Origin: Methylacidimicrobium fagopyrum
Lineage (GTDB): Bacteria > Verrucomicrobiota > Verrucomicrobiia > Limisphaerales > UBA11358
DNA length: 61,921 nucleotides
Reading direction: 5' to 3'
NCBI GenBank assembly: GCA_026225255.1
Contig: JAMFSJ010000026.1
Span: forward strand, 1-61,921
Part shown: positions 1 through 61,921 of the stretch, in pieces
Layout: every line of letters begins with the position of its first letter
How positions within the stretch are numbered: the stretch's first letter is position 1
The notes under the pieces: model-generated
What the model saw: the letters and a program-made list of their open reading frames with translations, nothing else
Database searches by the model: none
What the model was told of the DNA's origin: nothing
Translations under genes and position numbers: made by a program

Positions 1-428
1 ACTAAAAATAACACGCGATCTGGGTAACGATGCACGAGCCCGGCCACCGGCGAATGCGAATCTTCGCCGACGGGATCACTCATTTCCCACGACGCGGTGT
101 GCGATTCTTCAATGCGTGGAATCACTTGGCGGCGGATCGGGCAATTTTCGTCCACCGGATCAATCAGATTGAAAAAGTAAGGCGTGATGCCGAGCGCAAG
201 CTTGGTATTAGCGAGTTGCGCGCCTGCCAATTCTTCAGGCGTGAGCGTGGGCAGAAATTTCTGCAACTGCTCGACGGTCGTAATGCGATGTTTCATCTGC
301 CAGCGCCAGTCGTTCCAATCGGCGTCGGCGACGTTGTGCCAGAAGCCACGGCCGGCGGATTTGAATTGCTTGAGCGAATGACCCGAAGGCGGCTGGTCGC
401 CGATGGCGGATGGATTTTCAGTCTGCAT
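1..428 (-). CDS. kamA: Lysine 2,3-aminomutase (KamA family), N-terminal part, cut by window edge
   Basis: The reverse strand reads from ATG at 428 for 142 codons without a stop and runs off the window. The protein contains DWNDWRWQMKHRITT, a TPEEL segment, GITPYFFNLIDP, a PIRRQVIPR segment and SPVAGLVHRYPDRVL, the conserved N-terminal order of lysine 2,3-aminomutase and its relatives. These are radical-SAM, PLP-dependent enzymes that move an amino group on lysine; some members (EpmB) instead modify elongation factor P. The CxxxCxxC cluster motif should follow directly but lies outside the window. The 20-residue lead before the conserved core is normal for the longer KamA type, so lysine metabolism is slightly favoured over EpmB. 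Confidence 0.85.
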   Translation of the reverse strand, partial: MQTENPSAIGDQPPSGHSLKQFKSAGRGFWHNVADADWNDWRWQMKHRITTVEQLQKFLPTLTPEELAGAQLANTKLALGITPYFFNLIDPVDENCPIRRQVIPRIEESHTASWEMSDPVGEDSHSPVAGLVHRYPDRVLFL

Positions 429-582
429 TTGTCAGTAGCGCACTATAATTGCGAATCAATCCCTGTCAAGTTGACCGACGGCAGCAGACATCGCGCGGCA
501 ATGTTCTCGTCGTCAGGCGACCGAAACCAACGTCGTTGCCTCCATATCTTGCCCGACCGTTGCGCCGTGCAGCGTCCTTACC

Positions 583-2340
583 TCACCGCGTCGCGGACGC
601 TAAGTTTCGTGGAGTAAAATTGAGGTTCAAGCGCGCCAGCAACTCGCGGCGGTGAGCGTCCAAGTCGTCCAGTTTTTTCAACGTATCCTTCGCGCTCGCC
701 CGTTTCAGCATCGGCACGGACGGCGGATTTTTCGGGCCAGAAATTTGCGAATTATTTGCCACATCCTCTGAATAATTCCTAGCCGTGACCACGGGGCGAG
801 CCGGTGGTTTTTTGAACGCGTCGTTATTCGCCGGTTTCGTGATCGTGACCGGTTTGGCTTGCGCGATGGCGGGCGGTTGCGCGGAAGCCTTGGTTTGGCT
901 GACGATGCCCAACTGCGGATTTTTTCTCAGTTCCGCCATGTATTGCGCAATGATGCTATTGACGTCTTGATAACCAGCAGCTTGTTTTTTCAACGCATCC
1001 AGACTCGTGCGCCCACCCGGTGCGCCCGCAAAATTGAAGCTGGCATTCCGTGCGGACGCGCGGGGAATTTTTCGGCGGTCGCCCAAAAAATCGGCGAGCG
1101 CGGCGCAATAGCCAGACGTCAGTGCGGCGAACGGCGTGGCGACCCGAAACTGCGCCAATTCCAAGTCGCGCAATCTGGCCGACAATACTTCATCGCATTG
1201 CTCCGGGCTAAAACTGCGGATGGCGTCTTGCAGCGAAAATTCCGCGTGCACGGGAAATGAATTGGAGCTGTTGCGAATTGCCACCGGCACCGCCAATCGT
1301 TCCGCCAGTTCATCGTTGCTGCTGGCCAGCGTCCACTGCGTGCCGACATTGTGCGCGGCGAAATTGACAACGCGCAACGCCCACCATTTTTCCACCTCGG
1401 AGGGACGTTGAAAATCCTGCTGGAACGCGGCAAAAAACGCGGTCTGCCAGTTTAAACAACGCGGGAGTTGCGCGAGCAGGGCGCGCATTTTTCCGGCACC
1501 ATTTCTCAAATTGAGCAAATCGTGGACGAACAATTGCGCGCTCGCCAGATACACGCCGCCATCCGCGCCGTTTTGCTGATCGCTCGTCGGCCAACTGATT
1601 TGATCGAAGGTGAGCGCGGAATCATTTTGCAACGTCGCGCGGGCGGACGTGAGTGGATCAAGCCCGTTTTGTTTTTCATCAATGCGGCTGATTGTCACGC
1701 CGTTCACAATCCGGGTCGGCGCGGACAAAATAACTTTTCCCACATCTTCATCGAGGGCCGCTTGCGCGAGGCCGTCGCCCAGCCATGGCGGCAATTCAAT
1801 AGCATGACCGTTGAGGGGATTGTTGCGATTGGCAATTTCTAAAAGTAAAACGTTGGCCAACGCGCGGGCGTAACGGGTGCGCGTCACCACGTCGGGCAAG
1901 TTGACATGATATTCCCAAGCGCGCGACATCGCGGCAGAAGTGATGACGACATCGTCATTCAGCGATTGCGCGGGCGAGAGCGTGAGAAAAATTTTCCCGC
2001 GCCACGTCGGACCCGCTTCCAAACCAAGCTGTTCCCAAACCAATGTTTTGAAACGTTCGGTGGAAACCGCGAGCAACGCCGGTTCGAGCTGAACCAAATT
2101 CGTGTTCGCCAAAACCTCCCGATAATAATAACGATAAGCCAGCGGGCGACCCTGCGGCGGGGCGTTGATGATGAACTGGCCGGAAACACTGCGTGCAACG
2201 GACCGATCGGCGACAGGCAATTGCGCATGGGCGTGGGCGGCGAAAATGAAAAAAAAGGCCACAGCACTAAAGCGTTGAAGCGTTGAAGTGGCAAACCACT
2301 TCAACGCTTCAACCCTTAAACCCTGTAACGGGAATTTCAT
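583..2340 (-). CDS. Secreted protein of unknown function, possibly a degenerate peptidase-MA-like fold
   Basis: 585 residues. The N-terminus has a basic/hydrophobic segment ending FFFIFAAHAHAQ, a credible signal peptide, so export is likely. A middle region with LPPWLGDGLAQ followed about 60 residues later by YLASAQLFVHDLL resembles the helix after the metal site of gluzincin (peptidase MA) proteins. The helix where HExxH should be reads ALANVLLLEIANR and has no histidine pair, so catalysis is doubtful. The C-terminal 130 residues are low complexity and rich in Ala, Pro and Lys. The start overlaps the stop of the FmdB gene by 4 nt, suggesting translational coupling. DNA coding for part of the signal peptide is a perfect inverted repeat (2275-2312). 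I do not recognise a named family. Confidence 0.7.
   Translation of the reverse strand: MKFPLQGLRVEALKWFATSTLQRFSAVAFFFIFAAHAHAQLPVADRSVARSVSGQFIINAPPQGRPLAYRYYYREVLANTNLVQLEPALLAVSTERFKTLVWEQLGLEAGPTWRGKIFLTLSPAQSLNDDVVITSAAMSRAWEYHVNLPDVVTRTRYARALANVLLLEIANRNNPLNGHAIELPPWLGDGLAQAALDEDVGKVILSAPTRIVNGVTISRIDEKQNGLDPLTSARATLQNDSALTFDQISWPTSDQQNGADGGVYLASAQLFVHDLLNLRNGAGKMRALLAQLPRCLNWQTAFFAAFQQDFQRPSEVEKWWALRVVNFAAHNVGTQWTLASSNDELAERLAVPVAIRNSSNSFPVHAEFSLQDAIRSFSPEQCDEVLSARLRDLELAQFRVATPFAALTSGYCAALADFLGDRRKIPRASARNASFNFAGAPGGRTSLDALKKQAAGYQDVNSIIAQYMAELRKNPQLGIVSQTKASAQPPAIAQAKPVTITKPANNDAFKKPPARPVVTARNYSEDVANNSQISGPKNPPSVPMLKRASAKDTLKKLDDLDAHRRELLARLNLNFTPRNLASATR
2275..2312. repeat. Perfect 17-bp inverted repeat with a 4-nt loop inside a signal-peptide coding region
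   Basis: The arms are 2275-2291 and 2296-2312 with loop CAAA. On the coding strand the arm reads TTGAAGCGTTGAAGTGG. It lies about 28-65 nt after the start of the secreted-protein gene and about 25 nt beyond the FmdB stop. It resembles short word-like intergenic repeats seen elsewhere in the window, so it may be repeat DNA that was captured as coding sequence, or a transcript hairpin between the coupled genes. Confidence 0.75.
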
Positions 2341-2657
2341 TTTTTATCTACTTTTTTTGCCGGCTTCGCTTCGGGCTTGGCCTCGGCTTTCGCGGCCGGT
2401 TTGCTTTCGCCACCGCTGCTGGAATCTTTTTTGGCCGACGCTTTATAACCTTCGCTGCGATAATCAGTGATGTAAAACCCGCTGCCTTTGAACAGCAAAC
2501 CCGCACCTGCGCTGATTTTTTTGCTCACCGCACCGCGACCCCATTTTTTCTTGGCGCACGCGTCTTCGGGACAAACTTTCAACGGCGCGGCTGAAATGGA
2601 ATGCATCGCCTCAAATTCGTGGCCGCATTTTTTGCAGCTATATTCGTATGTCGGCAT
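2337..2657 (-). CDS. FmdB-family zinc-ribbon protein
   Basis: 106 residues from the ATG at 2657; a TTG two codons earlier is possible, but MPTYEYSCKKCGHEFE is the family's canonical start. The ribbon has CKKCG near residues 8-12 and a second Cys pair spaced as VCPEDAC near 30-36. These small proteins are called putative regulatory proteins after FmdB and probably bind zinc; their biochemical role is not settled. The C-terminal third is a Lys/Ala/Glu/Pro tail, common in this family. The gene follows the coiled-coil gene by 15 nt and its stop overlaps the start of the secreted protein by 4 nt, so the three are probably one transcript. Confidence 0.85.
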   Translation of the reverse strand: MPTYEYSCKKCGHEFEAMHSISAAPLKVCPEDACAKKKWGRGAVSKKISAGAGLLFKGSGFYITDYRSEGYKASAKKDSSSGGESKPAAKAEAKPEAKPAKKVDKK

Positions 2658-2672
2658 GAGCAAAAAACGAAA

Positions 2673-3452
2673 TCAATGCGCCGCTGAATTCGTTTTACTG
2701 CCGATGGGCGGAATCACCTTCACGGAACCATCCGAGCCGACTTCGACATTGAGATCGTAATTCGACACGGGAGCCGCCGGCGCCACCTTGCGTTCCATCA
2801 GCACTTGACCGCCCTTTTTCATGCCATTGCCGCTCTTGTCGAGTTGCATCCGGCGTTGGACGAACAATTCGTCTTTCAACTTTTTGACCTGCTTGCGGAC
2901 TTCGTTCAAGTCATTAAATTTACGTTCCAACTCGGCTTTTTCCGCGAGCTGCTTTTTCAATTCCGCCTGGATGAACGTCCGGTTCGTTTCGGAAATGGCG
3001 AGCAAGTTTTCCGTCGCTTCAATCTTCGCGCTCAACTGTGCGATGGTATTCGTCAAATCATTCGCCCGATCATCGAGCGTTTTGTTTTGCACTTCTAAAT
3101 CCGCGATCTGGCTGTTCAGGCCGGAGATCTGGTTGGTGAGCGTCACGACCCGATCTTGCACGGTGGCGAGTTGGGACTTGGTGCTGGCCAAAATGGCGGC
3201 GGCACTGATCAAGCTGTTGGAAAGTTCCGCCGATTGGGTGCGGCTCAGGGACAAGTCGTTCGTTAACACCAGATTGACTTGGCTCAAATCGGCGACCTGT
3301 TGGTTGACGGTGACGATTTGATTGGAATAATTACCAATCGAAGCGATGTCCGTCTCATGCTGCTTCTCGCCCGATTGCTTGGTGGCGAACAGGGCGAGGG
3401 CGAGCGCAACGCAGGCGACGACTAAAATGACAATGATAATTTTCGGTTTCAT
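2673..3452 (-). CDS. Membrane-anchored coiled-coil protein, unknown function
   Basis: 259 residues. One hydrophobic segment at about residues 4-23 (IIIVILVVACVALALALF) is a signal anchor. Residues 30-195 are a long run of heptad-like Leu/Ile/Val with Asn, Thr, Ser and Gln, best read as an extended coiled coil. A basic KKLKDEL stretch follows, then a short tail with VKVIPPIG. No catalytic motif is visible. It may be a structural or spacer protein of the envelope. It lies between the parvulin gene (45 nt upstream) and the FmdB gene, all on the same strand. Confidence 0.7.
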   Translation of the reverse strand: MKPKIIIVILVVACVALALALFATKQSGEKQHETDIASIGNYSNQIVTVNQQVADLSQVNLVLTNDLSLSRTQSAELSNSLISAAAILASTKSQLATVQDRVVTLTNQISGLNSQIADLEVQNKTLDDRANDLTNTIAQLSAKIEATENLLAISETNRTFIQAELKKQLAEKAELERKFNDLNEVRKQVKKLKDELFVQRRMQLDKSGNGMKKGGQVLMERKVAPAAPVSNYDLNVEVGSDGSVKVIPPIGSKTNSAAH

Positions 3453-3497
3453 AGTGATGGTAATTTATCGTCTGCTTTGTGGTTTTAGCAAGCCTGC

Positions 3498-4631
3498 TTA
3501 CTGAGCAGCGGGAGCGCCCGTATCCGGCGCCGCAGCGGCGGCATCCGCCTGCGCTTGGAACGCCTGATCTTCCGCTTTCAACGTCGGGTCAGTGATTTCA
3601 ACTTTGTATTCTACGCGCAATTTTTTGATAAAATCCGGCGTCACTTTGCGCGCCTTCAAACCGGCCAAGCCGTCTTTAACGCTGGCGGCGATGGTGATTT
3701 CGGATTGGGGGACTTTATCGGTGAGCACCAATTTGTGCGCCGGCGTTTTGGCCAGCGTCTGGATGATGTGAAAACCGTAAGTCGTCGTGACCACGTCGCT
3801 GATCTGGTTATTGGTCATGGAAAACGCGGCGGCTTCGAAGGCCGGGTCCATCTGACCGCGCGGGAAGGTGTATTCGCCGCCGGTATCTTTGGAGCCGGGA
3901 TCTTCCGAATACTGTTTCGCGAGCGCAGCAAAATCACCACCGGCGCGCACTTTTTTCAAGATGTCTTCGATCTGGGTGCGCTTGGCCGACACGACATTTG
4001 TGCCGAGCGGGGAACGGGTTTCCGGATCAATCGTCAGCAACAAAATGTGCCGCGCCTTGACCGTTTCCGGCACTTCAAAATCCGCCGCGTGATTGCTGTA
4101 ATACGCCGTGACTTCCGCGTCGGTGACATTGATGTTCAACATGCGTTTGAGCGCGGCATTGGCCGTGGCTTCCTGCGTCGCTTTCGCGCGCAATTGATCC
4201 ACCGTCATGTTCGCCGCCGACAATTGGCGTTGGAACGCTTCTTCCGAACCAAACCGTTTCACCAAAGCCGCGTATTCCGTATCGGACGTTTTCTTGCCTT
4301 CCAAGCGATCCGCGTCGGTGGCTTTTTGCAGCAAGAGTTGGATGCTGATCAATTTATTCAAAACCTGCGCATCAAAACCCTGGGGCAATTGCTGGCCTTG
4401 CGCGGCGGCATTGGCTTTCGCGCCGGAAACAATTTCGTCCAAATCACTGCGTTTGATCGTGAAACCCGTGGCGTTCACGACGGCGGGGTCGCCGAATAAT
4501 TGTTTCATCGCGTCAGCGGTATTCGTGCCAGCCACTGCCGCAGCGGGCAGCGCGGGCGCATTTTCCGTGGCGGCTTGCGTAGAAATCACACCGGCCATCA
4601 GCGCGGCGGAAAGGAACAATTTTAATTTCAT
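3498..4631 (-). CDS. Parvulin-type peptidyl-prolyl isomerase, SurA/PrsA-like, exported
   Basis: 377 residues. Residues 1-20 form a signal peptide ending TQA. Residues 55-185 are a SurA_N-like helical chaperone region, and 191-297 form the rotamase domain (VKARHILL, FAALAKQYSEDPGSK, GGEYTFPRGQMDPAFE, TTYGFHII). A Pro/Ala-rich tail follows. The family folds or escorts outer-membrane or exported proteins by isomerising prolyl bonds. A single parvulin domain makes it closer to PrsA or PpiC-like foldases than to two-domain SurA. The gene sits 48 nt downstream of serA and 45 nt upstream of the coiled-coil gene. Confidence 0.9.
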   Translation of the reverse strand: MKLKLFLSAALMAGVISTQAATENAPALPAAAVAGTNTADAMKQLFGDPAVVNATGFTIKRSDLDEIVSGAKANAAAQGQQLPQGFDAQVLNKLISIQLLLQKATDADRLEGKKTSDTEYAALVKRFGSEEAFQRQLSAANMTVDQLRAKATQEATANAALKRMLNINVTDAEVTAYYSNHAADFEVPETVKARHILLLTIDPETRSPLGTNVVSAKRTQIEDILKKVRAGGDFAALAKQYSEDPGSKDTGGEYTFPRGQMDPAFEAAAFSMTNNQISDVVTTTYGFHIIQTLAKTPAHKLVLTDKVPQSEITIAASVKDGLAGLKARKVTPDFIKKLRVEYKVEITDPTLKAEDQAFQAQADAAAAAPDTGAPAAQ

Positions 4632-4679
4632 TTTGAGTTAGTTTGACTGAAAAATTTATTTTTGGTTCAAAAAACGGAC

Positions 4680-6278
4680 TTACAACTTTACCACTTTTAC
4701 ATTGCTGATGTCAGCGTCTTTCTGCAATTCGTCCAGCACCGCTTGCGGCGGCGCGCTGTCCAGGCTCAACACCGTCAAGGCCAGACCGCCGATCGTATCG
4801 CGGCCCAAACTCATGCTCGCGATGTTGACTTTGTGCTTCGCCAACAACGTGCCGAGCAAACCGACAATGCCCGGTTTGTCCGCATTGTTGAGCAACAACA
4901 ACGTTCCCGTGACCGGAATTTCCACCGATTGGCTGAACAAACGCACGATGCGCGGATTGTTCGGCGAACCGAAAAACGTTCCGCCCGCCGAAATCAATTT
5001 CTTGCCCGCGCTGAAAATCTGGACGTGCACCCATTCGTTGAACGTGACGGGTTCTTCCGATTTCTTTTCTTCCACCGTGATGCCGATGCTGGCCGCGGCC
5101 GCGCGAACATTGACGTTATTCACGTCTTTCAAATTGCTGCCGGACAAATAGCCCTGCAAAATCGCGCGCGTCACCGGATCAATATTCGGCAATTGGCGCG
5201 CGTTGCCGCCGTAAGTGATATAAATGCGATCGGCTCCTACCGGCGCCAGTTGCGCGAGCAATTTACCCAACGCTTCGCCGAGCGGCAGATACGGTTTGAC
5301 CTGTTCGTAAGTTTTCGCGTCGAGATACGGCAGATTCACCGCGTTGCGAACTTCGCCCGTGAGCAAATAGCCCGCGATGACTTCCGCGACTTCGATGCCG
5401 CATTTTTCCTGCGCTTCTTCCGTGCTCGCGCCAAGGTGCGGCGTGAGAATCAGGTTCGGCTGCTTGCGATACGGATGATCCGCCGGCAACGGTTCCACCG
5501 CGAAAACGTCCAACGCCGCGCCCGCGACCTTGTTCGATTCGAGCGCCGCGATCAAATCCGCTTCGGAAATGATTTCGCCGCGCGCGCAATTCACAATCTT
5601 CACGCCCGGTTTCATTTTCGCGAACGCCGCCGTGTTCAACATTTCCTTGGTTTCCTTCGTCACCGGCATGTGCACGGTGATGAAATCCGCCACGCGGTAG
5701 ACCGCGTCCAAGTCCGCTGCGAATTCCGCGCCGATCGCTTTCGCGCGATCTTCCGTGAGATAAGGATCGTAAGCGACGACCGTCATGCCAAAGGCTTTTG
5801 CGCGTTTGGCGACTTCCGTGCCGATGCGGCCCATGCCCAAAACGCCGAGCGTTTTGCCCGCGAGTTCCACACCTTGAAATAATTTGCGATCCCATTTGCC
5901 CGCGACCATCGTCGCGTGCGCCTGCGGCACTTTGCGCGCGAGCGAGAGCAGCATCGTGAACGTCAATTCCGCCGTCGTGACGGTGTTGCCGCCCGGCGTA
6001 TTCATCACGACCACGCCGTTTTGGGTAGAAGCGTCAATATCAACATTATCCACGCCGACCCCGGCGCGACCGACGACGCGTAATTTTTTCGCGGCGGCGA
6101 TGATGTTTTTGGAGACTTTCGTTTCGGAACGGACCACGAGCGCGGTCGCATCGGCGACCAGCGGCAACAGTTCCGCCTCCGTCAGCCGTTTTGGCAGGAC
6201 GACGACTTCAAATTCCGGACGTTGTTGCAACAGCGCGATGCCTTTCGGCGAAATCGGATCACAAATAATGATTTTCAT
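4680..6278 (-). CDS. serA: D-3-phosphoglycerate dehydrogenase
   Basis: 532 residues from ATG 6278; an in-frame TTG two codons earlier is less likely. The enzyme oxidises 3-phosphoglycerate to 3-phosphohydroxypyruvate with NAD, the first step of serine synthesis. The Rossmann motif GMGRIG is near residues 148-153, VNCARGE and PHLGASTEEAQ carry the catalytic Arg and His, and a C-terminal ACT domain (LLLNNADKPGIVGLLG) starts near 460. An intervening ASB-type domain makes this the long form found in Bacillus, actinobacteria and mycobacteria. The ACT domain suggests possible serine feedback. A long Arg/His-rich frame on the opposite strand is a shadow. Confidence 0.97.
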   Translation of the reverse strand: MKIIICDPISPKGIALLQQRPEFEVVVLPKRLTEAELLPLVADATALVVRSETKVSKNIIAAAKKLRVVGRAGVGVDNVDIDASTQNGVVVMNTPGGNTVTTAELTFTMLLSLARKVPQAHATMVAGKWDRKLFQGVELAGKTLGVLGMGRIGTEVAKRAKAFGMTVVAYDPYLTEDRAKAIGAEFAADLDAVYRVADFITVHMPVTKETKEMLNTAAFAKMKPGVKIVNCARGEIISEADLIAALESNKVAGAALDVFAVEPLPADHPYRKQPNLILTPHLGASTEEAQEKCGIEVAEVIAGYLLTGEVRNAVNLPYLDAKTYEQVKPYLPLGEALGKLLAQLAPVGADRIYITYGGNARQLPNIDPVTRAILQGYLSGSNLKDVNNVNVRAAAASIGITVEEKKSEEPVTFNEWVHVQIFSAGKKLISAGGTFFGSPNNPRIVRLFSQSVEIPVTGTLLLLNNADKPGIVGLLGTLLAKHKVNIASMSLGRDTIGGLALTVLSLDSAPPQAVLDELQKDADISNVKVVKL

Positions 6279-6420
6279 AGTCAAAGTAAAACGGACGACG
6301 AGTCTAAGTCACAACGCGAAACAGGTCAAACAACGAATCCGGCGAATTAGTTGCCCTCAGCCAAGCGATAACCCGGCGCGCCGACAGTGACGCGTCCTGA
6401 TTTGGTTTGGGATATTCGTA

Positions 6421-7194
6421 TCAACTCGCCGGCGAGATGCCAGCGCTCTCCGTTGCCGCCCAGGTCAGGCGCAAACCTTCCAGCGTCAACAGCGGATCCA
6501 CCCTCTCGATTTCCGGCAATTTCGCCGCGATCAATTTCGCATAACCGCCGGTCGCGACCACGGGTAACTTTTTTGCGCCCAACTCGCGTTTCAATTCGCC
6601 GATCAATTCCCGCACCAAGCCGCGATAACCATGCACCGCGCCGATCAACATCGCTTGTTCCGTGCTTTTGCCGATGGCGGTTTTGACCTCGCGAATTTCG
6701 ATGCGCGGCAAGAGCGCCGTTTTTTCGTGCAGATAATCCGTCATCGCCGCCAAGCCCGGCGCGATGATACCGCCGACGTAATTACCCTGCGCATCCACCA
6801 CATCGAACGTCACCGCCGTGCCGAAATCCACCACCACCACCGGCGCGCCAAAATGATGTCTGGCCGCCACCGCATTCGCCAAACGATCCGGCCCGATGGA
6901 ATTGGGTTTCGGATAATCAATGCCCACGCCGCGCAAGGTTTTGGGCGTGAGCTCGATCGCTTTCAGTTTCCCAAGTGTGCGCACCATTTTGTGAACCTGC
7001 GGCGTCGCGCGCGGCACGACGCTACACAAGGCCGCGCCGGTGATCTTATTTTTGCCGGTAAATTTTTCAACCAACGCCGCCGCCCCGCCACCGAACCACG
7101 CGAGCGTCGGGATATCCGCCTGTTTCAAAACGCGCTCGCCATTCGCCAGGCCGAGATGCGTGTGCGTGTTGCCAATGTCAAAAAGTAGAATCAT
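6421..7194 (-). CDS. coaX: Type III pantothenate kinase
   Basis: 257 residues from ATG 7194, chosen because MILLFDIGNTHTHLGL is the family start; a longer frame upstream runs through a repeat. CoaX phosphorylates pantothenate in coenzyme A synthesis and belongs to the ASKHA fold. Visible motifs are DIGNTHTHLGL (phosphate 1), GPDRLANAVAA and VVDFGTAVTFDVV (phosphate 2 and substrate), and GGIIAPGLAAM. It is transcribed downstream of birA across a 220-bp gap filled by an inverted-repeat element. The birA-coaX pairing is common in bacteria. Confidence 0.95.
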   Translation of the reverse strand: MILLFDIGNTHTHLGLANGERVLKQADIPTLAWFGGGAAALVEKFTGKNKITGAALCSVVPRATPQVHKMVRTLGKLKAIELTPKTLRGVGIDYPKPNSIGPDRLANAVAARHHFGAPVVVVDFGTAVTFDVVDAQGNYVGGIIAPGLAAMTDYLHEKTALLPRIEIREVKTAIGKSTEQAMLIGAVHGYRGLVRELIGELKRELGAKKLPVVATGGYAKLIAAKLPEIERVDPLLTLEGLRLTWAATESAGISPAS

Positions 7195-7195
7195 A

Positions 7196-7412
7196 TTTCC
7201 GCAGATTTCGCCGATGAACGCAGATTTTTTTGCAAATTCATTTTCCGGCTGGTTCAAAACCAGTCGTTGATATTCCAAGCTTGGCGATCCGAAGTTGAAA
7301 AGCAATGCACGAGTAAATCTAGTCACGTGCGGGCGGGCGGCCGTCGGCGAAGCTCTATTGGTTCGACCGTCCATTTTTAAAAATCTGCGGTCATCGGCGC
7401 CATCTGCGGAAA
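7196..7412. repeat. Imperfect inverted-repeat element filling the birA-coaX gap
   Basis: The left arm 7196-7229 begins TTTCCGCAGATTTCGCCGAT. The right arm 7379-7412 is its reverse complement with about three mismatches in 34. The arms touch the coaX start codon (7192-7194) and the birA stop codon (7415-7417), so the element occupies almost the whole intergenic space. It has the same design as the elements at 8400-8544 and 37448-37651 (GCAGAT or CACAGAT words spaced about 12 nt). The middle 150 nt has no obvious gene. Confidence 0.8.
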
Positions 7413-7414
7413 AA

Positions 7415-8392
7415 TCATTTTTCCAAAGTCACATCGCCGCCGATGACGCGTTCGAGATGTCCGTGTTCCGTGCGGACGAGCAGCGCGCCGGCGTCGTCCA
7501 GCGATTCCGCGCGACCGCAAATTTTCCGATCCCCCATCAATACCGTCACGTTTTTACCGATGGTCGCGCAACCGGCTTCCCATTCGTCGGCGACTTCGGA
7601 AAATTTTCCGGCGCAAATCCGCGCGTAATCCCGGTCCAACTCGCGCAAAATTCCCGTCGCCAATTCTGCGCGGCAAATCGCCGCGCCGGATTCGATTTTC
7701 AGCGACGTCGCGAGCTTGCGCACTTCCGGCGGCAATTCGTGCGCGTCCACATTTACGTCCACGCCGATGCCGAGCGTGATGTATTTGACGCAATCCGATT
7801 CCGCGCTCAACTCCGTCAAAATGCCCGCGACCTTTTTGCCGCCGATCAAAATATCGTTTGGCCATTTGATTTCCGGTCGCAAATTTGTTTCGGCGATGAT
7901 CGCGCGCCGCAACGCCGTGGCCGAGGCGACCGTGAGTTGCGTGGTTTCTTGCGGATGCATATCCGGTCGCAATAAAATGGAAAACCAAAGCCCTTTGTTC
8001 GCGGGCGAAATCCATTTGCGCCCCAGTCGGCCACGACCTTTCGTCTGCGATTCCGCGAACACGACGACGCCTTCCTTCACGCCATCGCGTGCGAGTTTTT
8101 CGATGACGTCGTTGGTCGAAGTCGTTTCTTTGAACACGCGGATGTCGCGGCCAATGATTTTCGTTTTGCCCAGACGCGCCAGCAAATCATCGGCGTGCAA
8201 CGCGTCCGGCGAGCTGATCAGGCGATAACCCAAATGCGGTTCGGCCTCGATCTCGTAGCCAACTTGGCGCAATTCCTCGATGCGCGACCAGATGGCCGCG
8301 CGGCTGATCTCCAATTGCTCCGCCAATTGCGCACCGGACACGCCGTCCGGATTCGCGCGCAACGCAGACAGGATTTTTGCGTCAGTGGTCAT
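7415..8392 (-). CDS. birA: Biotin--[acetyl-CoA-carboxylase] ligase / biotin operon repressor
   Basis: 325 residues from ATG 8392 (MTTDAKILSALRANPDG); the longer frame upstream reads through a repeat arm. An N-terminal winged helix (residues 1-60, with SGAQLAEQLEISRAAIW) should bind DNA. The catalytic domain has GRGRLGRKWISPANKG near 120-135, which binds biotinyl-AMP, then KWPNDIL and a C-terminal SH3-like cap. It attaches biotin to carboxylase carrier proteins and, with the HTH, may also repress biotin genes. No bio genes lie nearby. Confidence 0.95.
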   Translation of the reverse strand: MTTDAKILSALRANPDGVSGAQLAEQLEISRAAIWSRIEELRQVGYEIEAEPHLGYRLISSPDALHADDLLARLGKTKIIGRDIRVFKETTSTNDVIEKLARDGVKEGVVVFAESQTKGRGRLGRKWISPANKGLWFSILLRPDMHPQETTQLTVASATALRRAIIAETNLRPEIKWPNDILIGGKKVAGILTELSAESDCVKYITLGIGVDVNVDAHELPPEVRKLATSLKIESGAAICRAELATGILRELDRDYARICAGKFSEVADEWEAGCATIGKNVTVLMGDRKICGRAESLDDAGALLVRTEHGHLERVIGGDVTLEK

Positions 8393-8399
8393 ATTTTTT

Positions 8400-8544
8400 A
8401 GCCACAGATGGACACAGATGAAACACAGATAAGAGCCGCCCAAGGAACGCGAATCCCCCATCCTTTGGGAGGCATTTTTGGTTCCGGCATGATCGACTTC
8501 AAATTATTTTCCCATCTGTGTTTCATCTGTGTCCATCTGTGGCT
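8400..8544. repeat. Perfect 31-bp inverted-repeat element filling the nadC-birA gap
   Basis: Arms 8400-8430 and 8514-8544 are exact reverse complements, starting AGCCACAGATGGACACAGAT. They contain three CACAGAT words about 10-12 nt apart. 83 nt separate the arms. The element lies between the birA start (8390-8392) and the nadC stop (8547-8549) with only a few spare bases on each side. In a read-through transcript it would form a very stable stem between two co-directional genes. Confidence 0.9.
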
Positions 8545-8546
8545 GC

Positions 8547-9398
8547 TTAACTTTCAAAATCCAAGCCAATATCCACCGCGCGGGCCGAATGCGTGATGGC
8601 GCCGACGGAGATAAAATCCACGCCCGTCTGGGCGATGCCGCGCACGGTTTTCAGATTCACGCCGCCGCTGGCTTCGGTTTGCGCGCGGCCCGCGATGATT
8701 TTTACCGCGGCGCGCAAGGTTTTCAAATCCATGTTATCGAGCAAAATGATGTCCGCGCCCGCGTCGGCGGCTTGCGCGACTTGTTCCAGCGTGTCCGCCT
8801 CGACTTCGACTTTCAGTTTTGGAAACTGTTTCCGCGCCCGCGTCACGGCGGCGGCGATGGCGTTCGGCTTTTCATTTCGCAACGCCGCGAGATGATTGTC
8901 CTTGATCAAAATCATGTCAAATAAACCGATGCGATGGTTCGTGCCGCCACCGCAGGCAACGGCGTATTTTTCAAACCGCCGCCAGCCCGGCGTGGTTTTG
9001 CGCGTGTCGAGAATTTTTGCTTTGGTGCCGTGAACCGCTTCGACAAATTGCGCCGTGGCCGTGGCGACGCCGGAAAGTCGTTGCAAAAAATTTAACGCCA
9101 CGCGTTCCGCACTCAGAATCGCGTGCGCCGGCCCGGAAATTTTCAGCAAAGTTTCACCGGATTTTGCGCGCGCGCCATCCGCCAATAGTTTTTCAATTTT
9201 GATTTTCGGCGATAATTCTCGGAAGGCGATTTCGGCGAATTGAATACCCGCGACGGCGAGCGGCTCGCGCGCACGCAGAAGGGCGACGGCGGTCAGATTT
9301 TTCGGCACCGTCGCCAGCGTGGTGGCATCGCCGCTGCCGAGGTCTTCGGCGAGCGCGGTTTGAACAGCAGCACGGATTTCAGCAGCGGATAAATTCAC
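8547..9398 (-). CDS. nadC: Nicotinate-nucleotide pyrophosphorylase (carboxylating)
   Basis: 283 residues, GTG start at 9398. It converts quinolinate and PRPP to nicotinate mononucleotide in de novo NAD synthesis. Motifs include LQRLSGVATATAQF, ILDTRKTTPGWRRFEKYAV, CGGGTNHRIGLFDMILIKDN, EVEADTLEQ and a late SVGAITHSARAVDIGLDF that ends the barrel. Length and order match the family exactly. It lies upstream of birA; no nadA or nadB is in the window. Confidence 0.96.
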   Translation of the reverse strand: MNLSAAEIRAAVQTALAEDLGSGDATTLATVPKNLTAVALLRAREPLAVAGIQFAEIAFRELSPKIKIEKLLADGARAKSGETLLKISGPAHAILSAERVALNFLQRLSGVATATAQFVEAVHGTKAKILDTRKTTPGWRRFEKYAVACGGGTNHRIGLFDMILIKDNHLAALRNEKPNAIAAAVTRARKQFPKLKVEVEADTLEQVAQAADAGADIILLDNMDLKTLRAAVKIIAGRAQTEASGGVNLKTVRGIAQTGVDFISVGAITHSARAVDIGLDFES

Positions 9399-9482
9399 GC
9401 CGACAAGATGCTGGCGAATTGAAAACGGGGAAAGGAAAAAGCTTGGGCAACGGGGTTGCGGGATGCGGGATCGGCGCGCCGG

Positions 9483-9827
9483 TTAAACTTGCAGCGCCAG
9501 AAATTCAGCGGAAAGCAGATCGAGATTTTGCGCGGCGTCCGTGTCCGCGCGAACGGCGATCGCTAGCAGCCAACCGTCGGGACGTTCGACGCAACGGACT
9601 TTTCCTTGTTCAAAAATCCAAGTGCTCCACTGCGGCGCCAGGTTCGTTTCGGAAAATTGCGGCTGAGCCTGCCCGAGTTGATGCAGCAGGTTGCCGATTT
9701 TTTCGGCGGGAAATTGTTCGTCCGTATTTTGGTAAACGCAAAGGCCGTCGGGCAAGCGGATGCCGGCGCCCAGCGTGCCCGGCGCGTTGACGCGAGCGGC
9801 GAGCCATTGTTGGAGAAAGTCGTTCAT
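9483..9827 (-). CDS. Small protein of unknown function downstream of a response regulator
   Basis: 114 residues (MNDFLQQWLAARVNAPGTLG...). The pattern of alternating hydrophobic strands ending DAAQNLDLLSAEFLAL suggests a compact alpha/beta protein, perhaps a Roadblock/LC7-like module, but no signature is clear. Its start overlaps the stop of the response-regulator gene by 4 nt, so a shared job is likely. No signal peptide or membrane segment is visible. Confidence 0.6.
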   Translation of the reverse strand: MNDFLQQWLAARVNAPGTLGAGIRLPDGLCVYQNTDEQFPAEKIGNLLHQLGQAQPQFSETNLAPQWSTWIFEQGKVRCVERPDGWLLAIAVRADTDAAQNLDLLSAEFLALQV

Positions 9828-10855
9828 GCGCTGGCGAGTTGATTTTCCGCACGCACGAAAACAAGGCGGTCGGCACGCGATTGCAGCACGGCGCGGCCAT
9901 CGCCAAGTTTTATTTCCAGCCGGTCAAAATTCCCAAACGGCAATTCGGCGGCGAGCGCGGCGGCCGATTGCGTGATGTTTTGCAACAACGCCAACCGCAG
10001 GATGAAGTCAGGGCATTGCCATTCGTAAAGCACTTCGCCCGCGCCGGAACAAATCAACGTCTCGGCGACCGTGACATTCGCAATCGTTTCCGTTGGCGAA
10101 GCCGTTTCGGCCGCGACGGGTTCGACGCCGTCCGCTTTTTTTTGCGCGATCTCGTCGGTCACGCGCGCGGCTTCCATGAGCAAAAATTCCCACGGGCCGT
10201 TGATCGTGCGTTGGGGCGGCGTCTCGAACGGTAATAGTTGAAAGGAACCGCCGGTGAACGAGAGCAATTTTTGCAACGCTTTTTCGCCCGAAAGTTTTTC
10301 AACCACGGCGTGAATAAGACTGCCGTCTTCGATGTAAATGCGCCCGGACGATTGTTGGTTCGTGATCTCCAGGATGCAAGAATTGCGACCCAGACATTCC
10401 ATTTGGATAACGTCTTGCAAGCCGACCTTGCGGAGCATTCCTTGAAAACCTTCGCGTGGTCGCCACGTCATTAATTCGTCCAGCATGACGAAAACGGAGC
10501 GCAAGCCGTCGGACGAACGCGGTTTTTCGATAAATAATTCCGCGCCGTTCCCGAGGCAGAGGGAACGTCGCTCCTCGGTGGCCAAGCCGGTGAGCATCAC
10601 TTTTTTCAGGTCGGGATGACGCCGCGTGAGAAGGCGGAGAAATTGCACGCCATCGAGCACCGGCATATTGGCATCTACGACGGCGAGGTCCATTTTTTGA
10701 ACCTTCAAAATTTCCAACGCCTGATCCGCCGATTGGGCGCGATAGACTTGCCAGCGTCCGTGACTCCACGCCGAAAAAAGTTCGCCGATGGTATCGAGGA
10801 AGACGTTGTCATCGTCCACGAACAAGATCTGGTTGGTTTTTTGCGTGTCGTTCAC
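9824..10855 (-). CDS. Response regulator with DUF4388 (PATAN-type) domain
   Basis: 343 residues. The receiver domain spans about 10-125: acidic pocket FVDDDN, phosphorylation site Asp61 in VVDANMPVLDG, Thr/Ser at MLTGLA, and Lys111 in IEKP. Residues 138-235 (LRKVGLQDVIQMECLGRNSCILEI..GRIYIEDGSLIHAV..GEKALQKLLSFTGGSF) match the DUF4388/PATAN module known from gliding and phototaxis regulators such as PatA. The C-terminal part is variable. It overlaps the HEAT gene upstream and the small unknown gene downstream by 4 nt each, so the three form a tight unit. No cognate kinase is adjacent. Confidence 0.88.
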   Translation of the reverse strand: MNDTQKTNQILFVDDDNVFLDTIGELFSAWSHGRWQVYRAQSADQALEILKVQKMDLAVVDANMPVLDGVQFLRLLTRRHPDLKKVMLTGLATEERRSLCLGNGAELFIEKPRSSDGLRSVFVMLDELMTWRPREGFQGMLRKVGLQDVIQMECLGRNSCILEITNQQSSGRIYIEDGSLIHAVVEKLSGEKALQKLLSFTGGSFQLLPFETPPQRTINGPWEFLLMEAARVTDEIAQKKADGVEPVAAETASPTETIANVTVAETLICSGAGEVLYEWQCPDFILRLALLQNITQSAAALAAELPFGNFDRLEIKLGDGRAVLQSRADRLVFVRAENQLASA

Positions 10856-12255
10856 AATTTTAAGGCCACGAGGGCCGCTTGCGCCGCGAGTTGGACGAAA
10901 CGGTCTTCGTCATGAACCGCCGCCGCGAGAATCGGCTGCGCGCTTTTTTCGCGCAAACGGCCGAACGCATTCGCCGCCGCCAAGCGCAAATCGCGATCGA
11001 AATCGAATAATAAATCCGCGAGAATGGAAAATGCCGGATGCTCGGCCACCACGGTTTCCACCATTTCTGAAACCGCGGCGGTTTCGTGGCCGACGCTGTC
11101 GGGCGCGATGCCGAGTTGCTCAAATAATTTTACGGCACTGTGTTTGACCCAATAATCATTATGGTCGAGCGCGGCTTTGAGCTGCGGCAAAAGCTGTTGG
11201 ATGGACGCGTCCTTTTCCCATTTACGATCAATCCGCCGGAGCGAAGCCGTCGCCGCCGTGCGCAAAACACTTTCTGAATCAAACAACAGCGGCACCAAAA
11301 ATTGAATCGCGCGCCGGTCGCCAATTTTTCCCAAACTCGAAATCGCGCTTTCGCGCACGTCGCGGTCGGAGTCGTTTAACATGCCGCACAAGCCGTCCAC
11401 CGCCGCCGCTTCATCGAGGGTGCCGAGGGCTTTGACGGTGATATTGCGCACTTCCCACGAGGGATCTTTCAGCGCGGGCAACAGCGATGGCACCGCGCGT
11501 TTACCGCCGCAACGGACGACGGCCTCAATCGCCGCCACGCGCACGGTGGCGTTGCCGTCTTTGAGCAAACGTTCAACGCCTTCGAACGTCGTCGGATCCG
11601 CGAGTCGTTCCAAAATTCCCAACGCAACGGTGCGCAAGGCGGGATCACTTTTTCTGAGCGCTTCCAACATGAGCGTCGGCACGCGCGGATCGTGGATTTC
11701 GCCCAAGGCTTTGACGGCGGCGATTTGCTTTTCCGGCGGGCCGCTGCGCATCAATTCCAACAAGGGTCCGACCGCCTTGGCGCCGAGGGCGGCGAGTTGA
11801 GTTAAATTTCCCGAAGCGAGAATTTGTTGCACGCGCTGCGCCTCATCCAGCGGCTTCCAACCGAGCCGTTCCAAACTGCGCGCCGCCGCCGCGCGGACGA
11901 CGGGGTCGGCATCGCGCAATAAAGCAGTCAACGCCGTCACCGTTTGCTTATCGCCGCGACGGCCTAAGATGTCCACGGCCAGCGTGCGCACCGACGACGC
12001 CGGATCGCGCAACCGTTGCAGTAACGGCTCCATCACGCGCGGATCGGGAATTTTTCCCAAAGCCACGAGTGCGGCACAGCGGACTTCCGGTTCTTTATCC
12101 TTCAGGGCAAACAGCAACGGCTCGAGCGAATCCGACGAAACAGATTCCGCGAGTTTTGCAATTACTGCCAGCCGCGCCGACGGACTGCTTGCCCGGAGCT
12201 GCTGGTATGTCCACCACAAAATCATTGTATGTGCGACAGTCGCAGCGATTTCCAC
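10852..12255 (-). CDS. HEAT-repeat (PBS lyase HEAT-like) protein
   Basis: 467 residues made almost wholly of 30-residue helical repeats with the D..VR..A...L....D pattern (for example EPEVRCAALVALGKIPDPRV, then SSVRTLAVDILGRRGD, DPVVRAAAARSLERLG, DRDVRESAISSLGKIGDRR). Such solenoids bind other proteins. The start could be ATG 12255 or ATG 12225. There is no signal peptide. The 4-nt overlap with the response regulator and the nearby pilus-like operon on the other strand suggest a signalling or motility scaffold, which is an inference only. Confidence 0.85.
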   Translation of the reverse strand: MEIAATVAHTMILWWTYQQLRASSPSARLAVIAKLAESVSSDSLEPLLFALKDKEPEVRCAALVALGKIPDPRVMEPLLQRLRDPASSVRTLAVDILGRRGDKQTVTALTALLRDADPVVRAAAARSLERLGWKPLDEAQRVQQILASGNLTQLAALGAKAVGPLLELMRSGPPEKQIAAVKALGEIHDPRVPTLMLEALRKSDPALRTVALGILERLADPTTFEGVERLLKDGNATVRVAAIEAVVRCGGKRAVPSLLPALKDPSWEVRNITVKALGTLDEAAAVDGLCGMLNDSDRDVRESAISSLGKIGDRRAIQFLVPLLFDSESVLRTAATASLRRIDRKWEKDASIQQLLPQLKAALDHNDYWVKHSAVKLFEQLGIAPDSVGHETAAVSEMVETVVAEHPAFSILADLLFDFDRDLRLAAANAFGRLREKSAQPILAAAVHDEDRFVQLAAQAALVALKL

Positions 12256-12480
12256 GCCAACCTTCTAAAAAATCCAGCGGAACGGAACGTGCAATGTGAA
12301 AAACCAAAATTCGCTAGGAAATTAAACGCCCAGACGCCCAGGAACGAAGGTGCCAAGCGAAAACGTGCTCCGAGCGCGGACAGCTTTGTCTGCGAGTTGG
12401 ACAATGCCAAAATGAACGCCCGTGAGCGGCCTCATCTGCCAGTCGGTGGCGACCTCTTGATTTTCCCGGCGGACGGCAGA

Positions 12481-12536
12481 AAATAATTCAAAGGATTTCG
12501 CGGCAGCATTTGTCAGAGATTTAAAAGAAGCAACCG
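12481..12536 (+). promoter_or_regulatory. Leader/putative promoter, copy 1, in front of the mini-pilin gene
   Basis: This 56-nt block aligns without gaps to 12883-12938, with an ATG at exactly the same offset in both. The first 37 positions are almost identical (AAATAATTCAAAGGATT, then CGCGGC and TGTCAGA) while the last 19 differ more. That pattern fits a shared promoter, for example -35 near AAAGGAT and -10 near TGTCAGA about 17 nt apart, as expected if both are read by the same ECF sigma factor. The box positions are inferred. Confidence 0.55.
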
Positions 12537-12671
12537 ATGAAACCGCAAAACTGGGGATTGTCCTTGATTGAACTTTTATGTGTCGTCGCCATCATTTCGA
12601 TTTTGGTGGCGATTTATTTGGGCGTGATCGCCAAGGCGTTGGGGCACGTTAAAAAAGTTCTTGGTAATTGA
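12537..12671 (+). CDS. Mini pseudopilin-like peptide (44 aa)
   Basis: It reads M-K-P-Q-N-W-G then LSLIELLCVVAIISILVAIY, ending GHVKKVLGN. This is a textbook prepilin N-terminus: short basic leader, Gly at -1 of a prepilin-peptidase site, Glu at +5, then a 20-residue hydrophobic helix. The protein stops about 15 residues after the helix, with no globular domain. It is too short for most gene callers. It may be a real minor subunit or a truncated pseudopilin. Its leader sequence is shared with the ECF sigma gene 400 bp downstream. Confidence 0.6.
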   Translation: MKPQNWGLSLIELLCVVAIISILVAIYLGVIAKALGHVKKVLGN

Positions 12672-12882
12672 GGTTGCTCGTTTATTAAATCAGATACAAA
12701 GTCGATGAAACCGCGAAACTTACCAGATACGCGAACAGAAAACCCACAGTGGGGATTCTTTAATATTTCCTTTCGCTTAATTTGCGTCCTTCGCGGTTAA
12801 AATTTCCTGGCCATGAACACCTTCGCCTTTCCCAATTTGCAAGGCGGCGGTGTCATCACGATTTCCCCGTCGCAGGGCGAAA

Positions 12883-12938
12883 AAATAATTCAAAGGATTA
12901 CGCGGCCACATCTGTCAGATGAATTAAACAAACACCGC
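12883..12938 (+). promoter_or_regulatory. Leader/putative promoter, copy 2, in front of the ECF sigma gene
   Basis: Near-duplicate of 12481-12536 (see that entry), ending just before ATG 12939. The longer sigma reading frame that starts at 12813 would translate this block, but its conservation as a leader elsewhere argues that it is non-coding here. It is a candidate for autoregulation by the sigma factor. A gene-desert-style word (CTTCGCGGTTAAAATTTC) lies upstream at about 12791-12808. Confidence 0.55.
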
Positions 12939-13487
12939 ATGGGCGACGCAGATTATGATTTGGTCTTGCAAAGCCAGAATGGCAACCCGGCGGCTTTTGA
13001 GCTGCTGATTCGCAGCCATCAACGCATGATTCATTCACTGACATTTCGGATGACCGGCTCGCTGGCGGACGCGGAAGATCTCGCGCAAGAAACCTTCATT
13101 CGCGCCTACGAACAGATCGGTTCGTTTCGCGGCACCGCGAAATTTTCCACCTGGCTCTATCGCATCGCGTTCAATACTTGCTTGAACTGGCGTCAAAGCG
13201 AGGCGCGCCGTTTTCAATTACACGTGGCCGCAGGCGAAGAACTTTCCGCCACGCACGGCACCGGCGAAATGGCGTCGCCGGAAACTCAGGCGAATCAATC
13301 CGTGCAAGCCGCGCTGTTAAAATTACCGGCCAAACAACGGGCCGCCATCGTGCTGACGATTTACGACGGATTGAACCACGCCGAAGCCGCACAAATTTTG
13401 GGTTGTTCGGAAACCACCGTTTCGTGGCGCGTGTTCGCGGCGAAACGGAAATTAAAATGTTGGCTGGAAAGGAACCCCGAGCCATGA
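12939..13487 (+). CDS. ECF-type RNA polymerase sigma factor
   Basis: 182 residues from ATG 12939 (MGDADYDLV). A start at 12813 would add 42 residues of repeat-like sequence. Region 2 is AFELLIRSHQRMIHSLTFR with DAEDLAQETFIRAY (core binding and -10 recognition); region 4 is LPAKQRAAIVLTIYDGLNHA with AAQILGCSETTVSWRVFAA (HTH, -35 recognition). The linker is short, as in ECF factors. The stop overlaps the next start by 4 nt (ATGA). Position at the head of a pilus-like operon suggests it controls that operon. Confidence 0.93.
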   Translation: MGDADYDLVLQSQNGNPAAFELLIRSHQRMIHSLTFRMTGSLADAEDLAQETFIRAYEQIGSFRGTAKFSTWLYRIAFNTCLNWRQSEARRFQLHVAAGEELSATHGTGEMASPETQANQSVQAALLKLPAKQRAAIVLTIYDGLNHAEAAQILGCSETTVSWRVFAAKRKLKCWLERNPEP

Positions 13488-13822
13488 ACGATTTGGAACT
13501 TGCCGCAAAATTAAAAAACGTTCCGGTGCCGGAACGTCCGGCGGAATATTGGGCCGATTTTCCCGCGCAAGTGCGGGTGAATTTGCGTCGTCGCGCCGTG
13601 ATCGCACCGGCGCGCCACGTGTGGTGGCCGCGCTTGATTTGGACGGGCGGTTTCGCAGCGGGAATTATTTTCGGTATCTGGCTCGCGCAAAGTCAGCCGG
13701 TCAAAATGGCCCTGAGACACGAACGTCAATTTCGGATGGAGCTGGCGCAATTTCCCAATCACTTGCGCGTGTTGATGCAGGATGAACACGGCCTGCACTA
13801 TCTCGTGGCGGAAAAAGAATAA
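13484..13822 (+). CDS. Small single-span membrane protein, possible anti-sigma factor
   Basis: 112 residues starting at ATG 13484, overlapping the sigma stop by 4 nt. There is an N-terminal cytoplasmic part of about 50 residues, one membrane helix near 52-68 (LIWTGGFAAGIIFGIWLA), and a C-terminal part of about 45 residues with QFPNHLRVLMQDEHGLHYL. Topology and position fit an anti-sigma factor, but there is no zinc (HxxxCxxC) motif or clear RsiW-like signature. It could also be a pilus assembly accessory. The ATPase gene follows 6 nt later. Confidence 0.65.
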   Translation: MNDLELAAKLKNVPVPERPAEYWADFPAQVRVNLRRRAVIAPARHVWWPRLIWTGGFAAGIIFGIWLAQSQPVKMALRHERQFRMELAQFPNHLRVLMQDEHGLHYLVAEKE

Positions 13823-13828
13823 ATTTTT

Positions 13829-14932
13829 ATGGCGTCTGAAATCATTCAAAAAAATCGCGTGGAAAAAGTTTCCGAAACGTCCGCGCCGGAGATTTTGGAG
13901 AATCTCATCCACCTCGCTGAACGCGCCGGGGCGAGCGATGTTCATCTGCAAATGCGCGGCAAATCCGCTGAAGTCGGCTTTCGTCTCGATGGCCTGATCG
14001 TGCCCGGCAGTGAATTGCCCGCTGAGATTGCCGAGCGCGTTTTTGGTCGCATCAAATTTCTCGCGCGCTTGAAAACGTATCAAGAATCGTTGCCGCAAGA
14101 TGGACGCATTTCCCACGACGAACTCAAATGTAAAAATGATCTTCGCGTCGCGACTTACCCGACCGTCACCGGCGAAAAAATTGTCCTGCGCCTGTTCAAT
14201 TCCACCACGGTCAAAGCGTTGAACGAATTGGAGTTTTCCCCAAGCGCCCACGCCGAGCTGGAGAAGTTTTTATTACAGACGAGTGGATTATTGTTGCTCA
14301 CCGGCCCGGCCGGCAGCGGCAAAACCACCACGATCTACGCGTGTTTGCGGCATCTCGCCGAACTCGGTGGACGCCACATCATCACCGTCGAAGATCCGGT
14401 CGAGCAAATCATTCCGGGCACGATGCAGACGGAAATCAACGAAGCGATCGGCCTGGATTTTGCCCGCGCCGCGCGGCATTTGCTCCGGCAGGATCCGCAA
14501 GTGCTCATCCTCGGCGAAATCCGCGACGACGCCACCGCGCAACTCGCCATCCGCGCCGGTCTCACGGGTCACCTCGTGATTTCCACGTTGCACGCCGGTT
14601 CCTGTCGGGGCGTGTTTGAACGACTCCTCGCGATGTCTCCCGACCGTTCCGCCGTCGCCAGCGCCACCGAACTCGTCTTGAACCAGCGGCTCATGCGCAA
14701 AGTCTGTTCCGCGTGCGCCGGGACGGGATGCGAAACGTGTCTGCAAACCGGTTATCAAGGCCGCGTGCCCTTGGTTGAATCGTTGCGGGTGGATGAAACT
14801 GTCCGTGAAAAAATTCGGCGCGGCGAATCCGCCACGCTCGCGCCCGCGCAAACTTTAGAAGTCGCCGCGCGTTCACTCGTGAACGCCGGGGTGACCAATG
14901 AAACGGAATTCAAACGGATTTTTGGCTTATGA
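13829..14932 (+). CDS. GspE/PilB-type secretion or pilus assembly ATPase
   Basis: 367 residues. Walker A GPAGSGKTTT is at about 159-168, the Asp box is near IITVEDPVEQ, Walker B is VLILGEIRDD, and the His box is GHLVISTLHA. A degenerate Cys motif CSACAGTGCETC near 292-303 matches the zinc-binding element of GspE and PilB but is shorter. The N-terminal N1E domain is missing, so the protein is shorter than the usual 500-570 residues, closer in size to PilT. It should power pseudopilin extrusion by the GspF proteins encoded next. The start of the next gene overlaps its stop (ATGA). Confidence 0.92.
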   Translation: MASEIIQKNRVEKVSETSAPEILENLIHLAERAGASDVHLQMRGKSAEVGFRLDGLIVPGSELPAEIAERVFGRIKFLARLKTYQESLPQDGRISHDELKCKNDLRVATYPTVTGEKIVLRLFNSTTVKALNELEFSPSAHAELEKFLLQTSGLLLLTGPAGSGKTTTIYACLRHLAELGGRHIITVEDPVEQIIPGTMQTEINEAIGLDFARAARHLLRQDPQVLILGEIRDDATAQLAIRAGLTGHLVISTLHAGSCRGVFERLLAMSPDRSAVASATELVLNQRLMRKVCSACAGTGCETCLQTGYQGRVPLVESLRVDETVREKIRRGESATLAPAQTLEVAARSLVNAGVTNETEFKRIFGL

Positions 14933-15927
14933 AATACGACGAATTTGCCTTTTTCAACCAGCAGCTCGCGGCGATGTTGCGCGACGGCATCCCGCTCGAA
15001 GGTGCCCTGCAACGGCTTTGCCAGGAAATGCGCCGCGGCCAGTTGCGCGACGAACTGCAAGCGCTCGAAGCCGACCTCGCCAACGGCACACCGATGACCG
15101 AAGCCCTGGCCGCGCGCCAACTGCCCGAGCTTTACAAACGTATGATCCTCGTGGGCGTGAAAAGCGGCGATCTCCCCGGTGCGCTGACGATGCTCGCAGA
15201 TTATTTTCAACGGCAAAGTAACGTCTGGACGCGACTGAAAGGTTTGATGGTTTATCCATTGATTGTTTTAATCGCAGCGTTTGGATTGTCGTGTTTTTTA
15301 TCTTACCTTTTGATTCACTTTATTTGGAATAGCCTGTCGTCGATCGTTGATTCCGCCAGCCCAATTGTTTCAACTGGATTGTGGATGTCGCCGGTCATTT
15401 TAGGCTTGGTGCTGGCAGCTTTTTTGATCGCAATTCTGCTTTCACCTGCGCGCCAAAAATTGCGCTGGCGATTACCAGCCTTTCATGAAGCGAGCCTTTC
15501 ACGCGTCGCGTCAGCGATGGGCTTGATGTTGAAAAATGGCGTCCGGCTTGACGATTCGCTGGCACTGATCGAGCAATTAGAAAAGGGAACAGACGCGGAA
15601 AAAGAGATCGTTCAATGGCGTCAGCGCCTGGCTTCGGGCCACGGAAAATTTTCCGAAATCGCCCCAACTAGCCGGACGTTTCCGTCGCTGTTCATTTGGA
15701 CCGTGGCGCAATCCGGCGAAGACTTAGCGCTCGGTTTTCAACGCGCGGCGGATTTGTATCAAGGCCGCGCCGTTTATCGCACAGAACTGCTGCTTTATTC
15801 AGCGTTGCCATGTTCTATCTTGATACTCTCTGCCATGATCGTGATGCAGATCCAACCTGTGTTCTCGGCTTTAATGCTGTTTATTGGAATGATGAGCGGC
15901 GACGGCGGAGGCGGAGGCAGGGAATGA
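14929..15927 (+). CDS. GspF/PilC-type inner-membrane platform protein, first copy
   Basis: 332 residues. The N-terminal cytoplasmic T2SF domain (FFNQQLAAMLRDGIPLEGAL, then MILVGVKSGDLPGALTMLADYF) is followed by membrane helices at about 105-130 and 155-178, a second cytoplasmic domain (MLKNGVRLDDSLALIEQL, TVAQSGEDLALGFQRAADLY) and a final helix. Family members anchor the ATPase and pull pilin subunits through the inner membrane. The C-terminus ends in a Gly-rich stretch, and the ATG of the second copy overlaps its stop. Confidence 0.9.
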   Translation: MKYDEFAFFNQQLAAMLRDGIPLEGALQRLCQEMRRGQLRDELQALEADLANGTPMTEALAARQLPELYKRMILVGVKSGDLPGALTMLADYFQRQSNVWTRLKGLMVYPLIVLIAAFGLSCFLSYLLIHFIWNSLSSIVDSASPIVSTGLWMSPVILGLVLAAFLIAILLSPARQKLRWRLPAFHEASLSRVASAMGLMLKNGVRLDDSLALIEQLEKGTDAEKEIVQWRQRLASGHGKFSEIAPTSRTFPSLFIWTVAQSGEDLALGFQRAADLYQGRAVYRTELLLYSALPCSILILSAMIVMQIQPVFSALMLFIGMMSGDGGGGGRE

Positions 15928-17159
15928 TCATGATCACGAAATTCACATTTTTGCCCGGTCTTGGAATGATCTCTAGCCATTCAAATCAGCCCTCGCAGTG
16001 GCTGGAAAACCTGCCGCAACTCTTGGCCATGTTGGCCTCATTCGCGCTTTGGATCGGCGGCATTACAGGTTGCATTTGTTTGATCCATTTTTTCTTCACC
16101 ATTCCGATGCGGCGGATGGAACGTGCCCGATTATTTCTCGATTTGCTGGAGGACGCGCTCAAGCGCGGCCAGTCCGTCGAAACCATGATTCTTTCTATCG
16201 CGCAAAGTCGCGAGCGGATGGTTGGCGTGCGGTTTCATTTGCTCGCGGCGGAGATTGAAGGGGGATTGAACTTTGGCGCCGCCTTGGAAAAAGTGCCGCG
16301 CTTTCTCCCACCACAAATTTCCGCAATGCTCCGCGCCGGTGAAAAATTGGGCGACTTAAAAAAAGTTCTACCGGCTTGCCATGAAATTTTACGTGACCAT
16401 CCGGCATCCGTCCGCAGTGCCGTGCATTATATGATTTTGTTCGTTTTAATTTTCTCGCCGGCGTTCATCACCGTCTCGATGCTGATCACGGTTTTTGTGA
16501 TTCCAAAATTCAAGGACGTGGCCGCAGGCATGGGGATTAGTTTATGGCCATTGACGGCCTTTGTTTTTGATCTGGCAAATTCGCACATCCTCATCGGCAT
16601 TGAGCTCAGCATGTCCTTGAGCATGGCTTTGATAGTGCTGTTTTACATCGGCGGCCCGCAGTTTGCGCGAATTTTTCAAGTGAACGGTTTCCCGATTACG
16701 GACTGGATTGCGTGGCGTATTCCGTGGAAACAAAAACGGTTGCAACGCACGTTTTCCGCCATGCTGGCGGTCCTGTTAGATGGCGGCGTGCCCGAAACCG
16801 ACGCGGTGCGGCTCGCGGGCGATGCCACCGCGAACGAGATTTGCCGCCAGCGAGCGGCGCGCGTGATCACGGGATTGGAACAGGGAACGAAATTAGATGA
16901 GGCGATTCGCGTTTTTGATAGCGCGGGCGAATTTCACTGGCGCTTGACCAACGCAGCGCAAGCACGCGGCGGATTTTTGCCAGCGTTGCGCGGCTGGCAC
17001 GAAACGCTCGATGCCAAAGCGTTTCAACAAGAAGAAGCTTCCGCGCACATCATCACCAGTGGCCTCGTGATTTTGAACGGCCTACTCGTCGCCCTCATTG
17101 CCATCGGCATGTTCGGCATGTTGATCGTGCTGCTGAACCGCATGGTTGATCTATCATGA
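15924..17159 (+). CDS. GspF/PilC-type inner-membrane platform protein, second copy
   Basis: 411 residues from ATG 15924, which overlaps the previous stop; a longer in-frame start at 15696 would lie inside the first copy. It has an extra N-terminal helix (LLAMLASFALWIGGITGCIC), then a T2SF domain (LLEDALKRGQSVETMIL.. MLRAGEKLGDLKKVLPACH), membrane helices, a second T2SF domain (FSAMLAVLLDGGVPETDAV) and a terminal helix. Two different GspF proteins in tandem suggest a heteromeric platform instead of the usual homodimer. Confidence 0.88.
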   Translation: MIMITKFTFLPGLGMISSHSNQPSQWLENLPQLLAMLASFALWIGGITGCICLIHFFFTIPMRRMERARLFLDLLEDALKRGQSVETMILSIAQSRERMVGVRFHLLAAEIEGGLNFGAALEKVPRFLPPQISAMLRAGEKLGDLKKVLPACHEILRDHPASVRSAVHYMILFVLIFSPAFITVSMLITVFVIPKFKDVAAGMGISLWPLTAFVFDLANSHILIGIELSMSLSMALIVLFYIGGPQFARIFQVNGFPITDWIAWRIPWKQKRLQRTFSAMLAVLLDGGVPETDAVRLAGDATANEICRQRAARVITGLEQGTKLDEAIRVFDSAGEFHWRLTNAAQARGGFLPALRGWHETLDAKAFQQEEASAHIITSGLVILNGLLVALIAIGMFGMLIVLLNRMVDLS

Positions 17160-17599
17160 AAATTAAAATTTATTCAAACAGTGGAACACGCATCTTGCCG
17201 ATGGAGTTTAAGCAGGGAAAAAGCTCAAGGCGACCGGCAAGATGCCTATCCCACTACGGCTTTCTGCAGATTGATCTCGTCGTCGGCCTGGCCGTTTTAG
17301 CCATCGCCATCTTGCCGCTCGGCTATGCTTTTGCGCGCGAACGGCAGGTGCTTAAGGCGGAATATTTTCACAGCGTTGCCAATGAGATCGTCGATGGCGA
17401 AATGGAAATTCTCGCCGCCGGGGCCGCGAAGAATTTTCCCGATGGCACGCAAAATTATTCCGTTCACGCGCTCGCGGCCAAGCGTCTGCCGCCCGGCCAT
17501 TTTCAACTGACCAAAAACGGCCATCAGCTGCGGCTCGAATGGCTGGCGGACAGCAAATTCGGCGTCCGCACGGTTACCCGCGAAACCACGCTCCCATGA
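17156..17599 (+). CDS. Pseudopilin-like protein (GspI-type position), unusual +5 Asp
   Basis: 147 residues. A long 34-residue leader precedes G-FLQIDLVVGLAVLAIAILP. This is a class-III-like prepilin site, with Gly at -1 and Asp instead of Glu at +5. The globular part has GEMEILAAGAAKNFPDGTQ and ends with RTVTRETTLP. The stop overlaps the next ATG. By order it sits where GspI sits in type II secretion operons. Glu5 normally pairs with the N-terminus of the neighbouring subunit; Asp may weaken this, or the subunit may cap the fibre as GspK does. Confidence 0.75.
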   Translation: MKIKIYSNSGTRILPMEFKQGKSSRRPARCLSHYGFLQIDLVVGLAVLAIAILPLGYAFARERQVLKAEYFHSVANEIVDGEMEILAAGAAKNFPDGTQNYSVHALAAKRLPPGHFQLTKNGHQLRLEWLADSKFGVRTVTRETTLP

Positions 17600-18099
17600 A
17601 ATTAAAACCCAACCTTTCCCGCGCGCACACCGGCGGCGTTTCGTTGCTCGAATGTCTGGTTTACATCGCGGTTTTCGCCGTTTTGATGAACGTCGGCGGC
17701 GCGGCGTTTTACTTTTGCTGGGATCACACTCGCGCCACGATTTATGCGACGGACGATATTGCATCCGCTTTACGCGCGGGCGAGGGCTGGCGTGCAGATG
17801 TGCGGGCGGCGACGGGAAAAATCTCCGTTAAGACCACGACCACGAATGAGATCGTGCAAATTCCCGTCGGCAAAAATGAGGTGATCTATCGTTTCGAAGC
17901 GGGCGAATTGAGCCGGGAAACGACCTCGCAAAATAATTCCCGGGTGTTGATCGCCCAAGTAAAAGCGTCGCAGATGGCGGCGGACGAACGGGGCGATGTC
18001 CCCGCGTGGCGTTGGGAATTGGAATTGAAAGAGCGGCGTCAAAGCAATCATCTGCCGCTGCTATTCACGTTTGAAGCGGTCACAAAAAATACGCCATGA
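17596..18099 (+). CDS. Pseudopilin-like protein (GspJ-like)
   Basis: 167 residues from ATG 17596, overlapping the preceding stop. The leader MKLKPNLSRAHTGG is followed by VSLLECLVYIAVFAVLMNVG, a pilin-like helix with Glu at +5 if cleavage follows the second Gly. The remainder (WRADVRAATGKISV.. VIYRFEAGELSRET.. WRWELEL) alternates strands, as in GspJ. Expected location is the inner membrane or pseudopilus tip. Confidence 0.78.
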   Translation: MKLKPNLSRAHTGGVSLLECLVYIAVFAVLMNVGGAAFYFCWDHTRATIYATDDIASALRAGEGWRADVRAATGKISVKTTTTNEIVQIPVGKNEVIYRFEAGELSRETTSQNNSRVLIAQVKASQMAADERGDVPAWRWELELKERRQSNHLPLLFTFEAVTKNTP

Positions 18100-18389
18100 A
18101 AATTTATCATGAAAAAACCAGGGGCGGCGCACCTGATTTATCGGCGCGCGCCGCCCAAAACAACCGGCCAGCGGCCTGGGCCATCACCCGGCGCCATGAA
18201 TCCGGCTTGGTCACCTTCGTTTTCATCGCGCTGCTCGCCATCATGATGATTCTGGTCACGGCCGAAATGCGTTCATTGATCCACCTGCGCCGGGAAACCA
18301 AACTGCTGGAACAGCAACAGATCAAGCGTTTGAAAGCCGTTGTTGCGCCCGCCAATTCAAATTCCATCGCCAACTCCGTTGCCAAATGA
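18096..18389 (+). CDS. Short single-span protein, GspK/PilX-like N-terminus
   Basis: 97 residues. After a basic leader the sequence ESGLVTFVFIALLAIMMILV, then TAEMRSLIHLRRETKLLEQQ, resembles the N-terminal helix of GspK or PilX, which continues as an amphipathic helix. The large globular domain of GspK is missing, so this may be a reduced minor pseudopilin. Its ATG overlaps the upstream stop and its own stop overlaps the next ATG. Confidence 0.6.
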   Translation: MKIYHEKTRGGAPDLSARAAQNNRPAAWAITRRHESGLVTFVFIALLAIMMILVTAEMRSLIHLRRETKLLEQQQIKRLKAVVAPANSNSIANSVAK

Positions 18390-18667
18390 ATTCCGACGCC
18401 ATTGCCAAAATCAAGATGCTTAAAGGTTCGATGCGCTGCTTCGTGTTCGGATTGCTCGGGCTGGTGCCGATTCTAGGACTGCCGTTCGCGCTCGCAACGT
18501 TGTGGATTTCCGGTCGCATCCGCGTTACGGAAAAACAATTTTGGAATGCCGCGAAACCTTATCGCGTTTGGGGCGTGGTGTGCGCGGCGATCGGCACGAT
18601 TTTTTGGACTGGAATCCTTATCTTCGTCATTTTTCAAGCCGTGCTGTCGGCGCAAGGACTGGGTTAA
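18386..18667 (+). CDS. Small two-span membrane protein, unknown function
   Basis: 93 residues with hydrophobic helices at about 18-42 (CFVFGLLGLVPILGLPFALA) and 63-88 (VWGVVCAAIGTIFWTGILIF). It starts within the stop of the pseudopilin-like gene, so it belongs to the same transcript. I do not recognise the family. It could assist the pilus platform or be a passenger gene. It is the last gene of the plus-strand run. Confidence 0.65.
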   Translation: MNSDAIAKIKMLKGSMRCFVFGLLGLVPILGLPFALATLWISGRIRVTEKQFWNAAKPYRVWGVVCAAIGTIFWTGILIFVIFQAVLSAQGLG

Positions 18668-18921
18668 TAAGGTTAGTCAGGACGGAGCTGCCGCTTAGGC
18701 TTACTGGTTAACCACCCATCCCGACGCGGATTTTTCCAAAGACACGGGGCGCGTTTGGCCCATCCCGTCGCGGACATTTTCAGTCGAAACACTGCGCTTG
18801 AGGCTGGCTTGGGAAGGTGGCGATCGGCTCGGTGCGCGTAGTGACTCTTCCCCCGTTTTGAGGGATGCTTTGCGCTTGCCCAGAACGGGCGGTGACGGCA
18901 GATTCTTCCACCATCTTGCTT

Positions 18922-21576
18922 ATGATAAAAAATCTTTTCCGAAAAATCTCCTGGCTCGCGCTGTGTCTGGGCTGCCTCACCGGGGCCGCTTCGATTCACG
19001 CGGCGGACACAAATAACGCGCCGGCCGCGCCGACGTTAGCGGTCGCCGATCAATTTTTGCTGGCGATTCCAAAGTCCGGTTTTGGCAAAGATTATTTGTT
19101 CACGGCGTCGCTGATCCCGCAGGCGCAAGCGGCGACGAGTCACGGTCTTTCCGGCAAAATTGTGCGGTTCGAATTATATCCCGACGGCGTGGATATGTAT
19201 GAATCTACCAAGGGCATGGTTGTCACGGAGCAATTGCCGGCGCGCCGTTTGATCGCGAGTTTTCCCATCGTGAAACAAGATGGCGACCGCGTGGTGATTG
19301 ATTTTAATAAAGGCATGCGCCGCGTGTTCACGCAGGAATGGACCTCGGGCGGCGCGGAAGGTTTTGCCCAACGCGATCAGACGTTGGAAGTGCCGGAAAG
19401 TCGCGTGTTCGAAATGCGCGCGGAGGGCAATCAATTGATCATCCGCCAGAGCGTGCAGACGCGGAACCTCGAAGATGGACAGAACACGGCGGCGCAATAT
19501 GAAGTGCGTTATTTTCTTGCGCCGTATCAACCGGGAAATTTCGCGGGCAAGGAAGCGACCGTGACGGATTCGCGTTACACAAAATTTTTTGAAACGGAAG
19601 GACAGCTTGAAACCGGCACCGGCCGCATGTCGTCGCGCATCGCGCGGTTTGATATCAAACAGCCGATTCAATTTTATTATTCCGCCAACACGCCGCCGGA
19701 ATATGTGGACGCGGTGAAAGACGGCATTCTTTATTGGAACACCGTTTTTGGTCGCGAAGTGGTGAAGGCCGACAAAGCGCCGGACGGAGCGACCGCGCCG
19801 GATGCCAAATACAATATCATCCAATGGGTGCCGTGGGATAAAGCCGGTTTTGCTTACGCGGATATTTTGCTCGATCCGCTGAATGGCGAATCGAAACACG
19901 GCCAAGTTTATATGACCAGCGCGTTCACTTTTCTCGGCGAAGCGCGGGCGCGGGCGGCGTTGCGCGCGTTTCAAGAAGTTGCCAAACCCAAGAAAGACGG
20001 GACGAAAAGCGCCGTCAATCTCGGTCTGCCGTTTTTAAGTTCCGCCGAATGTTGCGAAGGCGATCCGCAGGCGTTCGCCGCGCAGATGGCGAACGGTTTG
20101 GATGCCATGCTCGCGACGGATGGTTTGACGGATAAAGCGGTGCTCAGCGCGTCGCAAGATTATGTGCGCGAAGTGATCGCGCACGAAGTCGGCCATGTTT
20201 TGGGTTTGCGGCACAATTTTGCCGGCAGCTTGGGCGCGACGTTGACGAGCAAGGAAATGGATGATTGGTTCACCGCGTATCTCACCGGCAAACCGCTCGA
20301 TGCTTACACGAACAAAATCGCGTCCACTTCGGAAATGGAATACACGGTTTTCAAAGGTTCCGTCTTCACCGGCTGGGCGATGCGCACGACCAAGAAAGCG
20401 TTACCGCATGATCGCGCGGCGATTCAATGGGGTTATTATGACAGTCCGGAAGCGCGCACGAATAAAATGCTGTTCGCCACGGATGACGATGTGGGCACTT
20501 ACGGTGACGTGCGCACGTTCGATTACGGCACGGAACCCGTCGTCGGCAACTACGCGACGGTCGCCAGCGCCATCAATCTGTTGCCGAACGCGATCCTCGA
20601 CGTGTTCATCGCCGCGCGCGCGCCGCAAAATCCGAACGACCGCCTCCCGCTCGAACAAGTTGTCTTGAGCCCCGCCGCCACCGCCAGCCAGCTCGCGACG
20701 CAACTCGCCAGTTCGCTCATGTGGTTCAACGCCAACGTGCGTTCGCTGCGCGTGGAAAATGATTTTGACTACATCGGCGACTTGAACCTTAAAGAACGTC
20801 ACGCCGCGCATTGGAAATATCTCAATAAACAAATGGAGGAACTCGGGGGCGTGGATCGCGCGCTGTTTTCGGATTTGCCGGAAGCCTTCAAACTCGACTT
20901 GAAAGCGGAACCGACCGGCATGCAAGTCGTGCCGCGTCTGAGCGCAACGAACCTCGCCGCGCATCTGGAAACATTGCTCAATTCCACGAACTACGCGACT
21001 TTTGTCGGTCTCGACGGCAAGCAATATACTTTCACCGAAGCCGAACGCGCGTTGATCGTTAAACGCAGCAAAGAATATTTTAGCCAGCTCGAAGATGAGT
21101 TCGTGAAGCAAACCTGTTTCCGTCTCGAAAACGCCGCACGCGATCTGGGCGTCGAAGCCGGCGTGGACGAAACCGTCAGCGAAAATGACATCACTGCCCA
21201 GCTCGAACAACGCATCATCGAGATCGCGAAATACGTCATCACTGCGCGCGACGAAACAAATCGCATCTCCGGCAAAGTGGACAAAAGCTACGTCGAAGTT
21301 CTCGCCTATAAATACGATCAAGACACGCGCGTCGCCGCCGCCAAAATGTTGAATGACAAAGCCGGTTCGTTCAAAGGCTGGGCCGACGACGCTAAATCTG
21401 ACCTGAACGGCCAATTGAAAAAGCAGATCGAAGACGCGTTGAATATCAGCCATTTCAAAGATTTCACCGTGGCGTTGCTCTCGCGCCCGCTGCGCGATTG
21501 GTATCAGCAACAGCAGGAAATCCTCGGCTTGCTGCCACCCGGACCGGGCTCGTCAGCACCATTGCCGACGAAATAA
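18922..21576 (+). CDS. Large exported zinc-dependent metalloprotease (DUF5117/DUF5118-like)
   Basis: 884 residues from ATG 18922; an in-frame GTG/ATG-type start at 18865 would add residues before the signal peptide. Residues 1-29 (MIKNLFRKISWLALCLGCLT...) are a signal peptide. The metal site HEVGHVLGLRHNFAGS begins near residue 421 and matches the metzincin-like HExxHxxGxxH signature of the DUF5117-containing proteases common in Bacteroidota, Verrucomicrobiota and Planctomycetota. The protein is probably periplasmic or secreted. The target is unknown. A strong terminator follows. Confidence 0.88.
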   Translation: MIKNLFRKISWLALCLGCLTGAASIHAADTNNAPAAPTLAVADQFLLAIPKSGFGKDYLFTASLIPQAQAATSHGLSGKIVRFELYPDGVDMYESTKGMVVTEQLPARRLIASFPIVKQDGDRVVIDFNKGMRRVFTQEWTSGGAEGFAQRDQTLEVPESRVFEMRAEGNQLIIRQSVQTRNLEDGQNTAAQYEVRYFLAPYQPGNFAGKEATVTDSRYTKFFETEGQLETGTGRMSSRIARFDIKQPIQFYYSANTPPEYVDAVKDGILYWNTVFGREVVKADKAPDGATAPDAKYNIIQWVPWDKAGFAYADILLDPLNGESKHGQVYMTSAFTFLGEARARAALRAFQEVAKPKKDGTKSAVNLGLPFLSSAECCEGDPQAFAAQMANGLDAMLATDGLTDKAVLSASQDYVREVIAHEVGHVLGLRHNFAGSLGATLTSKEMDDWFTAYLTGKPLDAYTNKIASTSEMEYTVFKGSVFTGWAMRTTKKALPHDRAAIQWGYYDSPEARTNKMLFATDDDVGTYGDVRTFDYGTEPVVGNYATVASAINLLPNAILDVFIAARAPQNPNDRLPLEQVVLSPAATASQLATQLASSLMWFNANVRSLRVENDFDYIGDLNLKERHAAHWKYLNKQMEELGGVDRALFSDLPEAFKLDLKAEPTGMQVVPRLSATNLAAHLETLLNSTNYATFVGLDGKQYTFTEAERALIVKRSKEYFSQLEDEFVKQTCFRLENAARDLGVEAGVDETVSENDITAQLEQRIIEIAKYVITARDETNRISGKVDKSYVEVLAYKYDQDTRVAAAKMLNDKAGSFKGWADDAKSDLNGQLKKQIEDALNISHFKDFTVALLSRPLRDWYQQQQEILGLLPPGPGSSAPLPTK

Positions 21577-21590
21577 AGATCAACCGCCCA

Positions 21591-21627
21591 AACCCAACGT
21601 GGCGGCCAGCCGCCACGTTGGGTTTTT
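21591..21627 (+). terminator. Rho-independent terminator after the metalloprotease gene
   Basis: A perfect 16-bp stem (AACCCAACGTGGCGGC at 21591-21606 with its complement at 21609-21624) is followed by a T-rich run at 21623-21627 and beyond. It lies 15 nt after the stop codon. The stem's A-rich 5' side would also allow weak function on the other strand. Confidence 0.9.
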
Positions 21628-21788
21628 GTATTTAAATAAACGCTAATCGCAAGGAAGCGTCAGGCAATGTTCGGCAAATAATTCACTGTTGATCGTTCAA
21701 GCCGAGCCATGTCCGGCGCTACGCCTGAAATTTCCTTGCTCGAGAATCTTGCTGCAACCGTCCAATTCTGGCTTAATGCGCGCCGCTC

Positions 21789-23882
21789 ATGAGTGAAGCT
21801 AAGAAAAGTAACGATTCAGGCCAGAACGAATTACCCATCGCTGGGGCGCAACCCGCTGCCGCGAAGGGCAATGGCGCGGACCACGTCATCGCCGAAACGG
21901 TGGAAGCAATCGTGCATAAACCGTTCGACCCGAAAAAACTCGAAGTCGGTTTGCACACGCGCGTAGATCGCGGGTTTTTGGATTACGCGAGCTACGTCAT
22001 TCGTGATCGCGCGATCCCGAATCTGGCAGATGGCTTGAAGCCGGTGCAACGGCGCATTCTTCACGTATTACACACTTTGGATGACGGCCGTTTCATTAAA
22101 GTCGCCAGCGTCACTGGCGAAACGATGAAATACCATCCGCATGGCAATGCTTCCATTGACGATGCGATTGTTGTTCTAGCGAACAAACGCTATCTCATCG
22201 AAGGTCAGGGAAATTATGGAAATATTTTCACCGGCGATCCGGCCGCTGCGCCGCGTTATATTGAATGCCGTTTGACTGAACTTGCGCGCACGGAGTTGTT
22301 CAACGATTCCATCACCGAATTTATTCCGAGCTACGACGGTCGTAATAAAGAACCCGTCACGCTGCCCTGTAAATTGCCGCTCACCTTGATGCTCGGCACG
22401 GAAGGCATCGCGGTCGGTTTGAGCACGCGGATTTTGCCGCATAATTTTCCAGAATTGCTGGAGGCGCAGATCGCGATTCTAAAGAAGCAGCCGTTCAAAT
22501 GTTTGCCGGATTTCCCGACGGGCGGCTTGATGGATGCGCGCGATTATCAAGACGGCAAAGGCTCGGTGAAGGTCCGCGCCCGCATCAAGGTGAAGGACGA
22601 ATCCACCGTGCTCATCACGGAAATTCCGCCGACGACCACGACCGAATCGCTCCTGGCCTCCATCGAAGACGCGGCGCGCAAAGGCAAGTTGAAGGTCAAA
22701 TCCATCAACGATTTCACCTCCGAAAAAGTTGAGATCGAGATCAAATGTCCCGCCGGTGTGGATGCGGAAAAAATGGTGGATGCGCTCTATGCCTTCACCG
22801 ATTGCGAAATGGCGATCACCAGCCGCATCATCGTCATTCGCGACAATCGTCCGGTGGAATTGACCGTGACCGAAGTGTTGCACCACAACACGGATCAACT
22901 GGTCGCCATCCTCAAACGCGAATTGGAATTGCGCGAAACGCAGCTCGTGGACGAATTGCATTATCGCACGCTGGAACGCATTTTCATCGAGGAACGCATC
23001 TACAAAAAGATCGAGTTGTGCAAGACGAACGACGCGGTCATCGCCGCGGTTTACGACGGTTTTAAGCCGTTCCAAAAAGAACTCGTGCGCGACATCGTGA
23101 GCGCGGACGTGGAAAAATTATTGCAAGTTCGCATCCGCCGCATCTCACTGTTCGACATCAACAAACATCGCGAGGAGATGGAGAAAACCAAGGCGGAGTT
23201 GGAAGAAACGCGTAAGTTTTTGAAGGGCCTGATCAAATATGTTATCAGCCATCTCGAAGCGTTGCTGGAAAAATATGGCCCGCAATATCCGCGCCTCACG
23301 ACGAAATCCGCGCGCCACGAAGAAGTGGACGTGAAGGCGGTCGCGTTCAAGGCCTTCAAAGTTTCCTATGACCGCGAATCCGGCTACGTCGGCTACAAAG
23401 TCAGCGGCGACGAGTTCAAAATGGAGTGCACGAAGTTCGATAAACTTCTGCTCGTGTTCAAGGACGGCACTTACAAGGTCTGCGATTTGCCGGAGAAATT
23501 ATTCGTCGGTCAGGATTTATTTTTCTGCGGCCTGCCGGAACGCGAACGCGTGTTCACCTGCGCCTACACGGACCGCGATGCGAGTTATCTCAAACGCTTC
23601 ACGTTCGGCGGCACGATTATGAACAAGGTCTATTCGTGCATCCCGGAAAAATCGCGCTTTCTGTATTTCGCGCCCGACACGCCGAAGCAACTTTACGTCC
23701 GCTACAAACCCGCACCGCACCAGAAAGTCTCGCAACAAACGTGCGATCCGAATCAGGTCGAAGTCAAAAGCCCGAAGACCTTGGGCCGCCAGATTTCGAT
23801 CAAGGATATTTCATCCGTCACCGCCGAACCAACGCGCGGCTGGGACGAAAAAGAAGCGACGACGAAGATCGTTTTCTCGTAA
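21789..23882 (+). CDS. parC: Type IIA DNA topoisomerase subunit A (ParC/GyrA-like)
   Basis: 697 residues. The N-terminal tail of about 50 residues is followed by the breakage-reunion core: LDYASYVIRDRAIPNLADGL, MKYHPHGNASIDDAI, and catalytic Tyr157 in AAPRYIECRLTEL. A coiled-coil gate with VEKLLQVRIRRISLFDI and a short C-terminal region follow. The protein lacks a recognisable GyrA box and is shorter than GyrA (about 800 or more), so topoisomerase IV A (ParC) or a chlamydial-type second GyrA paralogue is likelier. The residue matching E. coli GyrA Ser83 reads as Ala by eye. No B subunit gene is adjacent in the window. Confidence 0.87.
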   Translation: MSEAKKSNDSGQNELPIAGAQPAAAKGNGADHVIAETVEAIVHKPFDPKKLEVGLHTRVDRGFLDYASYVIRDRAIPNLADGLKPVQRRILHVLHTLDDGRFIKVASVTGETMKYHPHGNASIDDAIVVLANKRYLIEGQGNYGNIFTGDPAAAPRYIECRLTELARTELFNDSITEFIPSYDGRNKEPVTLPCKLPLTLMLGTEGIAVGLSTRILPHNFPELLEAQIAILKKQPFKCLPDFPTGGLMDARDYQDGKGSVKVRARIKVKDESTVLITEIPPTTTTESLLASIEDAARKGKLKVKSINDFTSEKVEIEIKCPAGVDAEKMVDALYAFTDCEMAITSRIIVIRDNRPVELTVTEVLHHNTDQLVAILKRELELRETQLVDELHYRTLERIFIEERIYKKIELCKTNDAVIAAVYDGFKPFQKELVRDIVSADVEKLLQVRIRRISLFDINKHREEMEKTKAELEETRKFLKGLIKYVISHLEALLEKYGPQYPRLTTKSARHEEVDVKAVAFKAFKVSYDRESGYVGYKVSGDEFKMECTKFDKLLLVFKDGTYKVCDLPEKLFVGQDLFFCGLPERERVFTCAYTDRDASYLKRFTFGGTIMNKVYSCIPEKSRFLYFAPDTPKQLYVRYKPAPHQKVSQQTCDPNQVEVKSPKTLGRQISIKDISSVTAEPTRGWDEKEATTKIVFS

Positions 23883-23890
23883 GCCGTTGG

Positions 23891-24028
23891 GGGTGGCACA
23901 GGCCTCCGGCCGGTCGTTTCGGGCGTCTCGCCCGAAACCGTTTGAAGATATGGCTGGATTTTAATCTACGCATATCCACAGACACTATAAAGCCACGCCC
24001 GAAATCCGGCGTCTCGCCCGGGCCACCC
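23891..24028. repeat. GGTGGCAC-ended intergenic element, copy A
   Basis: It starts GGGTGGCACAGGCCTCCGGC and ends CGTCTCGCCCGGGCCACCC. The ends are imperfect inverted repeats, and two internal palindromes (around GGGCGTCTCGCCC) are visible. An internal word CGTTTGAAGATATG is shared with copy B (48213-48368). It lies between the topoisomerase gene and the GH1 gene. Confidence 0.75.
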
Positions 24029-24083
24029 ATTATTCTTTTTTGCGTGAGTTGTGACGGGCGTGGCGTATTCTCTGCGCCGGAAA

Positions 24084-25355
24084 ATGTCCACGCCTGAAAC
24101 AGCGACGACCGCGCCGGCGAAAAATTTATCGTTCCCGATAAATTTTCTCTGGGGCACCGCCACGTCGCCGACGCAAGTGGAAGGCCATATCCAAAACGAG
24201 TGGACGGATTTCACCGCGCAGGACGGCGGCAATTGCCGCATTACGTGCGATCATTATCATCGTTATCCCGAAGACGTGCAGTGGATGAGCCGGCTAGGCA
24301 CGAATGCATATCGCTTCGGCATCGAATGGGGACGACTGCAATCCGCCGCGTTCGCGCCGCTCAATCAAAACGAACTCGCGCGCTACGTTGATTTGCTCGA
24401 TCAATTAAAAGCCGCGAACATCACGCCGATGGTCGTGCTACATCATTTTTCCAATCCGCCGTGGATCAACGCCATGGGCGGCTGGACGAATCCGGCGACG
24501 ATTCCCGCGTTTGTCGATTATGTGCAAAAACTTGTGCTCGCGCTGAAGGACAAAGTTTATTTGTGGAATACGTTTAATGAGCCGGACACTTACGCGTGCG
24601 TGGCGTATCTGCTCGGCGGCTTTCCGCCGCAACGCAAAGGGCAGCTCGGCCAGTTTCGCCGCGTCATCAAGCACATGGCGAGCGCGCACGGGCAAGCGAG
24701 CCGCATCATCCGGCGCGATGGCGACGCCGGTCGCAAACCGGAAGTCGGCATCGCGAAGAATTGGACGTTTTTTCACGCGTATAAAAAGTTTTCATTGTGG
24801 GATCGCGCTACCGCATTCGTCTGTCATTACACGTTCAACAAGTTCGTGCTCGACGCATTTCTCGGCGGCAGTCGACGAAATGATTCCACGTTCGTCGGCT
24901 TGAATTATTATGGTCGCGTGCGGTTCCATCATTTCTGCGCGATGATCCCGGCCAGCGGCACGCCGGTGAAACGGCTGAAAGATTTCGGCTTCGACTGCGA
25001 CGACATGGTGGAACGTTATCCCGAAGGCTTGGAAAAAATCCTGACGTATCTCAATCGCAAATTTCAACTGCCGATCTACATCACGGAACACGGCGCGGCG
25101 TCAGCGGATGAAAATTTTCGGGAACGCGATCTGCGGGAAAATCTGACGGCATTGCATCGTTCCATCGAAGCCGGCGTGGACGTGCGTGGATTTTTTTATT
25201 GGTCGTTGATGGATAATTTTGAATGGCAGTTTGGTTACACCAAAAAATTCGGCCTACTCGCCGTGGATTTTGCGGATGAGAAATTACCACGCACCATGAA
25301 ACCGTTAGCGGGAGTTTATGAAAAAATCTGCCGGGAGAATGCGGTTCGCCCATAA
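24084..25355 (+). CDS. Glycoside hydrolase family 1 (beta-glucosidase-like)
   Basis: 423 residues from ATG 24084 (MSTPETATTAP); an earlier start at 24051 is possible. PINFLWGTATSPTQVEG is the GH1 entry strand. The acid/base Glu is in NTFNEPD (about residue 166) and the nucleophile Glu in YITEHGAAS (about 335). FYWSLMDNFEWQFGYTKKFG is the conserved C-terminal aglycone region. The enzyme hydrolyses beta-linked glucosides or galactosides with retention. No signal peptide is visible, so it is probably cytoplasmic. The actual substrate cannot be read from the sequence. Confidence 0.93.
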   Translation: MSTPETATTAPAKNLSFPINFLWGTATSPTQVEGHIQNEWTDFTAQDGGNCRITCDHYHRYPEDVQWMSRLGTNAYRFGIEWGRLQSAAFAPLNQNELARYVDLLDQLKAANITPMVVLHHFSNPPWINAMGGWTNPATIPAFVDYVQKLVLALKDKVYLWNTFNEPDTYACVAYLLGGFPPQRKGQLGQFRRVIKHMASAHGQASRIIRRDGDAGRKPEVGIAKNWTFFHAYKKFSLWDRATAFVCHYTFNKFVLDAFLGGSRRNDSTFVGLNYYGRVRFHHFCAMIPASGTPVKRLKDFGFDCDDMVERYPEGLEKILTYLNRKFQLPIYITEHGAASADENFRERDLRENLTALHRSIEAGVDVRGFFYWSLMDNFEWQFGYTKKFGLLAVDFADEKLPRTMKPLAGVYEKICRENAVRP

Positions 25356-25466
25356 AAATTTGACAGAAGGCCACAAAAAGAACAAAGGCTCTTAGTTTCC
25401 TTGGTTAGCTTCCGTTAAAAATTTCCGGTTTAGAATTTGAGCGCAGCGACTGCTCCACCCCGCCTT

Positions 25467-26555
25467 TTATTTGTGCGCCGCGGACGCCACTTTTTCCACC
25501 ACGTCCATCGCGATGCTTTCGGCGCTGTCCACCCAATCGCGGAATGCCTGACCCACGTGCGGCACGTCGGGCGCAAGCAGACGCGAGAGTTTGAATTCGG
25601 AATCGTTGATGCCAATGCCCGCTTTCACGGCATCGAGCGCGTTGAGATATTGTTCGATGTGATTTTGCACGGGAATCATCAGCACCGGCTTGCCGAGATA
25701 GGCAGCTTCGCTGACGGATTCAAAACCAGCGGTGCAGACGACGGCGCGGCAGCCAGCCATGAGTTGCAGAAATTTTTCGCCGTGCAATTTGTGGAACGTC
25801 AGGCTGGGCGTTTTCTTTTCTTCATCGGGTGCGCCGGGCTTGTCGTAGAAACATTGCACGGGCACGGTGGGATTTTCGGCACTCCAACGTTCGATGTCGC
25901 CGGCGTAACCGTGGTTCAATAAATAAACGAGCAGATAATCGCCGCGCTGGACGTTTTTTAATTCAAATAATTGACGACGTAAAATTGGCGGGCAGATAAA
26001 GATTTTTTTGCGCGGCACAGTGGCGGCGGGATAAAATGACAGCGCGAGTTTCGACGAACGTGAGCCGACGAGATTAACGAAATTGCGAAACCCCATCTGC
26101 TGCGTGCGCGCGTGATTCGAGCGGACGAACTCGGGATGGCCCATCATGAATTGATGGCCGAGCACGAGCACGGGCGTTTTGACGCGGCGCAAAAATTTAC
26201 CGACGCCCGTTGTGGCTTCCAAAAAATTAATGATCAAATCCGGCTTGGTTTTCGCGATGTTTTCATCGAGCAAACGGAGGCTTTTATGCAATTCCGGCAA
26301 GCGACCAAACGCTTCGGCCAGCGAACCGGTGACGGAAATGCCGCGCTGCGCTTTGAATTGAAAACCGGGACTGAACATCGTTTGCAACGGCACGCCGAAA
26401 GCGGTTTGCACGTAATCGGGCAGCGGACGTTTGCCATTCGTGCCCGCGATGGCAGCGACGACTTCGTGGCCGCGCCGCGTGAGCATTTCGCGCATGGCGA
26501 GCGCTTGAGTGAAATGTCCGCGACCTTCGCCTTGGATGGTGAACAGGATTTTCAT
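25467..26555 (-). CDS. MurG/UGT-like glycosyltransferase (GT-B fold)
   Basis: 362 residues. The N-terminus MKILFTIQGEGRGHFTQAL is the sugar-transferase GxGxxxH-type loop, and the C-terminal domain has AVVCTAGFESVSEAAYLGKP then PVQNHIEQYLNA, the nucleotide-sugar binding signature of MurG/UGT relatives (compare MJ1255-type proteins). It transfers an unknown sugar to an unknown acceptor. It is convergent with the GH1 gene and divergent from transketolase. Confidence 0.85.
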   Translation of the reverse strand: MKILFTIQGEGRGHFTQALAMREMLTRRGHEVVAAIAGTNGKRPLPDYVQTAFGVPLQTMFSPGFQFKAQRGISVTGSLAEAFGRLPELHKSLRLLDENIAKTKPDLIINFLEATTGVGKFLRRVKTPVLVLGHQFMMGHPEFVRSNHARTQQMGFRNFVNLVGSRSSKLALSFYPAATVPRKKIFICPPILRRQLFELKNVQRGDYLLVYLLNHGYAGDIERWSAENPTVPVQCFYDKPGAPDEEKKTPSLTFHKLHGEKFLQLMAGCRAVVCTAGFESVSEAAYLGKPVLMIPVQNHIEQYLNALDAVKAGIGINDSEFKLSRLLAPDVPHVGQAFRDWVDSAESIAMDVVEKVASAAHK

Positions 26556-26912
26556 CGCAGCGGGAAACTAGCAGTCTGGTGGGTGGACGGCAATCGCGGG
26601 AATGTTAAAAAACATCCCAGCGTCCAGGCATTAAACTCCAAGGCGATTGCGAACGTTCCGGCGTTGCGGCAATTTTTGCAGTCAGTTTTCGCTCACGAAA
26701 GAACACCCAGCCCGCACAAAAAATTTTAATGTTAAATTGATGCGTGCGCGGCCCGCGCAACTTGGAGGTTGAATGTTCGCGGTTGGTTGTTGGCGGTTTT
26801 TTATTTCCCTTTTGCGACTCGGCGCGTTCGCATCTTGGCGGTAAAATTTCTGGGTCACCCGATTTCAGTCTTGGCTTTCGCAGTTCGCAAGTTAAGCTGG
26901 CTTGACTATTTT
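26556..26912. other. Divergent intergenic region between glycosyltransferase and transketolase
   Basis: 357 nt without a supported gene. The transketolase frame can be extended upstream to 26769, but that extension (MNVRGWLLAVFYF...) reads word-like DNA such as GTTCGCATCTTGGCGGTAAA and is probably untranslated. Promoters for both genes should lie here; I see no confident box, and no riboswitch structure is obvious. Confidence 0.5.
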
Positions 26913-28754
26913 ATGATTGAAAACGACATCGAATTATTGAAGGGCATCGCCAACCAGTTGCGCATTCATTCCATCGAAGCGACCACGGCGGCGGGCAGTG
27001 GACATCCGACTTCCTGTTGCTCGGCCGCCGACATCACGGCCGCTTTATTTTTCGGCGTCATGAAATATGATGCGAAAAATCCTCATTATCATAACAACGA
27101 TCGTTTCATTCTCTCCAAAGGTCACGCCGCGCCGTTGCTCTATGCCGCGTGGGCGGAAAATGGTTTCATCCCGATTCCGGAACTGCTGACACTCCGTCAA
27201 TTAAACAGCCCGCTCGAAGGTCATCCGACGCCGCGGCTTGCGTTTGCCGATGTGGCAACCGGTTCGCTCGGTCAAGGTTTGGGCGTTGGCGTCGGCATCG
27301 CGCTCGCGGCGCGGCAGGACAAGCTGGATTACAACACCTACGTTTTATTGGGCGACGGCGAAATCGCGGAAGGTGCCGTTTGGGAAGCAGCTTCGCTCGC
27401 CGGCCATTATAAGCTGAGCAATCTCATCGCCATCGTGGACGCCAACCGCCTCGGCCAAAGCCAAGCCACGGCGTTCGGTCACAACATCGGGGTTTATGTG
27501 AAGCGCTTTGAATCTTTCGGTTGGCGCGTCGAAACCCTCGATGACGGCCACGACATGGAAGAAATTCTGGAAGTCTTGAGCGGCGTCGGTCTCGATGAAC
27601 GTCCGCTCGCCATCATCGCCAAAACTTACAAAGGTGCCGGCATTTCGTTCGTGCAAGACAAAGACGGTTGGCACGGCAAAACACTCAGCAAAGAAGAAGC
27701 CGCGCAAGCCATCGCCGAACTCGCCCCGAGCGCAAAATCCGGTCTCGGCGTGGTGATTCCCGCGCCGACCCCGTTGCCCGCTCCGGCCAATGTCGCACCC
27801 GCAAATTATCCCACAATCAATTACACGCTGGGCGACAAAATCGCCACGCGCGAAGCTTACGGCGCGGCCCTCGCCCGGATCGGTGAAGCCGATTTGCGCA
27901 TCGTCGCCGTCGATGGCGACACGAAGAACTCCACTTACGCGGATAAATTTTTCAAGAAATTCCCCGAACGTTCCACCGAATGTTTTATTGCCGAACAAAA
28001 CATGGTGGCCGTGGCGATGGGTTACGGTGCGCGTGGCAAAGTGCCGTTCGCCTCGACCTTCGCCGCGTTTTTCACCCGCGCCGCCGATCACATCCGCGTC
28101 GCTGGCATTTCGCAATCGAATATCAAACTCGTCGGTTCGCACGTCGGCGTGAGCATCGGCGAAGACGGTCCTTCGCAGATGGCGCTCGAAGATTTGGCGA
28201 TGATGCGCGCGGTCGTCGGTGCCACCGTTTTGTATCCGAGCGACGCCGTTGCCACGGAAAAATTACTGGAAGAAATGGCGAAAATCAAAGGCGTTTGCTT
28301 CCTGCGCACGTCCCGTCCGAAAACGCCGGTCATTTACGGCAACGACGAAAAATTCCCGATCGGCGGCGCGAAAGTTGTGCGTCAGGCCGCGGGCGATAAA
28401 GTCACGATTGTCGGTGCGGGCGTCACGTTGTTCGAAGCTTTGAAAGCGGCGGACACGTTGAAAGCCGAAGGCATCACGGTCACGGTCATTGACGCTTACA
28501 GCATCAAGCCGCTCGGCAAAAAAGAAATTCTCGCCGCCGCGCAAAAAACGAATAACACCGTCATCACGGTGGAAGATCATTATTCCGAAGGCGGTCTCGG
28601 TGACGCCGTCGCGGGCGAATTGAGCAGCGAAGGCATCAAAGTGCACAAGCTCGCCGTCGTCGGCATTCCGCACTCGGGCAAAGCCGAAGAATTGCTCGCC
28701 AAGTTCGGCATTGACGCCGCCGCGATTGTGAAAAAAGTAAAATCCTTGAGCTGA
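26913..28754 (+). CDS. tkt: Transketolase
   Basis: 613 residues from ATG 26913 (MIENDIELLKGIANQLR). Motifs are GSGHPTSCCSAADITAAL, DRFILSKGHAAPLLYA, the TPP motif GDGEIAEGAVWEAASLAGHY, VDANRLGQ, the catalytic Glu in IAEQNMVAVAMGYG, and a C-terminal domain with VTVIDAYSIKPLG. It exchanges two-carbon units in the pentose phosphate pathway. The length is shorter than E. coli TktA (663) and typical of the compact animal/archaeal-like transketolases found in many bacteria. A terminator hairpin follows. Confidence 0.95.
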   Translation: MIENDIELLKGIANQLRIHSIEATTAAGSGHPTSCCSAADITAALFFGVMKYDAKNPHYHNNDRFILSKGHAAPLLYAAWAENGFIPIPELLTLRQLNSPLEGHPTPRLAFADVATGSLGQGLGVGVGIALAARQDKLDYNTYVLLGDGEIAEGAVWEAASLAGHYKLSNLIAIVDANRLGQSQATAFGHNIGVYVKRFESFGWRVETLDDGHDMEEILEVLSGVGLDERPLAIIAKTYKGAGISFVQDKDGWHGKTLSKEEAAQAIAELAPSAKSGLGVVIPAPTPLPAPANVAPANYPTINYTLGDKIATREAYGAALARIGEADLRIVAVDGDTKNSTYADKFFKKFPERSTECFIAEQNMVAVAMGYGARGKVPFASTFAAFFTRAADHIRVAGISQSNIKLVGSHVGVSIGEDGPSQMALEDLAMMRAVVGATVLYPSDAVATEKLLEEMAKIKGVCFLRTSRPKTPVIYGNDEKFPIGGAKVVRQAAGDKVTIVGAGVTLFEALKAADTLKAEGITVTVIDAYSIKPLGKKEILAAAQKTNNTVITVEDHYSEGGLGDAVAGELSSEGIKVHKLAVVGIPHSGKAEELLAKFGIDAAAIVKKVKSLS

Positions 28755-28782
28755 TTCCAGCGCGACAATAGTTCGTAAACAA

Positions 28783-28813
28783 AGTGCCGACGAAACCTGT
28801 TTTCGTCGGCACT
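28783..28813 (+). terminator. Hairpin after transketolase, likely terminator
   Basis: A perfect 13-bp stem (AGTGCCGACGAAA at 28783-28795 with complement at 28801-28813) closes a 5-nt loop. The following sequence AATTGTTTT is only moderately U-rich. It begins 28 nt after the stop. Confidence 0.75.
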
Positions 28814-28829
28814 AATTGTTTTCCGGAGC

Positions 28830-28847
28830 GCCGATCTCCAGATCGGC
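28830..28847. repeat. Short palindrome after transketolase
   Basis: GCCGATCT-CC-AGATCGGC, an 8-bp perfect stem, is followed soon by seven A residues. In the reverse direction it would look like a hairpin with a T run. It may be a REP-like word and not a terminator. Confidence 0.5.
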
Positions 28848-28942
28848 TCGATCAAAAAAATCTCCCAGCGTCCAAACCCCAGCGTCCAGAAAAACCACAA
28901 CCTGAACTTAGCCGTCGGGCGAGCCCCGTTGAGGCCTGAATA

Positions 28943-29044
28943 ATGAAAACAGGTATTTTAGAAAAAATAATTCCAGCTTTCTTGCTTTCCTTATTTGCAA
29001 TGAACTTGATAACAAAATTGGCCAGGCATAGTGTTGTTCAATAA
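28943..29044 (+). CDS. Possible 33-aa membrane peptide
   Basis: ATG 28943 to TAA 29044. The peptide MKTGILEKIIPAFLLSLFAM is followed by 13 residues ending RHSVVQ. It has one hydrophobic segment. No clear ribosome site is seen. It is the first of three consecutive small hydrophobic frames in an AT-rich patch. Low confidence that it is translated. Confidence 0.3.
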   Translation: MKTGILEKIIPAFLLSLFAMNLITKLARHSVVQ

Positions 29045-29065
29045 GTCACCCAGCGGTATTCTAAC

Positions 29066-29233
29066 ATGAACGCCTTCGATAAAATTTCACTCTTGATTGG
29101 AATTCAATTATCGCTGTTTATATTGCTACTGATCTCACTCGGTGGCGCCGTATGGATCGGATGGAAAATCTCAAATAGATTTTCAAACTTTCAAAAGCAA
29201 ATTCCCCCGGAATTATTACAAGCGCACGAGTAA
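29066..29233 (+). CDS. Possible 55-aa single-span membrane protein
   Basis: ATG 29066 to TAA 29233. The helix IQLSLFILLLISLGGAVWIG is followed by a basic/amphipathic tail (WKISNRFSNFQKQIPPELLQ). The positive-inside pattern is credible. It ends 12 nt before the next frame. No family is recognised. Confidence 0.45.
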   Translation: MNAFDKISLLIGIQLSLFILLLISLGGAVWIGWKISNRFSNFQKQIPPELLQAHE

Positions 29234-29245
29234 AGACTAAGCTGG

Positions 29246-29497
29246 TTGCCGCCGATCCCAATCACTGCCTACACCATTCTTAAAATGATGGGTATTTTTT
29301 ACGGCAAGCAGCCTTGGGTTCATGCGGCCACAGAGCTGTGTTTTATGCTGATCGGATCTTGTTATTTTTTAAGAGCCGTTTTGACCTTGAAATCAGCGGG
29401 GAAATCGCCAAAAAGTTTCATCCTCTTGGTAGCCTGTGAATTAATGTTGGCGTTAGCGGCAATGGCTATAGGCGCCTTGGAAATATGGGCCCGCTAA
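29246..29497 (+). CDS. Small two-span membrane protein, unknown function
   Basis: 83 residues from TTG 29246, or 70 residues from ATG 29285. Two helices: HAATELCFMLIGSCYFLRAV and FILLVACELMLALAAMAIGA, separated by a short basic loop (KSAGKSPKS). I do not recognise a family. It may form a unit with the two smaller frames upstream. The following gene is convergent, with its stop 17 nt away. Confidence 0.5.
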   Translation: MPPIPITAYTILKMMGIFYGKQPWVHAATELCFMLIGSCYFLRAVLTLKSAGKSPKSFILLVACELMLALAAMAIGALEIWAR

Positions 29498-29513
29498 CTT
29501 CCAATTTTGCTAC

Positions 29514-30338
29514 CTAGCATTTTTCTTTGCGTCCCGGAAACCATTCCGGCTTGGCCAGTTCGTCCTTCGTCCAGCGATAACGCGGATCAGGAATATCCAG
29601 ACCCTTTTTCCGTTTCAATAATTCCACGACAAATTCCGGCGCGATTTTTTTCGGCGTCACGCCCAGTTGCGCGGTCACGAGCAGCGTGCGGCAATAGGCC
29701 TCGATGATTTCCATTTTGAAATACGCATCCTCGATGTCCAGATGACTCCACGAAACGACGCCGTGATTGACCATCAAAATCGTGTTGTGCTCACCCACGA
29801 GATCCGCAATGAGCCGGCCCATTTCCGGTTGGCCGGGCGTGTGATACGGCGCCGCGGCCACGGTCGCGTAAATTTCGTATTCGGGAATCATACGGCGCGG
29901 CGGCACCATGCCCGCGATGGCAAAACCGGTCGCGTAGGGCGGATGACAATGGCACGTCGCCATTGCGCGCGGCTGACGCTTCATCATTTCCAAGTGCATG
30001 AGAATTTCGCTCGTGCGCGGCTTGTCGCCCGCCAATTGGTTGCCGTCAAAATCCACGAGGCACATATCTTCGGGCTTCATAAAGCCCTTGCTCACGCTGG
30101 CCGGCGTGCAAAGCGCGATGTCCGTGCCGACGCGAATCGCCATATTCCCGCCGTTCGCATCCACATATTCGCGCTGCCATTGGCGACGCCCCATTTCGCA
30201 CATTTGTTCTTTCAATTTACGGGCTGGCGCCGAATTGAAAAATGCTTTCAACGCCGCTTTCGGCGATTTAGAACTCAACGGTTTCGTAGACGAAACTGCT
30301 TTGCTACCGCTGCTTTGGGGACGATTGCTTGTGGCCAT
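29514..30338 (-). CDS. Class II aldolase/adducin-family protein
   Basis: 274 residues. A 40-residue Ser/Lys-rich tail leads into the fold. YVDANGGNMAIRV is the phosphate loop, RTSEILMHLEMMKRQPRAMA carries the catalytic acid region, and zinc ligands are His pairs in CHCHPPYATG and a later His in MVNHGVV. Members cleave fuculose-, rhamnulose- or ribulose-phosphates, or isomerise sugars. The substrate is not determined. It is not next to sugar genes; the neighbours are a toxin-antitoxin pair (divergent) and small membrane frames. Confidence 0.88.
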   Translation of the reverse strand: MATSNRPQSSGSKAVSSTKPLSSKSPKAALKAFFNSAPARKLKEQMCEMGRRQWQREYVDANGGNMAIRVGTDIALCTPASVSKGFMKPEDMCLVDFDGNQLAGDKPRTSEILMHLEMMKRQPRAMATCHCHPPYATGFAIAGMVPPRRMIPEYEIYATVAAAPYHTPGQPEMGRLIADLVGEHNTILMVNHGVVSWSHLDIEDAYFKMEIIEAYCRTLLVTAQLGVTPKKIAPEFVVELLKRKKGLDIPDPRYRWTKDELAKPEWFPGRKEKC

Positions 30339-30493
30339 AAATTGAAAATTCTAAAAAATGCTGCCGACTGGTTTCCAGCGAATGATTGCGGAAGGATGAT
30401 AAAATATTTTAGCGCAGGTGACAATCTTTGAGATGGGTGCCGATGGTAATTTTCATCGTTGCGGCTGAACCGGACAAGGCGTAGTTTTCTTTC

Positions 30494-30727
30494 ATGCCGA
30501 TGACGCTGGATCAAATTGTTGAAGAGGCAAGCCATTTGCCGCGTGAGCAGATGGCTGAAATAGTGGATCGTCTGACATTCGCACTGCACACCGAAGTTGA
30601 GCCGAGAATTGAATCGGCTTGGAGGCAGGAAACCCGCCGTCGTCTGTCCGACTTGGAAAGCGGACATGTGTCGGCCATATCGGGTGAAACCGTTTCCGCA
30701 CGCGTCCGCCAGATTGTTGGTCGGTGA
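30494..30727 (+). CDS. Addiction-module antitoxin-like protein
   Basis: 77 residues (MPMTLDQIVEEASHLPREQM...). The pattern of LP.EQMAEIVDRLTFAL, a Trp at SAWRQETRRRLSDLESG and a C-terminal SGETVSARVRQIV matches the short 'putative addiction module component' family. It should neutralise the toxin encoded by the overlapping next gene, and may autoregulate the pair. Confidence 0.8.
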   Translation: MPMTLDQIVEEASHLPREQMAEIVDRLTFALHTEVEPRIESAWRQETRRRLSDLESGHVSAISGETVSARVRQIVGR

Positions 30728-31017
30728 AACCGCACGCCTTTCATCCCGAAGCGGCGGAGGAATACGCTGAAGCCGCCAAATATTACACGCAGATTTCTCC
30801 CGAACTCGGTGGCCGTTTTTACGACGAGATGGAATGGCTCATCCGCAATGTTCGCCGCGAGCCAAAACGATTTCGACATTTCGACCCGCCCGCGCAAAGG
30901 CATTTCTCCAATGTTTTTCCATATGCAGTGATTTATGTGGAGCAGCCGGGCCGCATCTGGATTCTGGCGATGATGCACATGAAACGTCGTCCCGGGTTTT
31001 GGAAAAAGCGGGTTTAG
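30724..31017 (+). CDS. RelE/ParE-family toxin
   Basis: 97 residues, GTG start at 30724 overlapping the antitoxin stop by 4 nt. FHPEAAEEYAEAAKYYTQIS, a middle WLIRNVRREPKRFR and FPYAVIYVEQPGRIWILAMM are typical of the plasmid-stabilisation ParE/RelE fold. Family members cut mRNA at ribosomes or inhibit gyrase; which applies here cannot be told from sequence. Confidence 0.85.
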   Translation: MKPHAFHPEAAEEYAEAAKYYTQISPELGGRFYDEMEWLIRNVRREPKRFRHFDPPAQRHFSNVFPYAVIYVEQPGRIWILAMMHMKRRPGFWKKRV

Positions 31018-31218
31018 AAATGCGCGGGCTCGAAGTAATTTTGAAATTGGAGCTTCAGTAAAACACACGCAATTATGTCCGCCCTTTATACAACCATTCG
31101 AGCCACGTAATTGGCTTTCTTCAAGAATTGTGGAAAACACCGAGTATGCACTTTTTCGAGTGTGGGTTTTTCAGAGAGAAAGCCATCATCGGCAGGCACA
31201 TGCCGAGTAAAATGAAAT

Positions 31219-31278
31219 AAAAGGTTACCCAGATCTCGTCGCATTACGGAAATGCGTTCTACAAGTTAGTAACCTTTT
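31219..31278. terminator. Nested hairpin between convergent genes, possible bidirectional terminator
   Basis: Outer arms AAAAGGTTAC (31219-31228) and GTAACCTTTT (31269-31278) are perfect complements. Inside, CGCATT and AATGCG form a second stem. The outer stem ends in A and T runs on each side, so it could terminate transcripts from both the toxin gene (+) and the polyprenyl synthase gene (-). The loop of 40 nt is long for a simple terminator. Confidence 0.5.
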
Positions 31279-31313
31279 AATTGTTCGTTCATCGGCTTGA
31301 GTTGTGAAAAGTC

Positions 31314-32216
31314 TCATTTCTCCCGCTTCAAAAGAAATTCCGCCAACGCTTCCAGCGCGAACGCTTTGCCTTTGAAAATTTTCAGTGAAGCGAACGCTTT
31401 CGCCGTCAGTTGCTCCGCGATCTTGCGCGATTTTTCCAGGCCGACGATGGACGGATACGTCGCTTTTTGCACGGCCACATCTTTGCCCGCAGTTTTGCCG
31501 AGCTGCTCGCTGGTCTGCGTCACGTCAAGAATGTCGTCGATCACTTGAAACGCGAGGCCGACGTTGTAGCCGAAATCCGTGAGCGCCTGCAATTGCGCCG
31601 GCGTGCAGTTCGCGCTCATGCCGCCGAGCCGCACGGAGCAACCGAGCAGTGCGGACGTTTTGCGTTCGTGAATGAACTTCAATTCAGCGATGGAAAGTTT
31701 TTTGTTCTCGCCTTCCAAATCGGCGACTTGGCCGCCGACGAGTTGCAGCGAACCGGATGCTTTGGCGATTTCCAAAATCAAATCACGATGCGAATAGCGC
31801 GGCCAGCCTTTCGCCTGCGCGGCGATCTCAAACGCCTGCGTCAACAAGGCGTCGCCCGCGAGCACGGCGATGCCTTCGCCAAACACTTTGTGGTTCGTTG
31901 GTTTACCGCGACGAAAATCATCGTTGTCCATCGCCGGCAAATCGTCGTGGATCAGCGAGTAAGTGTGAATGCACTCGACGGCGCACGCGAGGGGCAGCGC
32001 ATCTTTTTCCGAACCGCCGCAAGCTTCCGCCGCCGCAAGCAAAACGGCGGGACGCATCCGTTTGCCGCCGGCGAAAATGGAATAGCGCATCGCCTTGTGG
32101 ATCGTGGCGGGCTTGATTTTTTCGCTGGGCAGAAAATGATTGAGCGCGGCGTTGGTGGCCTCGGTGCGCGTGGCGAGAAATTGGTTCAGATCGAACGGCG
32201 ATTTTTTGGCGGACAT
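31314..32216 (-). CDS. ispA: Polyprenyl (farnesyl/geranylgeranyl) diphosphate synthase
   Basis: 300 residues from ATG 32216 (MSAKKSPFDLNQFL). It condenses IPP with allylic diphosphates to C15-C20 chains. First aspartate-rich motif: LIHDDLPAMDNDDFRRG; second: FQVIDDILDVTQT. FAGGKRMRPAVLLAAAEACG binds IPP. The first motif DDLPAMDNDD, with two extra residues, is the IspA-type short-chain form. No xseAB or dxs genes are adjacent. Confidence 0.94.
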   Translation of the reverse strand: MSAKKSPFDLNQFLATRTEATNAALNHFLPSEKIKPATIHKAMRYSIFAGGKRMRPAVLLAAAEACGGSEKDALPLACAVECIHTYSLIHDDLPAMDNDDFRRGKPTNHKVFGEGIAVLAGDALLTQAFEIAAQAKGWPRYSHRDLILEIAKASGSLQLVGGQVADLEGENKKLSIAELKFIHERKTSALLGCSVRLGGMSANCTPAQLQALTDFGYNVGLAFQVIDDILDVTQTSEQLGKTAGKDVAVQKATYPSIVGLEKSRKIAEQLTAKAFASLKIFKGKAFALEALAEFLLKREK

Positions 32217-32338
32217 AAAATTATGACAAGAAAATGCCGGAAACGAACGCAAGTTTGAAGGGAATTTTTTCCAGAATTATCTTCCGCCCAGTTGAAATCA
32301 AGCTTGCCGGAACGCCTTGATTGACAAACCCTTTTCAC

Positions 32339-33640
32339 GTGAACGTCGAAATCATCAATACCGGCAGCGAACTGATGCTCGGACGCGTTTTGAACACGCA
32401 TCAGCAATGGCTTTGTCGTCGGCTCGCGGATCTGGGGCATGTCGTCACGCGGCAAGTCGCCGTGGCGGATGCGGGCAACGAAATTCAGCAAGCGGTGCGC
32501 GAAGCTTTGGGCCGCGCGGATTTGGTCATCACCACCGGCGGCCTCGGCCCAACTTCGGATGATCTTACGCGTGAACTCATCGCGGAATTGCTGGGCAAAA
32601 AGTTGATTGAAAACAAAGACGTGCTCGCGCATATCGAAAACTTTTTCGCGAAACGCAACCGTCCACGCCCCGCGAAAACCAGCGTGGAAACGTTCGTGCC
32701 GGAAGGCGCGCTCGTTTTTCTAAATCAATTTGGAACGGCGCCCGGACTCGCCCTCCGCGCTGGGTCGGGCGCCTGGCGTCCAGGCTCTGAGGCATTGCCC
32801 GTTTCCCCGGATCCCAAACCCCAAACCCGAGACCCCATTTTGATCATGCTGCCCGGCCCGCCGCGTGAATTGCGGCCAATGTTTGACGCTTCGATTGTGC
32901 CGTTGTTGCAGCGCGAATTTGCGGATGAAATTTTCATCTGTCGCACGCTGCGTTCAACGGGTGTTGGCGAATCGCGCGTTCAGGAAATGTTGGAAACAGA
33001 TTTGCAACCGCTCGTCAAAGGCGGATTGGAAATCGGCTACTGCGCGCGGCCCGGCGCGGTGGATGTGCGTTTGACAGCGAGTGGCAACGGCGCAAAAGAA
33101 AGAATCAGCGCGGGCGAAGCCGTGGTTCAGAAAATTTTGGGCGCGCATATTTTTGGCTTCGATGATGAAGATATTGAGAGCGTCATTGTCCGGCTTTTGG
33201 CGGCGCAGAAAAAAACCTTGTCGCTGGCGGAATCTTGCACGGGCGGAAATATCGCGCATCGACTGACGAATGTTCCCGGCGCGTCAGAAATTTTTCTCGG
33301 CAGCGTGGTGGTTTATGCGAACAGCGCGAAGGAAAAATTTCTCGGCGTGAGCGCGAAAAGTCTGTTGACCCACGGCGCCGTGAGCGAAGTCGTCGCCCGC
33401 GAAATGGCGATGGGAGCGCGGGAAAAATTGGGTTCGGATTTTGCGATTGCCGTCACGGGTATCGCGGGCCCGGGCGGCGGCACGCCGGAAAAACCGGTGG
33501 GCACCGTTTTTATTGCGCTGGCTTCGGCGACGAAAGTGGAGGTCAGGAAAATGCTTAATCCGTGGGATCGCGAAACGTTCAAGCAGGTAACCACGCAGCA
33601 GGCTTTAGAATTATTGCGAATGGCACTGATTTTTACTTGA
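32339..33640 (+). CDS. cinA: CinA-family protein / nicotinamide mononucleotide deamidase, with an in-frame insert
   Basis: 433 residues from GTG 32339 (VNVEIINTGSELMLGRVLN); a TTG at 32321 is an alternative. The N-terminal MoaB/MogA-like domain (TTGGLGPTSDDLTRELIAEL) is followed by a middle region and the C-terminal NMN deamidase domain (SLAESCTGGNIAHRLTNVPG, VAVTGIAGPGGGTPEKPVG). It recycles NMN to NaMN in pyridine nucleotide salvage. Between GTAPGLAL and ILIMLPGPPREL, where the family has a short loop, about 25 extra residues (GSGAWRPGSEALPVSPDPKP...) are present, encoded by repeat-like DNA at 32763-32838. Confidence 0.93.
   Translation: MNVEIINTGSELMLGRVLNTHQQWLCRRLADLGHVVTRQVAVADAGNEIQQAVREALGRADLVITTGGLGPTSDDLTRELIAELLGKKLIENKDVLAHIENFFAKRNRPRPAKTSVETFVPEGALVFLNQFGTAPGLALRAGSGAWRPGSEALPVSPDPKPQTRDPILIMLPGPPRELRPMFDASIVPLLQREFADEIFICRTLRSTGVGESRVQEMLETDLQPLVKGGLEIGYCARPGAVDVRLTASGNGAKERISAGEAVVQKILGAHIFGFDDEDIESVIVRLLAAQKKTLSLAESCTGGNIAHRLTNVPGASEIFLGSVVVYANSAKEKFLGVSAKSLLTHGAVSEVVAREMAMGAREKLGSDFAIAVTGIAGPGGGTPEKPVGTVFIALASATKVEVRKMLNPWDRETFKQVTTQQALELLRMALIFT
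32763..32838 (+). repeat. Repeat-like in-frame insert in cinA
   Basis: It contains the palindrome GCCTGGCGTCCAGGC and the C/A-rich word CCCAAACCCCAAACCCGAGA. Similar C/A-rich words occur in the DUF374 gene N-terminus (about 49070-49125) and after transketolase (about 28868-28890). It adds about 25 residues to an otherwise conserved loop while keeping frame. Confidence 0.6.
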
Positions 33641-33674
33641 GCAAGAGTCGGTTTCCGCTAATGTTCATGGAGTT

Positions 33675-34973
33675 ATGCCAGTTGTTGCTGACCCTATCAA
33701 CCAGGCGGATGCCGCTATTTCAGAACTGATTGCGGTAACACCACTTCCCAAAAGGAGAGGCACATTGCTCGTCGTAGATGACGAGGAAGGGCCGCGAATG
33801 TCGCTCCGCGTCATTTTCAAAGACACCTACGATTTATTGATGGCCGAGGATGGTCCCAGCGCAATTGAGCTGGCGCAGAAACATGAGATTGATGTCGCCA
33901 TTTTGGATATTCGCATGGCGGGCATGTCGGGCATCGAAGTGCTTGAACGTTTGCGATTCATCCGCCCGGAAACCGAGGCGATCATGATCACCGCGTTTGA
34001 AACGACGGATACGATTCGTCAGGCGTTGCGTTTGCGCGCGTGCGATTACATCAATAAGCCGTTCGATATTTCCACCATCCGTTCCGCTGTCAATGGCGCG
34101 ATGCATCGTCGTCTGCTGGAAGGTGAAATCCATAGCAGCGCGGAAAAAGTCCACGAATTACTCGGCGAATTGCAAAGCCAGCGCGTCGAAGAACAGATTG
34201 CCCGGACCCGCGGCGATATTTACGCCAGCATCATCCACGACATCAACGGCCCGCTCACCGTCATCTCCGGCTTCGTCCAATTGCTCAATAAAAAACTGAA
34301 TCGCACCGCGCGGCTTGAGTTGGAAGATTTAGAATTCATCAAAGAACGGTTGCGCATCGTCGAACGGCAAGTGGCGAATTGCATTGATATTTCGCGGCGT
34401 TATCTTGGTTTCTTGCGCGAGCAAACGGACGAAACGCAGGCCGCGAGTTTGAACCAATTGCTCACGGATTTGGAACAACTCGTGCGCGTGCATCCCAGTT
34501 TGCACGAAAATGAATTTCGCCTGACGCCGCTGGCCAAAGATATTTTTGTCAACATCAACGGCACCGATTTGATCCAGATTTTGCTGAACCTCACGGTCAA
34601 TGCTTTTCAGTGTCTGTCGCAGCCGCACAACGTCGAAGTCGGCAGCGAAGTGTTATCCGCGCCGCTCGACCTGGCGCAACTTAACGCCAGTGAAAATTGT
34701 CCGTTGCTCAATGCCGAAGGATTTAAGAACACCGCGCCGCTGGTGAAATTGTGGGTGAGCGATACTGGCGGGGGCATTCCGCCGGAAGTGTTTCCGAAAA
34801 TTTTCCAACCTTATTTCACCACCAAAGGTCAGCGTCAAGGCACCGGCCTCGGCCTCAATATCGTCCAACGGCTCATCAAAGAATGCAACGGCGCGTTGCA
34901 AGTCCACACGAAACTGGGCGCCGGCACGACGTTCACCGTTTATCTGCCGACGACCACGGAAGCAGCGAAATAA
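33675..34973 (+). CDS. Receiver-histidine kinase hybrid (N-terminal receiver)
   Basis: 432 residues. Receiver domain at about 30-150: LLVVDDEEGPRMSLR, phospho-Asp in VAILDIRMAGMSG, ITAFETTD, and Lys in DYINKPFD. A coiled linker leads to HisKA with IIHDINGPLTVISGF (phospho-His), then HATPase: N box ILLNLTVNAFQ, G1 DTGGGIP, F box FQPYFTTK, G2 GTGLGL. No membrane segment, so it is cytoplasmic. It may integrate a phosphoryl input on the receiver with kinase output. No partner regulator is adjacent. Confidence 0.92.
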   Translation: MPVVADPINQADAAISELIAVTPLPKRRGTLLVVDDEEGPRMSLRVIFKDTYDLLMAEDGPSAIELAQKHEIDVAILDIRMAGMSGIEVLERLRFIRPETEAIMITAFETTDTIRQALRLRACDYINKPFDISTIRSAVNGAMHRRLLEGEIHSSAEKVHELLGELQSQRVEEQIARTRGDIYASIIHDINGPLTVISGFVQLLNKKLNRTARLELEDLEFIKERLRIVERQVANCIDISRRYLGFLREQTDETQAASLNQLLTDLEQLVRVHPSLHENEFRLTPLAKDIFVNINGTDLIQILLNLTVNAFQCLSQPHNVEVGSEVLSAPLDLAQLNASENCPLLNAEGFKNTAPLVKLWVSDTGGGIPPEVFPKIFQPYFTTKGQRQGTGLGLNIVQRLIKECNGALQVHTKLGAGTTFTVYLPTTTEAAK

Positions 34974-35029
34974 AACGCTTGGCCAAGGAACGCTGGGAGA
35001 AAACCACGCGCTGGCTCCGACCTTTCGCT

Positions 35030-35560
35030 TCAGAATAAATTCCCCTGCTGCAACGTAAGCGCCGGTGACGGCGTGGGATTTTTGAAAGTAGTCGTCTTGG
35101 TCGGCGGCGTCACTTTTGAAGGTGGCTGTTTTAATTTCGCGATTTCGCGATTCGCCAAACCATCGCAACGTTCATTATCCGCATTGCCAGCATGGCCTTT
35201 CACCCATTTCCAAGTCACGCGATGTTGCGCGACTAGGGCATCTAAGCGCTTCCATAAATCCACATTCTTAACCGGCTCTTTCGCGGCGGTCAGCCAGCCT
35301 TTCCGCTTCCAACCGCTGATCCATTGCGTGATACCGTTCTTGAGATATTGCGAATCCGTGAAGATGCAAACCTCGCTGCGCGTTTCCAGCGTCGCGAGCG
35401 ATTCAATGGCCGCGCGCATTTCCATGCGATTATTGGTCGTCGCCAATTCGCCGCCGGAAATTTCGCGGACGACCTCGCCGCAACGCACCACCGCGCCCCA
35501 ACCGCCCGGGCCGGGATTCCCTTTGCAACCGCCGTCGGTGTAGATGATCACGGAATTCAT
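35030..35560 (-). CDS. rnhA: Ribonuclease HI
   Basis: 176 residues. Catalytic carboxylates: Asp in [16 protein letters not shown], Glu in [13 protein letters not shown], Asp in CIFTDSQYL and Asp in [28 protein letters not shown] is the basic handle. It removes RNA from RNA-DNA hybrids. A 35-residue Pro/Thr-rich tail ending QQGNLF is extra to the E. coli protein; such an F-terminal tail could bind SSB or the sliding clamp, which is a guess. The start overlaps the stop of the membrane-protein gene by 4 nt. Confidence 0.95.
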
Positions 35561-36285
35561 TGCGTGCGATTAGCTCCAGTTGAATTGATACTGGGCGCGA
35601 GAATGCGGTCGAAGATCATGATTTTCTGCCAGATTTTTCGGGAGAGCGCATTCGTAAGATTTTCAATTTCATTCACTGCCGCCAGCGTCACCGGGTCGTC
35701 AAAATTTTGCACGTAGAGCGCGGAAATTTTACTGATCAACGCCAGCAGATCGCTGCAATTATCCAGATAACGAATCAGCTCCGCCGGATTCTGCGGACGT
35801 TTGGCATCCACGGCAATTGTCGTCGTCTCGGAAATTCGCTCGGGATCTTTCGTGATCTGATGCATGTCAATGATGTGGGCGAGCGCCCGCAATTCGTGGA
35901 TCGCCTTGAGCACCCGGCGACGTTTCAAGCGCGTTTCCAGCGTGAAGAAAAAGAACGCGGCGATGCCGATGAACACCACTTCATTGATCGCCGCATCGAG
36001 ACCTTGCAAAAATTCGCCGATGCTGCTGACGCTCATCTGCACGTGAATATGCAGCGCCACGCTGGCGACGATGAGCAGGATTGAAACGATGCCGAGCCCC
36101 GCCAGCGCGCGCAACGGCAGATGCGGCTTGGCCAGCCAGGTCGCCAACCCTGCGGCCTGTTCGCTGACCAGCAGGATCTCTTCCGCAACTTTGCTTAAGC
36201 CTGAATTCGCAAATCGCTTGGTGATTTGTTCCTGCGTCGAGCGACACGTCTGAACAATCAGGTCGGCGTTTAAGTTGCGATACAT
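35557..36285 (-). CDS. Two-span membrane protein, unknown function
   Basis: 242 residues. An amphipathic N-terminal part of about 55 residues leads to helices at about 58-82 ([20 protein letters not shown]) and 100-118 ([20 protein letters not shown]). The C-terminal 120 residues are cytoplasmic, helical and contain [18 protein letters not shown]. The last feature resembles short membrane proteins annotated only as hypothetical. It lies 16 nt downstream of the guanylyltransferase start-side partner and overlaps rnhA. Confidence 0.65.
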
Positions 36286-36301
36286 GACGGCTACGCGTGG
36301 T

Positions 36302-37438
36302 TCAAACCAACTTCTTCAACTTCGGATGCTCGCTCAATTTCTTGACCAAATCCTTGATTTTTTGCGCCTGCGATTTGTGCGCGAGTAACACCGCGTCGTC
36401 CGTTTGCACGAGAATGGAATCACGTAAACCCACAATGGCGATGGGCGTGCGATTTTTGGTGCGCGCATCAAAAATAATATTTCGCGCCGCGTCCACATGA
36501 ATAAAATCCGCCACGGCCGCATTGCCTTCGGAGTCTTGTTTGACGTGCCGCGCTAGAGCCGGCCACGCGCCGAGATCGTCCCATTCAAACGCGCCGTCCG
36601 CCACGATCACGTTTTGCGCATGCTCCATCAACGCGTAATCAATCGAGACTTTTTTGACCGTCGGATATTCCTTTGCGAGAACTTTGGCGAGTTTCGCCGG
36701 TTGATTGGCGACCTTGAACCAACGCTGACAGGCGGCGAACATTTCCGGCTGATGCTTCTCCAAACCGTTCGTCACCGTGATAAAACTCCAGACGAACATG
36801 CCCGCGTTCCAGCGATAGTGCCCGCTGCTGACGTATTCCTGAGCGCGCTGAAGATCCGGTTTCTCAACAAATTTTTCCGCCTTGTAAAAGATCGTCTTAG
36901 TCTTTTTGGCTCCGGCCGGTGGCGGCAACTCGACGCCGGTATGGATGTAGCCATAACCCGTGGCCGGCTCATTCGGCTTGATGCCGATGGTCACGATCGC
37001 CTGGCCCTGCGCGGCGATATCAAACGCATCGCTCAAGACCTGTTGAAATTTCTTCTCTTGGGGAATCACATGATCCGCCGGCAACACCGCCATCACGCCC
37101 GTCGTCGAACGTGCACCCACAAGCGCCGCGCCGAGCGTCACCGCAGCACACGTATCGCGGCCGATCGGCTCCGCGACGAGATTTTCCTTGGGAATTTTCG
37201 GCAATTGTTTCCGCACTTCCGGCAACTGCGCCGTGTTGGTGATGACGAAAATATTCTTCGCCGGCACGATTGGTAGCACGCGGTCAACCGCCTGTTGCAG
37301 AAACGAGCGTTTGCCGAGCAACGTGAGCAATTGCTTGGGCATCTTCTCGCGGCTCAACGGCCAGAACCGCTCGCCGCGTCCGCCCGCCATGATGATCACG
37401 AACCGGTTTTTGATATTGGGTTTAGTTTTTGCGCTCAT
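36302..37438 (-). CDS. manC: Mannose-1-phosphate guanylyltransferase
   Basis: 378 residues from ATG 37438; a GTG at 37453 lies in a repeat arm and is rejected. IIMAGGRGERFWPLSREKMP is the nucleotide-binding signature with PKQLL, followed by VLPADHVI and VEKPDLQRAQEYV.. YRWNAGMFVW. It makes GDP-mannose from mannose-1-phosphate and GTP. It lacks the C-terminal isomerase domain of bifunctional ManC/AlgA (about 470 residues), so it is the single-function form. It lies downstream of trpA across an inverted-repeat element. Confidence 0.93.
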   Translation of the reverse strand: MSAKTKPNIKNRFVIIMAGGRGERFWPLSREKMPKQLLTLLGKRSFLQQAVDRVLPIVPAKNIFVITNTAQLPEVRKQLPKIPKENLVAEPIGRDTCAAVTLGAALVGARSTTGVMAVLPADHVIPQEKKFQQVLSDAFDIAAQGQAIVTIGIKPNEPATGYGYIHTGVELPPPAGAKKTKTIFYKAEKFVEKPDLQRAQEYVSSGHYRWNAGMFVWSFITVTNGLEKHQPEMFAACQRWFKVANQPAKLAKVLAKEYPTVKKVSIDYALMEHAQNVIVADGAFEWDDLGAWPALARHVKQDSEGNAAVADFIHVDAARNIIFDARTKNRTPIAIVGLRDSILVQTDDAVLLAHKSQAQKIKDLVKKLSEHPKLKKLV

Positions 37439-37447
37439 AAATTTTTT

Positions 37448-37651
37448 AGCCACAGATTTTCACAGATGAAACACAGATAAAATCAGACTTTTGATTTGAG
37501 ATGGGCATAAATTTTCACGTGATTTAGAAGTTTAATATCACCTCCTTGAGCTGTTGAATTTAATTCATCACCGCTCTTTTCTAATTCAAATGTCAAAGGC
37601 GTGCTCATATAAAATTCTGAATCTGTGTTTCATCTGTGAAAATCTGTGGCT
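37448..37651. repeat. Perfect 31-bp inverted-repeat element filling the trpA-manC gap
   Basis: Arms 37448-37478 and 37621-37651 are exact complements (AGCCACAGATTTTCACAGAT, then GAAACACAGAT). 142 nt separate them. One arm is 9 nt from the manC start codon; the final base of the other arm is the first base of the trpA stop triplet (37651-37653). This matches the design at 8400-8544, differing only in the middle word. Confidence 0.9.
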
Positions 37652-38451
37652 CAAATCGTTTTCACCGCATCGCCCAATGATTTCACGAATGCGCCGACTT
37701 TGGCGACGAGGTCCGGTGATTTTCCGTGCGCAGCGATTTGGTTCACGATCGCGCTGCCGACCACGCAGCCGTCCGCTTCCGCCGCGACGGTTTTTGCCTG
37801 CTCAGGATTGGAAATACCAAAGCCGACAGCGATCGGCAAATCCGTGTGCGCGCGGATTTTGGCGATCTGCGAGGCGAGGTTCGTGGCGACGCTCGTTTGC
37901 ATGCCGGTCACACCTTCGCGCGATATGTAATAGATAAAGCCGCTGCCGCGCTTGACGATGAGCGCCATGCGATCGTCCGGCGTCGTCGGCGCAACCAGAT
38001 AAATATGGCAGAGCCCGGCCTTTTTCATCAGTGCCTCATAGTTCTCCGATTCTTCCGGCGGCAGATCGAGCACGAGTAAACCATCCACCCCCGCCGCGGC
38101 GGCTTCGGCGATGAACTTCTCGATGCCGACCTTGTGGATGAGGTTGAAATAAATATAGAGGACGATGGGAATCTGCGATTCGCGACGGATGTCGGCGATA
38201 GTGGCTAATAATTTCGGCGGCGTGGTCCCCGATTCCAAACCACGTTGCGCGGCGAGCTGGTTGACCAAACCATCGGCCAGCGGATCGCTGAACGGCACGC
38301 CAAGTTCCAAAATATCCACGCCTGACTTATCAAACGCGAGTGCGAGCTCACGCGTCGCAGCCAGATTCGGGTCACCCGCGCCGATATAGACCACAAAACT
38401 TTTTTTACCGTTGCGCTTCAATTGGGCGAAGCGTTCCTCAATACGATTCAT
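37651..38451 (-). CDS. trpA: Tryptophan synthase alpha chain
   Basis: 266 residues from ATG 38451 (MNRIEERFAQLKRNGKKSFV). Catalytic Glu in ILELGVPFSDPLADG and Asp in VLDLPPEESE. YISREGVTGMQTSV and VGFGISNPEQA bind the indole-glycerol phosphate. It splits indole-3-glycerol phosphate to indole and passes it to TrpB. Unusually, no other trp gene is adjacent; the upstream neighbour is a tRNA. Confidence 0.96.
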   Translation of the reverse strand: MNRIEERFAQLKRNGKKSFVVYIGAGDPNLAATRELALAFDKSGVDILELGVPFSDPLADGLVNQLAAQRGLESGTTPPKLLATIADIRRESQIPIVLYIYFNLIHKVGIEKFIAEAAAAGVDGLLVLDLPPEESENYEALMKKAGLCHIYLVAPTTPDDRMALIVKRGSGFIYYISREGVTGMQTSVATNLASQIAKIRAHTDLPIAVGFGISNPEQAKTVAAEADGCVVGSAIVNQIAAHGKSPDLVAKVGAFVKSLGDAVKTI

Positions 38452-38571
38452 GCCGCATAGCTTCAAGTTTCAGGTTTCAACTTTCAAGCGGCAAGTTGGG
38501 TGAAAGTGGCTCGTTGCTCGAGACGGATACAGATTCGCAATTTGATGATTCTCTGAACGCTTGAAGTTTTT

Positions 38572-38647
38572 TGGTGCCCCCACCCGGAATTGAACTGGGA
38601 TCAACGGTTTAGGAAACCGCTGCTCTATCCATTTGAGCTATGGAGGC
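38572..38647 (-). tRNA. tRNA-Arg (anticodon CCT)
   Basis: The reverse strand folds as a 76-nt cloverleaf with encoded CCA. The acceptor stem GCCTCCA pairs with TGGGGGC (one G-T). The D arm is GCTC..GAGC. The anticodon stem GCGGT/ACCGT surrounds loop TTCCTAA with CCT at the centre. The T loop is TTCAATT. By eye the T stem (CCCAG/CCGGG) has one A-C mismatch. It lies upstream of trpA. Confidence 0.93.
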
Positions 38648-38717
38648 AGCCCACTGCGAAAATACCCGCCATATTCTGAATGGCAAGCCAACGGTTAAGG
38701 TTCAAGCTTTTCAAAAA

Positions 38718-38846
38718 GGTGGCACAGACGTCCGGCCGGATTTCGTCGGCGAAAAAACTTATTTTTTCGCAAATCCAAAACCATTCATACCAAAAACGTT
38801 TTTGGGCGGGATGGCCGAAATAATCGGTCGGAGGCCGGTGCCGCCC
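38718..38846. repeat. GGTGGCAC-ended intergenic element, copy C (degenerate)
   Basis: It starts GGTGGCACAGACGTCCGGCC and ends GGAGGCCGGTGCCGCCC, with imperfect inverted ends. The left flank TTTTCAAAA matches that of copy B at 48203-48211. Internal palindromes TTCGTCGGCGAAAA and CCAAAAACGTTTTTGG are visible. It lies between the tRNA and the DUF3857 gene. Confidence 0.7.
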
Positions 38847-38885
38847 AGAGCATTTTGAAAACACTGAGAATATTGAAATTCAGCG

Positions 38886-40859
38886 TCACCGCCAAATTAT
38901 GGTGTAACCCAACGCTTGCGACGCTTGGTCAAGTTGGTGGAGATAATCGCTGACGCGGTCGGGCGCAACGGCATCTGTCAGCGCTTGATATTCGTAAGTC
39001 ATCACGAATTTATTACCCGCGAACCGGCAATCTTTGCGCAGAGTAAAAGCGGGATCGAAAATGGTTTTCCGATCGGTATCCGGCGCCAACGATGGCGATA
39101 AAGTGACTTCGGTGCGCAGGATTTGGTGCTGCGGAAAACGGATACCCAACGGCAGTTTACGATCCGTGTCCACGGGCTTGCGCAACAAAGCGGCGATGCT
39201 GGACGGATAAAATTGGCAGCGATATTTTTTATCCGCAGCCGACTGCGTCCAGACTTGGTTGATCGAATAGGATTCGGTGATTTGAAACCGGTTTTGTTGC
39301 TCGTCATCCACGGTGGCAATGGGTGATGCGATTTTTATTCCGGGATAAAAGTCGGTGTAAAAATGCCGGTAGCCGCGTTCGATCTCGCTGCGTTTTGTGC
39401 CGGCAAATTCCGCCCGAAAACTATCCGCATCGCCGCCTTCGGCAATGGTGACGACTTTCAATTCCGCCGGCTCGTTTTTGCCGTGGAGCGAAAAATATTC
39501 CGTCGTGGTCGTTCGCGTCAAAGCGGTTGGCTGCGGAATCGCCGTCAGACTGCTCGTCTGGGGCGAAATCACGAGGCCGTAATCGTAGCCCGGCAGATTA
39601 TGCGCCGCGAGCGAGCCGCGTTGATAATTGATCGTCGGATCAAGCCAATATGTCTGCCCTTCGTCGCGGACGACGGCGATGCAATGATCGAAAACGCCAG
39701 CGGAAGGCTGCCAACTGGCGATCGCGCGGCCCGAATCCGCGTTCACCAAAACCGGATATGCTTCAAGGCCCAACGCGCGCAAGATCGTGACGAATAATAG
39801 CGACTTGTCTTTGCAATCACCAAAACGACGACCAAACACTTTCGACGGATCAGCCGGTTTCACCGTGCTGTTGCCGATTTCGATTCCGAAATAACGCACG
39901 TCGTCCTGCACGAAACGTAAGGCCGCCAAAATCTGTTGTTCGCGGGTGTCGAGTTGTTTCCATTCCGCAATTTTTCCGCGCAGCTCAGGCGACGCGGGCG
40001 CCGCTACTTGAAACAGTGACAACGCCCATTGATTCACTTCCGCCCACGTTTTGAAATCGCTCAATTGCACCCACGGTTCGGGATCACACCACATCGGCAG
40101 CGAATCTTCGAGCGCGACCCCGGGCACTTGGCGCAAATCCCAGATATAATCCATCGACTCTTTGCCCTTGAGCGTCACGGGTTGAAGCGCGCAACCCAGC
40201 GGTTTGGCGTAGAGACGCCGGTTGCTCGGCCACACCACGCGCGTGACCAAACGTTCCGCCGGTTGCCCCAACTGCACGAGAATGCCGCTGTAAAAATGGT
40301 TGCCGAAAACCGGATTCTCGCCCTTGATCGAATACGCGAAATCAATGATGTCACCCACGCGCACATCGTCCAGCACCAGGACGGCGGATTTTTCGCCGTT
40401 CAATGCGAACTGGTCCAAGTCTTGTTCGCGCTGCACGATCTTGACGCTGTTCGTATCCAGGCGATCCAATGGCTGCGCCCCGCGCCAAATGCGCGCCCAA
40501 TGAATCGTCAACGTTTGATAACCGGGATTGAAATCAACCGTCAGCGTCGAACCATTTTGCACGCCGGACGGTGTTAGCACCATCTGCGCCGAGTGGACGA
40601 ACGTTTCATTTTCGGCGGCGTCAACCTGATGTTCGCGTAACAATAAATATTGATCGGCGCCGGGATCAAGCAAGCTGGCGGAAGGTTGCCGGTTGAAGGA
40701 CTGCGGTTTCACCCAACTGCTGGGCGGTGCAAAATTCGCGGTGTTGGTTTCAGTGGCGGGGCTGGAAATTGCCAGCGCCAAAATGCCCGCGCCGAGGAAT
40801 CGTCGAAGCCAAGGAATTAAAATCCTTGCGAGATGCGAATGGAAAGCGTCGGGAGGCAT
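38886..40859 (-). CDS. DUF3857 and transglutaminase-like domain protein, exported
   Basis: 657 residues. A signal sequence lies near 10-33 (LRRFLGAGILALAISSPATE). Residues 60-230 match DUF3857 (QREQDLDQFALNGEKSAVLV, GDIIDFAYSIKGENPV). The transglutaminase triad is Cys in FGDCKDKSLLFVTILRALGL, His in FDHCIAVV and Asp in TYWLDPTINY. A beta-rich C-terminal domain follows. These secreted proteins are common in Bacteroidota and Verrucomicrobiota; their substrate is unknown. It is divergent from the ABC exporter genes. Confidence 0.88.
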   Translation of the reverse strand: MPPDAFHSHLARILIPWLRRFLGAGILALAISSPATETNTANFAPPSSWVKPQSFNRQPSASLLDPGADQYLLLREHQVDAAENETFVHSAQMVLTPSGVQNGSTLTVDFNPGYQTLTIHWARIWRGAQPLDRLDTNSVKIVQREQDLDQFALNGEKSAVLVLDDVRVGDIIDFAYSIKGENPVFGNHFYSGILVQLGQPAERLVTRVVWPSNRRLYAKPLGCALQPVTLKGKESMDYIWDLRQVPGVALEDSLPMWCDPEPWVQLSDFKTWAEVNQWALSLFQVAAPASPELRGKIAEWKQLDTREQQILAALRFVQDDVRYFGIEIGNSTVKPADPSKVFGRRFGDCKDKSLLFVTILRALGLEAYPVLVNADSGRAIASWQPSAGVFDHCIAVVRDEGQTYWLDPTINYQRGSLAAHNLPGYDYGLVISPQTSSLTAIPQPTALTRTTTTEYFSLHGKNEPAELKVVTIAEGGDADSFRAEFAGTKRSEIERGYRHFYTDFYPGIKIASPIATVDDEQQNRFQITESYSINQVWTQSAADKKYRCQFYPSSIAALLRKPVDTDRKLPLGIRFPQHQILRTEVTLSPSLAPDTDRKTIFDPAFTLRKDCRFAGNKFVMTYEYQALTDAVAPDRVSDYLHQLDQASQALGYTIIWR

Positions 40860-40959
40860 TTCGCAGCGGACAATAGCGAAAACTTTTTAACTTGGAAAGC
40901 CGCGACTCATTTTTTGATTCGATTGCTGCCGCAACTTATGTCATTTTAACAATTCGAAA

Positions 40960-42798
40960 ATGTCCGAAACCGCCAGGAACATCACCGCCGAAGATCGTTA
41001 CACCACCGGGAAACTGGTGCGCCGTTTGTGTGCGCTCGCATGGCAATTCCGGGCGGACTGCATCTGGTCCACCGTGTTGAGCTTGGTGCTGTTGCTGTTC
41101 GGCATTGCGGGCCTGCAATTGCTCGGTCTAGTCATTGACGTCATCCGCCACGCGCTGAATCCCACGCTGCCCGCACCGCTTTATCCCTTCGGCTGGCAGC
41201 CACCGGCCGAATGGTCGCCGCTGCAAATCGTCACGCTGCTCGCCTCGATCATCGTCGTGCAAGCGCTGTTCCGCGCCGTGTTCACCTATCTTTACAACAT
41301 GACCACGGCGCGGTTGACGCAGGGTGAAATCGTCCCGGCTTTGCGCGCGCAAATCTACGCCAAGTTGCAACGCCTCAGCTTCCGCTTCTTCGATGTGCAC
41401 GGCTCCAATTCCATTTTCAACCGCGTTACCGGCGACGTGCAAAACACGCGTTTGTTCGTGGATGGCGTGTTGTTGCAGGGCGTGAACATGATTCTCACGC
41501 TCGGCACCTACGCGTTTTTTATGTGGCGCATTCAGCCGTCACTCACGATCGCGTGTCTGTCGGTCTCGCTGCCGTTGTGGTGGCTCGCGCAATTTTATTC
41601 CAAGCGTTTGCGTCCCGGTTATTTGCGCAATCGTGAGCTCACGGACAACATGGTTTTGCTCTTCAGCGAAAGCGTGCGCGGGATGCAAACCGTGAAAGGT
41701 TTTGCGGCGGAAGCCCATCAAGTCCGTAAGTTTGAAGCCGCGAATGACGAAGTGTCTTCGCAGCAGCGGAAAATTTTTTGGAACTTATCCGTCTTCACGC
41801 CGGGCACGCAAATGCTATCGCAAATGAGCCTCGTGATTTTGTTCGCTTACGGCGGCTGGCTGTATGTGCAGGGAAAAATTCCGCTCGGCAGCGGTCTCGT
41901 CGTGTTCGCCGGTTTGCTGCAACAATTCACCGGACAAGTCGCGAATATTTCCGTGATCGCCAACTCCGTGCAACAAAGTCTCGCCGCCGCGCGACGCGTA
42001 TTTGAAGTTATGGACACGCCGGTAGATGTGCAAAGTCGGCCGAATGCCATCCAGCCTGGTCGACTCACCGGCCAGCTCACCTTTGAAAAAGTGACCTTCG
42101 GTTACGCGCCCGAAAAAGCTGCGCTCAAGGATATTTCGTTCACCGCGAAAGCCGGCCAAGTCGTCGGTATTTTCGGCATGACCGGCACCGGTAAAAGCAC
42201 GCTGCTCGGTTTGATCCCGCGTTTTTACGATCCGTCGCAAGGCCGCGTCCTCGTGGACGGACAGGATTTGCGCGACTTGGATCTGGATGCGTTTCGCCGC
42301 CAGATCGGCATCGTGTATCAGGAAAGTTTTCTATTCTCAAACACCGTTGCCGCGAACATCGCGTTCGGTCATCCGCACGCGACCATGGAACAGATCGAAC
42401 GCGCGGCGCGCATCGCCTCGGCGCACGATTTCATCATCGCCTTGCCGCATGGCTACGAAACGGTGCTCGGCGAATCCGGCGTGGATTTAAGCGGCGGTCA
42501 ACGTCAACGCCTCGCACTCGCGCGGGCTTTAATTTTGCAACCGCCGATTCTGATCCTCGACGATCCGACGGCGTCAGTGGATGCGAAAACGGAAAACGAA
42601 ATCGTGTCTGCTTTGCGCGAAGCGATGACCGGACGCACCACGTTCGTCGTATCGAGCCGTTTAAGTTTGTTGCGCCGCGCCGATTTGATTTTGGTTTTGG
42701 AAGACGGATGTTTGACCCAAACCGGCACGCATGAGGAATTGGTGCATCGTCCCGGCCCGTATCACGAAACCGCGTTGCTACAGATCATGGATTTATGA
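40960..42798 (+). CDS. ABC exporter half-transporter 1 (degenerate ATPase site residues)
   Basis: 612 residues. A six-helix membrane domain (about 25-320) precedes the ATPase. Walker A GMTGTGKST, Q loop YQESFLF, a normal signature LSGGQRQRLALARAL, but Walker B is LILDDPTASVD, with Asp in place of the catalytic Glu, and the switch region reads VVSSRLSLL, with Ser in place of the usual His. Such a half pairs with a normal half in heterodimeric exporters. Its stop originally probably overlapped the next start; a repeat insertion now separates them. Confidence 0.92.
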   Translation: MSETARNITAEDRYTTGKLVRRLCALAWQFRADCIWSTVLSLVLLLFGIAGLQLLGLVIDVIRHALNPTLPAPLYPFGWQPPAEWSPLQIVTLLASIIVVQALFRAVFTYLYNMTTARLTQGEIVPALRAQIYAKLQRLSFRFFDVHGSNSIFNRVTGDVQNTRLFVDGVLLQGVNMILTLGTYAFFMWRIQPSLTIACLSVSLPLWWLAQFYSKRLRPGYLRNRELTDNMVLLFSESVRGMQTVKGFAAEAHQVRKFEAANDEVSSQQRKIFWNLSVFTPGTQMLSQMSLVILFAYGGWLYVQGKIPLGSGLVVFAGLLQQFTGQVANISVIANSVQQSLAAARRVFEVMDTPVDVQSRPNAIQPGRLTGQLTFEKVTFGYAPEKAALKDISFTAKAGQVVGIFGMTGTGKSTLLGLIPRFYDPSQGRVLVDGQDLRDLDLDAFRRQIGIVYQESFLFSNTVAANIAFGHPHATMEQIERAARIASAHDFIIALPHGYETVLGESGVDLSGGQRQRLALARALILQPPILILDDPTASVDAKTENEIVSALREAMTGRTTFVVSSRLSLLRRADLILVLEDGCLTQTGTHEELVHRPGPYHETALLQIMDL

Positions 42799-42969
42799 GC
42801 GCGCCAAACTATTCAACAAAGTGCTGCCGACATCCTGTCGGCAGAAGCGTGACCAGGCAAAACACCGTTCGAATTTTCAAAACCATGTCAGCTCAAGAAA
42901 ACTGCCGACTGCAAGTCGGCAGCACTTTTAAAATTTATTGCAGATATTTCGGTTCATGAGCGCGCCAAA
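42795..42969. repeat. 14-bp direct repeats flanking a REP-type insertion
   Basis: ATGAGCGCGCCAAA occurs at 42795-42808 and again at 42956-42969. The first copy spans the stop of ABC half 1 (TGA at 42796-42798); the second is the start of ABC half 2. The 147 nt between them holds a REP palindrome pair. The simplest reading is a target duplication that split an ATGA-overlapping gene pair. Confidence 0.8.
42821..42924. repeat. REP palindrome pair (BIME-like), free copy between the ABC genes
   Basis: The left palindrome at 42824-42844 (CTGCCGACA-TCC-TGTCGGCAG) and the right palindrome at 42901-42921 (CTGCCGACT-GCA-AGTCGGCAG) are bounded by GTG and CAC, giving inverted ends AAAGTGCTGCC and GGCAGCACTTT. 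It is the same unit that brackets the transposase insert in priA (46641-46731 and 47382-47472), so the element family has at least three copies here. Confidence 0.88.
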
Positions 42970-44818
42970 AAAATCGCCTACCAGTAACGTCGCGAAAGGA
43001 GACCATTCCGCGCGCGCGGCGATTACGTATTACAATCCCGCCGAAGAACGCGACGCCGACAAAGCACCGTTGCAGTGGAAACTCATCCGCCGGATTTTTA
43101 TCTACACGCGACCTTACGCGGCCAAGCGCAACTGGCTGTTCGTGCTCACCTTTGTGCGTGGTTTGCAACTGCCCGCGCTCGCGTGGTTGATTGGCAAAAC
43201 TATTAATGGCCCGATTTCCAATCGCGACCTGTCACAAATCCATTGGTATGCGGCGGGCTATTTTGGCTTGGCATTGTTCACGATCGTGAACTTTCACTTC
43301 CGCCAGCGGTTCGCATTGGAATTGGGCGAGTCCGTGGTGCACGACATGCGGACGGATCTATTCGCGAAGTTGATGACAATGCCGATGGGTTTTTTCAATC
43401 GCACGAAGTTCGGCAGCATTATCAGCCGCATGACGTCGGACGTTGATAGCGTGCGCGCCGGCGTGCAGGAAGTCGCGTTCGTGCTCGTCGTGCAAGGTTT
43501 GCAAATGACGACGTCCGCCGTGTTGATGGCGTGGTATGATTGGAAAATTTTTTCGTTGATGGTGTTGCTCGCGCCGATCATCTGGTTCGTGAACCGGAAT
43601 TATCAGCGCGAGATGGCGCGGCGCATGCGCAAGGTTCAAGAATCCTGGAGCCGCGTTTCGTCTACGCTCGCGGAATCCGTCAGCGGCATCCGCGTCACAC
43701 AGGCGTTCGTGCGGCACGAAGTGAACGCGGAGTTCTTTCAAAAACTGATTGATACACACGGCGAAAACAACGTCGGCGTCGCACAGGCCTCGGCGGTGTT
43801 CGTGCCGCTGTTGCAATTGAAAAGCCAACTTTTTCTCGGCGCGATGGCGTTGCTCGGCGCATTCGGGGCGTTGCAATGGCACGGCTGGTTGCACATGGAA
43901 GTGGGCGATCTCGTGATGTTCTTCTTCCTCGCAAATTTGTTTTTTGATCCCGTGCAGGCGATCGGCAATCAATTAAACCAAGCCCTGATGGCGATGGCGG
44001 GCGCGGAACGTTTTTTCCGAATGATGGATCAAGCGCCGGAATGGTCGGACGCCGCGAACGCCAAACCGTTGGCAAAAATCCAAGGTCGCGTGGAATTCAA
44101 GTCTGTGAATTTCGAATACAAAACCGGACGCCCGGTGCTCGTGGATATTTCATTCACGGTCGAACCCGGCCAATCCGTCGCGCTGGTCGGCCACACCGGC
44201 AGTGGTAAAACCACGCTGGTCGGCTTGCTCCAGAAATTTTATCTGCCCGGCAGCGGTGACGTGCTCGTGGACGGATTTAATTTGAATCACGTCACCAGCG
44301 ATTCGTTGCGGTCGCAGATGGGCAGCGTGCAGCAGAATAATTTTCTGTTCGCCGGCACCGTGCTGGACAACATCCGTTTCGCCCGACCCGAAGCGACGGA
44401 ATCCGAGGTGCGTGGCGTTTTGGAATCGTTGGACTGCCTCGATCTGCTCGCCGATCTGCCGAACGAATTACACACCAAGGTCACCGAACGCGGCACGTCG
44501 TTATCTTTTGGCCAGCGGCAACTCGTCTGTTTTGCACGCGCGATGCTGGCGAATCCGCGCATCGTGGTCTTGGACGAGGCGACGAGCGCGATTGATTCTG
44601 TGACCGAAGCGCGGCTACAAAAGGCGTTGGATATTTTACTGCGCGGACGCACTGCCTTCATTGTCGCGCACCGTTTGAGCACGATCCGCAAAGCGGATTT
44701 AGTCCTCGTAATGGATCAGGGCCACATTGTCGAACGCGGCACGCACGATAGTTTGCTGGCGCAAAATGGTATCTACGCGCGGCTGCATCGCGAATTCATC
44801 AGTGTGCAGGCGAAGTGA
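42956..44818 (+). CDS. ABC exporter half-transporter 2 (canonical Walker B and H-loop)
   Basis: 620 residues from ATG 42956 (MSAPKKSPTSNVAKGD); a frame start at 42938 lies in the inserted repeat. A six-helix membrane domain at about 50-350, then Walker A GHTGSGKTT, Walker B VVLDEATSAID with the catalytic Glu, and H loop FIVAHRLSTI. The signature is LSFGQRQL, not LSGGQ. With half 1 this gives one good and one degenerate ATP site. The substrate is unknown; lipids, peptides and drugs are all possible for this fold. Confidence 0.93.
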   Translation: MSAPKKSPTSNVAKGDHSARAAITYYNPAEERDADKAPLQWKLIRRIFIYTRPYAAKRNWLFVLTFVRGLQLPALAWLIGKTINGPISNRDLSQIHWYAAGYFGLALFTIVNFHFRQRFALELGESVVHDMRTDLFAKLMTMPMGFFNRTKFGSIISRMTSDVDSVRAGVQEVAFVLVVQGLQMTTSAVLMAWYDWKIFSLMVLLAPIIWFVNRNYQREMARRMRKVQESWSRVSSTLAESVSGIRVTQAFVRHEVNAEFFQKLIDTHGENNVGVAQASAVFVPLLQLKSQLFLGAMALLGAFGALQWHGWLHMEVGDLVMFFFLANLFFDPVQAIGNQLNQALMAMAGAERFFRMMDQAPEWSDAANAKPLAKIQGRVEFKSVNFEYKTGRPVLVDISFTVEPGQSVALVGHTGSGKTTLVGLLQKFYLPGSGDVLVDGFNLNHVTSDSLRSQMGSVQQNNFLFAGTVLDNIRFARPEATESEVRGVLESLDCLDLLADLPNELHTKVTERGTSLSFGQRQLVCFARAMLANPRIVVLDEATSAIDSVTEARLQKALDILLRGRTAFIVAHRLSTIRKADLVLVMDQGHIVERGTHDSLLAQNGIYARLHREFISVQAK

Positions 44819-44916
44819 CCGTTCTTAACTGCAGAGAGCCGAAGCTAAGGACTGATATGAATTTCATGGATTAACCCGGATTCCAATCCGGCAAAATCGG
44901 TTTGTCGATCATGTCA

Positions 44917-44956
44917 AAACTCTTTCCCCATCTGCGTCCAGCTGCGGTTAAAATTT
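44917..44956. repeat. Single degenerate repeat arm next to the priA stop
   Basis: CCCATCTGCGTCCAGCTGCG followed by GTTAAAATTTTT resembles one arm of the CATCTGTG-word elements, ending at the priA stop codon (44957-44959). No matching second arm is visible nearby. Confidence 0.5.
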
Positions 44957-47900
44957 TTAACTCAAATTCACCGGATCAATGTCCACCGCCAGCATGACAT
45001 CTTCCGGCAATATGAGGGCTTGGACGAGCTGCGATAGTTCGCGGCTCAACGCGCTCATGGCCCGCGTGCGCAGCATGATCTGATAGCGATAAAAAGTTTC
45101 TGCGCGCAATAACGGCGCGGGTGCGGGACCGGCGATGACCAAGTCTTTGAACAGATTTTTTGGCGGAACACTGGCCCCGCGCGCGTCTGGTTTGACGTCC
45201 TCGTCAAATAGTTCCGCGTTGGTCAAGGCTGCCAGGGCGTCAACTTTTGCGTCCAAGGCGGGTGCTCTCCCCAATTTTTTTTCTAGCTCACGTTTCAGAT
45301 GTTCGGCGGAAAATTTCACCTTTTCTTCGCTGCGCCCTTTCAGCGTCAGCAAGGCGATGCGGCTGAACGGCGGATATTTTAATTGTTTACGAAATTCCGT
45401 TTCCTGTTCGTAGAAGCCGTTGAAATCATGCCGCCGCGCATATTGGATGGCCGGGTGAAACGGGGCGAACGCCTGCACAAATACTTCGCCAGACACGTCG
45501 CCGCGACCGGCGCGACCAGACACTTGCGTGAGCAATTGAAACGTTCGTTCGCCCGCGCGAAAATCCGGTTGATGCAACGCGAGGTCCGCATACATGACGC
45601 CGACCAGCGTGACGTTTGGAAAATGCAATCCCTTCGCGATCATTTGCGTGCCGACGAGGATGTCAATTTTGCCCGCGCGAAAATCGCCGAGCACGCGGCG
45701 GTAATCGTCTTTCCGCTTCATCGTATCCGCATCCATGCGTTTGGTGCGCGCCTGCGGAAATAGTTTCGCGAGCACTTCCTCGATCTTTTGCGTGCCGGTG
45801 CCGGCGAAACGGATCGCCGGATTTTTGCACTTCGGCTCGGGACAAACCAACGGAACTTTTTCCACATGACCACAGATGTGACACGACAGGCGTTGGTCCA
45901 CGCGATGGTAAGTCAGCGTAATGCTGCAGTTCGGACAGTTCGCCACGAAGCCGCATTTCGGACATTGCAACGAACTGGAATAGCCGCGCCGGTTCAAAAA
46001 TAAAATCGTCTGCTCGCCGCGTTCAAGTCGCTGCGTGATCGCTTCCTTGAGTTGCGGCGAAAAGATTGGCGGCCCTTTTTCCTTATACGCGGCTTGCCGC
46101 ATATCCACGACCCGGACGAGTGGCAATTTTTGATCGTCCACGCGTTCCGGCAATTCGATCAACGCAAATTTTCCGCGCTGGCAGTTGTAAAAACTTTCCA
46201 TGGACGGCGTCGCCGAGCCGAGCACGACCACGGCATTTTCCATCTGCCCGCGCATGACGGCAACATCACGCGCGTGATAGCGCGGCGACTCTTCCTGCTT
46301 ATAGGTGTGCTCGTGTTCCTCGTCCACGATGATGAGGCCGAGGGGTTCGACTGGCGCAAAAATCGCTGACCGGGCACCGATCACGATGCGTGCGCGACCT
46401 TGTCGAATCTTGTGCCATTCATCATGCCGTTCGCCCGCGCTCAAATGCGAATGCAACACGGCCACGAGCGTCTGTAATTTTCCCGAACTAAACCGCGCCT
46501 TAAAACGTTCCACCGTCTGCGGTGTCAGCGAGATTTCCGGCACCAGCACGATCGCGCCCTTCCCCTGCTCTAGCGCGTGGGCAATGGCTTGCAGATAAAT
46601 TTCCGTCTTGCCCGAGCCCGTAACGCCGTGCAGGAGAAAAGTGCTGCCGACATTCTGTCGGCAGGGCTGGCTTTCTGCGATTGGTGCGACCTTGGTTACA
46701 GTTGGTTCTGCCAACAGGATGTTGGCAGAATTTTTGCTGCCTTGAAAAATAAAGTTACCGCAACCAATTCGAAATCTCCCCGACTTTAAGCCAGCTTTTA
46801 TTGGATTATCTCGAATGTAATTACGAATTTTTTCGTATTGAGTTTCACTCCGCACCACATGGTCAAAATATTCCTCACGCCAAAACGCTCCCTGCAAGCC
46901 GAGTAATTGATTAGCCGCCTTCGCCGTAAATGTTTTCCAAGACTGCAAAATGGTTTCCAAAGGATGTTCTTCCGTTGGCCGAACCAATAGATGCACATGA
47001 TTCGGCATGATCACAAAATCACCCAGTTGATACCTTGCACCATCAAAATGGCGAAAGGCTTGTTCGACCAGTTCGCCGATTTCCGGACGCGCCAGCGCAC
47101 AGCTGCCGCGACCGGCATCAAGCCAATCCTCCAGACGTTTGGTAAAGCGTTCGTAATATTCCGCACGCACTAAATCGCTCCAAGGTTCGGGATGCCATTT
47201 CAACCAAGCCTGACGTTCTGCCGTCCATGCAGACAATATACTTTGGGCAATGGAATCATTTAATCGGAAGGTGACAAAATAAAGTTTGTTCGCCTGCCGC
47301 CAATGCGGCAGCCAGCCGGAATATTTTCCCACCGGCGCATTTTTTTTGAAGAAGGGCGAATTATATTCCAGTTCCGGCAAAGTGCTGCCGACATCCTGTC
47401 GGCAGGACTCACTCTTGGTAATGGGCGCGACCTGGGTTGCCGTCGGCTCTGCCAACAGAATGTTGGCAGCACTTTGCGGTGCCCCCATTGCTACTTTAAT
47501 TTTCTCCAGCGCGACGGCTTGCGCCGGATTCAACACCAACGGCTGGCTGGGCAAAATATGTTCGCGCGCATACGGATCACGTTCGGAGATCTGCGATGTT
47601 ATTTCGATGAGGCCGCGATCTTCCAACTTGCGCACGGTCGCCGCCGTGGTCTGCGCCAGTTCGATGAGTTCAGCCAATAAAATTTCGCGCCGCTCTTCGA
47701 GGACGTTCCAGACGTCTTGCTGGCGCTTCGGCAACTTGGGAAATTCGCCACTTTGCGGCAGCGCTCGCACGGATAACCGTTCCCGCCAGCCGGCATCTTC
47801 CTTGCGCACGGCTTCGGGCAAAACGCTTTTCAAGGCGAGTTCCGGCGCGCAGCAATAATACTCGCCGATCCACCGCGCGAGCCTAAGCACCTTTTCCGTG

Positions 47901-48112
47901 ACCAACGTTTGCGCGCCGATGACTTTGATGATCGGCTTGAGATTCGTGTGCGCGGATTCTTCAGCGACAGCGGTAACGACACCGAGAATTTTCCGCGCAC
48001 CGAACGGCACTTGCACACGACTACCCACATCAACCTGCCCAGCCAGTTCGCTCGGAATGGAATAATCAAATTCCTTCCGCAACGCGATCTCAAGGCTGAC
48101 ACGGGCGATCAT
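44957..48112 (-). CDS. priA: Primosomal helicase PriA carrying an in-frame RAYT transposase insert
   Basis: 1051 residues, about 280 more than a normal PriA. Residues 1-210 are the DNA-binding and winged-helix regions, ending LNPAQAVALEKIKVAMGAPQ. Residues about 214-490 are foreign: a translated REP pair (SAANILLAEPTATQVAP...), a Y1-transposase domain with the HUH motif MPNHVHLLV (His372, His374) and catalytic Tyr432 in NYIRDNPIKAGL, then a second translated REP pair. The helicase resumes at TFLLHGVTGSGKTEIYL (Walker A), with VDEEHEHTYKQEE, GSATPS, the eight-Cys zinc cluster (CPKCGFVANCPNC, CHICG) and the C-terminal domain intact. No frameshift or stop is present. PriA restarts stalled replication forks. 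The protein could be a working fusion or a damaged helicase. Confidence 0.9.
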   Translation of the reverse strand: MIARVSLEIALRKEFDYSIPSELAGQVDVGSRVQVPFGARKILGVVTAVAEESAHTNLKPIIKVIGAQTLVTEKVLRLARWIGEYYCCAPELALKSVLPEAVRKEDAGWRERLSVRALPQSGEFPKLPKRQQDVWNVLEERREILLAELIELAQTTAATVRKLEDRGLIEITSQISERDPYAREHILPSQPLVLNPAQAVALEKIKVAMGAPQSAANILLAEPTATQVAPITKSESCRQDVGSTLPELEYNSPFFKKNAPVGKYSGWLPHWRQANKLYFVTFRLNDSIAQSILSAWTAERQAWLKWHPEPWSDLVRAEYYERFTKRLEDWLDAGRGSCALARPEIGELVEQAFRHFDGARYQLGDFVIMPNHVHLLVRPTEEHPLETILQSWKTFTAKAANQLLGLQGAFWREEYFDHVVRSETQYEKIRNYIRDNPIKAGLKSGRFRIGCGNFIFQGSKNSANILLAEPTVTKVAPIAESQPCRQNVGSTFLLHGVTGSGKTEIYLQAIAHALEQGKGAIVLVPEISLTPQTVERFKARFSSGKLQTLVAVLHSHLSAGERHDEWHKIRQGRARIVIGARSAIFAPVEPLGLIIVDEEHEHTYKQEESPRYHARDVAVMRGQMENAVVVLGSATPSMESFYNCQRGKFALIELPERVDDQKLPLVRVVDMRQAAYKEKGPPIFSPQLKEAITQRLERGEQTILFLNRRGYSSSLQCPKCGFVANCPNCSITLTYHRVDQRLSCHICGHVEKVPLVCPEPKCKNPAIRFAGTGTQKIEEVLAKLFPQARTKRMDADTMKRKDDYRRVLGDFRAGKIDILVGTQMIAKGLHFPNVTLVGVMYADLALHQPDFRAGERTFQLLTQVSGRAGRGDVSGEVFVQAFAPFHPAIQYARRHDFNGFYEQETEFRKQLKYPPFSRIALLTLKGRSEEKVKFSAEHLKRELEKKLGRAPALDAKVDALAALTNAELFDEDVKPDARGASVPPKNLFKDLVIAGPAPAPLLRAETFYRYQIMLRTRAMSALSRELSQLVQALILPEDVMLAVDIDPVNLS
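46641..46731. repeat. Translated REP palindrome pair, downstream side of the RAYT
   Basis: The palindrome CTGCCGACA-TTC-TGTCGGCAG starts at 46644, and the second palindrome CTGCCAACAGGATGTTGGCAG lies at 46708-46728. In the priA frame it encodes SANILLAEPTVTKVAPIAES followed by QPCRQNVGST. Confidence 0.88.
47382..47472. repeat. Translated REP palindrome pair, upstream side of the RAYT
   Basis: It begins GTGCTGCCGACATCCTGTCG and ends CTGCCAACAGAATGTTGGCA then GCAC. In the priA frame it encodes SAANILLAEPTATQVAPITK followed by SESCRQDVGST, nearly identical to the other pair. The two copies are direct repeats 741 nt apart. Confidence 0.88.
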
Positions 48113-48212
48113 TTTGGAGGAAAACTTTAACCGTGAAATCCACGAAACACACGAAAGAAGAGAATAACGAATAACGCATTGGCGAAACGTATTAAAGTTG
48201 TCTTTTCAAAAG

Positions 48213-48368
48213 GGTGGCACAGGCGTCTCGCCTGTTAAATTTGGCGTCCCGCCGAATTTCGTTTGAAGATGTCCGTTGCGAATTGACGCTGGCTGCCAGA
48301 ATAGGTGTGGCCGTCCAAACGGTTTCGGGCGGGACGCCCAAAACAACAGGCGAGACGCCTGTGCCACC
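48213..48368. repeat. GGTGGCAC-ended intergenic element, copy B, perfect 24-bp inverted ends
   Basis: Ends 48213-48236 and 48345-48368 are exact inverted repeats (GGTGGCACAGGCGTCTCGCC, then TGTT). A second inner inverted pair is GGCGTCCCGCC with GGCGGGACGCC. At 156 bp, with no coding capacity, it looks like a small non-autonomous mobile element. It lies between priA and the DUF374 gene; a GTGAAATCCACGAAACACAC word precedes it at about 48132-48151. Confidence 0.85.
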
Positions 48369-48397
48369 TCACATCAGCACGACTTAACGATTAAAAT

Positions 48398-49129
48398 TCA
48401 ATCCTTCGTGATCGCGCGCAATTCGATTTCCAATTGTTGGCGCAACGCTTCACGCTCTTCCTCGCTGCCGCCAGCAGGCATCCGGAAGATTTTTCCCACG
48501 TTCACTTCGCAGATGGAAAATGGCAGCGGAATTTGAAACGCATCCCAGCTCTTCAATGAAATTTTCCATTTCAAATAATACGACATCGGCTGCACCGGTA
48601 AGCCCGTGATTTGCGCCAAACCCGCCGCGCCATCCGCCACGACGTAACGCGGACCGCGCGGGCCGTCCGGCGTGATCGCGAGGTCGTAGCCGCGCTCCGC
48701 CCACGTCGCCAATTCGCGCAACGCCTGCGCGCCCCGACGACTGCTGGAACCGCGGGCGGCTTGCACCCCAAACCGTCCGAAAATCGCAGAGAGCAACGCG
48801 CCATCTTTGCTCGCGCTCACGAGACCGGCCACGCCGGGGGCGACAAAATGTTGTTGGCGGAATTTGAAATACAGTTCCACACACAATGCCAGACGGTTAT
48901 GCCAGAAACAAAACACCGCCTGATTGACGTCCTTGCGTTGGAGAAAACCGTGCGGATCGTTGATACGAAAACGAATCGTCTTCGACACGGCGCTGATGAA
49001 AAACCAGATCAAAAAGGCCGCAAGCTGTTGATACCAGTTCGCCGTGTTGGGAATGACGACGCCGGATTTTTGGCGCTTGGGTCTCGGGGCTGGCATCTGG
49101 GGTTTTGGCGCTGGGGTTTTGGTTTCCAT
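48398..49129 (-). CDS. DUF374 lysophospholipid acyltransferase-like protein
   Basis: 243 residues. One membrane-associated helix near 35-50 (LAAFLIWFFISAV), then FCFWHNRLAL (HX4-type block), SASKDGALLSAIFGRFG, ARGSSSRRGAQAL and ITPDGPRGPRYVV, the standard DUF374 motifs. Members belong to the LPLAT superfamily and may act on lipid A or other lipids. The N-terminal 22 residues (METKTPAPKPQMPAPRPKRQ) are encoded by C/A-rich repeat-like words and are probably not part of the fold. It ends a run with ruvA 2 nt upstream. Confidence 0.85.
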   Translation of the reverse strand: METKTPAPKPQMPAPRPKRQKSGVVIPNTANWYQQLAAFLIWFFISAVSKTIRFRINDPHGFLQRKDVNQAVFCFWHNRLALCVELYFKFRQQHFVAPGVAGLVSASKDGALLSAIFGRFGVQAARGSSSRRGAQALRELATWAERGYDLAITPDGPRGPRYVVADGAAGLAQITGLPVQPMSYYLKWKISLKSWDAFQIPLPFSICEVNVGKIFRMPAGGSEEEREALRQQLEIELRAITKD

Positions 49130-49130
49130 T

Positions 49131-49733
49131 TCAACCTTTTTTTAAACTCGCGCGCACCAGCGCTTCCACGGTGGCGCTGGCCCCGAGCATCGTTTGCGCG
49201 GCGCGAACGGTGTCGTGCGCTTCCAATTGTTTGAAGCCGAGCGCCATGAGGGCGAGCACGGCGTCGTTGACTTTTTGGTCGTCGGATGACAGCGAATGTT
49301 TGGCGCTCGCAGCTTCCAACGCGCCCGCCGCACCGATCTTGTCGCGCAATTCAACGACGATGCGTTCGGCGGTTTTTTTGCCGACCCCGGAAATTTGCGA
49401 AAGCGATTTTACATCACCATTCGCCACCGCGCCGCGAAAGGTGACTGCGTTCATGCCGCTCAAAATGTTCAGCGCCGTCTTCGGCCCGATGCCGCTGACA
49501 TTGTGGGTGAGCATCCGAAACAAATCGCGTTCCGTGATGGTCGCAAAACCGTAAAGGATGTGCGCGTCTTCGCGGACGATGAGTTGCGTGAGCAGTTTCA
49601 GGTCGTGGCCGGGCGGCGGCAATTTGTCGAACGACGACAACGGAATTAAAACTTCGTAACCGACGCCGTTCACATCCACGACGACTTGCGTGGGCAGGGC
49701 TTCAACGAGTTTGCCGTGGAGAAAAGTGATCAT
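49131..49733 (-). CDS. ruvA: Holliday junction branch-migration protein RuvA
   Basis: 200 residues from ATG 49733 (MITFLHGKLVEALPTQVVVD). Domain I is an OB fold with NGVGYEVLIP. Domain II has helix-hairpin-helix motifs (GIGPKTALNIL, GVGKKTAERIVVELRD). Domain III at the C-terminus (VNDAVLALMALGFKQLEAHD) contacts RuvB. Length and order are canonical. RuvA recognises four-way junctions and loads RuvB. No ruvB is in the window; ruvC is two genes upstream. Confidence 0.96.
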   Translation of the reverse strand: MITFLHGKLVEALPTQVVVDVNGVGYEVLIPLSSFDKLPPPGHDLKLLTQLIVREDAHILYGFATITERDLFRMLTHNVSGIGPKTALNILSGMNAVTFRGAVANGDVKSLSQISGVGKKTAERIVVELRDKIGAAGALEAASAKHSLSSDDQKVNDAVLALMALGFKQLEAHDTVRAAQTMLGASATVEALVRASLKKG

Positions 49734-49740
49734 GCTAAAA

Positions 49741-50211
49741 TTATTTACCTTTAATAAACCGAACAATCCGAACTTCACCTTCAAACGCGATTTGCTTTAG
49801 TTCGTCTTGCATAAATGAAAGAGCTTTTGTCGAATTCACTCTGCCTGTCCCTGCGCCAATCAGGGGAAAAGCTATCGAATGGTAGTTTTTTTGCGTGGCG
49901 ATGCACATCGCATTCTGAACACAATTTCGAACTGCTTTTTCGGAAGAACGCCACCACATATTGATTCCGGCAACGTGAATTATCGCCCGAAAAGGCAATC
50001 GTCCCGCACTCGTTTCAACCGCTTCGCCCAGCGCCATTGGCCCTTTTTTGGCGAGTTCACGAAACGGGGCGAATCCGCCACGCCGCTTGATTGCTCCCGA
50101 GACGCCTTGCGGAATAAGCAACCACCAGGGAATCATGTTTCGATTCCATGCGTTCACGATGACTTCAACATTTTGATCGAGTATATCTCCGTCGCAAACT
50201 TTAAGATTCAT
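49741..50211 (-). CDS. Macro-domain protein
   Basis: 156 residues from ATG 50211 (MNLKVCDGDILDQNVEVIVN). The ADP-ribose pocket is formed by GDILDQNVEVIVNAWN and PLIGAGTGRVN, with IIHVAGINMWW between. Macro domains bind or hydrolyse ADP-ribose derivatives such as O-acetyl-ADP-ribose or ADP-ribosylated bases and proteins. It is wedged between ruvC (7 nt) and ruvA (7 nt) on the same strand, which suggests co-expression with recombination repair. Confidence 0.9.
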   Translation of the reverse strand: MNLKVCDGDILDQNVEVIVNAWNRNMIPWWLLIPQGVSGAIKRRGGFAPFRELAKKGPMALGEAVETSAGRLPFRAIIHVAGINMWWRSSEKAVRNCVQNAMCIATQKNYHSIAFPLIGAGTGRVNSTKALSFMQDELKQIAFEGEVRIVRFIKGK

Positions 50212-50218
50212 GCTCGGA

Positions 50219-50806
50219 TTAAATTTTCTTCCGCGCATTCAAACTGTAGCGCGAGTTTTCCTGCGCGTAAGTCAGCGCCAGCGCCAGCGCGTCCGCAGCG
50301 TCGGGCGCGGGCAACTCGGCGAGGTTCAACATCCGTTGCACCATCTTGGCGACGGCAATTTTCTGCGCCGCACCGTAGCCGACGACCGCCTGTTTCACTT
50401 TGCGCGTGGCGATCTCATAAATATCCAAACCAAACTCCGCAATCACCGCCATCGCCGCGCCGCGCGCTTCGCCCATGATGATCGCGGTCTTCAAATTTTG
50501 CACAAAGAAAAGGCCTTCCACCGCGCAAACCGTCGGCCGATGTTCGCGCAAAACCTCGCGCAAGGTCTGTGAAATTTTTGCAAGACAACGCGAACGTTCC
50601 CAATCGCGTGGACACTCAATCGTTCCCTGCGCCAATACCATGGAATGCGGGCGACTCACTTGAATCACGCCGTAACCAGTGCCGCGCAGCGAAGGGTCCA
50701 CGCCCAAAATGATTTGCGAAAGAATGACGGATGACGAATGACGAATGGGCGGCGGCGTGGGCGACGCTACTTCGCGCGGCGCTTTGCCGGCGACGCGATC
50801 TTTCAT
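50219..50806 (-). CDS. ruvC: Crossover junction endodeoxyribonuclease RuvC
   Basis: 195 residues from ATG 50806. The catalytic core is ILGVDPSLRGTGYGVI (Asp), CAVEGLFF (Glu) and PDAADALALALTYA (two Asp). It cuts Holliday junctions resolved by RuvAB. The family normally begins 3-5 residues before the ILGVDP strand, so the first 30 residues (KDRVAGKAPREVASPTPPP, then IRHSSS) look extra; part of that DNA is a tandem word GACGAATGAC at about 50725-50750. The true start could be a rare codon nearer the core. Confidence 0.92.
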   Translation of the reverse strand: MKDRVAGKAPREVASPTPPPIRHSSSVILSQIILGVDPSLRGTGYGVIQVSRPHSMVLAQGTIECPRDWERSRCLAKISQTLREVLREHRPTVCAVEGLFFVQNLKTAIIMGEARGAAMAVIAEFGLDIYEIATRKVKQAVVGYGAAQKIAVAKMVQRMLNLAELPAPDAADALALALTYAQENSRYSLNARKKI

Positions 50807-51017
50807 TTGTTCAAACTGACGCAAGGAAATGCCCACACAGATAGGTTGCCAGCGGCGTTGAAGTTGCAAAAGCAAAAACGCCGGGGGGAGGAATTCAACG
50901 CCCAGACGCAAAAGATTCCTTTCTGCGTCTTTGCTGCTTCACGTTAAATCTCTTTCCGTATTTGCATTGATAAATCCTGGCCTGAGGACTAAAACTTCAT
51001 GCCAGCCAGAATTCGCT

Positions 51018-52217
51018 ATGAAATCAAAAAATCCGCTCCTCATTTTTTCCATTCTACTCGCCGGATTATTACCGGCGACGGCGGCGTTGGATGACGCGCA
51101 AAAGTTGTCCACCGCAAATAATGGATTCGCTTTCAAGCTGCTGAAACAGCTCGCCAAGAATCAGCCGGCGCAAAACGTTTTCATTTCGCCTTACAGCGCG
51201 GCAACGGCTTTGCAGATGGTCGAGAATGGCGCGGCGGGACAAACAAAAATGGAAATGCAGCAGGTTTTGGGAATTGAAAATATGCCGTCCGCCGTCGTCA
51301 ATGCGGCCAATCAAAAAATTTCGCAAGTGTTAAACCGTCCGGATACCAATGTCATTCTCACGACGGCGAACGCGATTTGGTATCGCACGGGCACGGTGGT
51401 GAAACCGGCATTCGCGGATTGCAACCGGCAGTTTTTTGGCGCGACGATTGAGCCGTTGGATTTTGCTGATCCGCATTCAGTGGCGGTCATAAATCATTGG
51501 GCGGATGAAAAAACGCATGGCAAAATCAATCACCTTTTGGACAACATCGCTGGCGACATACAGCTGTTTCTAGCGAACGCGGTTTATTTCAAGGGCAAGT
51601 GGGCAGATCCGTTTGACGCGAATGACACGAAGGATAAACCGTTCTATTTACGCGTCGGGCAGAAAACGGTGCCGACGATGCGGAAAACGAAAACGTTCAC
51701 GTATCGGCGCGGAACCGGTTATCAAGCAGTGCGTTTGCCTTATCAAAATGGAAATTTTGCAATGTATGTTTTTCTGCCGGATGAAACTTCCAGCCCGGAA
51801 AAATTATTATCCATCATGAGCGGTGATACTTGGCAACGGATCACCAAACCGGGTTTCAGCGAAAAAGTGGGCATCCTTGAACTGCCGAGATTTAAACTCG
51901 AATACAGGGTGGGTTTGAATGCGCCATTGCAGGTGCTAGGAATGAAAACCGCATTTGATTCCAGTGCAGATTTTTCCGGCATTACGCCGTCGTTGTCTAT
52001 TTCGGCCGTGTTGCAAAAAACATTTGTGGAAGTGAAAGAAGAAGGCACGGAAGCGGCAGCGGTGACAGAGATTGCACTGCCTTGTAGTTCATTGGTTATA
52101 CAGGATCTAAAACCATTTCAAATGATCGTCAACCGACCGTTTTTATTTTTGATCGAAGATAATCAAACCGGAACGATTTTGTTCATGGGCACGATTTTCG
52201 ATCCGCAAACAGATTGA
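51018..52217 (+). CDS. Serpin-family protease inhibitor, exported
   Basis: 399 residues from ATG 51018. A signal peptide near 1-23 (FSILLAGLLPATAA) directs export. The serpin fold is clear: NVFISPYSAATALQMVENGA, TTANAIWY, LANAVYFKGKWADPFD, LPYQNGNFAMYVFLP, and the hinge VKEEGTEAAAVTEI with small residues at P15-P9, the mark of inhibitory serpins. The reactive bond should lie near ALPCSS, so P1 is Cys or Ser by count. PFLFLIEDNQTGTILFMG is the conserved C-terminal motif. Serpins are sporadic in bacteria, so transfer is possible. Confidence 0.93.
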   Translation: MKSKNPLLIFSILLAGLLPATAALDDAQKLSTANNGFAFKLLKQLAKNQPAQNVFISPYSAATALQMVENGAAGQTKMEMQQVLGIENMPSAVVNAANQKISQVLNRPDTNVILTTANAIWYRTGTVVKPAFADCNRQFFGATIEPLDFADPHSVAVINHWADEKTHGKINHLLDNIAGDIQLFLANAVYFKGKWADPFDANDTKDKPFYLRVGQKTVPTMRKTKTFTYRRGTGYQAVRLPYQNGNFAMYVFLPDETSSPEKLLSIMSGDTWQRITKPGFSEKVGILELPRFKLEYRVGLNAPLQVLGMKTAFDSSADFSGITPSLSISAVLQKTFVEVKEEGTEAAAVTEIALPCSSLVIQDLKPFQMIVNRPFLFLIEDNQTGTILFMGTIFDPQTD

Positions 52218-52238
52218 TGCAGTTAAAAATTTCATGGG

Positions 52239-52320
52239 AGCGAACAAAGGAAACGAACAAAGAAAAAATCTTTGAAATAATTTTTGCCTTTGAAATTCTT
52301 CGCCCCCTTTGTTCGCTTTT
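52239..52320 (+). terminator. Inverted repeat with trailing T run after the serpin gene
   Basis: AGCGAACAAAGG (52239-52250) pairs with CCTTTGTTCGCT (52306-52317), followed by TTT. The 55-nt loop is A-rich. It may terminate the serpin transcript; it is also built of word-like DNA (CGAACAAAG twice), so it could be another gap-filling repeat. It stops 40 nt before the aroC start. Confidence 0.5.
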
Positions 52321-52362
52321 GTAAAAATTGACCGTTTCATCTTTTTTCCGCATCATCACGTT

Positions 52363-53445
52363 ATGGCTAGCAGTTTTGGACAATTATTCCGCATCACCAC
52401 TTGGGGCGAATCTCATGGCGGCGGCGTGGGCGTGATCGTGGACGGTTGTCCGCCGCGCTTAAAACTTTCCGAGGCGGACATCCAACCAGATCTCGATCGT
52501 CGCCGGCCCGGCCAATCCAAAATCGTCACGCCGCGCAAGGAATCCGACACGGTGCAAATCCTGTCCGGCATCTCGACGACCGGGCGCACGCTCGGCACGC
52601 CGATTTCGCTTTGGGTCAAAAACGAGGATCAACGTTCCGACGCTTACAACGAAATGAAAGATAAGTTTCGTCCGTCGCACGCGGATTACACTTATTTCGC
52701 CAAATACGGCATCCGCGCGTGGCAAGGTGGCGGTCGCGCCAGCGCCCGCGAGACGATTGGCCGCGTCGCTGCGGGTGCGATCGCTAAAAAAATTCTGCGC
52801 GAAAAATTTGGCGTTGAGACATTGGCTTACGTTAAGCAGGTGCAAAAAATTTCCGCCGAGGTGGATCCGAATAAAGTTAAATTTTCCGAAGTCGAATCCA
52901 ACATCGTCCGTTGCCCCAACCAGTTGGCCGCCGAAAAAATGATTCGTCTCATCGAAAAAATGCGGCGCGCGGGCAACACCGTCGGCGGCCTCATCGAAGG
53001 CATCGCGCGCGGCGTGCCCGCGGGTTGGGGCGAACCGGTGTTCGACAAACTCGAAGCTGATCTGGCGAAGGCGATGTTGAGTTTACCCGCGTGCAAAGGG
53101 TTTGAAAGCGGTTCCGGTTTTGCCGGCACGTTGCTGACGGGTCGCGAACACAACGATCCTTTTCGCGCGCGCGCGGGCAAAGTTTTTACGACGTCGAATC
53201 GCTCCGGCGGCATCCAGGGCGGCATCTCGAATGGTGAAACGATTTTTTTCCGCGTCGCCTTCAAGCCCGTCGCGACTGTCATGCACGAACAGGATACGGT
53301 GGACGAACAATTTGAAAACACGACGTTGAAAGGCCGTGGCCGTCACGATCCGTGCGTGTTGCCGCGCGCCGTGCCGATGATCGAGGCGATGACCGCGTTG
53401 GTGTTGGTCGATCACGCGTTGCGACAACGCGCGCAGTGCGGGTAG
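52363..53445 (+). CDS. aroC: Chorismate synthase
   Basis: 360 residues from ATG 52363 ([20 protein letters not shown]). Signatures: [37 protein letters not shown], and [20 protein letters not shown]. It forms chorismate from EPSP with reduced flavin, the last step of the shikimate pathway. [20 protein letters not shown] matches the C-terminal motif. No other aro gene is adjacent. Length is typical. Confidence 0.97.
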
Positions 53446-53455
53446 AGTTGGGCGG

Positions 53456-53473
53456 GCGGCGACCGGTCGCCGC
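53456..53473. repeat. Perfect 18-bp palindrome after aroC
   Basis: GCGGCGACCGGTCGCCGC is fully self-complementary. It begins about 10 nt after the aroC stop. No T run follows, so it is not a classic terminator; it could be a REP-like word or a protein-binding site. Confidence 0.7.
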
Positions 53474-53551
53474 GGTCCAAATAAAGCAGCGTGTAGTTGA
53501 CATTTGCCCCGTAAAAGCGATTTTATTTCCATCATCTTAAATCAATAATTT

Positions 53552-54952
53552 ATGCCTGAAAAAGCGATCAACGAAATTCCTCCCGACGCGCGTCGGTTAT
53601 TCACCAAAGCCAGCGAAGCCGCGCAACGCGAAAACGCCGATTACGCCATCACGCTTTATTGCCAGATTTTGGAAAAAGAACCGGGCTTCATCGAATGCCG
53701 TCGCCTCTTGCGCGCGGAACAGCAAAAGAAAGCCGGCGCGGGCAGCACCGGATTTTTCAAGAAGATGATGAGCGGCGCCGGTTCGTCGCCGCAGATCGCG
53801 AAAGCCAAAATGATCATCGGCAAAAGTCCGGCCGAAGCGATGGCCGTCGCCGAACAGGTTTTGAACAGCGACCCGAACAGCCTCGCCGCGTTGCGCATTG
53901 TCGCGGATGCCGCCCTGTCACTTGAACTGCCGCAGACCGCGGCGTTCGCATTGGAAACAATGGTAAAAATTTCGCCGAAAGATAAGGCGTTGGTCATTGA
54001 ATATTCCGAACGCCTCGCGGCCAGCGGCGGCGACACGCGCAGTGGCGAACGCGCCTTGCAAGACCTCATTCGCACGAGCGGTTACGATGGCGATTTGAAT
54101 CAGGCGTTGAAAAATCTTTCGGCGCGCACGACGATGGACGAAGGTGGCTACAACGCTGCCGCAAGCGGCAAAGCGTCGTTCCGCGACATGTTGAAAAACA
54201 AGGAAGAAGCCGTCCTGCTCGAGCAACAAAGCCGCATCGTCAAAAACGAAAGTGTCGCGGACCGTCTCATCGCCGAATATCAAACGCGCCTGCAAACCGA
54301 GCCGGACAATCTCAAGATCACGCGCGAACTGGCCAAACTTTACGCGGAAAAAAATCAGTTTCCCGAAGCGTTCGCGCTGTTCGAGAAATTGAAAACGACC
54401 GAGATGGCCAACGATCCCGGGCTCGACCGCGTCATCGGCGAGGCGACCGTGAAGCGATTCGATTTTGATTTGCAGCAACTCAATCCGCTCGCGGCGGATC
54501 ACGCGGAACAGGTCGCCAAACTGGCGGCGGACAAAGCGGCGTTTCAACTCGCTGATTGTCAAAAGCGGGTGGAAAAATATCCGACCGACCTCGCGTTCAA
54601 GTTCGAACTGGGCGTGTTGTATTTTAATGCCGGTAAATTTGCCGAAGCCATCGCTGAATTGCAGAAGGCGCAGCAAAATCCGCACAAGAAATTGGCCGCG
54701 ATGAACTATCTCGGCCAATGTTATGCCAAGCGCAAGATGTATGATTTTGCCGCGCGCACGTTCCAAAACGCCATCAAAGAAAGAGCGACGTTCGACGATG
54801 AGAAAAAAGATCTCGTTTACAATCTCGGCCTCGCGCAAGAAGCGATGGGCAAAAAAGAAGAAGCCATCGAACAATTTAAACTGATCTACGAACTGGACAT
54901 CAGCTACAAAGACGTCGCGAAGAAAGTGGATGACTATTACGCGGCGCAGTGA
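53552..54952 (+). CDS. Tetratricopeptide-repeat protein
   Basis: 466 residues, no signal peptide. Helical pairs with TPR spacing are visible at ADYAITLYCQILEKEPGFIE, AMAVAEQVLNSDPNSLAALR, RLQTEPDNLKITRELAKLYA, and near the C-terminus KFELGVLYFNAGKFAEAIAE, MNYLGQCYAKRKMYDFAART and YNLGLAQEAMGKKEEAIEQF. Between about 60 and 75 a Gly/Ser segment links domains. It is a scaffold; no partner is evident. Confidence 0.85.
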   Translation: MPEKAINEIPPDARRLFTKASEAAQRENADYAITLYCQILEKEPGFIECRRLLRAEQQKKAGAGSTGFFKKMMSGAGSSPQIAKAKMIIGKSPAEAMAVAEQVLNSDPNSLAALRIVADAALSLELPQTAAFALETMVKISPKDKALVIEYSERLAASGGDTRSGERALQDLIRTSGYDGDLNQALKNLSARTTMDEGGYNAAASGKASFRDMLKNKEEAVLLEQQSRIVKNESVADRLIAEYQTRLQTEPDNLKITRELAKLYAEKNQFPEAFALFEKLKTTEMANDPGLDRVIGEATVKRFDFDLQQLNPLAADHAEQVAKLAADKAAFQLADCQKRVEKYPTDLAFKFELGVLYFNAGKFAEAIAELQKAQQNPHKKLAAMNYLGQCYAKRKMYDFAARTFQNAIKERATFDDEKKDLVYNLGLAQEAMGKKEEAIEQFKLIYELDISYKDVAKKVDDYYAAQ

Positions 54953-54970
54953 GCGTTAAGGCGTAGCTCT

Positions 54971-55008
54971 CGGAGCGCAGCTGTGTCTCGCAACTCAGCC
55001 GCGCTCCG
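54971..55008. repeat. Hairpin after the TPR gene
   Basis: CGGAGCGC at 54971-54978 pairs with GCGCTCCG at 55001-55008, and GCTG/CAGC can extend the stem. It lies about 20 nt after the stop. No T run follows directly, so terminator status is uncertain. It resembles the GAGCGCGGCTGTG type of intergenic word. Confidence 0.55.
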
Positions 55009-55105
55009 CTCGCGCCAGTTGCTCGCGTTGGTTTATTTTAGAACGTCGGAACGCCGACCGTCTCATCGGCTGGTTGCGACTCCACCGCCGCAGTGCCACC
55101 AACCA

Positions 55106-55765
55106 TTATATGGAGGTAATTTTCACTAAAACTTCTGCCATTTGCTTCGCCGCAAAACTGGTTTTCTTTTGCAACTGCATCAATGCGCCAATCTTTCCAG
55201 GCGACTTGGCGATCGCTAAAAATAGCTTTCCGAAATCCAAACTTTTATCCGGCTTGGCCAGCGCATTGAAATCCAAGGGCAAATCTTCGTTGGCCGTATC
55301 GGAAATCACCCGCACCGTCGCACAGGAAATTTCGTGTTCACGACAAACCGCATGAATCGCCGCCGATTCCATTTCGACCACATCCGCGCCGGTTTCCGCG
55401 CGCAATTGTTTCTTCTCTGCGACCGTCGTGGCAATGCGATCAGCACAAAAAAATGTGGCCGGCTTGGCACCGGCAGCGGTTAGACGAGTTGAGAGTTGTG
55501 GGTTGAGCGTTGAGCGATCAAAGACCACTTCGCCGATTTTCAGATCCGTATTCAGTCCACCGGCAAAGCCGCATGTCAGCACTAGATCCAGTGGGGCGAG
55601 CGTCCCCGCAAGCCGGGTTTGGCCAGCCAAAAAACTGCGAATGGATCTTTCAGCATTCTCGCGCCCGATGCCGACGATGAGAATAGAAACTTCATTTCTA
55701 CCCGCCACCATTTTCCGAAATGGCGCGGCTTCTTCTTTTAGCGCGAAACAGATGAGCGTGGACAT
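55106..55765 (-). CDS. MTA/SAH nucleosidase-like phosphorylase, with repeat-derived insert
   Basis: 219 residues. It opens MSTLICFALKEEAAPFRKMV and has VLTCGFAGGLN (phosphate/ribose loop), VEMESAAIHAVCREHEI (the MTAN/PNP Glu-Met-Glu motif) and RVISDTANEDLP (catalytic Asp). Members split nucleosides such as methylthioadenosine or adenosylhopane. The segment STLNPQLSTRLTAAG after VVFDR is encoded by word-like DNA (CGCTCAACCCACAACTCTCA) and is probably inserted. A 5' remnant of the gene recurs beyond hicBA at 56216-56308. Confidence 0.82.
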   Translation of the reverse strand: MSTLICFALKEEAAPFRKMVAGRNEVSILIVGIGRENAERSIRSFLAGQTRLAGTLAPLDLVLTCGFAGGLNTDLKIGEVVFDRSTLNPQLSTRLTAAGAKPATFFCADRIATTVAEKKQLRAETGADVVEMESAAIHAVCREHEISCATVRVISDTANEDLPLDFNALAKPDKSLDFGKLFLAIAKSPGKIGALMQLQKKTSFAAKQMAEVLVKITSI

Positions 55766-55767
55766 TT

Positions 55768-56010
55768 TTAGCGTAAATCGTCCAGCAATTGCTGCCGTTC
55801 AATTCCTTTATGCAAACTGACAGCACGAATAATGCTGTTCAATGTGCCAACGCGAACTGGATTATGATTGGGAATAGAAATCCGCTGATGCGCTGGCGAG
55901 TCCGTTTGCAAAATGATGTGGCTACCTTCCTGATGCACGACGCGATAATTCCAGTCGCGGCACAAAATTTTGACCAATTGCGCACCGCTTAAATCGCGCG
56001 GGATTTTCAT
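55768..56010 (-). CDS. hicA: HicA-family toxin (mRNA interferase)
   Basis: 80 residues. MKIPRDLSGAQLVKILCRDW, then HQEGSHIILQT with the catalytic His after Gly-Ser, then ISIPNHNPVRVGTLNSIIRA match the HicA/YcfA double-stranded-RNA-binding-like fold. Its start overlaps the stop of the antitoxin gene by 4 nt. The 2-nt gap to the nucleosidase start suggests possible read-through. Confidence 0.88.
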   Translation of the reverse strand: MKIPRDLSGAQLVKILCRDWNYRVVHQEGSHIILQTDSPAHQRISIPNHNPVRVGTLNSIIRAVSLHKGIERQQLLDDLR

Positions 56011-56219
56011 ACTGCGGCCAGAATCTCATCGCGCACTAAGTGTAAGCGGATGCGGCGCGGCGTTGGCGGTTGGTCAAAAAAATAACCGCGCACGGCTTCC
56101 TGGACATTTTGGCGCACGGCTTCCCAGGTGTCGCCTTGCGTGAAGATGTTTTCCGTCAGGCATTCGGCGCAATAACCGCCGTCCTCTTCCTGCGTCACTT
56201 CAAACACCAGTTCTTTCAT
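56007..56219 (-). CDS. hicB: HicB-family antitoxin (short form)
   Basis: 70 residues. VTQEEDGGYCAECLTENIFT and GDTWEAVRQNVQEAVRGYFF match the HicB partial-RNase-H fold. The form lacks a C-terminal DNA-binding domain. Gene order antitoxin-toxin with 4-nt overlap is as in many hicBA pairs. Its ATG lies inside the stop of the nucleosidase remnant (56216-56308). Confidence 0.88.
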   Translation of the reverse strand: MKELVFEVTQEEDGGYCAECLTENIFTQGDTWEAVRQNVQEAVRGYFFDQPPTPRRIRLHLVRDEILAAV

Positions 56220-56308
56220 GGCAACAAATTACGGCGGTGGCTTGCGCATCGCAAGCGCGGAAACGGCGCGGCTTCTTCTTTTAGCGCGAAATCAATGAGC
56301 GATTGCAT
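56216..56308 (-). pseudogene. Duplicated 5' fragment of the nucleosidase gene upstream of hicBA
   Basis: Reverse-strand frame ATG 56308 to TGA 56216, 30 residues: MQSLIDFALKEEAAPFP then RLRCASHRRNLLP. The first 16 residues match the nucleosidase start (MSTLICFALKEEAAPF). The DNA core GGCGCGGCTTCTTCTTTTAG continuing CGCGAAA is identical at 55722-55748 and 56265-56291 (27 nt). This suggests that hicBA entered at the 5' end of the gene and left a duplicate. Confidence 0.75.
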
Positions 56309-56339
56309 GAGGAGTTGGATTTATGAAAAATTCCGCCGT

Positions 56340-57116
56340 TTAATTGCCGCTCCATTTATAATCATATCCGGCGGGCGGATCATAATAGGCGGCGCAAGAA
56401 AAGCTACCGTTCGGATAGCGCGAACTGTTCCAATACATGTTGAGATAATTCACGTGACCGTCCACGAAGCTGACCATATTTTTTGCATCATTGAACAAGG
56501 GCACATCGCCCTTGAAGACTCGCTTTGGTTGATGCCAGGAATAGGGCATCAGGCCGGACGCTTCCAAAGTCAAAATCGTTTTGTCAGGATTTTTAATCGC
56601 GTTCAGCTTTTGCCCTGCGATACCGGGGAGCGCTCCGTTATATGCGAAGTTGGAATAATTCGTAACTAGGTTCAAACCATTAAATTCATAACTTGAATAA
56701 TCAAAAACGGCCAGTTCATGATGTCCCTGCGGCATGTAAGTGCCCGAGTTTTCATCGTAATAAAACGTGTCTGCAGGACAGGCGAAAATCGTATCTTGAG
56801 GAGATGCTGGTCCATGCAGGCCAACGTAACTTCTTACAATTTCCTTGAAAGTGATGTAGGTGGCGACGCCGGCATTGGGCGCGGTATCGCCATTCTCTGC
56901 CGCATACAAATGGATCCCCAAATTAATCTGTTTTAGGTTGCTCAAACACACTGTTCGTTTGGCCCGCGCTTTTGCGTTGGATAAAACCGGCAACAACAAA
57001 GCCGCCAAAATGGCGATGATCGCGATGACCATCAGTAATTCAATCAGTGAAAATCCAGTGCCGAACTTCGTGGACCGAAACCGTGTCCATGAAATAATCT
57101 GCCCAGAGATTTTCAT
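56340..57116 (-). CDS. Pseudopilin with H-X9-DG-type C-terminal domain
   Basis: 258 residues. After a 20-residue basic leader, [20 protein letters not shown], then [20 protein letters not shown], is the classic prepilin helix with Glu at +5. The C-terminal part has [13 protein letters not shown], the DG signature of the planctomycete/verrucomicrobial pseudopilin family (DUF1559-like). Function in these phyla is unknown, but they are very abundant. The stop of the exonuclease gene lies across its start on the same strand (57113-57116). Confidence 0.88.
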
Positions 57117-57832
57117 TTAATCCCCGCCAACCTTTCCTTCCAAATCTTGTAAAGTTCCGCCGTGGCGCGGACGTCGCGCAGGCAATATTCGGCGATCTCG
57201 CGGAAGCGACCATCGGCCATCATCGTGGAAACGTCCATGCCGCTGACGCCCGCGCTTTTGGGCGATTCGATGCCGAAGGCTTTGCAGTAAAAATCCAGAT
57301 TGAACCGCCGCGCCGCGCCGTCGCGTCCGCTCACGCTGTAAAACGTGAGTTGCTCCGCGAGGTCGCAATGCGGTTCGACCGCGTAACGGTAACCAAGCCA
57401 GTTCTTTTTCGTGATCGGCACGTTGAGCAACGCGGAGCGCAAATAAATGAACGGCACGTCGAAGCCGCGGCCGTTGAAAGTGACGATGTTGTCGTAATGC
57501 TTCGCGACGTCCCAGAACGCGGTGAGCAATTCAAATTCATCCGCGCACGGCACGAATTTTACCGCCGCATTTTCCTCCGGTTCTTCTTCAAAATCTTCGG
57601 CGATGTAAATGGACTGGCCACGCTGCGACTCCGCGTTGAGCATGGCGATGCAGACGACCTGCGACGTGAACGGCCACAGGCTCATGAACCGGGTGATCTC
57701 CTCGCGCTTCGCTTGCTTGGCGATGAGGTCGTCAATTTTTTCCGTCTCGCGGAATAGATATTCCTGCTGCGTCTCGTCGAAATTTTCGATAGGTTGCGCA
57801 GAGGTTTCGATGTCAAAAACAAGAGTCGCCAT
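57113..57832 (-). CDS. PolB-exonuclease-like 3'-5' exonuclease
   Basis: 239 residues from ATG 57832; an ATG at 57850 is also possible. DEDD motifs: VFDIET (Exo I), [13 protein letters not shown] (Exo II) and [12 protein letters not shown] (Exo III, Tyr-x3-Asp). The family is described as predicted 3'-5' exonuclease related to the PolB exonuclease domain. [16 protein letters not shown] is distinctive. Substrate polarity is inferred. Its stop overlaps the pseudopilin start, although the functions look unrelated. Confidence 0.88.
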
Positions 57833-58159
57833 GCGGGAATTAACGGCCATGTTGACGGCGTCGCCAAGTTTATTTTTTACCGAGCGTCAGACCGGGAACT
57901 GGCGCGGAAGATTTTTTATCCACAGATGGCCACTGATGAACCCGAATTGAAAAAAGTTTTTCGGTGCGAAGGACGCGAATTTTCGTGAATTGATTTTGCG
58001 GTGGTTAATTCGCGGCAACGTTTTTGTTTGGTTTTATCCGTGCGCCTCCGTGGTTTAAGTCATTTTAATTGAAAATTAAAACTTGCCCACGCCCGGCATT
58101 CAGACCAGTTTTACCCAACAACATCACGGGGTTACACCAACAAACTAATCAAAAAAAAT
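57833..58159. other. Divergent intergenic region between the exonuclease gene and cysK
   Basis: 327 nt. It holds repeat-like words: a single arm TATCCACAGATGGCCACTGA near 57917-57937, GTGCGAAGGACGCGAATTTT near 57963-57982, and GTGCGCCTCCGTGGTTTAAG near 58039-58058. No supported gene. The promoter of cysK should lie near 58080-58150; no confident box or riboswitch was recognised. Confidence 0.5.
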
Positions 58160-59143
58160 ATGGGACGCATTTATAACAACATCGTGGAAACTGTCGGCCG
58201 CACGCCGTTGGTTAAATTGAACAAAGTCACGGCGGGCGTAGACGCGACGATTCTCCTCAAGTGCGAATTTTTCAATCCGTTGAGCAGCGTCAAAGATCGT
58301 ATCGGCGCGGCAATGATTGAAGAGGCCGAAAAAAGCGGCATTCTCAAAAAAGACACCGTCATCATTGAGCCGACCAGCGGCAACACCGGTATCGCGCTCG
58401 CGTTCGTCGCGGCGGCGAAGGGTTATAAATTGATTTTGACGATGCCGGAAACGATGTCGCTCGAACGGCGCACGTTGCTGGCGATGCTCGGCGCAAAATT
58501 GGTTTTGACGCCCGGCGCGGAAGGCATGAAAGGCGCGATTGCACGCGCGGAAGCGTTGGCGAAAGAAACGCCGAATTCATGGATCCCGCAGCAGTTTAAT
58601 AATCCGGCGAATCCGGCCATCCATAGCAAAACGACCGCCGTGGAATTGTGGGACGATACGGATGGTAAGATTGATATCTTCATTTCCGCCGTCGGCACGG
58701 GCGGCACGATCACCGGCACGGTGGAATATATCAAGCCAAAGAAAGCCTCGTTCCAAGCCATCGCGGTGGAACCGAAAGATTCGCCGGTGATTTCACAGAC
58801 GCTGGCGGGCGAACCGGTCAAACCGGGGCCGCATAAGATTCAAGGCACCGGCGCGGGTTTCGTGCCGCAGAATTTACATTTGAAAGATAGCTCGGGCAAT
58901 CCGCAGATTGTCGAATGCGTGCAAGTGACTAATGATGAAGCCTTCGCAATGGCGCGTCGTTTGGCGAAAGAAGAAGGTATTTTAGTCGGCATCTCAACGG
59001 GCGCGAATGTCGTCGCCGCGATCGAGGTTGCCAAACGTCCGGAAAACAAAGGTAAAATCATCGTCACGGTCGCGTGCTCGACGGGTGAACGTTATTTGAG
59101 CACCGCGCTGGCGGCGGAAGCGCGCGCGGAAGTAGGCGGCTAA
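58160..59143 (+). CDS. cysK: Cysteine synthase A (O-acetylserine sulfhydrylase)
   Basis: 327 residues. PLP-binding Lys in [51 protein letters not shown] phosphate loop, [14 protein letters not shown]. It makes cysteine from O-acetylserine and sulfide. Length and motif order match CysK more closely than CysM. It is followed by a broken gene; no cysE is nearby. Confidence 0.96.
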
Positions 59144-59175
59144 ACCCGTCGGAACCGGAAGTTTAGCCGGTCACG

Positions 59176-60023
59176 ATGAAATTTTATAAGCTCAGCGAAA
59201 TCCCGATCCAAAGCGACGATCAAGTATTCAAATCGTCGCCCATTGGATCGGGTATTTCATTCATGGTGATTTCAGCGATTGCAATTACCGCCTTACTCCT
59301 CGGACTTCACGGTGGCGAACCCTATGGCATCAATCTGCCCCACGTTGTTTTTTATATCGTGGCCGCATTTCTGGGGCTATGCGGATGGCTCACCTTCCGC
59401 TCGTTTCGGCCAGTTTACAGCCGACCAATTGGTTGCTTCGCTGCAATAACAACGGCCTAATTATCCATTATCGCTCGTTCTTGAACTGGCGGTGCCCGAC
59501 CGAAAGCGTCCAAGCGGTAGGTTTCGACTATGCCGAAATTGCGTGGGCCCGAACCGTAAAGGAACGGCGCGCCTCCCCTGGTCTGGGCGATAATCGAGGA
59601 ACGCAAACTCAACAGTTAACCTTTTTGGACTTGTGCCTGATCAATACTGACACGTCCGCTTTGGAGAAATATTTGCAACAGGAAGAAAATCTCACGCCCG
59701 AAGGCATCATGATTTCCCGTGATTACCCAGTGCAAGTATTGCCCGGCGGCGTGGTCGAACTCCGCTGGACTGGCATCAAGCCGTCGTCCCGCAAAGCAAT
59801 CCAGTTTTTAGGCCGGCATATAAAGATTGCCGGGGCGGATTCCAGATAAGTTGACCTGACCCATCAGACAAATCTTCAGCCGGGAGAAGCCGACGGCAAA
59901 ATCCTCGAACTCGCTAAAAGTGGTGATGAAATAGGCGCCATAAAATTGACCCGGCAGATTTCCGGATGTTCCTTGAGCGAAGCCAGCGACTTTGTGAAGA
60001 AGTCACTGGCAAGAAGCGTGTGA
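59176..60023 (+). pseudogene. Broken membrane protein gene with L7/L12-C-terminal-like tail
   Basis: Three pieces read as one gene. Frame 1 (59176-59460) has a membrane domain (GISFMVISAIAITALLLGLH, VVFYIVAAFLGLCGWLTF) and runs to about 59420. The sense continues in another frame (NWLLRCNNNGLIIHYRSFLN, EIAWARTVKERRAS, ending AGADSR and TAA at 59847-59849). After that stop the same frame reads KILELAKSGDEIGAIKLTRQ and SGCSLSEASDFVKKSL to TGA at 60021-60023, like the ribosomal L7/L12 C-terminal helix pattern. One frameshift and one stop separate the parts. It could also be two real genes. Confidence 0.6.
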
Positions 60024-60213
60024 TGCGCTAAACCAGATGAGCGGCGACGCGCGTTGGTTGGAAAATAGTTATTGCCTTCTACGTCATTTGCCCGTAAATA
60101 AAAGCGGTCAAAGGTTCAGTTCTGTGGCGATGGCGCAGCGGACAATTTCCAAAGTTCACTTTTCCAGCAATTTTTCGGAAGGGTTTCAGCCTTTAGACAC
60201 AACACATTTTAAT

Positions 60214-61368
60214 ATGACCGATACGCAAGCCAACGGCGAACAGTCGCCGACTCCTAACTCCAATTACGGTTCTGGTTATCTCGAAATCTCCGAAAAAGGT
60301 TTTGGATTCCTTCGCACCGCGCAGAATCATTTTCATCCGAAGCCGACCGATATTTTCGTCACGCCGGACACCATTCGCCGCAACTTTTTGCGCGAAGGCA
60401 GTTATGTCGAAGGCGCGACGCAGCCGCCGCATCGCGGCACGAGCCCGCAGCTCAAGACCGTGGACAAAGTCAACGGCATGTTGTTTCAGGAATACACCAA
60501 GGCGGTGCGTTTCGAAAATTTGACGAGCATTGATCCGATTGAAAAATTCAATCTGGAAACGACGTCGGATGTTTTGGAAACGCGCGTGATCGACCTCGTC
60601 ACGCCGATCGGCAAAGGCACGCGCGGCCTCATCGTCGCGCCGCCGCGCACGGGCAAAACCACCATTCTCAAACAGATTTGCAACGCCATCACGACGAATC
60701 ATCCGGAAGTTCACGTCATGGTTTTGCTCATTGATGAACGTCCCGAAGAAGTCACGGATTTCCAACGCTCGGTGAAAGCCGAAGTCGTGGCGTCCTCGAA
60801 CGACATGGAACTGGAAACGCACGTTCGCCTTTCGCGTTTCATGATTGAACGTTGCCGTCGCATCGTCGAATCCGGCAAAGATGTTTTCGTGTTGATGGAT
60901 TCGCTCACGCGTATCGCCCGCGCTTACAACAGCGTGCACGGCGGTTCCGGCCGCACGATGACCGGCGGGGTGGACGCGCGCGCTTTGGAAATTCCGCGCA
61001 AGATGTTCGCTTCTGCGCGCAAAATTGAGCACGGCGGTTCGCTGACGATTCTCGCCACGGCGCTCGTGGATACGGGTTCCCGCATGGACGAATTGATTTT
61101 CCAGGAATTCAAAGGCACCGGCAACATGGAGTTGATTCTGGATCGCAAACTTTCTGACCGTCGTTTGTTTCCGGCGATTGACATCCCGAAATCCGGCACG
61201 CGTAAGGAAGAAAAATTGTTCGCGTCGAAAAACCTCGAAGCCATCCGCAAACTCCGCCGCACGATGGTGGATCTGAATCCCATCGAAGCGATGGAAACGC
61301 TCACCGCCGCGCTCAAGAAAAACAAGACGAACGACGAGTTGCTGGCGAAATTGGAAAAAGGCGGTTGA
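60214..61368 (+). CDS. rho: Transcription termination factor Rho
   Basis: 384 residues from ATG 60214 (MTDTQANGEQSPTPNSNYGS); a start at 60037 is possible but reads atypical sequence. The N-terminal cold-shock-like RNA-binding domain (GYLEISEKGFGFLRTAQNHF, GSYVEGATQPP) is followed by the hexameric ATPase: Walker A APPRTGKTT, LLIDERPEEVTDFQR, Q loop HGGSGRTMTGGVD and RRTMVDLNPIEAME. The N-terminal insertion of E. coli Rho is short here. A rho-independent terminator follows. Confidence 0.96.
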   Translation: MTDTQANGEQSPTPNSNYGSGYLEISEKGFGFLRTAQNHFHPKPTDIFVTPDTIRRNFLREGSYVEGATQPPHRGTSPQLKTVDKVNGMLFQEYTKAVRFENLTSIDPIEKFNLETTSDVLETRVIDLVTPIGKGTRGLIVAPPRTGKTTILKQICNAITTNHPEVHVMVLLIDERPEEVTDFQRSVKAEVVASSNDMELETHVRLSRFMIERCRRIVESGKDVFVLMDSLTRIARAYNSVHGGSGRTMTGGVDARALEIPRKMFASARKIEHGGSLTILATALVDTGSRMDELIFQEFKGTGNMELILDRKLSDRRLFPAIDIPKSGTRKEEKLFASKNLEAIRKLRRTMVDLNPIEAMETLTAALKKNKTNDELLAKLEKGG

Positions 61369-61412
61369 TCCAGCAGTGTGCAGAGCTAGAACTGTTGTCT
61401 CAGTTTTTAAAA

Positions 61413-61439
61413 GGGCAGGCGAATAGCCTGTCCTTTTTT
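61413..61439 (+). terminator. Rho-independent terminator after rho
   Basis: The 8-bp stem GGGCAGGC (61413-61420) pairs with GCCTGTCC (61426-61433, one G-T), loop GAATA, then six T. The convergent vapC stop is 2 nt beyond, so the hairpin may also end that transcript. Confidence 0.88.
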
Positions 61440-61441
61440 AT

Positions 61442-61828
61442 TTAGGCTGGAAAATAAAAATGCGGAAATCCAGAAAGTTTTTTTAATTTGGTATCCGTGT
61501 GGATCAAGGTCAGTCCTTCTACCAAGGCGGTGGCGGCCAGCATGCGGTCAATCGGGTCACCGTGAGTCCAAGTCCATTCGCCAGCGATTTTTCCGGCTTC
61601 CAGCGAGAGTGGAGCGATACGATAACCGGCCGTCGCCGCCGTCACCCAGTCAACCATTTTAGGCGCCGGCAATTTTTTGTGCGCGACTTTATAAGTCATT
61701 TCCGCGACGGACAGCGGTGAAAGCCACCATTCGGATACATCGTGCGCCAGAAAATCCGCCAACGGTTTTTTCATTGGTAAATCCAATGTCCGCCGCCACC
61801 AGACACTGCTGTCGAGCAACACTTTCAT
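61442..61828 (-). CDS. vapC: PIN-domain toxin (VapC family)
   Basis: 128 residues from ATG 61828 (MKVLLDSSVWWRRTLDLPMK). Acidic residues of the PIN site: Asp in LLDSS, Glu in SVAEMTYK, Asp in GDPIDRMLAATAL and Asp in IHTDTKL. VapC toxins cut tRNA or rRNA. The start overlaps the stop of the preceding antitoxin gene by 4 nt. Confidence 0.9.
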   Translation of the reverse strand: MKVLLDSSVWWRRTLDLPMKKPLADFLAHDVSEWWLSPLSVAEMTYKVAHKKLPAPKMVDWVTAATAGYRIAPLSLEAGKIAGEWTWTHGDPIDRMLAATALVEGLTLIHTDTKLKKLSGFPHFYFPA

Positions 61829-61921
61829 TGGTGTGTCCACGATTTGAAAGCGGGTTCATCCAGATCAATACCGGCGTAATCTTTCGCATTCACCAACCCG
61901 CTCAAAACCGGCGGGGCAGCC
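61825..61921 (-). CDS. Antitoxin of the VapC pair, C-terminal part, cut by window edge
   Basis: The reverse strand ends ...LSGLVNAKDYAGIDLDEPAF and KSWTHQ, then TGA at 61825-61827 overlapping the toxin ATG. The acidic tail with a DLDEPAF motif fits Phd/VapB-type antitoxins, which wrap around the PIN toxin. The DNA-binding N-terminus lies outside the window. Confidence 0.7.
   Translation of the reverse strand, partial: AAPPVLSGLVNAKDYAGIDLDEPAFKSWTHQ

Follow-up and report, generated by a model that had tools for sequence, protein, structure and literature searches.

Housekeeping genes, including priA, as likely lodgings for a RAYT element predicted to be translated within its host protein

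Inteins are in-frame insertions that move horizontally, are patchily distributed, and occupy fixed sites near the ATPase motifs of housekeeping proteins. Homing can also proceed without splicing, as described, in the part of the source used here, for the WHO elements of the yeast gene FBA1 (PMC7282813). Regarding bacterial palindromic repeats, the available portion of another study reports that REPs occur inside replication and repair genes, that RAYTs are genes flanked by REPs, and that REP-encoded stretches of up to 43-82 aa are found in host proteins (PMC3733652). In turn, according to the sections of a 2018 TnpA-Y1 survey drawn on here, a few unexpectedly long proteins were set aside as gene fusions or annotation errors (PMC6006769). 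Judging by titles and abstracts in a partial full-text literature, no account of a RAYT embedded in PriA or in other helicases was found.

The locus described here belongs to an uncultured bacterium (Methylacidimicrobium fagopyrum, contig JAMFSJ010000026.1); "the window" refers to the whole stretch of 61,921 nucleotides that was analysed. The priA frame of the window is unbroken and comprises 1051 codons before the stop, of which 278 in-frame codons correspond to an insert (Table 1). The features of PriA are all present in the fusion, i.e., 3'BD, helicase lobes, Zn-binding Cys, and C-terminal domain: Pfam places PriA 3'BD at residues 4-99, DEAD at 490-639, the Zn ribbon at 726-752, Helicase_C at 775-870, and PriA_C at 989-1047, and the NCBIfam PriA models NF004066 and TIGR00595 score above their cut-offs. 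Inside the insert, the Pfam family Y1_Tnp is found at 360-435 (32 bits vs. its own cut-off of 23) and REP_Tyr_transpos (NF047646) at 343-442 with 66 bits, under a cut-off of 80 which the embedded relatives L106 and L111 barely clear (80.4 and 80.3 bits). The RAYT signature consists of H372, H374 and a single Tyr (Y432), the Tyr helix reading NYIRDNP. This RAYT has no stop of its own and, hence, is not a free-standing gene but forms a single frame with priA, whose sequence picks up again after the insert at FLLHGVTGSGKT.

A preliminary description of this DNA had claimed (i) a PriA split by a RAYT within one 1051-codon frame, which the ORF list, Pfam and NCBIfam confirm; (ii) the HUH motif MPNHVHLLV and the tyrosine helix, which read as stated when checked again in frame; and (iii) two translated REP pairs flanking the RAYT, which were recovered as a direct repeat, 80% alike. 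Its boundaries at about residues 213 and 491 hold as well, while the span that it gave (46641..47472) is off by one base at each end according to the codon count. As it had also proposed, a PriA-transposase fusion is predicted, because RAYT and PriA share one open frame.

Table 1. Positions of the cassette within priA and of related features (window coordinates, except for the type B loci).
Feature	Position	Strand	Basis or remark
priA ORF with embedded RAYT	44957..48112	-	1051 aa, ATG start; ORF list, Pfam, NCBIfam
PriA N-terminal part, residues 1-213	47474..48112	-	Pfam, relatives' alignment, E. coli comparison
In-frame insert, residues 214-491 (REP pair, RAYT, REP pair)	46640..47473	-	834 bp
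REP pair 1, palindromes 47385-47405 + 47449-47469, translated	47379..47475	-	direct-repeat + palindrome search
RAYT (Y1 HUH) domain used for trees, residues 263-448	46769..47326	-	Pfam; AlphaFold2 order 272-458
HUH motif MPNHVHLLV, residues 369-377 (His 372 + 374)	46982..47008	-	motif in aligned relatives
Tyr 432, presumed catalytic tyrosine	46817..46819	-	motif in aligned relatives
REP pair 2, palindromes 46644-46664 + 46708-46728, translated	46638..46734	-	direct-repeat + palindrome search
PriA Walker A GVTGSGKT, residues 496-503	46604..46627	-	motif, alignment
PriA helicase/C-terminal part, residues 492-1051 + stop	44957..46639	-	Pfam, E. coli comparison
Single REP, same family as the insert's, elsewhere in window	42824..42844		palindrome search of own genome
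Type B loci	L032, L034, L038, L062		priA of G024, G021, G031, G035; GTAG ends in L032/L034

The search for a second priA proposed in the preliminary description returned one full copy only (the other matches are weak and below cut-off) in an assembly of 3.92 Mb and 79 contigs which is 85.66% complete, so that a second priA could lie in the missing part. An assembly chimera or a dead priA might be suspected from the assemblies G020 and G010, which break or hold an N run at the site. Nevertheless, with an intact frame, complete PriA domains, and the same architecture in 53 PriA-labelled clusters of the 120 embedded relatives listed (P0029, P0036 and P0038 being on contigs of 0.68 to 1.24 Mb), this explanation is hardly credible, and assembly error and pseudogene were rejected on account of those 53 clusters and of the three on contigs of at least 0.68 Mb.

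In E. coli PriA (8fak_H), chain residues 211 and 217 bracket the point of insertion, immediately preceding the Walker A strand; this comparison, together with the loops of relatives, bears out the earlier placement in a length-tolerant loop ahead of the P-loop strand. The priA gene was surveyed in 59 genomes (the own genome and 58 relatives) and could be read as one frame in 55, being broken in G010, G015, G020 and G025 by contig ends, an N run or the frame. Among the 54 readable relatives, one (G030) carries a RAYT of the window's type (type A), four carry a different one (type B), and 49 have no RAYT. Type B RAYTs, 35-42% identical to that of the window over 85-108 of 186 residues, occupy the same priA site in G021, G024, G031 and G035, all of the same genus, with other REPs. 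The RAYT-free loops are hypervariable in length and sequence, and no RAYT match was found in the long PriA frames of G045, G049, G054 and G038. By eye, the RAYT-free loops of L050, L055, L066, L067 and others contain varied stretches resembling other translated repeats, and such varied fillings suggest that the priA loop may be a general repeat trap. An assembly break or N run was seen at the priA loop of G020 (G020:C33/C196; L030, L087) and G010 (L086), so that draft genomes may show fewer inserts than actually exist.

The distribution of type A was mapped on a tree of 102 PriA cores, 48 of which were picked for carrying the insert and 54 taken from relatives: no fewer than 26 changes are needed, of which starred branches force 18, while the shuffled mean is 34. 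Only 2 of 500 shuffles were as low and, therefore, presence is somewhat clustered, that is, patchy though not random. By tree path, the PriA core nearest to that of the window is L031 (G004), whose loop is empty.

The arms of the REP palindromes are perfectly self-complementary in both of their forms, CTGCCGACA/TGTCGGCAG and CTGCCAACA/TGTTGGCAG, which points to a hairpin maintained at the nucleic-acid level despite translation. Allowing one mismatch at most, and with each palindrome counted on both strands, the own genome is matched 36 times in forward and 35 times in reverse orientation, compared with 0 + 0 for the reversed control. Counted as exact patterns only across 49 genomes, the REP form of the own genome (G000) appears 32 times in G000, 4 in G030, 2 in G234, and once each in G010, G004 and G002, with none in 43/49 and a maximum of 4 among the 48 congeners. 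The G030 form appears 21 times in G030, 14 in G233, 5 in G004, and once each in G031 and G234, being absent from 44/49 genomes, G000 included. Hence, both genus members with a type A insert (G000 and G030) have many REPs in the form of their own insert's flanks. A strict rule by which REPs occur only where the embedded RAYT is fails on G233, whose assembly has 14 REPs of the G030 kind yet neither a PriA insert nor a type A RAYT, an exception indicating that REPs can exist without an embedded RAYT.

As for the REP foot (GTAG/GTGG being the RAYT criterion), AAAGTG was found in 19 of the 21 REPs read, four of the 21 lying inside the insert. This AAAGTG/CACTTT stands on one side of 19/21 distinct G000 REPs and at both outer ends of the priA insert, the CACTTT end of REP pair 2 overlapping the Thr-Phe codons (ACT-TTT) of priA TFLLHG. 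The REP ends might target the priA codons exactly. In G030, the foot is mostly AACGTG, and the type B inserts L032 and L034 have GTAG; in G127 and G160, the last REP stops several codons ahead of TFLLHG. A sharp target-site rule is therefore partly supported only, in view of the different feet of G000 and G030 and of the early ends in G127 and G160.

The own genome has five Y1_Tnp genes, of which only that of priA is in a long frame. The copy in priA is the sole match of this genome to the RAYT query in an order-level scan, and no exact insert-type REP was found near the other four Y1 genes, in loci of about 3.3 kb each. For both reasons, the strongest candidate for serving the REPs of the genome is the RAYT embedded in PriA. 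Separately, a further palindromic pair (GGTGGCACAGGCG ... CGCCTGTGCCACC) was noticed by eye between priA and the next upstream gene (window positions ~48213-48372), which resembles the repeats carried by the type B insert of L038. More REPs were also observed in or beside the C-terminal part of priA at L029 1701 (G030) and G233:C50:6907.

Regarding the protein, the AlphaFold2 model (48 sequences) gives pLDDT values of 73-93 for the RAYT block, under 50 for the linkers 215-271 and 459-488, and 46-91 for the helicase part, residues 1-110 being mostly under 70 and poorly modelled; for the whole fusion, the mean pLDDT is 67.9 and the pTM only 0.51. The best PDB matches of the model by Foldseek are PriA structures. 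Among PDB sequences, the sole match of the RAYT domain is 4er8 TnpA_REP (E 0.0019), and the RAYT profile also retrieves IS200-type transposases, with 2xm3 slightly ahead of 4er8. A folded nuclease held beside PriA on two disordered, REP-encoded tethers is predicted. Across 48 aligned fusions (the window and 47 others), no variation is seen in the Walker A Lys or in the DE of motif II, and HUH and Tyr are intact in 48/48. A Met between the junction and the RAYT domain is absent from 45/48 fusions and present in 3/48, so that an internal ATG start yielding a separate RAYT would not be a common feature; this count covers ATG, and GTG or TTG starts may exist in the insert.

The recurrence of the insert at one P-loop-proximal site recalls inteins and, consequently, its removal after transcription or after translation, as in introns or inteins, has to be weighed. 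However, the intein domain (Hint) is absent among the 7 Pfam families and among the 25 listed of 33 NCBIfam families, and no Rfam family matches in 44500-49000; with neither a splicing domain nor an RNA family found, intein and intron were rejected as candidates, and removal of the insert is very improbable.

The histories of insert and host are partly shared. The identities of core and insert are correlated across 49 fusions (Mantel r 0.68, with 0/2000 permutations as high) and 9/46 splits are common to the insert and core trees, with agreement in some small clades, which indicates that part of the history is vertical. In any case, 10 of the 20 strong splits of the insert tree are contradicted by strong splits of the core tree, and by the AU test neither topology is accepted for the other data set (p 1.2e-11 for the core topology on the insert, p 1.8e-4 for the insert topology on the core). 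For instance, the core of P0002 is 95-96% identical to those of L029, P0018, P0034 and P0037 (94% to P0024) and its insert 63-66%; in P0048/P0056, the core is 97% and the insert 67% identical; and the window insert is nearest to P0002 (75%), the window core being nearest to P0017 (91%; insert 65%). Between the type B loci L032 and L034, dS is 0.24 for the insert vs. 0.83 for the host 3' part, and a rise in identity is already visible in the 60-base segment that begins at base 601, adjoining the insert, which would fit exchange through the flanks. A single ancient domestication with purely vertical descent was rejected owing to the conflict between core and insert trees and the patchy presence.

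Relatives were searched with the window's own residues 205-500, a query which favours PriA carriers, and 718 proteins were retrieved at E <= 0.001 among 2822 candidates; this search admits only proteins of 0.55-1.75 times the fusion length and, in consequence, free-standing RAYTs are absent from it. The latter were sought separately with the opposite length limit, and may include pieces of embedded ones. Among the best 120 of the 718, with host labels assigned by motif, 53 are PriA, 49 DinG-type, 4 RecG, and 14 other proteins. The position of the RAYT within each host is as follows: (i) before Walker A in 53/53 of the PriA-labelled proteins among the 120 listed; (ii) between the TSATL and QVGxPF motifs in 44/49 listed DinG-type proteins and, in the remaining 5/49, after TSATL with QVGxPF unmatched (variant letters in 4, a truncated protein in 1); and (iii) in the loop before (V/T)VGTHAL in 4/4 RecG proteins by eye, 2/4 having failed the motif check. 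A peptide of at least 5 residues is common to both flanks in 62/106 PriA, DinG and RecG cases, compared with 0/106 when the downstream flank is shuffled, in line with what paired REPs should produce. HUH and Tyr are present in 120/120 embedded RAYTs listed and are kept equally in the free-standing relatives (H in 120, H in 119, and Tyr in 118 of 120), bearing in mind that a similarity search favours intact copies.

On the RAYT tree, host labels require 5 changes for the 54 PriA rows (shuffled mean 49) and 3 for the 49 DinG rows (mean 45), and a single set of 69 rows (support 96) gathers 53/54 of the RAYTs embedded in PriA, its other members being only 12 free-standing and 4 RecG rows. Lineages tied to one host gene which nonetheless move between genomes would be homing-like. 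Inside this 69-row set there is also a group labelled free-standing (P0126, P0137, P0143 and seven others), whose members terminate in ...SLCYLNTPP or a like sequence.

These data bear on the alternative of a scar in a permissive loop, according to which the loop before the P-loop tolerates any in-frame insert and RAYTs land at random, with no site preference. Such a scar is consistent with the hypervariable loops of relatives, several of whose fillings look by eye like translated repeats, with the use of the priA loop by two clearly different RAYT types, and with the REPs already known inside genes from the part of the literature available (PMC3733652). By contrast, the gathering of 53/54 PriA-embedded RAYTs in a single set is unlike random landing, though the query was itself PriA-embedded; the catalytic residues are kept in 120/120 listed; and dN/dS of embedded RAYTs is 0.057-0.204 in 15/21 pairs (of the other 6, three have saturated dS, one is an identical pair, and two are unreadable). 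Part of this low dN/dS may come from the need to fold or from evolution outside the host gene. A random scar is thus unlikely, and the "tolerated scar" of the preliminary description is too weak a term for an insert with one-site recurrence, conserved HUH and Tyr, such dN/dS values, and a tree in conflict with that of its host.

Embedded RAYTs are not restricted to these helicases. In the best 80 loci of a scan of genome contigs, 79 RAYT frames were read, and 33 of them run for more than 400 aa without a stop. These 33 include frames from Verrucomicrobiota, Kiritimatiellales, Planctomycetota, Chloroflexales, Bacteroidota, Ignavibacteriales, Methylomirabilis, and Proteobacteria, and host-protein domains were found by Pfam in 11/11 of those scanned. 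The order-level scan matched the RAYT query in 176/320 genomes: the best 29 rows (E <= 1.4e-56, that of the window included) all occupy frames of 621-1531 aa, of which one contains a TGA, and the weaker matches are mostly in frames of 200-350 aa. The hosts identified by Pfam and NCBIfam include CCA-adding/PcnB, LeuRS, ValRS, AlaRS, CarB, XseA, an ADH/GFO-IDH-MocA oxidoreductase, ClpB, DnaE, DinG/YoaA, RecG, SNF2, HsdR, adenosine deaminase, Eco57I-type R-M, a radical SAM protein, and a DUF1156 methylase. In-frame RAYTs were likewise observed in clpB at L089, L090 and L091 (G006, G014 and G031; L089 by Pfam, the others by eye) and in dnaE at L092 and L093 (G026 and G035; L092 checked, L093 by eye). 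Among viral contigs, a single RAYT domain query, which reaches close relatives only, gave no confirmed relative, and phage carriage was rejected within that scope.

RepHel and relaxase-helicase proteins combine a helicase with a nicking nuclease. By analogy, a domesticated HUH domain could give PriA, DinG and RecG a nicking function, a reading that accommodates the conservation of HUH and Tyr and the fact that PriA, DinG-type or RecG helicases make up 106/120 of the embedded relatives listed. Nonetheless, it is improbable, given that the insert is patchy even within one genus, that insert and PriA trees conflict, and that related cassettes reside in aminoacyl-tRNA synthetases, CarB, ClpB and an oxidoreductase. 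Similarly, the special tie between transposition and fork restart once suggested for this locus is unsupported, because related cassettes occupy LeuRS, ValRS, CarB, ClpB, XseA, an oxidoreductase and others.

In short, the in-frame RAYT cassette in priA is real and recurrent. Since the same kind of insert recurs in the same priA spot of many relatives and inside other housekeeping genes, such genes, priA included, likely serve as lodgings for a mobile element predicted to be translated within the host protein. The preferred and reasonably probable explanation is that the insert is a REP-RAYT-REP cassette in the sole priA found, predicted to be translated unspliced, likely mobile between priA genes, and which would still move the REPs of the genome; i.e., most likely a horizontally moving, unspliced, intein-like in-frame "REPtron". 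As judged from the sequence, the cassette would be translated as a flexibly tethered domain of PriA and not spliced out. Its Y1 nuclease would cut and join single-stranded DNA at its own REP hairpins and, in so doing, spread REPs, and the cassette as a whole would pass between priA genes, either by transposing or through recombination in the conserved flanks. Residence in a gene that is presumably required would protect it, since PriA can work only if the cassette stays in frame and free of stops or is cleanly lost; a foldable RAYT with predicted-disordered REP linkers would, in turn, let PriA work around the insert.

A broader proposal, possible but on the doubtful side, is that of a new class of homing elements: unspliced, translated HUH-transposase cassettes whose lineages have each become specific to a single loop in a single housekeeping gene (priA, dinG, recG, dnaE, clpB, leuS, others), enter at codons like their own REP ends, and become a permanent domain of a required host protein. 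There is a fair chance that the window element adds to RAYT/REPtron biology as a class of its own. If true, this would represent an intein-like life without splicing, in which a mobile element survives by being translated inside presumably indispensable proteins, and the notion that REPtrons do not transfer as whole units would come into question. The data also suggest that a loop of replicative helicases and polymerases can accommodate a nuclease of ~280 residues, and the PriA fusion with its own REP hairpin offers a directly testable system. For annotators, there is a warning in the long TnpA-Y1 proteins which, in the consulted part of that survey, were dismissed as fusions or errors (PMC6006769).

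Compared with known systems, the element resembles (i) RAYT/TnpA_REP and REPtrons in its HUH and single Tyr, its flanking REP hairpins, and the matching REPs dispersed in the genome, but, lacking its own stop, it is embedded in frame within a host protein; (ii) intragenic REPs and Rickettsia palindromic elements (RPE) in its palindromes translated in frame inside a gene (many of the repeats described in the portion of the source available are in genes of DNA synthesis or repair; PMC3733652), although here the transposase itself is embedded and not the palindromes alone; (iii) WHO elements in homing into a housekeeping gene, but while these, as partly accessed, replace the 3' end of the gene (PMC7282813), here the host protein continues on both sides of the insert; and (iv) inteins in being an in-frame, patchy, horizontally spreading insert that keeps to one site close to an ATPase motif of its housekeeping host, whereas no splicing domain was found here and the enzyme is a Y1 HUH nuclease instead of a homing endonuclease.
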